DNA of 33,883 nucleotides from Elusimicrobiota bacterium (GTDB lineage Bacteria; Elusimicrobiota; Elusimicrobia; Elusimicrobiales; UBA9959), in assembly GCA_026388125.1 (NCBI GenBank), contig JAPLKJ010000258.1, positions 1 through 33,883 on the forward strand, written 5' to 3'. Position numbers and translations under genes: made by a program. Positions 1 through 33,883 of the stretch are shown piece after piece (the stretch's first letter is position 1; each line of letters starts with the position of its first letter). Under the pieces are notes generated by a model. The model had not been told where the DNA came from. It made no database searches and saw only the letters and a program-made list of their open reading frames with translations.

Positions 1-853
<853 letters not shown>

Positions 854-862
854 AGAGTCTCC

Positions 863-1753
863 TTACTGCTCGCGTTTTCCGGTTCCCGTACGGCCCAGCG
901 CCGCCGGGTTAAAATCAGTTCCCATTATCACCGCCGCTTCGGCCACGCTTTTGCGGGAGACGGTCTCTACGATCTCCCTGTCCTCCAGCCCCATGGCGGA
1001 ACGCAGCTTGAGCGCCGCCGCCGTATCGCCCGAAAAGCACATTATCCGGGTATGTTTTTCAATTTTACCATAGGAAGAAGCGGTGAGCACGTCAAAACCC
1101 GCCGTCCTGAGATATTTCGCGGCGTCGCCGGCCAGGTCTTTCCTGCCGGAGGCGTTGAACACCTCCACGCGGAAAGCCGGCCGCGCAGCGTCTTGCGCCG
1201 GCTCACCCTCTTCGGAGCCGGGCGCGCCGCGGGCGGCTTCGGTCAGGATGAAGTTGGAAGAGTTCAGCCCGGAGAACTCGGAGAACAGCACGAAAAGCCC
1301 GAACGGCGGGATGTTGGTGGCGCCGGAGGAACGCAGCCGGGATACCCAGGACGCCGCTTCGAAGAACTTCAGCGGGGCCGAGCGCCAGCCGTTGAGGACG
1401 GCCCACAACGCTTCCATGTCGGGCGCCGAGGAAAGCGCGATATAGAAGACCTCGCCCTGCCCGTCAGAGCCCGGCGCCCCCGCCAGCGCGGCCAGGTCGC
1501 AGGCGCGCTGGTAGCCGGAAACCTTGCGCTTGTTCCTGCCCTGGGGAAAGATAAAGGCGTTGACGGTGGAGGAAACTGGATGGTAGACCAGCAGCGCCGC
1601 GGAACTGTCCGCCAGCAGGGCCACGCGCACGTCGCGCCCCTCGTTCAGCGCTTTGGCCGCCGGGGAGAACCACTGCGCCGCGGCCAGCGCCAGCGCCGCC
1701 GCCAGGCCCGCGGCCAGCATCAGCCTTTCTTTTTTTCCTGAAGACTGTTCCAT
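863..1753 (-). CDS. Membrane-anchored protein with LytR_C-like C-terminal domain and an LCP-like but divergent N-terminal region
   Basis: Start chosen at MEQSSGKKERLMLAAGLAAALALAAAQWF (N-terminal TM). C-terminal VEVFNASGRKDLAGDAAKYLRTAGFDVL...TRIMCFSGDTAAALKL resembles the LytR C-terminal domain. Confidence 0.7.
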   Translation of the reverse strand: MEQSSGKKERLMLAAGLAAALALAAAQWFSPAAKALNEGRDVRVALLADSSAALLVYHPVSSTVNAFIFPQGRNKRKVSGYQRACDLAALAGAPGSDGQGEVFYIALSSAPDMEALWAVLNGWRSAPLKFFEAASWVSRLRSSGATNIPPFGLFVLFSEFSGLNSSNFILTEAARGAPGSEEGEPAQDAARPAFRVEVFNASGRKDLAGDAAKYLRTAGFDVLTASSYGKIEKHTRIMCFSGDTAAALKLRSAMGLEDREIVETVSRKSVAEAAVIMGTDFNPAALGRTGTGKREQ

Positions 1754-2880
1754 AGAGACACGCTCAGCGGGTGCACCCACCCGCCGCCCGAAAAAGCATA
1801 AGAAAGTTTAACATAATTGGCCGCCCTTAAAGCCGCGGCAAAATCCAGCCGGGCCAGCCGCCGCACCAGCGCCGCCTCCCTGAAACCGCGTCCCTCGGCG
1901 GCCAGGTCGCAGACATAAATAAGCGCGGCCAGCGGGCCCATGCCGGGGGCGCCGGTGGCGTGCAGGCTGATGGCCTCCAGTATCTCCCGGTCATTTATTC
2001 CGAATTTTTCGCGGGCCAGCCCCGCTCCCGCCCAGGCGTGCAGCAGCACCGGCGCTTTCTCCAGTATTTCCTTATATCTCATGGCCGCAGTTCTTTTCGC
2101 AGGCACCAGGCCGGGGACTTTGCCGGCCGGCAGTTCGCGGGCGCAGTCGTGCAGCAGCCCGGCCAGCGCGGCTTTCTGCGGCGGGATCCCCAGGCCGGGC
2201 GCCAGCTCCAGCGCCAGGCCGGCCACGGCAAGGGAATGCCCGAAGCGGCCGGGCGACAGGCTCCTTTCCAGGAGCCGGCGCTCGCGCGCCAGGTAAAGCC
2301 CTTTTTTTTCTATGCCCGCGAGCACGGCCCCGGGCACCGCCGGCGGTTTTTTACCGAGGAACAGCGCGGAACGCAGGCCGCTGGAAGCCGCGCGCGGGAA
2401 GCGGCCCCTGAGCGGCACGAACGGGACCTCAACCGAAGCCCTGAGCGCGTGGCCGGGGCGCAGCCCGGCGAGCAGGGAGGCTTTTTTCAGGATAGCCCGC
2501 CAGCGGCGCCAGTTCCTGAAACCGTCCAGGCAGTCGGAGCCCAGCAGGAAATAAAGCGGCGCGCCCGGGTGCCGCCGCCCGAAGTGCTCCAGCGTTTCAT
2601 AGGTATAGACCACCCGCCGGCGCCCGGCTTCGAAAGAACTTATTTTCACTTCCCGACGGCCGTCGAGGCCGGCGGCGCGCAGCGCCTGCTTAAGCATGGC
2701 GCGCCTGGCCCCGAAAGGGACGGGCTGCAGGTCCTTGAACGGGGTGCGCCACCCGGGCACGAAATACAGCGCGCCGGGCGCAAGCTGGCGCAGCGCGGCG
2801 GCCGCCAGCTGCATGTGCCCTTTGTGCGGAGGATCGAAACTCCCGCCGTAAATAATAACCGGTCTTTTTATGGCAGCCAT
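1720..2880 (-). CDS. nadD: Nicotinate-nucleotide adenylyltransferase fused to YqeK-type HD hydrolase
   Basis: N-terminus MAAIKRPVIIYGGSFDPPHKGHMQLA (nucleotidyltransferase GSFDPPHxGH). C-terminal half RFGHSLAVAGLALEL...AALAGLLHDCAREL...LLHAWAGAGLA...ISLHATG matches YqeK HD motifs. Single uninterrupted ORF. Confidence 0.9.
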   Translation of the reverse strand: MAAIKRPVIIYGGSFDPPHKGHMQLAAAALRQLAPGALYFVPGWRTPFKDLQPVPFGARRAMLKQALRAAGLDGRREVKISSFEAGRRRVVYTYETLEHFGRRHPGAPLYFLLGSDCLDGFRNWRRWRAILKKASLLAGLRPGHALRASVEVPFVPLRGRFPRAASSGLRSALFLGKKPPAVPGAVLAGIEKKGLYLARERRLLERSLSPGRFGHSLAVAGLALELAPGLGIPPQKAALAGLLHDCARELPAGKVPGLVPAKRTAAMRYKEILEKAPVLLHAWAGAGLAREKFGINDREILEAISLHATGAPGMGPLAALIYVCDLAAEGRGFREAALVRRLARLDFAAALRAANYVKLSYAFSGGGWVHPLSVSLWNSLQEKKKG

Positions 2881-2927
2881 AAATTCCAGCAACGGGCCTC
2901 CCCGAGCGGTGAAAAAGCACTATATGA

Positions 2928-2933
2928 TATAAT
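2928..2933 (+). promoter_or_regulatory. Putative -10 element (TATAAT) for the DUF2064 gene
   Basis: TATAAT at 2928-2933, about 24 nt before ATG 2957, with AAGGAAG as Shine-Dalgarno; -35 is weak. Confidence 0.45.
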
Positions 2934-2956
2934 TTATCGGTAAGGAAGATTAAGTT

Positions 2957-3715
2957 ATGGCAAAAAATAGAGACAACTGTGTGATACTACTGGTAGCCCC
3001 GCCGGAGCAGGAAAAAATAAGCAGGGATTTTCAGACCGCTTTCGGGAAAGACAGGGCCGTGCAGGTGAACGGCGACCTTCTGCTGCAGGCGTATAAGACC
3101 CTTAAGAGCTTTTCAGACGCGATCCTGCTGCTGTCTTATGAAAAGACGGTCCGCCACCCCGACCTTACCTGGCTCGACCCCGAAGACCCCGGCTTTCTCG
3201 AGTTCAAGGCCAAGCCCCTGGAAGACCGCATCCGCGACGTTTTCCGGCTGGCTTTTTTCACCGGGGCGAAAAAAGCCCTGATCATCGACCCCCTGTCCCC
3301 GGAGATAAAAGGGGAATGGCTTTCCCTGGCTTTCGAAGCCCTCAACGACAAGACGGTAGCCCTGGGCGCCAACCAGGACGGCTCCTTCTACCTGCTGGGG
3401 CTGACCCAGCAGAACCTTAAAATACTCGACGCCGACGGCTTCTCCTCCGCGAAAAGCGCGGAGCTCCTGGCGGAACGCGTAAAAAAGAACAAGCTATCGC
3501 TGTTCAGCGCTCCCGAAACTTATTGCGTCAACAGCGAAGACTCGCTGCGCAAATGGCTCGATAACCGCGAAAAGGAACCGCAGTTCTTCTCTGCCCAGCA
3601 GGCCCGCGCCAGGCAGCTGCAGGAGCAGGAAACAAAAAAACACGGCAAACGCCATCCCAAGGGCCATGAAACCGCTCCGGGCAGACCCTCCCAGGAAACT
3701 ACCCCGCTGAGCTGA
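2957..3715 (+). CDS. DUF2064 / TIGR04282-type glycosyltransferase-like protein
   Basis: ORF of 252 aa; FFTGAKKALIIDPLSPEI...AFEALNDKTVALGANQDGSFYLLGL resembles the DUF2064 GPAxDGGYxLLGL signature. Confidence 0.7.
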   Translation: MAKNRDNCVILLVAPPEQEKISRDFQTAFGKDRAVQVNGDLLLQAYKTLKSFSDAILLLSYEKTVRHPDLTWLDPEDPGFLEFKAKPLEDRIRDVFRLAFFTGAKKALIIDPLSPEIKGEWLSLAFEALNDKTVALGANQDGSFYLLGLTQQNLKILDADGFSSAKSAELLAERVKKNKLSLFSAPETYCVNSEDSLRKWLDNREKEPQFFSAQQARARQLQEQETKKHGKRHPKGHETAPGRPSQETTPLS

Positions 3716-3725
3716 CCGGGCTGCC

Positions 3726-3752
3726 GCCGCGGGGCCGCGGCCTGTGTTTTTT
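3726..3752 (+). terminator. Possible rho-independent terminator
   Basis: GCCGCGG-GG-CCGCGGC followed by CTGTGTTTTTT downstream of the DUF2064 stop; the minimal loop makes the folding uncertain. Confidence 0.4.
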
Positions 3753-3839
3753 CATTAAAAAGTTAGCGGGAATGCGGGGCCGGACAAAAACCATAAGCTT
3801 CCCTGGAAAAACACTTTCTTCTGCTGCCTAAAAGTGCGT

Positions 3840-4058
3840 TTTTGACGCTTGACTTTGCTCTTGCAAATGAATAATATATAGATATTCCCTGTGTAACAAA
3901 ACAACAGCAAGTTTGTAACCTTTTCAGGGGCTTTTTGGATGAAAACACCGGAACAATCAAAGTTTTTTAGATGTTATCAACACAAAAAACAATTAAAAAA
4001 CAAGTGTTTTTCTGGTTTAGAAAAAAATTACTAACATATGTGGATAACTTGTGGATAA
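3840..4058. other. Candidate oriC region upstream of dnaA
   Basis: AT-rich island in a GC-rich window. Contains TTATCAACA at 3974-3982 and two consensus boxes TGTGGATAA (reverse complement of TTATCCACA) at 4039-4047 and 4050-4058, next to dnaA. Confidence 0.75.
3849..3877 (+). promoter_or_regulatory. Putative sigma70-type dnaA promoter
   Basis: TTGACT (3849-3854), 17-nt spacer, TAATAT (3872-3877), upstream of dnaA. Confidence 0.5.
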
Positions 4059-5406
4059 CTTAACCAACGTCAAAGAAATCTGGCTGACCGTGGTCAAAGA
4101 GCTGGAGGCCGAGATAGGCCCTGACGCCACCGCTTTATGGATACGGCCTATTAAGCCTATCTTTATAGAGAACGATACTCTTAAACTGGAAGTGCCCGAT
4201 TCCATAATATACGATACCGTCAAGAAGCGCTACGAGGAGAAAATAATCCAACTGCTGCGCGTTCTGACGGGAAAAGACCTTAAGATAGACTATTCCATGT
4301 CCCTGGCGTCGTCGGAGCCTGTGCCCCAGTCGAAAGCTACGCCGGCCGTAATAGCGCTGCCGGCCAATTATTATTCCTTTAACCCCAACTATACTTTCGA
4401 AAGCTTTATCGTCGGGGCGTCCAACCGCTTCGCCTACGCTTCGGCCGAAGGCGTGGCCAAGAATCCCGGGCAGAACCCTTTCTTCATCTACAGCGCGCCC
4501 GGCCTCGGTAAAACGCATCTGCTGCACGCCATAGCCCACGGGATCCTGAAAGCGAACAGTTCAGCCCGCATCCTTTACACCGCCAGCGAGAACTTCGTCA
4601 ACGAATATATCGACGCGGTGCGCGGCAAAGCGGACGGGGCGGAGCAGTTCCGCAGCAAATACCGCAAGCTGGACTGCCTGCTGCTGGACGATATCCAGTT
4701 CCTGGTGGACAAGGAGCGCAGCGAAGAGGAATTCTTCTACACCTTCAACGCCCTTTTCGAATCCAAGAAGCAGATAGTTATTACTTCCGACCGGCCGCCC
4801 AGGGAGCTGGCCATGGGGCAGCGCCTTATTTCCCGCTTCCTGCAGGGCGTGGTGGCGGACATCAAGCTGCCCGACTTCGAAACCCGCGTGGCCATACTGC
4901 GCCAGAAGCGCGACCAGCACAAGTACGAGATCCCGGACGACATCGTTACCTTCATAGCGGAGAACGTTAAAAAGAGCATCAGGGAGCTGGAAGGCTGCCT
5001 TATTACGGTGGGGAATTTCTGCACCAATATGCACCTGCCTCCATCTATAGACACCGTAAAGGATATAATAAAGGATCACATAAGCGATCCCGAACAGGAA
5101 GACCACAAGATCGAGATAGAGACAATAAAAACGGTGGTAGCCGATAAATACAACATCGAAATGAAGGACTTCAGCTCCAAAAAGCGGAGCGAGGCCGTGG
5201 CTTTCCCCAGACAGGTGGCCATGTACCTGGCCTGCGTAATGACGGAGTTCACTCTTAAGGATATAGGTGAAGCTTTCGGCAAGGACCACGCCACCGTGCT
5301 GTACGCCAAGAATAAAATAGGCCAACTGGTACAGACCGACCCCTATTTCAACGAGACGCTTAACCAGATGCTTTCTAAAATAAAGAATGTCAGTAACTCC
5401 GCTTAA
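4051..5406 (+). CDS. dnaA: Chromosomal replication initiator protein DnaA (GTG start)
   Basis: Full DnaA architecture: ALWIRPIKP, NPFFIYSAPGLGKTHLLHAIAH (Walker A), LLLDDIQFL (Walker B), C-terminal FGKDHATVLYAKNKI (DnaA box-binding signature). An in-frame TAA lies at 4045-4047. Confidence 0.98.
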   Translation: MDNLTNVKEIWLTVVKELEAEIGPDATALWIRPIKPIFIENDTLKLEVPDSIIYDTVKKRYEEKIIQLLRVLTGKDLKIDYSMSLASSEPVPQSKATPAVIALPANYYSFNPNYTFESFIVGASNRFAYASAEGVAKNPGQNPFFIYSAPGLGKTHLLHAIAHGILKANSSARILYTASENFVNEYIDAVRGKADGAEQFRSKYRKLDCLLLDDIQFLVDKERSEEEFFYTFNALFESKKQIVITSDRPPRELAMGQRLISRFLQGVVADIKLPDFETRVAILRQKRDQHKYEIPDDIVTFIAENVKKSIRELEGCLITVGNFCTNMHLPPSIDTVKDIIKDHISDPEQEDHKIEIETIKTVVADKYNIEMKDFSSKKRSEAVAFPRQVAMYLACVMTEFTLKDIGEAFGKDHATVLYAKNKIGQLVQTDPYFNETLNQMLSKIKNVSNSA

Positions 5407-5436
5407 GCTGTTAGCGGGCCATGTTTTTGTCAGTAT

Positions 5437-5466
5437 TGTCGATAATAAAAAGTAAGCTGTTGATAA
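5437..5466. promoter_or_regulatory. Degenerate DnaA boxes between dnaA and dnaN
   Basis: TGTCGATAA (5437-5445) and TGTTGATAA (5458-5466) each differ by one base from TGTGGATAA; local sequence is AT-rich. Confidence 0.45.
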
Positions 5467-5525
5467 CTTTTAAGAATGAGCATTAACACCACTGATACCG
5501 CAAACAACGTATCTTATAGAGGAGT

Positions 5526-6647
5526 ATGATGATGAAAATATCCAGTACTAGAGAGAACTTGATAAAAGGTTTGCAGACAATTCAGGCCGGCGTTTCCTCC
5601 AAGACCGGGACCATTCCGATATTGCAGAACTTCCTGATGGAAACCGAAGACAAGGGCGTGAAGGTGGTGTTCACGGACCTGGAGATGGCCATAAAGCATT
5701 ATATTCCGGTCAATATTAAGACCGCGGGCAGTATAACCGTGCCTATAAAGAAATTCATGGAGATAGTGCAGAACCTGGGGGAAGCCGCCGAGGTCAACAT
5801 TTCGGTGGACGAAAGCAACCGCATCTCCATCCTTAGCGGCAAAGCCCGCTTCAAGATGGGCGGCGCGCCCAAGAACGATTACCCGGTGATCCCCGACCTG
5901 GACGAGAACGATTCCTTCACCGTGCCGGCCAAGGTGCTGGCCGAAATGATAAGCAGCACTATTTTCTCCGCGTCCACCGAGGACGACAGGCACTTCCTCA
6001 ACGGCCTGCTGTGGAAGTATGAGAAAGATACTTTCTCGCTGGTGGCCACGGACGGCAGGCGGCTGGCTATAGCGTCCTCCAAAAAAGTGAAAGCCAAGAA
6101 GGATTTCAAGGTCATAGTCCCCTCCAAGGTACTGGGCGAACTGTCCCGGTTCATAAAGAGCGCGGGCTTTGACGATAAAGAAACAGTGACGGTCGGCCTT
6201 TCTTCCAACCAGATAGGCTTTAGGGTAGCCAAGACCGTGTTCATCTCGAGGCTCGTGGAGGGGAATTTCCCCGCTTATGAGCAGATAGTCCCTAAAACGC
6301 ACGAAATAGAGATAAAGATCAACGCGGAGGCCCTGCTGGGCGTCACAAAACGCGCGGCCATCTGCTCCAACGAGCGTTCAGGTTCGGTGAAGTATACTTT
6401 CAAGAACGACGTGCTGGTGGTGAACTCCTCTTCCCAGAGCATGGATTTCGAGGATGAGATACCCGTAGAATACAAAGGCAAGGATTTCCAGATAAGCTTC
6501 AACCCTAAATTCATCCTGGATATTCTGAAAGTTTCCGGTGAAAAAGAGCTTTCCGCCGAATTCACCACGCCTTCCACCCCGGCCATCGTCAAGGTGAAAG
6601 GGCGCGAAGACCTGATCTACATAATAATGCCGCTCAGGACGCAGTAA
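5526..6647 (+). CDS. dnaN: DNA polymerase III beta sliding clamp
   Basis: 373 aa; KISSTRENLIKGLQTIQ..., LLWKYEKDTFSLVATDGRRLAIA, C-terminal YIIMPLRTQ; SD GAGGAG upstream. Confidence 0.97.
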   Translation: MMMKISSTRENLIKGLQTIQAGVSSKTGTIPILQNFLMETEDKGVKVVFTDLEMAIKHYIPVNIKTAGSITVPIKKFMEIVQNLGEAAEVNISVDESNRISILSGKARFKMGGAPKNDYPVIPDLDENDSFTVPAKVLAEMISSTIFSASTEDDRHFLNGLLWKYEKDTFSLVATDGRRLAIASSKKVKAKKDFKVIVPSKVLGELSRFIKSAGFDDKETVTVGLSSNQIGFRVAKTVFISRLVEGNFPAYEQIVPKTHEIEIKINAEALLGVTKRAAICSNERSGSVKYTFKNDVLVVNSSSQSMDFEDEIPVEYKGKDFQISFNPKFILDILKVSGEKELSAEFTTPSTPAIVKVKGREDLIYIIMPLRTQ

Positions 6648-6657
6648 GGAGCTTTTG

Positions 6658-9467
<2,810 letters not shown>

Positions 9468-9485
9468 ACAACGGAGCAACCTAAA

Positions 9486-11996
9486 ATGGCAGACCATAAA
9501 GATATCGCGAAGCTTACGGACAACATGTTCATCAACATCGTTGACCGCGACATCAGCGAGGAGATGCGCTCCTCCTACATAGACTACTCGATGAGCGTGA
9601 TAGTGGGCCGGGCCCTGCCCGACGTGCGCGACGGCCTGAAGCCCGTGCACCGCCGCGTGCTCTACACCATGGACGACATGGGGCTGCAGCACAACAAGCC
9701 CTTCAAGAAATCCGCCCGCATCGTCGGCGACGTGATGGGTAAATATCACCCGCACGGCGACGCCTCCATCTACGATACCCTCGTGCGTATGGCCCAGCCT
9801 TTTTCCCTGCGCTACATGCTGGTGGACGGCCAGGGCAACTTCGGCTCGGTGGACGGCGACCCCGCGGCCGCCATGCGTTACACCGAGGCCCGCCTGTCCG
9901 GCATAGCCGGCGAACTGCTGGCGGACATCGAAAAAGAAACCGTAAAATTCGTGCCCAACTATGACGGCTCCATGACCGAGCCGTCAGTGCTGCCCGCCAA
10001 GCTCCCGAACCTCCTGATCAACGGCTCCTCCGGCATAGCCGTGGGTATGGCCACAAATATCCCGACGCATAACCTCGCCGAGGTCTGCGACGCGACCATA
10101 GCGGTGATGGAGAACCCGAACATCGAGACGAAAGAGCTGATGAAGCTCATCAAGGGCCCCGATTTCCCGACGGGCGGCATTATCCGCGGCCGCAAGGGCA
10201 TAAAGGATTACTTCGAGACCGGCCGCGGCTCCATCAGCACGCAGGCCCGCGCCGAGATAGAGGAGATGAAGGGCAACCGCGAGTGCATCGTGGTGACCGA
10301 GATCCCCTACCAGGTGAACAAGGCCACCCTGATAGAGACCATAGCGAACCTTGTTAAAGAAAAGAAGATCTCCGACATCTCCGATCTGCGCGACGAGTCG
10401 GACCGCCGCGGCATGCGCATCGTCATAGAGATCAAGCGCGACGGCAACGCCCAGGTGGTCCTGAACCAGCTCTACAAGCATACGCAGATGGAAGCCTCCT
10501 TCGGCGTCATAATGCTCGCCATCGTGGACGGCCGGCCCCGCGTGCTGCCCATCAAGGAAGTGATGCTGCAGTACGTGCGCCACCGCCGCCTGATGGTGGT
10601 GAACCGCACCAAGTACGACCTTAAAAAAGCCCTGGCCCGCGCCCACATCCTGGAAGGCTACCTGATAGCCCTGCAGAACATCGACGCGGTCGTGGAGATC
10701 ATAAAGAAATCCAAGGACTCGCTGGAAGCCAAGATCAAGCTGATGACCAAGTTCGCGCTGAGCGACATCCAGGCCCAGGCCATCCTCGACATGCGCCTGC
10801 ACCAGCTCACCCGCCTGGAAGTGGGCGCCATAGAGGAAGAGCACAAAGCCCTGATGAAGCTCATCGGCGAGCTGCGCGCCATCCTGGCCGACCCCAAGCG
10901 CGTGCTGCAGATCATCGTCGACGAGCTCAAGGAGATGAAGGCCAAGTACGGCGACAAGCGGGCTACCGAGATCACCGGCGAAGCGGCCGAGCTCGACATC
11001 GAGGACCTTATCCCCGAGGAAGACGTGATCATAACGATGTCCCACGGCGGCTACATCAAGCGCATCCCGGCCGACACCTACAAGGTGCAGGGCCGCGGCG
11101 GCAAGGGCATCATCGGCTCCGACGTGAAAGAAGAGGACTTCATCGAGAAGCTCTTCATCACCTCCAGCCACGCCACCATACTGATGTTCACCACGCGCGG
11201 CAAGGTGTACGCGCTGAAGGGCTACGAGATCCCCGAAGGCAACCGCACCTCGCGCGGCAAGGCCATAGTGAACCTGCTGCAGATCAAGGACGAGACGGTG
11301 ACCTCGGTGCTGGCCATCGAGTCCTTCGCCGAGGCCAAGGGCCGTGAGGCTTTCATAGTGATGTGCACCCGCAAGGGCAACATCAAGAAGACCCCCATCT
11401 CGGACTTCGCCAATATCCGGCGCTCCGGCATCAACGCCATCGGCCTGGAGGACGGCGACATCCTGACCAGCGTGGGCCATACCGACGGGAGCTATGAGAT
11501 AATCATCGGCACCAAAGAAGGCATGTCCATCCGCTTCAGCGAGTCCGACGTGCGCTCCATGGGCCGCAACGCCATGGGCGTGCGCGGCATCCGCCTGGAC
11601 AAGACCGACACGGTCATAGGCATGGAAGTGGCCGAGGCCAAGACCAAGAAAACGCTGCTGACGGTCTGCGAACTGGGCTTCGGCAAACGCACCGACCTGG
11701 ACGAATACCGCCACCAGAACCGCGGCGGTTCGGGCGTGATCACCATCAAGGCCACCGAGCGCAACGGCGCCGTGGTGGGCATCTACCTGGTGGAGAACAA
11801 GGACCACCTGATGGTGATGACCGAGAAGGGCAAGATCATACGCATGCCGTGCAAGACGCTGCGCGTGATCAGCCGCAACACCCAGGGCGTGCGCCTGGTG
11901 CGCATGGAGGAAGGCGACAAGATAGCCTCCGTGGAGCCCGTGGTGGACGACGAGATGGAGGGCGCGCCGCCCCTCCTGCCGGAAGAGAAGAAGTAA
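9486..11996 (+). CDS. gyrA: DNA gyrase subunit A
   Basis: [49 protein letters not shown], beta-pinwheel C-terminal domain with QGRGGKGI (GyrA-box). Confidence 0.98.
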
Positions 11997-12008
11997 GCGG
12001 CACCATGT

Positions 12009-12056
12009 AAAAGAAGGCGGCCGGCGGAGAGCGTTCTCCCCGGCCGCCGTCTTTTG
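12009..12056 (+). terminator. Rho-independent terminator after gyrA
   Basis: AAAAGAAGGCGGCCGG (12009-12024) pairs with CCGGCCGCCGTCTTTT (12040-12055) with one mismatch. Confidence 0.85.
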
Positions 12057-12135
12057 CGGCGGGAAATTTCAGGCCCGGGCTGGCGTTGAACGCCGGCGTG
12101 CTCCGCGGGCCGGCCGCCGCGGCGCAGCCGGCAAA

Positions 12136-12163
12136 TTCAACTCAGGGGGAGCAATGCTATAAT
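12136..12163 (+). promoter_or_regulatory. Putative marC promoter
   Basis: TTCAAC (12136-12141), 16-nt spacer, TATAAT (12158-12163). Confidence 0.5.
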
Positions 12164-12176
12164 ATAATTTATAATC

Positions 12177-12776
12177 ATGGACCTGACACTGTTCGTTTCC
12201 TCCGTTTTTACGCTGACGCTGGTCATGGACCCGCTGGGCAACATGCCGCCTTTCGTGACGGCCCTGAAGGGCGTGCCGGCGGACCGCAGGCGCGCCGTGG
12301 TGACCAGGGAGCTTTTTATAGCGCTGGGCATAATGGTGTTCTTCCTGTTCTTCGGCAAATCCCTGATGGCGTTCCTGGCGCTGGATATCATCTCGCTGAG
12401 CGTGGGCGGCGGCATAGTGCTGTTCCTGATAGCCATACAGATGATCTTCCCCAACCCGCATTCCTCTTTCGCCGAGGGCCCCGGCGGCGAGCCGTTCATC
12501 GTGCCGCTGGCCATCCCGCTGGTGGCGGGGCCCTCCACGCTGACCACCATCCTTATTTTTTCCATGAAGGACGGCGGCGGCTGGGCCGGCACGCTGGCGG
12601 TGGTGATAGTTTCCTGGCTGATCAACGTGGCCGTCCTGGCCGGGCTGTCCGACAGGATCTCCCGCTTCATGGGGGCGCGCGGCCTGCTGGCCATGGAAAA
12701 ACTGATGGGGATGATCCTGGTCACCATTTCGGTGCAGATGATAATGACCGGCCTGAAGAAGTTCCTGGCAGGCTGA
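12177..12776 (+). CDS. MarC family integral membrane protein
   Basis: 199 aa multi-TM; LVMDPLGNMPPFVTALKG and AIPLVAGPSTLTTILIFS are MarC-family features. Confidence 0.85.
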   Translation: MDLTLFVSSVFTLTLVMDPLGNMPPFVTALKGVPADRRRAVVTRELFIALGIMVFFLFFGKSLMAFLALDIISLSVGGGIVLFLIAIQMIFPNPHSSFAEGPGGEPFIVPLAIPLVAGPSTLTTILIFSMKDGGGWAGTLAVVIVSWLINVAVLAGLSDRISRFMGARGLLAMEKLMGMILVTISVQMIMTGLKKFLAG

Positions 12777-12783
12777 TATAAAT

Positions 12784-13620
12784 ATGAAAAAGAACAGCCC
12801 TAACAAGCGCGGCGCAGGAAAAATAGCCATCATAGGCGCCGGGAATATCGGCGCTGCCATCGCGCGCGGCCTGGCCGCATCGGGGCGCTGCGCGCCGCAG
12901 GACATCATTCTCACCCGCCGCCGCGCCGAACTGCTGGAGGCGCTGCGCGCCGAAAAATTCAGCGTCAGCCACGACAACCGCGCGGCCGTAAAAGCGGCCG
13001 GCATAGTGATCCTGGCGGTGGGCCCGCTGGAGGCCGAGGCCGCGGTGCGCGGGCTCCGCCCCGCGCTGGACGCGCGGCGCCATATAGTGATCTCCATAGT
13101 CTCCGGCGTGACCACGGCGCAGATAGCCGGCTGGATGAATAAGAAAGTGAGCCTGGTCAGGGCCATGTCCAACACCGCCATAGCCATCCGCGAGGCCATG
13201 ACCTGCCTGTGCGCCGCGCCCGGCAGCCGCGACGCGCTGGCCCGGGCGAAAGATATTTTCGACGCGCTGGGCAAGACCGTCGTTATCAGCGAGGAGCTGA
13301 TGCTTTCGGCCACCGCGCTGGCCGGCTGCGGCATAGCTTTTTTCCTGCGCGCCATACGCGCCGCCTCGCAGGGGGGCACGCAGATAGGCTTTCATTCGGA
13401 AGAGGCGCTGCTGATGGCGGCGCAGACCGCCCGCGGCGCGGCCTCGCTGCTGCTGGGCCGCCAGGGCCACCCTGAAAGCGAGATCGACAAGGTCACCACC
13501 CCGCGCGGCTGCACCATAGAGGGGCTTAACGAGATGGAGCATCACGGCTTCAGCTCGGCCATGATAACCGGCATAGTGACCTCCAACGAAAAAGCCGCGA
13601 AACTTTTCGCTAAGAAGTGA
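12784..13620 (+). CDS. proC: Pyrroline-5-carboxylate reductase
   Basis: KIAIIGAGNIGAAIARGLAASG (Rossmann), MSNTAIAIREAMTCLCA, QVTTPRGCTIEGLNEME-like C-terminus (KVTTPRGCTIEGLNEME). Confidence 0.93.
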   Translation: MKKNSPNKRGAGKIAIIGAGNIGAAIARGLAASGRCAPQDIILTRRRAELLEALRAEKFSVSHDNRAAVKAAGIVILAVGPLEAEAAVRGLRPALDARRHIVISIVSGVTTAQIAGWMNKKVSLVRAMSNTAIAIREAMTCLCAAPGSRDALARAKDIFDALGKTVVISEELMLSATALAGCGIAFFLRAIRAASQGGTQIGFHSEEALLMAAQTARGAASLLLGRQGHPESEIDKVTTPRGCTIEGLNEMEHHGFSSAMITGIVTSNEKAAKLFAKK

Positions 13621-13643
13621 TTTGATACGCACAGGGAGGGAAA

Positions 13644-14210
13644 ATGAAAAAAATATCGCTGCTGCTGCTGCTGCTGCTCGCGCTGGCGCCGGGCCTGTTC
13701 GCCGGCGGGGGGAACCGGTCGCTCAAAGGCGTGGATATGCCCGAGAACCTGGCCTTCGAAGGCGCCGCCCTTTCGCTTAACGGCATGGGCCTGCGCACCA
13801 AGGTGGTCTTCAAGGTCTATGTGGCCGGCCTGTACCTGGAGAAAAGATCGGCCGACGGCATGGAAATAGCCGCGTCCGAGCAGGTCAAGCGCATGGAGCT
13901 GGTGTTCCTGCGCAATGTGGACGGCGCCACGGTGGCCGAGGCCATCACCGGCGGGTTCGACAAGAACGCCGGCCCCGCCCTGCCCGCCCTCAAGGCGCGC
14001 ATAGAAAAGTTCTCCAAAATGATCCCCGACGTTAAAAAAGGGGACAGGCTGGTTTTTATCTACCGCCCCGGCTCCGGCCTTGAAGTGCTGGCCGGCGGGA
14101 AAACCACCGGTAAGATAGAGGGAAAGGATTTTTCGGATACGCTGTTCAAGGTGTGGCTGGGCGCGAGCCCCGCGGACAAGGCCCTCAAGGCCGGCCTGCT
14201 GGGCGCCTGA
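13644..14210 (+). CDS. Secreted chalcone isomerase-like domain protein
   Basis: Signal peptide MKKISLLLLLLLALAPGLFAGG; LSLNGMGLRTKVVFKVYVAGLYLEKRS...LVFIYRPGSGLEVLAGGK matches the bacterial chalcone_isomerase-like family pattern. Confidence 0.75.
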   Translation: MKKISLLLLLLLALAPGLFAGGGNRSLKGVDMPENLAFEGAALSLNGMGLRTKVVFKVYVAGLYLEKRSADGMEIAASEQVKRMELVFLRNVDGATVAEAITGGFDKNAGPALPALKARIEKFSKMIPDVKKGDRLVFIYRPGSGLEVLAGGKTTGKIEGKDFSDTLFKVWLGASPADKALKAGLLGA

Positions 14211-14242
14211 GCCGCGCGGACCTTTGATCTACAGGAGTCAAT

Positions 14243-15796
14243 ATGAACAAACCCGGTGAAACCCAGAAGACGGAAGCGGCGGCCGTTACTACCCGCGCGC
14301 AGGACTACGCCCAGTGGTACCTCGACGTCATAAAGAAGGCCTGCCTGGCCGAACATTCCTCGGTACGCGGCTGCATGGTGATCCGCCCGCACGGCTACGC
14401 CATCTGGGAAAAGATGCAGCGCGAGCTCGACGACAGATTCAAGGCCACCGGGCACGAGAACGCCTACTTCCCTCTTTTTATCCCGCTTTCTTTCTTCTCG
14501 CGCGAAGAAAAACACGCGTCCGGCTTCGCCAAGGAATGCGCGGTGGTGACGCATCACCGCCTGAAATCCGTGGACGGCGAGATAGTGGTGGACCCGGAGT
14601 CGAAGCTTGAAGAGCCGCTCGTGGTGCGGCCCACCAGCGAGACCATCATCTGGGCGCAGTACAAGAACTGGATACAGAGCTACCGGGACCTGCCGCTGCT
14701 GATAAACCAGTGGGCCAACGTGGTGCGCTGGGAGATGCGCACCCGGCTGTTCCTGCGCACCGCCGAGTTCCTGTGGCAGGAAGGCCACACGGCGCACGCC
14801 ACGGAAAAGGAAGCGCTGGAAGAGACCTGGCGCATGCTGGACGTTTATTCCGACTTCACCGAGAACGTGATGGCGGTCCCCGTTATCAAGGGCCGCAAGA
14901 CGGAAGGCGAGCGGTTCGCCGGCGCCATCGAGACGCTTTCCATAGAAGGCATGATGCAGGACGGCAAGGCCCTGCAGATGGGGACCAGCCATTACCTGGG
15001 CCAGAACTTCGCCAAAGGCGCGGACGTGAAATTCCAGAACAAGGAAGGCCAGCTGGAATACGTCTACGCCACCAGCTGGGGCGTGAGCACCCGGCTGATA
15101 GGCGCCCTCATCATGACGCACTCCGACGACGCAGGACTGGTGCTGCCGCCGAAGCTCGCGCCCATACAGGTGATAGTGATCCCGATCTTCAAGAACGAAG
15201 AGGAACGCGTAAAGACCACGGACGCGGCCGGCAAAGTGCTAGCCGAACTCAAAGCCCTGGGCGTAGCCGTGCGCGTGGACGCCCGCGACGGCATCATGCC
15301 CGGCGCGAAATACTACGAATGGGAAGGCAAAGGCGTGCCGCTGCGCATAGAGATAGGCCCCAAGGACCTGGAAAAAGGCTCGCTGTGCATCGCCCGCAGG
15401 TTCGTGCCCGAGATCAAAGGGGAAGCCCCCGACGCCCAGCGCCGCCGCCGTAAATCTTTCCTGCCCCGGGCCGAAGCCATCGCTTCCATACTTCCCACGC
15501 TGGAAGCTATGCAGAAAGAGCTGCTCGAGCGCGCCCGCGCCAACCGCGCGGCGCGCACGCGCGTGATAGACAAGCTGGAGGAGTTCGAGAAGTTCTTCGG
15601 CGAGGGCGGCGGCTTCGCCTGGGTGCACTGGGCCGGCACTTCGGAGCAGGAAGAGGAAATGACCAAGCGCTTCGAGACCAGCATCCGCTGCATCCCGTTC
15701 GAGGACCAGATCCCTCCGGAAGCGAAGGGCGAAGGCGTCTGCATCCTTACCGGCCGGCCCTCGAAGCAGAGGGTGCTGATGGCCAAGTCGTATTAA
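14243..15796 (+). CDS. proS: Prolyl-tRNA synthetase (archaeal/eukaryotic-like, ProS type 3)
   Basis: GCMVIRPHGYAIWEKMQRELDDRFKATGHENAYFPLFIPLSFF, VVRPTSETIIWAQYKNWIQSYRDLPLLINQWANVVRWE, FLWQEGHTAHAT. Confidence 0.95.
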   Translation: MNKPGETQKTEAAAVTTRAQDYAQWYLDVIKKACLAEHSSVRGCMVIRPHGYAIWEKMQRELDDRFKATGHENAYFPLFIPLSFFSREEKHASGFAKECAVVTHHRLKSVDGEIVVDPESKLEEPLVVRPTSETIIWAQYKNWIQSYRDLPLLINQWANVVRWEMRTRLFLRTAEFLWQEGHTAHATEKEALEETWRMLDVYSDFTENVMAVPVIKGRKTEGERFAGAIETLSIEGMMQDGKALQMGTSHYLGQNFAKGADVKFQNKEGQLEYVYATSWGVSTRLIGALIMTHSDDAGLVLPPKLAPIQVIVIPIFKNEEERVKTTDAAGKVLAELKALGVAVRVDARDGIMPGAKYYEWEGKGVPLRIEIGPKDLEKGSLCIARRFVPEIKGEAPDAQRRRRKSFLPRAEAIASILPTLEAMQKELLERARANRAARTRVIDKLEEFEKFFGEGGGFAWVHWAGTSEQEEEMTKRFETSIRCIPFEDQIPPEAKGEGVCILTGRPSKQRVLMAKSY

Positions 15797-15826
15797 GCCC
15801 GGAAAAGCCGCGCTCCCAAAGACGGA

Positions 15827-16201
15827 CTAATGTCCGGTTTCCGGCAGGAACCCCGCTATAACGGAGAGCAGCTCTTTGCTGTCCACCGGTTTCTTCAATA
15901 CGCGGACATTTGGCATCCCTGAAACCCAGGGGATTATTTTTTCGGGCAGGCCCGTTACGAACACTACCGGGATTTTTTCCTTAATAAGACCGCTGACAAT
16001 GTCTAACACCTGTTTCCCGCCGCCTGACGGCAACGCAACGTCCAGGAGAAGAAGGTCAGCCGGGGCTTCCTTGAACAGGATAATGGCCGCCGTGGCTTCT
16101 GCCGCGGTCTCCACTATATATCCTGTTTTAGTGAGCAGCGCAGAGTAATACTCGAGAATATTGGTCTCGTCGTCCACCGCAAGTATTTTGAAAAGTTTCA
16201 T
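15827..16201 (-). CDS. Stand-alone response regulator receiver domain protein
   Basis: 124 aa; ILAVDDETNILEYY, LLLLDVALPSGGG, VVFVTG, LKKPVD: all receiver landmarks. SD GGGGGAG before ATG. Confidence 0.9.
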   Translation of the reverse strand: MKLFKILAVDDETNILEYYSALLTKTGYIVETAAEATAAIILFKEAPADLLLLDVALPSGGGKQVLDIVSGLIKEKIPVVFVTGLPEKIIPWVSGMPNVRVLKKPVDSKELLSVIAGFLPETGH

Positions 16202-16327
16202 TCTCCCCCCGGAATTTTCGTCTAACCTGCAATATTGATTTTATTATACAACAAGAGTCCCGGCCATGTTCAGCCGCAGCGGTGCGCGCTGTTGAGAAAT
16301 AGTCAAAAAGGCAAATACGTCCCCTGT

Positions 16328-16365
16328 AAAACAAAACCGCCGGGCTTCTCCGGCGGTTCTGTTTT
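16328..16365. terminator. Bidirectional hairpin terminator
   Basis: AAAACAAAACCGCCGG (16328-16343) / CCGGCGGTTCTGTTTT (16350-16365), one mismatch, loop GCTTCT; just downstream of the minus-strand protease stop. Confidence 0.8.
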
Positions 16366-16381
16366 GTGCGGCCGCTTTGTC

Positions 16382-17310
16382 TCAGCGCGCGGGAGAGTAT
16401 CCGGTCCAGGGGATATTGCCATCCAGCGCGGAGAAAGCCGGGGTCAGCAGTTCGTCCTCGCCGAAGCTCCGGGCGGCCGGCGGCAGCAGTTCGGCGGGGT
16501 TGGCCGGTTTGTACCAGCACAGCGGGCGGAAGCCGCTCAGGAAGCCGGCGGAGCGGGTGCAGGTGCCCGCGGCCACGTTGGTGTTGCTCAGCGGGGCCGA
16601 GACGGGCTGGGTGCACCGCGAGCCCGCCAGGTAAGTGTCCATGCGGCACTGGGTGGCGGGATGAGAGGTGAACATGGCGGTCACCACTTTGGGGTCGGGC
16701 GTGGCGAAGCTGGGGGCCACGGTGTCGTTGTGCAGGACCTGGAACAGGTAGGACACGGATTTGCCGGCCATGGAGGCCCTGACGCAGATGGCCCGGTCCT
16801 CGGGCGCGGGGAAGTATTTTTCGCAGGACTTCTGCGCCACTTCATCGCTTTCCGACTTGTGTGTGAAAGTTACAGTGGCGGGATCTGCGAAGACCTGCCT
16901 GAGGCATTTGAGGTTGGCGTAATAGTCGGACTGGCCCTCTATGGAGGCCCAGCCGCCCTTGGGCGCGCCGCCCAGGTGGTGGCCCAGCTCGTGGCAGAGC
17001 ACCAGCGCGAAGCCGTCCATGGTGATGGTCTCGTGGCGGGCCAGGCCGCCGTACATGTTGACGATATATTTATTGCCGCTCTGCGAGGCGTTGGCGTTAA
17101 CGGTGGCGTCGGTCCAGAGGCGGTTGATCTGCAATACCTTGCCCTGCGCGGCCACTACCGGTTTATAGATCCGCTCCACGGTAGTGATAACTTCGTTGAA
17201 CTGCGCCTCCAGGATGCCCTTGGCGTAGATGGAATCTACCGGGATCTTAAGGTTGTTGGGAGGCAGGAAGCCCGGGCAATCCGAGGCGGCGGCGGGCAGC
17301 GCGGCTTCGA
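16382..17310 (-). CDS. HEXXH zinc metalloprotease-like protein; 5' end unresolved
   Basis: Reverse frame ...AALPAAASDCPGFLPPNNLKIPVDSI...DGFALVLCHELGHHLGGAPKGGWASIEGQSDYYANLKCL...; HELGHH motif, many Cys, and a signal-peptidase-like AAA|SDC. No convincing in-frame start upstream. Coordinate of the 5' end is approximate. Confidence 0.7.
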
Positions 17311-17377
17311 CGGAGGCGTAAATGTAAAGCTGGCCATACAGGCGGCCATAGAAGCGGCCTCCTCGGCCGGCGGGCTG

Positions 17378-18505
17378 GTGCCGGCCGTGCCGGGGCGCGT
17401 GGATCTTGAGCAGCCGGTGTGGGTAAGCGTGGAAAAAGGCGACGTGGCGGCCCTGGACGAGGCCCTGTTCAAAAGCGCGCCGCTGGCGCAGAACCAGCGC
17501 GTGGCCATATATAAGTTCGCTCCCTCCGAGCTGGGCCGGCTGGCCGACGGGATGCACCGCGCCATGCGCCGCGCGCCGGGTTTCTTCGCCTACGACACGC
17601 TGGAGGCCGCGCTGGAGGACCTGAAGACGCCGCCGGAGCCGCAGGCGCGGGCCTATTCCCTGGACCAGGGCGTCCGCGTCCGGGAACTGCTGCCCCTGGT
17701 GAAAGAAGAATCCATAGTTTCCGCCATTACTTCGCTTTCTTCCTACAGGAACAGGTACTACCGCGGCGCCACCGGCGTGGACGCTTCCAAGTGGCTGCAG
17801 CAGCTCTGGGGCAGCTACGCCGAGGGCCGGCCCGACATTTCCGTGGAGGCCTTTAAGCACGCCGCTTTCCAGCAGGAATCCGTGATACTTACCATGCGCG
17901 GCGCCGCCGAGCCGGAGAAAGTGATAGTGATAGGCGGCCACCTGGACTCCATCGCGGGCTCCGGGGATAACCCGGCCCCGGGCGCCGACGACAACGCCTC
18001 GGGCGTGGCCGTAACCAACGAGATAATAAAGGTCCTGATAGCGGGCGGCTACAGGCCCGCCAAAACCATCAAGTTCATGGCTTTCGCCGCCGAAGAGGCC
18101 GGGCTGCGCGGCTCCGGCGACGTGTCCGCGGCCTTCCAGAAGGAAGGCGTGAAGGTGGAGGGGATGCTCAACCTCGACATGACCAATTACAAAGGCTCGG
18201 AGAAGGACATATACTTCGTTTCCGACAATACCAGCGCGGACCAGAACGCCTTCCTGGGGAAGCTCATCGATACTTACCTCGGCTACACCTGGGGCAGCTT
18301 CAAGTGCGGCTACGGCTGCTCGGACCACGCCTCCTGGAGCAAGAAAGGCTACCCGGCCTCCACGCCTTTCGAGTCCACCTACGAGCAGTGCAACCCTTAC
18401 ATCCACAAGGCCGTAGACACGCTGGCGCAGACCGGCGGCAGGGCCGAACACTCGCTGAAGTTCGCCCGGCTGGGCCTGGCCTACGCCGTGGAGCTGGCGA
18501 AGTAG
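17378..18505 (+). CDS. M28 family aminopeptidase (Vibrio leucine aminopeptidase-like, M28E); 5' end unresolved
   Basis: VIVIGGHLDSIAG...APGADDNASGVAVTNEIIKVL...IKFMAFAAEEAGLRGS...LNLDMTNYKGS...FKCGYGCSDHASWSKKGYPASTPFES. Propeptide-like PVWVSVEKGD...LADGMHRAM. GTG 17378 is only a possible start; the ORF remains open upstream into antisense sequence. Confidence 0.85.
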   Translation: MPAVPGRVDLEQPVWVSVEKGDVAALDEALFKSAPLAQNQRVAIYKFAPSELGRLADGMHRAMRRAPGFFAYDTLEAALEDLKTPPEPQARAYSLDQGVRVRELLPLVKEESIVSAITSLSSYRNRYYRGATGVDASKWLQQLWGSYAEGRPDISVEAFKHAAFQQESVILTMRGAAEPEKVIVIGGHLDSIAGSGDNPAPGADDNASGVAVTNEIIKVLIAGGYRPAKTIKFMAFAAEEAGLRGSGDVSAAFQKEGVKVEGMLNLDMTNYKGSEKDIYFVSDNTSADQNAFLGKLIDTYLGYTWGSFKCGYGCSDHASWSKKGYPASTPFESTYEQCNPYIHKAVDTLAQTGGRAEHSLKFARLGLAYAVELAK

Positions 18506-18610
18506 CCAGAATTACCGGCTGGCATTCTTAATAAAAAATACCGCGCCCGCTTTTTAGCCTGTGTGCCGCGCGGCCCGTTCCGCGTCAACGCTGCTCCGCC
18601 CCCGGCAGAG

Positions 18611-18640
18611 TTGCATAAAATAGTCTTTTCCCGTTATAAT
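18611..18640 (+). promoter_or_regulatory. Putative promoter of the TMTC-like gene
   Basis: TTGCAT (18611-18616), 18-nt spacer, TATAAT (18635-18640). Confidence 0.5.
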
Positions 18641-18717
18641 AGAAAAGCCGGCGGAGCAGGTTTAAGAAAAGCCAGTCCGTGCCGGGCTGTTGATAGGAGA
18701 ATTTGCGATAAGCCGCC

Positions 18718-20700
18718 ATGGCGCATAAACATAAAACAAAACCGCCGCCGCAAAAACCCTCCGCGGCCGCGGTCCCCGCCGCCCCCGCGAACGCCGCGTT
18801 CCCGAGCTGGCGGGCTAACGTGGCGGCGCTGGCCGTTATTCTGGCCGTCGCGCTGGCGGCGTTCTGGCCTGTGCTTAAAGCCGGCTTTATAAGCTGGGAC
18901 GACCCGCAATACATAACCCAGAACAGTATAGTCACCGGCCCGCACTGGAAAGAGGTATTTACCACCTCGCCTTTGGGATATTATCATCCGCTGACCGTGC
19001 TGGTCTATAAAATAGAATACGCGCTGGCCGGGCCGAAACCGGCCGTTTTTCATGCCGTAAATCTCGCGCTGCATCTGGCCAACTGCGCGCTGGTCTATTA
19101 TTTCGCGCTGGCCTTGCGCTGCGGGGCCTTGCCGGCCCTGCTGGCCGCCCTGCTTTTCGCGGTTCATCCTACGCGGGCGGAACCGGTGGCCTGGGTGTCG
19201 GGCATGAAGGACCTGTTGTGCTGCCTTTTTTTCATGGGAACGCTGCTGACATACCTGCGCTATCTGAAAAAGGCGGTCGGCGGCGCGGCGGCGGGGTGGA
19301 GCTGGCTGGCGGCCTCCGCCGCGTTGTTCACGGCGGCATTGATGGCAAAGCCCACCATCCTGGCGGGCGCGCTCGCGCTGTTCCTGCTGGATTGGCATGA
19401 AGGGCGGGCGTGGAGCAGAAAAAGTATTTTAGAAAAACTGCCGTACTTCCTGGCCGGCGCGGCGATGGTCCTCCTGTCACGCAAGCTCGGGAACTTCCTT
19501 GTCGAGCCGCGCGCCGGTTTTCATCCCTTAGCGGTTCTGTCGCTATGCGGGCACGGCGCTCTTTTTTATCTCGGCAAGATGTTCTTCCCGGTCAACCTGG
19601 CGGTGTTATACCCGCTGATAGAACCGCCGAAGAACGCTGTTCTGGCGCAGCTGCCGTATCTCGCCATGGCGGCCGCGGTCATTTTTCTTTTCGCGGCCAG
19701 ATTGCGGGCGTACGCCTTCGGAGCGGCGTTTTTCGCCCTGACGCTTTTGCCCGGGCTGCCTTTCACCGGGATATTTCCGGCGGACAGATATCTCTACATT
19801 CCCGCCATAGGTTTGTTCTACGCGGCCGGCGCGGCGTTCTCGGCGCTCCGGGAAAGAGCGAAAAGGCCTGCGGCGGCGATCGCCGCCGCGCTGGTGATCG
19901 CGCTGGCCTGGAATTGCCATGCGCGGGTGAAATTATGGGGCAGTTCCATAGACCTGTGGAGCGACGCCGTAGCCACTTATCAGCACAAACCGCAGAAGAA
20001 CAACGGTTTTTTCGCGTTAGTGTATTCAAAGCTCGCCCATGCGCGCGCCGAACTTGGGTTTTACGAGCAGGCGATCGCCGATTACACCAAGGCGCTTGAG
20101 ATCGCGCCCGAAGCCGGGGATACCACCGCCGGTATTTATTGGCGGAGGGGCGAGACCCGCTTCGTCCTTAAACAATACGCTCCCGCCCTGGAGGATTACA
20201 ACAGCTCGCTGCGGCTTCTCCCGGGCCAGCCGGGGGTTTACGTCAGGCGGGGAATGACGCTCTTCGAGCTTGCCCGCTACGAGGCGGCGGCCGCCGATCT
20301 CAGCACGGCGCTGAAACTGGCCCCCGCCAGCGTCGATAGGTTAAAGGCCTATTACTGGCTGGGTAATTGCGGCTTCCGTCTTAACCGCTATGAGCAGGCG
20401 GCGCGGGATTTTGGCAAAGCGGCCGAGCTCAGTCCGGACAGCGCCCTGATCCGCAACAATCACGGCGCGGCGTTGCTGTCCCTGGGCCGCTACGACGAGG
20501 CGGAAGCGGAGTTCAGTGCGGCGGTGCAGCTTTCGCCGCAATTTGCGGACGCGTATCTTAACAGGGGAAGGGTCCGTTTTATCGCCAAGCGCTATGGCCC
20601 GGCGATCGAGGATTTCAGCAAGGCGGCCGCCCTGGCCCCGAACAGCGCCGTTGCGCGCGACTCTCTTGCCTCCGCCGAAAAACTCCAAAAAAGACGCTGA
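18718..20700 (+). CDS. Multi-TM GT-C-like (TMTC-like) protein with C-terminal TPR repeats
   Basis: 660 aa; FISWDDPQYITQNSIV..., LLFAVHPTRAEPVAWVSGMKDLLCCLFFMGTLLTYL, followed by about six TPR units (e.g. ELGFYEQAIADYTKALEIAPEA). Confidence 0.85.
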   Translation: MAHKHKTKPPPQKPSAAAVPAAPANAAFPSWRANVAALAVILAVALAAFWPVLKAGFISWDDPQYITQNSIVTGPHWKEVFTTSPLGYYHPLTVLVYKIEYALAGPKPAVFHAVNLALHLANCALVYYFALALRCGALPALLAALLFAVHPTRAEPVAWVSGMKDLLCCLFFMGTLLTYLRYLKKAVGGAAAGWSWLAASAALFTAALMAKPTILAGALALFLLDWHEGRAWSRKSILEKLPYFLAGAAMVLLSRKLGNFLVEPRAGFHPLAVLSLCGHGALFYLGKMFFPVNLAVLYPLIEPPKNAVLAQLPYLAMAAAVIFLFAARLRAYAFGAAFFALTLLPGLPFTGIFPADRYLYIPAIGLFYAAGAAFSALRERAKRPAAAIAAALVIALAWNCHARVKLWGSSIDLWSDAVATYQHKPQKNNGFFALVYSKLAHARAELGFYEQAIADYTKALEIAPEAGDTTAGIYWRRGETRFVLKQYAPALEDYNSSLRLLPGQPGVYVRRGMTLFELARYEAAAADLSTALKLAPASVDRLKAYYWLGNCGFRLNRYEQAARDFGKAAELSPDSALIRNNHGAALLSLGRYDEAEAEFSAAVQLSPQFADAYLNRGRVRFIAKRYGPAIEDFSKAAALAPNSAVARDSLASAEKLQKRR

Positions 20701-20846
20701 CGGCACTTCTTTTTGTCTCCCGACGAAGAAAGCCCGGCGGTTTTGTTTTGGCGGAGGGCGGGTTTTTGTATAATAAACTTCCAGCCGCGGGAATAATATA
20801 CGGCCGGTGCCGTAGGGCGTTATTTTGAACTGAAAGACAAAAGTAT

Positions 20847-23468
20847 ATGGAAATTGGAAAACTTTTGCGCTCTGCACAATGGCTCGTATTTTTAATAATA
20901 ATAATCTATATGATCATGGCGGGGCGGTCCGTGTTTACGGCGGTTGAGCTGCAGCTAACCGGCGGCCAGTCCGTAACGGAGCGCGTAAAACTTGCCAGGA
21001 TACTTGAATTAGACAACAGTGTGCGCCGGGCTGAAGAGTCTAGCCGGAGATGTGCGCTGGATCCTTCTGCCGCTAACAGGGCCGTCTACTGCGAAGACCT
21101 GCAGGCCGCGGATAAGGCGGCGGCCGCCGCCGATGCTGCCGGCGCTTTTCCCGCCGGGGCTGCCGGTCCGGACATTGACACGCTGCGCGCCTTCCTCGCG
21201 AACGATATCCGCCTCTGCGCGGCCTCTTCCCTGGCGCTCCCGGATAAAGAAAAGGCGCAGGAGGAGTTCGCCCGCTTCCATGATATGGCATCCGGGTTGA
21301 AGAAAAAACTTTTCGCTCTTGCCAGCGCCGAGCCGGAAGCAAATAATCTCCGTTCAAAGACCGAGAAAGAAAAAGTTATAAGACTTGTCCTCTCCGGCTC
21401 CGCCATCCCCGCTTTCATACTTCTTCTGCTGTTCTGGGTGGCGTATTGCCTGCGGCGCCTTAATAATGCCGTCGTCAGGTCGCGCGATGAGATGCTGGTG
21501 CTGAAGAACGGGCTGGCACAGTCCCCGCTGGGCGTAATGCTCACGGACACTCACGGCACGATCGAGTATATTAATCCGGCCTTTTCCGCCTTGTACGGCT
21601 ATTCTCCGGCCGAGGCGATAGGTAAGACTCCGAGGATCCTTAAATCCGGAGAGATGTCGCGGTCTTTTTACCAGAGTTTATGGAAAGAGCTGCTCGGCGG
21701 CCGCCCCTGGACCGGGGAGCTCCTCAACAGGACAAAGTCCAAAGAGCTGCTTTGGGTAAGGGCCTATATCTCGCCGGTAAGCAACAGCGAAGGCGAGGTT
21801 ACCCATTTCATAGCCCTGAACAAAGACGTAACCATTGAAAAACAGCTTATGGCCGAGGTTGTTGAAGCTAAGCAGGAAGCGGAACAGGCCAACCAGGCCA
21901 AGAGCGATTTCCTGGCCGCGATGAGCCACGAGATACGCACACCCCTTAACGCGATAGTCGGCATGTCGGAACTTATCGGCGAGGCGGCGCTGAACGATGA
22001 GCAGGCGCAGTACCTTTCGATCATGCGTAATGCCAGCGACACGCTCCTTTCCCTGATAAACGACATTCTGGATATCTCAAAGATAGAGGCCGGCAAGGTC
22101 GAGATAGAAACGGCCCCCTTCAATCTGGAGGAACTTCTGTCCAGGGTCGTGGAGATGATGTCGACGTCCGCGTTCAAGAAGGACGTGGAGATAAACTGTA
22201 AGATCGAGGCCGATGTGCCGGTATTCGTGGAAGGCGACGCCAACCGGCTCCGGCAGGTGCTGATGAACCTTATAGGCAACGCTGTGAAGTTCGTGGAAAA
22301 AGGCTGGATCTCCCTTAACGTGAAAATACAGCAGGCTGACGGCGACTCGGTGCTGCTGCTGTTCTCTTTGCGGGACACCGGCATCGGTATCCCGGCCGAC
22401 AAGCTTGATTCCGTTCTTGAGAAATTCACGCAGGCTGATTCTTCCACTGCGCGCAAATACGGCGGAACGGGGCTGGGCTTGCCGATCTCAAAGATGCTGA
22501 TCGAACTTATGGGCGGCGGCATCGGGCTGGGAAGCAAGGTGGGGGTCGGCACGGTTTTCTGCTTTACGGTCAACCTTGGCATCCAGAAGGACAGGCGGGA
22601 CGTTTACCTCCCGAAAGCGGACAGAAAAGAACTGAAGGGGCGGCGGTTCCTGGTGGTGGACGACAACCTGGTAAGCCGGAACATAATACGGGAGATGCTG
22701 CAAAGCTGGGGCGCCTCCTGCGAAGGCGCTGCCGACGGCGAGACGGGACTGGCCCGGATTTACGGTGAGCAGAGCAAAGGCGCGCCTTTCCATGGCGTCT
22801 TCGTGGATTCCAATATGCCGGGCATGGACGGCCGCGAGTTCTGCCGCCGCCTGACGGCGGATACGACCATAAACCCCAGGCCGGCCCTGGCGCTGGTTTG
22901 CTCCGACATCGTGCAGTTCAAAAAGGAAGAGCTCTGGACGATGGGGGCGAATACGCAGCTGATGAAACCGGTTAAAAAGCAGACCGTGCTTGACGGCGCG
23001 CTTGGGATGCTGGCCGCAGGAAAAACCGCTCTGTCCGCCGCGCCGCGGGCCGCGGCGGGTTATAAGAGGGAAGACCTGCCCGCGCTGGCCGCGCTGGTCG
23101 TGGACGACTCGGAGGACAACAGGATACTGATCAGTTCTTTCCTTAAAGGGTCGAAGGTCAGGCTGCAACTGGCCGTAGACGGCTTTGACGCGCTGAAAAA
23201 ATTCAAAGCGGGCGCCTATGATATAATCTTCATGGACATTCAGATGCCGGAAATGGACGGGTTCGAAACCACGGTTAAACTGCGCGAGCTGGAAGCCGCC
23301 GGAAAACGCGTCCGTACCCGTGTGGTGGCCCTTACGGCCATGGCCATGCGCGAGGACGTGGATAAAGCTTTCGAAGCCGGTTGCGATGATTACCTGACCA
23401 AGCCCATAAGAAAAGACGCTTTCTACGCATACCTTGTGGATTTCGCCGCCAACCGGGCTGAAGGTTGA
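20847..23468 (+). CDS. Membrane hybrid sensor histidine kinase: 2 TM / periplasmic loop - PAS - HisKA - HATPase - REC - REC
   Basis: MSHEIRTPLNAIVGMSEL (H box), NLIGNAVKFVEKGWISL (N box), DTGIGIP (G1), GGTGLGLPISKMLIELMGG (G2), PAS-like LAQSPLGVMLTDTHGTIEYINPAFSALYGYS, two receivers (LVVDDNLVSRN...VDSNMPGMDG and LVVDDSEDNRI...FMDIQMPEMDG). Confidence 0.96.
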   Translation: MEIGKLLRSAQWLVFLIIIIYMIMAGRSVFTAVELQLTGGQSVTERVKLARILELDNSVRRAEESSRRCALDPSAANRAVYCEDLQAADKAAAAADAAGAFPAGAAGPDIDTLRAFLANDIRLCAASSLALPDKEKAQEEFARFHDMASGLKKKLFALASAEPEANNLRSKTEKEKVIRLVLSGSAIPAFILLLLFWVAYCLRRLNNAVVRSRDEMLVLKNGLAQSPLGVMLTDTHGTIEYINPAFSALYGYSPAEAIGKTPRILKSGEMSRSFYQSLWKELLGGRPWTGELLNRTKSKELLWVRAYISPVSNSEGEVTHFIALNKDVTIEKQLMAEVVEAKQEAEQANQAKSDFLAAMSHEIRTPLNAIVGMSELIGEAALNDEQAQYLSIMRNASDTLLSLINDILDISKIEAGKVEIETAPFNLEELLSRVVEMMSTSAFKKDVEINCKIEADVPVFVEGDANRLRQVLMNLIGNAVKFVEKGWISLNVKIQQADGDSVLLLFSLRDTGIGIPADKLDSVLEKFTQADSSTARKYGGTGLGLPISKMLIELMGGGIGLGSKVGVGTVFCFTVNLGIQKDRRDVYLPKADRKELKGRRFLVVDDNLVSRNIIREMLQSWGASCEGAADGETGLARIYGEQSKGAPFHGVFVDSNMPGMDGREFCRRLTADTTINPRPALALVCSDIVQFKKEELWTMGANTQLMKPVKKQTVLDGALGMLAAGKTALSAAPRAAAGYKREDLPALAALVVDDSEDNRILISSFLKGSKVRLQLAVDGFDALKKFKAGAYDIIFMDIQMPEMDGFETTVKLRELEAAGKRVRTRVVALTAMAMREDVDKAFEAGCDDYLTKPIRKDAFYAYLVDFAANRAEG

Positions 23469-23564
23469 CGGCTGCAGGATCCGGGGAGGGGTTTCCTTCG
23501 GGCGTTAAATTCGTACACCGGTTTTTAACGTGAAAATTACCATAGTCAGCCCGGGAGAGGTGTT

Positions 23565-23864
23565 ATGGAGAAATACAGGGTTTCTGTAGACAAAGATCTG
23601 CAGGATATCGTGCCAGGGTATCTTGAGGCAAGGAACACCGAGCTCCCGAAGCTTTTCGCTTTCTGCTCGGCCGGCGATCTGGACTCCCTGGGGAAAGCCG
23701 GGCATACGCTTGCCGGTTCCGGCGGCGGTTATGGCTTTGACAGGCTCTCCGAATTGGGAAAACAGGTTGAACTGCTGTCCCGGGCGGGCGACGCCGCAGG
23801 GGTTGCCGCGCGCCTGGCGGAACTTAAGGACTATCTTGAGAATCTCGAGGTCGTGTATGAGTAG
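23565..23864 (+). CDS. Stand-alone histidine phosphotransfer (Hpt) domain protein
   Basis: 99 aa; AFCSAGDLDSLGKAGHTLAGSGGGYGFDRLSELGKQVE resembles the Hpt core (AHTLKGSxxxxGxxxL). Lies between the hybrid kinase and receiver protein and overlaps the next ORF by 8 bp. Confidence 0.85.
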   Translation: MEKYRVSVDKDLQDIVPGYLEARNTELPKLFAFCSAGDLDSLGKAGHTLAGSGGGYGFDRLSELGKQVELLSRAGDAAGVAARLAELKDYLENLEVVYE

Positions 23865-26463
23865 CAAGATACTTTGCGTGGATGACGACAAGGACATACT
23901 GGACCTCCTGAGTTTTACGCTTTCCAGGGCCGGGTTCGAGGTGGCTACGCTCTCAAAGCCGAAAGAGGCCGTCGCTTACGCCGCCAGGATAAAGCCCGAT
24001 CTGATACTGCTGGATGTTATGATGCCGGAACTGAGCGGCTACCACGTCTGCGTGGCGCTGCGCGAGCATCCTGAAACACAGGAAGTACCGGTGATCTTCC
24101 TTACCGCCGTAAACCACGAGCACGCCGACAAGATGAAAGCGCTTTCGCTTGGCGCCGTGGATTTCATTTCAAAACCTTTCAATAAGGAAACGCTGGTTGC
24201 GGCTATCAAAAAGCACCTGGCAAAGGAAAAGAACTGGTCTGCCGCGGCAGGCGTGAAAGCTCCCCTGCCCGTGCCCGCCGCTACGGGCACCATAACCTCT
24301 TTCCGGGATTTCCTGCTGGCGCCCGGCGGCCCGGGCCGCAAAAACCCCGAACTGGTAAAAAAGATGAACAATCCGGAGCTCTACAAGGTCCTGGACGAGC
24401 TCGGCCTCCCGGCGCCGGAAGGCGCCAGGCTTATAGCGGATTTTCTTAAGCTCCCCTGTCTCTCGATGATAAACCCCGACGACATTGAACTCGGGGTTCT
24501 GCCCTCCAAATTCGCCCAGGGGAACAACCTTGTCACGCTGCGGGACGATAACGGCGGGCTCCTGGTGGCGGTAGCCAGCCCTTTTGATTTTGAACTCATG
24601 GATACGCTGCGCCGGATGATACGGGAGCCGTACAAGCTGGTCATAGCCGAGCCCGGCGCTATCTCGAACCTCTACGCCATTTCACCGCAGGAGTCCGGAG
24701 AGCAGGGGCCCGGGGGCGGCGAAGTTTCCGAAGGGCTTACAATAGAGGTCTCCAGCGCGTCCCAGTGGGGAAAACGGCGCGACCTAGGCGATGAGATCGA
24801 CGGCAGCCCGGTAAAATACATAACGTCGAGGATAATAGAGGCGGCTATTCACGAACGCGCGAGCGACGTCCACCTGGAGCCGAAGGACCTTTTTACTGCC
24901 ATACGGTTCAGGGTGGACGGCGACCTGCGCGAATTTACCAAGCTGAAGAAAAACACCGCCATAATGGTCCTGACCCGCCTGAAAGCCATGGCGGGAATGG
25001 ACATAGCCGAGCGCCGCCGGCCGCAGGACGGGGCCTTCGTAGTGAAGCTCCGGGACCGGAAATTCACGCTCCGCATGGCCACCACCTCGACCAATTACGG
25101 CGAAAGCCTGGTAATGCGCCTGGTGGAGCCGCAGGCGAAGCCGAAAACGCTTTCCGAACTCGGCATGAACACGGAGCAGGCCGAGACCATGCTGCTTCTT
25201 TCCAGCAAAACCCAGGGCATGATCATAATTGCCGGACCCACCGGTTCAGGAAAGACCACTACCATTTACAGCTTCCTTTCGAATATAGACTGCCAGCGCC
25301 GCAGCCTGATCTCGGTGGAGGATCCTATCGAGTTCCGCATCACCCAGGCCAACCAGCAGCAGGTGAACGAAAGGGCGGGTGTAACTTTTGAGGCTCTCCT
25401 GAAATCCTCGGTGCGGCAGGACCCGGACATCCTGTTTTTAGGCGAAGTGCGCGACAAGCCATCGGCCCAGATAGCGCTGGACTTTTCCAGCACCGGGCAC
25501 CTGACAGTAACCACCATGCACACCTCCAACGCGACCACGGCCGTGTTCCGGATGGAGCGCCTGGGCGTAAGCCGGGCCCAGATAGCCGACACGGTGCTGG
25601 CCGTTATCTCGCAGCGCCTGATAAAGCGGCTTTGCCCGAAGTGCAAGGCTATGAAGCCCCCGGAACCGGGCATGCTTGAAACTTTTTCCCGGTTCGGCCA
25701 TCCCGCTCCCGGGCAGACGGGGCACCCCGTCGGCTGCCCGGTCTGCAGGAATACCGGCTACGCGGGACGGGAGGCGGTCTACGAGATAATATTAATGACC
25801 CCCGACGTATCCGAAATGATACGCTCCGGCGCCTCGATCTCCCATATACGCGAAACCCTGAGGAGCGGCGGCGTGACGCTTATGACAACTTCCGCGCTCG
25901 CCAAGGTGGCCGAAGGCGCGGTCTCTTACCAGGACGCCTACCAGAAAGTCCTGGCCGAAGACCTGGGGGCCGTTCCCCTCGCCGTGGCTGACGACGTTCT
26001 CGATCCGCTTCCGGAGGGCCGGGCGCCGGAACCGGTATACGTGGGCTCAAAAAAAGACGTCGCGGCGCTCAAAGCGGCTTCCGCCTCCGGCGCACTGGGA
26101 AAAAAGATCCTGGTCGTGGACGACGACCCCGACATACTGCTGCTGGCCCGGAAAGTAATAGCGGCCGAAGGCTACGCCGTTACTACCGCTAAGGACGGGA
26201 TAGAGGCCATAATGCTCCTGAGTTCCAGGAAATTCGACCTGGTGCTCTCGGACATCGATATGCCCGAGCTGGACGGTCTGCGCCTCCTGGAACTATTGCA
26301 CCAGAAGAACATAAAAGCCGATGTCGCCTTTTTTACCGCCTGCGGGTCTGAAGACCTGGAAGAACGGTGCCTTGCCCTCGGCGCGCTTGATTATATACGC
26401 AAACCGGTCAGGAAAGAGATCCTGCTGCTGCGTCTTAAAAACATCTTCGCTCAAAAAAAATGA
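23857..26463 (+). CDS. Receiver - PilB/GspE-type secretion ATPase - receiver fusion
   Basis: ATG 23857: MSSKILCVDDDKDILDLL...LILLDVMMPELSG...TAVN...ISKPF (REC1); MshEN/T2SSE_N-like region; SDVHLEP, IIIAGPTGSGKTTTIYSFL (Walker A), VEDPIEF, ILFLGEVRD (Walker B), TGHLTVTTMHTSNA (His box), CPKC/CPVC; then ILVVDDDPDILLLA...LVLSDIDMPELDG...FFTAC...YIRKPV (REC2). Confidence 0.95.
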   Translation: MSSKILCVDDDKDILDLLSFTLSRAGFEVATLSKPKEAVAYAARIKPDLILLDVMMPELSGYHVCVALREHPETQEVPVIFLTAVNHEHADKMKALSLGAVDFISKPFNKETLVAAIKKHLAKEKNWSAAAGVKAPLPVPAATGTITSFRDFLLAPGGPGRKNPELVKKMNNPELYKVLDELGLPAPEGARLIADFLKLPCLSMINPDDIELGVLPSKFAQGNNLVTLRDDNGGLLVAVASPFDFELMDTLRRMIREPYKLVIAEPGAISNLYAISPQESGEQGPGGGEVSEGLTIEVSSASQWGKRRDLGDEIDGSPVKYITSRIIEAAIHERASDVHLEPKDLFTAIRFRVDGDLREFTKLKKNTAIMVLTRLKAMAGMDIAERRRPQDGAFVVKLRDRKFTLRMATTSTNYGESLVMRLVEPQAKPKTLSELGMNTEQAETMLLLSSKTQGMIIIAGPTGSGKTTTIYSFLSNIDCQRRSLISVEDPIEFRITQANQQQVNERAGVTFEALLKSSVRQDPDILFLGEVRDKPSAQIALDFSSTGHLTVTTMHTSNATTAVFRMERLGVSRAQIADTVLAVISQRLIKRLCPKCKAMKPPEPGMLETFSRFGHPAPGQTGHPVGCPVCRNTGYAGREAVYEIILMTPDVSEMIRSGASISHIRETLRSGGVTLMTTSALAKVAEGAVSYQDAYQKVLAEDLGAVPLAVADDVLDPLPEGRAPEPVYVGSKKDVAALKAASASGALGKKILVVDDDPDILLLARKVIAAEGYAVTTAKDGIEAIMLLSSRKFDLVLSDIDMPELDGLRLLELLHQKNIKADVAFFTACGSEDLEERCLALGALDYIRKPVRKEILLLRLKNIFAQKK

Positions 26464-26496
26464 ACTGCCCCGCAGGCAGGCCCGCGTTCCGGCCGG

Positions 26497-26871
26497 TCAG
26501 GCGGCGGCGAGCAGGATTTCGGCGTGGCCGGTGAGGCCGTGCAGGCTTTTCTGCATGCAGACCACAGTCGGCACGTGGCCCTCGCATTCCTCCTGCGCGT
26601 ACTGCGCGTAGGAAACTATGATCAGCAGGTCGCCCCGCTGCACCAGCCGGGCGGCGGCGCCGTTGACGCCTATCACGCCTTTGTCGCCGTACAGCACGTA
26701 GGTTGAAAAGCGGGCACCGGTGTTCACGTTGTAAATGTCCACTTTCTCGTTCTCGAGGAGGTCCGCTTTGGAGCACAGCGTCCGGTCGATGGTTATGGAG
26801 CCGTTGTAATTTATATCCGTGCGGGTCACTTTCACCCGGTGTATTTTGGATTTCATCAGCGTGCGTATCAT
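26497..26871 (-). CDS. panD: Aspartate 1-decarboxylase
   Basis: MIRTLMKSKIHRVKVTRTDINYNGSITIDRTL: pyruvoyl-forming GS site and typical PanD N-terminus. Confidence 0.95.
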   Translation of the reverse strand: MIRTLMKSKIHRVKVTRTDINYNGSITIDRTLCSKADLLENEKVDIYNVNTGARFSTYVLYGDKGVIGVNGAAARLVQRGDLLIIVSYAQYAQEECEGHVPTVVCMQKSLHGLTGHAEILLAAA

Positions 26872-27653
26872 TTTTTGCTCCTCTCCGTGCTTTTGTTCAA
26901 TTGCACGGCGGCGGCCAGGCCCAGCAGCACCAGGTCCGGGATGATGCGGTCGAACAGCCCGGCGTCCTCGAATAGTTTGGAAAAACCGCCAGTGCCTATT
27001 ACCAGCGCGTCCTCGGTAAAATAATCGCTTTTTATTTTCGCCGCTATGCCTTTTATGGCCAGCAGGTTGGAATAGTACAGGCCCGACTGTATGGAGTCCA
27101 CCGTAGTCTTGCCCACCAGTTCAGGCGGTTTGGTTATTTCCACGCGCGGCAACTTGGCCGTGCGGGTGGCCAGCGCTTCCATGGAGATGCGCAGCCCGGG
27201 CATTATCAGGCCGCCCAGGTATTCTTTCTTTTTCGAAACGGCGCAGAAAGTGGTGGCCGTGCCCAGGTCCACTATTATCAGGTCGCGCTCCGGGAACATG
27301 GAGGAGGCGGCTATGGAGTTGGCTATCCTGTCCGCGCCCACCTCCAGCGGGTTCTTGTATTTTATGTTCAACCCGGTCTTGATGCCGCCCTGCAGCAGGA
27401 ACGGCTCCAGGCCGAAATATTTTACCGAGGTCTGGTGCAGCGTGTAGCTGAGGTCGGGCACCACCGAGCAGACCGCCACTTCTTTTATTTCTTTGGGGTC
27501 GATGCCGTTCTCGCGCAGCGCGTTCTTGAAGAACGTGCCGAACTCGTCGGAAGTGGCGTTGCAGGAAGTGCCCCTGAACTTGGCCGCCAGCTTGTCCCCT
27601 TTGAAAACGCCCGCGAAGATCTGCGTATTGCCTACGTCCAATGCTAATAACAT
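26868..27653 (-). CDS. coaX: Type III pantothenate kinase
   Basis: MLLALDVGNTQIFAGVF..., GADRIANSIAA, IIVDLGTATTFCAV, GTGGFSKLFED. Confidence 0.95.
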   Translation of the reverse strand: MLLALDVGNTQIFAGVFKGDKLAAKFRGTSCNATSDEFGTFFKNALRENGIDPKEIKEVAVCSVVPDLSYTLHQTSVKYFGLEPFLLQGGIKTGLNIKYKNPLEVGADRIANSIAASSMFPERDLIIVDLGTATTFCAVSKKKEYLGGLIMPGLRISMEALATRTAKLPRVEITKPPELVGKTTVDSIQSGLYYSNLLAIKGIAAKIKSDYFTEDALVIGTGGFSKLFEDAGLFDRIIPDLVLLGLAAAVQLNKSTERSKK

Positions 27654-28321
27654 ATTGCCTCCGTTTCTTTTATGGCCGAATAAAGCCGGTCGGCCAGGGC
27701 TTCCGGGCCGCCGCAGTCGAAAAGTTTAAGGCCGTCCCTGTACACATGGAAAACGTGCGCCTTCTTCATTTCAACCAGGTCGTTGTGCACCACCAGGTCG
27801 GCGGCGGCCAGCGCGCCTACTTTTTCCAGTACTTGCTCCGGGCTCGCGCCCGACGTGAGCTTGAAGCCTATCAGCAAAGGCTCAGGCTTGCCGCCGGCGG
27901 CCGCGTAGCTTTTTATCCGGTCCAGGAGCTTGAAATTCTTTTTCAGCACCAGCTTCAGCACCGGCGCGCCTGAGTCCAGTTTGGCGTCACTGCCCGGCCG
28001 GAACTTTCTTCCGCCGGCCTCTATCAGGGCGGGGGAATAATCGCTGACCGCGGCCAGGTGGACGACCACGTCGAAAGCCCGCGCGCTTAAAAGCTTTTTC
28101 AGCTCCCTGTTCAGGTCCTTGAACGTAGTGAATTCTTTCACGCTCAGGTCCTTCCCGTAGGGCCGCTCCGCTCCGCGCGCGCAAAGGCAGACCGTAGCGC
28201 AGCCCAGCGCGGCCAGCCGCTCCGCCAGGATGCGCCCGGTGCGGCCTGTGCTCATATTGGTTATGAAGCGGGCGGCGTCTATGGGTTCGCGCGTGCCGCC
28301 GAAAGTTAGCAGTACGTTCAT
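27644..28321 (-). CDS. coaB: Phosphopantothenate-cysteine ligase (CoaB domain as separate protein)
   Basis: MNVLLTFGGTREPIDAARFITNMSTGRTGRILAE...VVHLAAVSDYSPA...VVHNDLVEM. Confidence 0.88.
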   Translation of the reverse strand: MNVLLTFGGTREPIDAARFITNMSTGRTGRILAERLAALGCATVCLCARGAERPYGKDLSVKEFTTFKDLNRELKKLLSARAFDVVVHLAAVSDYSPALIEAGGRKFRPGSDAKLDSGAPVLKLVLKKNFKLLDRIKSYAAAGGKPEPLLIGFKLTSGASPEQVLEKVGALAAADLVVHNDLVEMKKAHVFHVYRDGLKLFDCGGPEALADRLYSAIKETEAICY

Positions 28322-28860
28322 AGGCTTTTTTTTATTTCCTTATATATGGCTTCGGGCTCCAGCAGGCGGCCCGTGCCGATATCGCCGCAGGCCTGGTAGC
28401 CGAGGCCGGTGCCCAGCACCTTCACGCCCCAGCCTTCCAGTACGCCCACGGAGCGTTTCGTGGCCGGGTGGGCCCACATGTTCTGGTTCATGGCCGGCGC
28501 TATCAGGTAGGGCTTCGCGAAGTCGAAAGCCAGGAACACGGTGGAAATATAATCGTCGCCTATGCCGGCCGCCAGCTTGTTCATGATATTGGCGGTGGCG
28601 GGGCAGATAATGGCGAGGTCCAGCCATTTGGTGAGCGCTATATGCTCCAGCGCCGAGCGGTCCTCGAAGGTGTCGGTGTACACGGCGTTGTGCGTAAGCC
28701 CCTCCAGTGTGGACTTGCCGATGAACTTCAGCGCGTTGGCCGAGCACACGGTCTTTACGTCGTGCCCTTCCTGCACCAGTTTGGAGATAACATTGCAGGC
28801 CTTGTAGCAGGCTATCGAGCCGGTAAGCTGGAACAGGATATTCTTTTTAGAGCGGGACAT
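28318..28860 (-). CDS. coaC: Phosphopantothenoylcysteine decarboxylase (CoaC domain as separate protein)
   Basis: ILFQLTGSIACYKACNVISKLVQEGHDV...ICPATANIMNKLAAGIGDD...APAMNQNMWAHPA...ACGDIGTGRLLEPE. Confidence 0.92.
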   Translation of the reverse strand: MSRSKKNILFQLTGSIACYKACNVISKLVQEGHDVKTVCSANALKFIGKSTLEGLTHNAVYTDTFEDRSALEHIALTKWLDLAIICPATANIMNKLAAGIGDDYISTVFLAFDFAKPYLIAPAMNQNMWAHPATKRSVGVLEGWGVKVLGTGLGYQACGDIGTGRLLEPEAIYKEIKKSL

Positions 28861-29605
28861 TGTCTATAAGCCTCACTTTGCCGAGTTTAGCCGCCGCGAA
28901 CCTGCGCCCCCAGCGCTCTGCCACGTAATCAGGTTCGAAACCAAGTTTCGCCAGCTGTCTTTTGATTTCAGCCGGGCGGGCTTTGGAGCGCAGCGCCTTG
29001 TTCAGGGCCGGGGCCAGCGCCCGGTGCGCGGGCTCCAGCAGGAGGTTGCGCGAGCTCATGGCCAGCCCGTCTGCCTCCCGCAGGGTGGGGCAGGGGATTA
29101 TTTCAGTGCCGATGAAAAAAGCCTCCGCCATGCCTTTAATAAGGCGGAACTGCTGAAAATCCTTCTCGCCGAAATAAGCCCTATCGGCGCGGACAAGGTT
29201 GAGGAGCTTTACAACCACTGTCAGCACGCCCTCGAAATGGCCGGGCCTGTGCGCGCCGCACAGCTCCCGGCTGTCGGTGGTTTCGCTGACCCTGTAAGTG
29301 TAGCCGTCCGGGTACATATCGTGCGCCGAAGGCAGCAGCAGAAAATCCGTCCCCGCCGACTCCAGCATTTTTATATCCGCCGAGAGTGTGCGCGGGTAGC
29401 GCTGCAGGTCGCGCGGGTCGTTGAACTGCGCGGGATTCACGAAAACGCTGGCCACGGCCAGGCCGTTCTCGTTCTTCGCGCGCCGCAGCAGTGAAAGATG
29501 CCCCGCGTGCAGCGCCCCCATGGTGGGGACGAAGCCGAGGCTCTTACCCGCGCAGCGCGAGGTACGGAGCTTCAGCCACTTCTTTGTGCCTTCCACTATT
29601 TCCAT
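28847..29605 (-). CDS. panC: Pantothenate synthetase
   Basis: FVPTMGALHAGHLSLLRRAK, VFVNPAQFNDPRDLQRYPR, YFGEKDFQQFRLI, LAMSSRNLLL. Confidence 0.96.
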   Translation of the reverse strand: MEIVEGTKKWLKLRTSRCAGKSLGFVPTMGALHAGHLSLLRRAKNENGLAVASVFVNPAQFNDPRDLQRYPRTLSADIKMLESAGTDFLLLPSAHDMYPDGYTYRVSETTDSRELCGAHRPGHFEGVLTVVVKLLNLVRADRAYFGEKDFQQFRLIKGMAEAFFIGTEIIPCPTLREADGLAMSSRNLLLEPAHRALAPALNKALRSKARPAEIKRQLAKLGFEPDYVAERWGRRFAAAKLGKVRLIDNVPL

Positions 29606-30386
29606 TGTTCTTTCCTTTCATTTCCGGGAAAACGGCGCTTTTAACTTCCCCGTCGAAACTGTTCAGCGCTTCCACCACCAGCCGGCGGCCGTCCAGGTAT
29701 TTCTTCACGAAAGAGGGGGGCTCGCCGTACAGGCCCAGCATGTCCTGCATAACCAGCACCTGCCCGTCGGTGAACGGCCCCGCGCCTATGCCTATCACCG
29801 GTATTTTCAGCAGGTTCGTTATCCGCTCGGCCAGCCGCTCCGGCACGCATTCCAGCACCAGTGAAAAACAGCCCAGCCGCTCCAGCTCCCGCGCCTGACT
29901 AACCAGCCGCTCGGCCGAGGCCTGGTCTTTGCCCTGTGTTCGGTAGCCGCCGAACTTATTCACCGACTGCGGCGTGAGTCCGATATGCCCCATCACGGGG
30001 ATGTCGGATTTTATAATATGCGAAATAATTCCCTCATGGCCTTCCATGCCCTCGACTTTCACCGCCTGCGCGCCGGCGCGGGCCAGTTTCTCGACGGTTT
30101 CCATGGCGGGCAACAGCCCTTTGCGCATGGTAAGGAAAGGCATGTCGCCCACCACCAGTTTGTCCTTAACGGCCCGGGCCACGGCCGCCGTGTGCAGCGC
30201 CATCAGGTCGGCGGTGGCGGCCAGCGTAGAGCCGTGGCCGTGCATCACCATGGCCAGGCTGTCGCCCACCAGCACGCAATCCACGGCCGACTCCGCGGCC
30301 AGCGCGGCCAGGGTATAGTCGTAGGCCGTTATCATTGAGATCTTCCGGCCCGGCTTTTTATAATTGTAGAAGTCAGTTATTTTCAT
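29544..30386 (-). CDS. panB: 3-methyl-2-oxobutanoate hydroxymethyltransferase
   Basis: KKPGRKISMITAYDYTLAALAAESAVDCVLVGDSLAMVMHGHGSTL...GHIGLTPQSVNKFGGYRTQGK...IGIGAGPFTDGQVLVMQDMLGLY. Confidence 0.96.
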   Translation of the reverse strand: MKITDFYNYKKPGRKISMITAYDYTLAALAAESAVDCVLVGDSLAMVMHGHGSTLAATADLMALHTAAVARAVKDKLVVGDMPFLTMRKGLLPAMETVEKLARAGAQAVKVEGMEGHEGIISHIIKSDIPVMGHIGLTPQSVNKFGGYRTQGKDQASAERLVSQARELERLGCFSLVLECVPERLAERITNLLKIPVIGIGAGPFTDGQVLVMQDMLGLYGEPPSFVKKYLDGRRLVVEALNSFDGEVKSAVFPEMKGKNNGNSGRHKEVAEAPYLALRG

Positions 30387-31059
30387 AAATTTTAGCAAAC
30401 GCCGAGTAAATCCCGGCGTAAGCGCCGTCCAGCGCGTTTATGTCCGAAGCCACGGTGCGTTTATCCCCGCGGCAGATGGGCCCGGTGAGCGCGCGCGCGG
30501 GATCATGCCGGAAATTCTCGAGCGTTGCCCGGAAATAGCGCAGCACCTGCGCGTGCGGAATGCCGAACTTCCCGTTGAGGTCAAGCAGCGCCTTCTGCCA
30601 CAGCATTACCGGCAGGTTGGCGCCCAGCGCGCACAGCGCGTGGTAAAGTTTTTTATCGCCTTTGTTCACCGTAAAAACGGGGTTGGAAAAGTCCGGTACC
30701 AGGTCTTTCAGCGCGGTTCCCGGCTCCAGCGCGAAAGGGATGCGGCGATACTCCGCCAGCGCCAGCGTTCGCGCGGACAGCGGCATGAACGGGTGCATGG
30801 CGAAAGCCCCCCGAACATGCAGGCTGCCGGAGAAGTGAATTAATTTTTTCCCTTTCAGGAACGGGTTGGCGGCTATGAACCGCGCTATGGCGCCGTCGCT
30901 GATAAGAATAAAAACAGTGGAGCAGCCAACGAGCGCGGCTTCGGGCGTGGATCTGCACCGCCTGTGCCAGAGTTTATAAGGTGTTTTAAGCAGCCTGAAA
31001 TAGGCCTGCAGATGGGAGGAAGCCCGGCCGTTGCCGGCTATGCCGTATGCTCTTTTCAT
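30373..31059 (-). CDS. Rossmann-like/DUF2520-type protein; candidate PanG-like ketopantoate reductase
   Basis: MKRAYGIAGNGRASSHLQAYFRLLKTPYKLWHR...VFILISDGAIARFI...LIHFSGSLHVRGAFAMHPFMPLS...LALEPGT-like (FALEPGT); first gene of the pan/coa operon, overlaps panB start by 14 bp. Confidence 0.72.
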   Translation of the reverse strand: MKRAYGIAGNGRASSHLQAYFRLLKTPYKLWHRRCRSTPEAALVGCSTVFILISDGAIARFIAANPFLKGKKLIHFSGSLHVRGAFAMHPFMPLSARTLALAEYRRIPFALEPGTALKDLVPDFSNPVFTVNKGDKKLYHALCALGANLPVMLWQKALLDLNGKFGIPHAQVLRYFRATLENFRHDPARALTGPICRGDKRTVASDINALDGAYAGIYSAFAKIYENN

Positions 31060-31331
31060 AACATGGGTACCTGTCACTAGGGATCAGGTCCGCTGGTGTT
31101 ATTATATTATAACAGCCCTTATGTTTACTACAGTTCATTGGGAGAATCCCCAATACCACTATTATGGCTCACTCGCTCCCCGGTCACCGCTGCGCCCGGC
31201 GGTAGTGCTGCAGGCTGAAAAAGAGGCGCAGAAGCTTGCACAGGAAGAAAGGGATGATAAGCCGCAAAAAGCCAACTCCTGGGCCGCCTGCATGGCGCGC
31301 ATTTTTTGAAGTCTACCCGCTTATCTGCCCC

Positions 31332-31351
31332 TTATGCCGATATCGGCATAA
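31332..31351. repeat. Perfect 20-bp palindrome TTATGCCGATATCGGCATAA
   Basis: Left half TTATGCCGAT is the exact reverse complement of the right half ATCGGCATAA; intergenic. Confidence 0.9.
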
Positions 31352-31387
31352 TGCCCCCAATGCAAACTGGAAATGAGGCCGGTTGCA

Positions 31388-31462
31388 CTCCCGAAAATTC
31401 TGTGACGCCCGGTAACTGCCGGGCGCGGCGGGGTTTTTTTGAAATTTCAGGGAAACGCCCCG
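31388..31462. repeat. GC-palindrome interspersed repeat, copy A
   Basis: CTCCCGAAAATTCTGTGACGCCCGGTAACTGCCGGGCGCGGCGGGGTTTTTTTGAAATTTCAGG; shared with 32434.. and 33683... Confidence 0.85.
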
Positions 31463-31473
31463 CTTTTTAGCTG

Positions 31474-31504
31474 TTGACATGTCAAGGCGCGCCTGCAATA
31501 ATAT
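31474..31504 (+). promoter_or_regulatory. Putative promoter of the secreted orphan gene; -35 lies in the palindrome TTGACATGTCAA
   Basis: TTGACA 31474-31479; palindrome 31474-31485; AT-rich -10 candidates AATAAT/TAATAT (31497-31504) with 17-19 nt spacing. Confidence 0.5.
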
Positions 31505-31515
31505 AAAAGGTGCTT

Positions 31516-32388
31516 ATGCGAACTTTTATCGGGGCGTCGCTTCTGGCAGTTCTGACCGCTGCGGCCGTTATGGCCCAGGAGGGAGACTTCGGCCTGGGCG
31601 GATTATCGGTTAAGAACATGGGATCCGCCGGAACAGCCCCCGTGCCCGTTTCGGCGCCGCAAACCGCGGTTTCCAGCCCCGAGCACCGGCTGAACGAATC
31701 CAGAAAAGCGCTGAGCGCGGTGAACTCCAGCAGGGGGGACGACACCGACGCCCGCCTGTACAAAGATACCGACATGGCTATAAAGGCCTATGAATACTGT
31801 TTTCCCGGGACGCGCGTCAGCTACAAGGATCCCCAGAACTTCGCCTCCATCCGATTCTATATGAATTCCGGCTCGGCCAAATTCAATCCCGACGGCGCGC
31901 AGACCCGCCGGGTGGAGCAGGCGCTGGACGCCATCCTCGCCGCCAACCCGCCGCAGGCCCGCGTCATCTTCGAAGCGCTGATAGCGGCCGGCGGCAATGT
32001 GACGCTGGCAATGGGCAGCCTGGCGGAAATCTTCTGCAATAAGCGCGCCCGGTACCTTCCCCACGTGCGGGACATGGACTACGCGCAGGGCAAGAACTAC
32101 TACCGTTTCGCCGGCATGTTCATCGGGCTGCATCCCGCGGTCGTGCGCGCCGCCGGCGGATCGGCCGCCTACGGCAACATAGTCGGCAACCCCATAGTGT
32201 ACGCGGGCGCGGAAATAGTGCAATGGTGGGGCAAGGTCTTTGCCGGCGGCGGCACAGGCTCGGGTGTGGACACCCTGCACACCATGGGTCCCGACGGCAA
32301 CGGCAACCTGGTGGACAAGATCCCGGAACTGAACAAAGGCATGAACGCCGCCGCCAGGCTGCGCAAGACCAGGAACACGGGTTTATAA
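31516..32388 (+). CDS. Secreted hypothetical protein
   Basis: MRTFIGASLLAVLTAAAVMAQEGDFGLGGL signal peptide; long coherent ORF with own promoter-like region; no family recognised. Confidence 0.75.
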   Translation: MRTFIGASLLAVLTAAAVMAQEGDFGLGGLSVKNMGSAGTAPVPVSAPQTAVSSPEHRLNESRKALSAVNSSRGDDTDARLYKDTDMAIKAYEYCFPGTRVSYKDPQNFASIRFYMNSGSAKFNPDGAQTRRVEQALDAILAANPPQARVIFEALIAAGGNVTLAMGSLAEIFCNKRARYLPHVRDMDYAQGKNYYRFAGMFIGLHPAVVRAAGGSAAYGNIVGNPIVYAGAEIVQWWGKVFAGGGTGSGVDTLHTMGPDGNGNLVDKIPELNKGMNAAARLRKTRNTGL

Positions 32389-32433
32389 TTGTTTCCCGCC
32401 GCCTGCTTCGTGCCGGCAGGCAGTATTTCAATA

Positions 32434-32500
32434 AAATTTTATGACGCCCGGCAACTGCCGGGCACAGCGGAACTTGTATAAATTGCAGGAAACCGCCCCG
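32434..32500. repeat. GC-palindrome interspersed repeat, copy B
   Basis: AAAATTTTATGACGCCCGGCAACTGCCGGGCACAGCGGAACTTGTATAAATTGCAGGAAACCGCCCCGGC. Confidence 0.8.
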
Positions 32501-32682
32501 GCTTTGATATTATAATAAGTTGAAGGAAGGCGAACGGTTTTTCGAAAAATTTCAGGCAGAGAAAAGAGCGGAACAAGGAAAGAGCTTCCGATAACAGGGC
32601 TTATGTTTACAGATCGGTTTGGAGGGGTAAAGTTCTTTATCGCTCAAGCGGAATATTCAGGGGGATAAAATACCGGTTGCCG

Positions 32683-33156
32683 CTAGCTGAAGCTGTAGAC
32701 GCGCAGTCTTTCAATATACCTTACTGTTATCGGCAGTTGCGTGCCAGGCTTGGGAACTTCGTTGATTACCAGGAGCATGTCGTCGCAAGAGGCGTGCTTG
32801 GAGCCCAGGACTAGCGGCATCATCGGATAATTAAGCGCTTTCAGGCGCTTATCTCCCGCGCCGTCCACGGTGACGGCGTCTTCTCCCCTGTTCTGCACGC
32901 ACCATACAACAGGTTTTCCCGCCGCCGCTGCCGGATTTTCACGCGCCTTTTCATAGGTCAGCGCCAGGGCCGCGGCCTCGGTCCGCAGCGGCTTCAGTTC
33001 AGCCATTCGCGCGCGGCTCTTCGTGAAGGCCGGCCAGGCGGATGCGAACCAGAGGTAAAGAAGCAGGCCTCCGAGTACGGTAAGACAAGGGTAAATGACG
33101 AATTTTTTAGCGGCTTTCCAGTTTACCGCCGGGATTTCTTTTTCTTTCGGATCCAT
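32683..33156 (-). CDS. Hypothetical single-TM membrane protein
   Basis: 157 aa MDPKEKEIPAVNWKAAKKFVIYPCLTVLGGLLLYLWFASAWPAFTKSRARM...; N-terminal TM helix; no family recognised. Confidence 0.6.
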   Translation of the reverse strand: MDPKEKEIPAVNWKAAKKFVIYPCLTVLGGLLLYLWFASAWPAFTKSRARMAELKPLRTEAAALALTYEKARENPAAAAGKPVVWCVQNRGEDAVTVDGAGDKRLKALNYPMMPLVLGSKHASCDDMLLVINEVPKPGTQLPITVRYIERLRVYSFS

Positions 33157-33682
33157 GTGTTTACTCCAGTGTTAAAAAAATAGCTGTTCCGACCAGCGGC
33201 GCGGCAGGCGGCGCTATGAGAGAACGTTCAGGTCAATGACGGCCCCTGCGGAACCCGGTCCCGGGAGCCCGGCCGTTGATGTCCTGCATTACAGGTAACT
33301 CTAACAATTTTCCGGCTTGCTTTCCAACTTTCACAATTGAAGCGGCCTTTTAAACTTTCACGCCCGAATTCAGGCAAAAGGCTCCTTTTTATTCCGATTA
33401 TTGAACGTTATGGTCGTATGACCCTCATCCCGGTGATTTATGCCATTTTGCATTTCGCCGTGTCCGCTATGACACGCGTTTTCAGCAACGTTCCGCGCCC
33501 CTGTAGTTACAGGAGCTTAACCCACCTGGGCCTGCCCTCTGAATTGCCTAAATTTAAGCCGGTCCCACAAGCGGCGCTATATGAACACGCCTGCGGCCCG
33601 CCGGACGAAGACTGCCAGCCGGACCCGAAAGGCGACTTATACGAAGTAATAGAACCCGCCCCGGCCGACGACTGAAATAAGC

Positions 33683-33742
33683 GCTCCCGAAAATTTTGTG
33701 ACGCCCGGCAACTACCGGGCGCGGCGGAGCTTTTCAAAATTG
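33683..33742. repeat. GC-palindrome interspersed repeat, copy C
   Basis: GCTCCCGAAAATTTTGTGACGCCCGGCAACTACCGGGCGCGGCGGAGCTTTTCAAAATT. Confidence 0.85.
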
Positions 33743-33810
33743 TGTTGCAAGCAAGTTAAAATGTCATGGTTTTAGTTTTTTAGAAATGTCATGATGCCTG
33801 ACTGCTTATT

Positions 33811-33836
33811 GCTGCTTGTAGCAGCGGCTTTTTAGC
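33811..33836 (+). terminator. Possible hairpin terminator
   Basis: GCTGC-TTGTA-GCAGC followed by GGCTTTTTAG; short stem. Confidence 0.35.
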
Positions 33837-33883
33837 AAGGATAAACCTCCTCCATGGATGGTCTTTTCCCGGGACGCTCGTCC

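Follow-up and report, generated by a model that had tools for sequence, protein, structure and literature searches.

Known routes by which the motors of pili and secretion systems are switched involve c-di-GMP, separate partner proteins or transcription. Multistep phosphorelays run from a hybrid kinase through an HPt protein to a response regulator, as in RcsC-RcsD-RcsB and CckA-ChpT-CtrA. In the NtrC-type REC-AAA+ activators a receiver controls the assembly or activity of an ATP-driven ring, and the output is sigma-54 transcription. A receiver that acts directly on a pilus motor has been described in Xanthomonas oryzae, where EmvR, a free single-domain receiver protein thought to be fed by the kinase ColS, binds PilB and lowers its ATPase Vmax by phospho-Asp-dependent, non-competitive inhibition (PMC11973254). 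An association of MshEN with a two-component receiver was recorded in the domain survey of Wang et al. 2016, in whose main-text passages we found no REC-MshEN-T2SSE-REC architecture, HPt linkage or phosphorelay (PMC5013675). The passages on PilB regulators in a 2024 review name c-di-GMP, PilZ, FimX, the Pil-Chp system, PdeK-PdeR and inhibitory peptides, and mention no covalent receiver-PilB fusion and no HPt-driven motor (PMC11656802). We found no paper in the open-access literature on a covalent receiver-PilB fusion, nor on an HPt-fed receiver-motor-receiver protein. The MshEN-REC association and the EmvR precedent in trans were known before; for an HPt-fed REC-motor-REC protein we found no description in that literature.

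A candidate for such a protein is encoded in the window, the whole 33,883-nucleotide stretch of Elusimicrobiota DNA that was analysed. Positions 23857-26463(+) encode 868 aa without interruption, in which Pfam identifies, each above its cut-off, a receiver, a degenerate MshEN domain, a complete PilB/GspE-type ATPase and a second receiver. The ATG at 23857 is the start that agrees with the orthologues and lies just within the 3' end of an HPt gene; an alternative start of the same ORF is possible at TTG 23623. The T2SSE ATPase domain (aa 315-694; 24799..25938, + strand) scores 365.6 bits against a cut-off of 24.9 and covers profile positions 4-368 of 370. Its Walker A (460-467), Asp box (E488/D489), Walker B/GExRD (529-533) and His box (H555) are all intact, as expected of the T2SSE superfamily, and the cysteines of the tetracysteine (C593/C596/C627/C630) are invariant. 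This zinc motif is typical of assembly ATPases and not of retraction ATPases. The nearest named relatives, at 65-70% full-length identity, are MAGs of Elusimicrobia. Its scores against the NCBIfam models for PilB (TIGR02538, 372.8 bits vs 675.65) and GspE (TIGR02533, 384 bits vs 630.25) are far below the equivalog cut-offs, which suggests that it is a relative of the PilB/GspE class but neither PilB nor GspE. Pfam detected no DNA-binding domain in the 868-aa protein, and transcription was therefore rejected as its output.

Response_reg was found twice in the ATPase (E 2e-56), over an N-terminal stretch at 5-118 and as a C-terminal copy at about 750-860. The N-terminal receiver (aa 5-118; 23869..24210, + strand) has its phospho-Asp at D53 (codon 24013..24015, + strand), and the C-terminal receiver (aa 750-868; 26104..26460, + strand), joined to the ATPase by a linker of about 55 aa, has its phospho-Asp at D799 (codon 26251..26253, + strand). 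Both have the acidic pair, phospho-Asp, Thr (T83, T827) and Lys (K106, K849) that mark response regulators, and each takes a (beta-alpha)5 fold in the model, at a pLDDT that is mostly about 70-90. The full-length AlphaFold model, built from a 4-row alignment, has a mean pLDDT of 45.8; only the receivers are confident, and docking is not readable from it. An earlier note on this DNA had described a single ORF carrying these receiver and ATPase motifs. Translation, Pfam and the residue check bear this out, with two Response_reg matches, MshEN and T2SSE all significant and both phospho-Asp residues present.

Upstream of the ATPase gene are genes for a hybrid histidine kinase of 873 aa (20847..23468, + strand) and a stand-alone HPt protein of 99 aa (23565..23864, + strand). 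The kinase consists of PAS, HisKA, HATPase_c and two receivers, in that order (Pfam PAS_9; HisKA, 79.2 bits; HATPase_c, 87 bits; Response_reg in two stretches), and by eye its N-terminus has two hydrophobic segments around a presumed periplasmic region. The 99-aa protein matches Pfam Hpt with 36 bits (cut-off 24.6) and was modelled by AF2 as a four-helix bundle with a pLDDT of 91. The best PDB matches of this model are HPt proteins (probability 1.00, TM 0.70-0.75), with E-values of only about 0.04, as expected for a domain that is small and helical. Its phospho-His, H47 (codon 23703..23705, + strand), is invariant in all HPts of the family. The HPt stop codon lies within the ATPase gene, and the overlap with the ATPase start is 8 nt. 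Every step of a His-Asp-His-Asp relay is encoded together here, in hybrid kinase, HPt and terminal receivers, and the active-site His is present in the linked HPt. The kinase, HPt and ATPase constitute a complete predicted phosphorelay with the ATPase as its terminal component.

This predicted relay shares with known multistep phosphorelays a HisKA/HATPase kinase with receivers, a separate HPt and a terminal receiver, but its terminal output would be a secretion/pilus-type ring ATPase and not a DNA-binding protein. Both the ATPase family and the output differ from those of the NtrC type. The likeness to EmvR-PilB lies in a receiver that would act directly on a pilus extension ATPase and need its phospho-Asp; EmvR is a separate protein, whereas here there are two covalent receivers and an HPt relay. 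With the PilB/GspE/MshE ATPases (PF00437; MshEN, PF05157) the protein shares an N2D-RecA-like ATPase with Walker A/B, Asp and His boxes and tetracysteine, and an MshEN-like region in front. It differs from them in its receivers at both ends, its degenerate MshEN, its own long-stemmed clade and its position outside any pil or gsp operon. The neighbours of the cassette are the kinase, the HPt, panD/coaX and a TPR protein, and no pilin, platform or secretin genes adjoin it in the window. Further away, a T2SSE protein without MshEN or receivers (2-853(-)), cut by the contig end, is probably PilT-like, and a single-domain receiver gene (15827-16201(-), 53.9 bits) has a counterpart near the cassette of a congener (L049). 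We identified dnaA, dnaN, gyrB and gyrA by eye at 4051-11996, suggesting that the cassette is near the likely replication origin.

We searched 296 Elusimicrobiota genomes and annotated the regions of the loci found, and we sampled a second phylum through 296 genomes from the phylum of a Brocadiaceae record. REC-MshEN-T2SSE-REC proteins occur in 15/296 Elusimicrobiota genomes from five families. A single genome of the second phylum (G341) has a full-length member, whose gene belongs to an HK-HPt-ATPase operon; the genes there overlap by 4 and 8 nt, and Pfam confirms the Hpt domain. At E <= 1e-128, and without a positive control, a search of 291 Verrucomicrobiota-side genomes chosen around a Lentisphaeria record gave zero matches. 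In-frame stops are present in two clade members, in the C-terminal receiver of L052 (G046) and in the ATPase of L054 (G054); G054 also has an intact copy (L055).

An HPt adjoins the ATPase or is fused to it at 15/16 REC-T2SSE-REC loci, a plain count, preferred to a Fisher test (15/16 vs 0/38) that missed the HPt fused to L111 and disregards shared ancestry. At the exception (L050, genome G234) the upstream contig end is short and the only HPt of the genome is on another contig, where it adjoins a PAS-domain ORF running off the contig end; it clearly belongs to the same HPt family. In most lineages the HPt gene either abuts the ATPase gene or shares 8 or 4 nt with it, and in two genomes (L060, L063) the HPt is within the ATPase chain itself, as REC-HPt-REC-MshEN-T2SSE-REC (Pfam). 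At L059 and L061 the HPt gene has an additional receiver. HPts are scarce, as five genomes (G082, G234, G124, G046, G277) each have this HPt alone by Pfam counts. The HPt model used for the locus scan was trained on the same loci, so that distant HPts could escape it, a weakness that the Pfam counts do not share. A hybrid kinase adjoins the ATPase locus in the window and in L048, L049, L051, L052, L062 and L110. Stand-alone HPts were found near 0/15 plain T2SSE rows and 0/20 ATPase-REC rows, and three ATPase-REC loci have an HPt domain within the neighbouring hybrid kinase. Prepilin-like neighbours, in the clade and its sister, are confined to L050 and L064. A MinD/ParA-like P-loop gene, recognised by its N-terminal motif, is directly upstream of the HPt at L053:10564-11355(-) and L121:6123-6953(+).

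All REC-T2SSE-REC proteins, the second-phylum member among them, group together in a maximum-likelihood tree of 58 ATPase domains (support 100/99 with L064 and 99/98 for the group excluding it), and the stem of this group measures 1.3 changes per column. The ATPase, arginine and zinc-motif positions are kept in the whole clade. Other receiver-ATPase fusions fall outside it, and the REC-ATPase and ATPase-REC proteins of the second phylum are placed elsewhere in the tree. This suggests that fusion of receivers to such ATPases probably happened several times. The earlier note had considered receivers fused at both ends atypical of canonical PilB/GspE ATPases. The fusion is not unique: uniqueness was rejected in view of the recurrent family and the further fusions in two phyla.

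Several of these relatives have arrangements of their own. A separate Elusimicrobiota ATPase-REC family of about 725 aa (L066, L069, L070, L071, L073, L075) has, at each of these loci, a histidine kinase gene that begins 2-23 nt downstream of the ATPase-REC gene; the pair is predicted to be a second, simpler two-component motor. L111:5015-8083(-) encodes a REC-MshEN-T2SSE protein with a C-terminal HPt domain (Pfam Hpt, 32.6 bits) and adjoins a single-domain receiver gene. At L112:3448-6644(+), downstream of a hybrid kinase, a REC-GGDEF gene overlaps the start of a REC-MshEN-T2SSE gene, and joint input from a phosphorelay and c-di-GMP is possible. Paralogues of about 430 aa with the order REC-MshEN-N2D (L050:6217-7506(-), L081:7506-8807(+), L082:7379-8707(-)) have an intact receiver but lack the ATPase core and the C-terminal receiver, and are possible ring modulators.

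Comparison with the syntenic congener locus L049 (G271) revealed an abrupt change in similarity. At the DNA level the region from the kinase through the HPt to the N-terminal receiver is 92-99% identical and the region after the ATPase gene 88-97%, against 51-79% over window positions 24101-26350, which span MshEN, the ATPase and most of the C-terminal receiver. The congener ATPase groups with another genus in the tree. This reflects either recombination that swapped the motor body from a point just past the N-terminal receiver or a chimera in one of the two MAGs. As the motor body differs strongly while the kinase, HPt and N-terminal receiver are nearly identical, the C-terminal receiver may be exchangeable without its kinase, a point to be set against the relay reading proposed here.

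Conservation differs between the two receivers. The acidic pair, phospho-Asp (D799 in the window) and Thr of the C-terminal receiver are kept in every clade homologue with an uninterrupted C-terminal receiver, and its Lys is kept wherever the sequence extends to that position. In one lineage (L053 and L056) the N-terminal receiver has lost its phospho-Asp, with HPt and C-terminal receiver both retained. L058, which the tree places within the clade, has neither the C-terminal receiver nor the adjoining HPt, and all six HPts of its genome are within ORFs of at least 442 aa. Taken together, this evolutionary pattern favours the C-terminal receiver as the principal HPt target. The earlier note had proposed phosphorylation at one or both ends; the ends now appear not to be equivalent, the C-terminal receiver being the conserved one.

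We consider it likely that a dedicated multistep phosphorelay has its output end at this locus and controls a PilB/GspE-class assembly ATPase after translation. The intact catalytic domains of the chain, their genetic linkage and fusion, and the intact motifs of the ATPase can be read directly from the genes. The membrane-anchored hybrid kinase would sense a signal and autophosphorylate on His, and the phosphoryl group would then move to the kinase's own receiver or receivers. HPt His47 would take it on to the ATPase, mainly to D799 and perhaps also to D53, and receiver phosphorylation would act as an allosteric switch of the ATPase ring, affecting its activity, ring assembly or docking. Assembly of a filament or secretion, by a machine presumably of the type IV pilus / type II secretion class, would thus be controlled post-translationally and not through transcription. 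The switch may work in either direction; activation of the motor is not to be assumed, because the EmvR precedent is inhibitory. The adjoining HPt and hybrid kinase, conserved or fused across lineages, lend weight to the proposal of the earlier note that the motor may be gated by phosphorylation, which to that extent is partly supported.

Control by c-di-GMP through MshEN, with receivers that only fine-tune the motor or drain phosphate from the relay, has to be weighed against this relay. The MshEN domain (aa 205-272; 24469..24672, + strand) is recognisable, with 49.6 bits against a cut-off of 23.1, the genome encodes four GGDEF matches, and a REC-GGDEF gene adjoins the REC-MshEN-T2SSE relative in L112. 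The match, however, covers profile positions 13-79 of 90, the first 12 being absent, and the c-di-GMP motif (two 24-residue RLGxx... motifs, PMC5013675), strict or relaxed, is found in no REC-T2SSE-REC protein, a weak control given that the relaxed form occurs in only 2/15 canonical ATPase rows. Loss of c-di-GMP control by the ATPase is plausible, and we regard its persistence as improbable. The MshEN-like region is indeed shortened and degenerate, as the earlier note had judged by eye, but its suggestion that phosphorylation may replace c-di-GMP control goes beyond the evidence: GGDEF domains are encoded in the genome, and the relaxed motif is likewise missing from most of the canonical PilB-type relatives examined. 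The fragmented source assembly (311 contigs) might suggest that a frameshift or faulty assembly created the fusion, which the earlier note had named as grounds for dismissing it; the same uninterrupted fusion in many independent genomes of two phyla rules this out in practice and makes its probability negligible.

A relay that steers where the motor goes, by polar docking or partner binding, and so positions pilus assembly without changing catalysis, is a somewhat unlikely alternative. The receivers of FimX and FrzS act on the localisation of pilus machinery in Pseudomonas and Myxococcus, even without a phospho-Asp (PMC11656802, PMC1974792), the N-terminal receiver of L053 and L056 has been kept despite being a pseudo-receiver, and the MinD/ParA-like gene adjoins the HPt in L053 and L121. 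Fusion to the ATPase itself, together with an intact, conserved C-terminal receiver and a dedicated HPt, implies phospho-switching, with which an output in localisation is still compatible. The protein could also serve as a decoy or a modulator, an ATPase that enters canonical PilB/GspE rings or blocks them, or a stand-alone signalling ATPase, which we think unlikely. The genome has at least nine other T2SSE-type matches and three loci with T2SSF platform genes elsewhere (contigs C18, C162 and C301), of which the one on C162 adjoins a canonical motor; the position of the cassette outside a pil or gsp operon, the paralogues without an ATPase core in relatives and the very long stem of the clade fit such a role as well. 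Against it, the clade-wide conservation of the ATPase, arginine and zinc-motif positions is what is expected of a working ring motor.

More tentatively, the ATPase may represent a recurrent class of phosphorelay-controlled motor, with two receivers per subunit (12 per presumed hexamer) and two phospho-inputs from a dedicated kinase-HPt relay, in which signalling ends in mechanical work and not in transcription, and separate receiver-motor fusions would have arisen several times across Elusimicrobiota and the second phylum. As the motor has its own receivers, with kinase and shuttle next door, post-translational gating is testable with three soluble or truncated proteins. The locus would open a way into how Elusimicrobiota, a poorly known phylum with scarce genetics, sense and behave on surfaces, and suggests that an environmental signal may be passed directly to a molecular motor and not to a gene.
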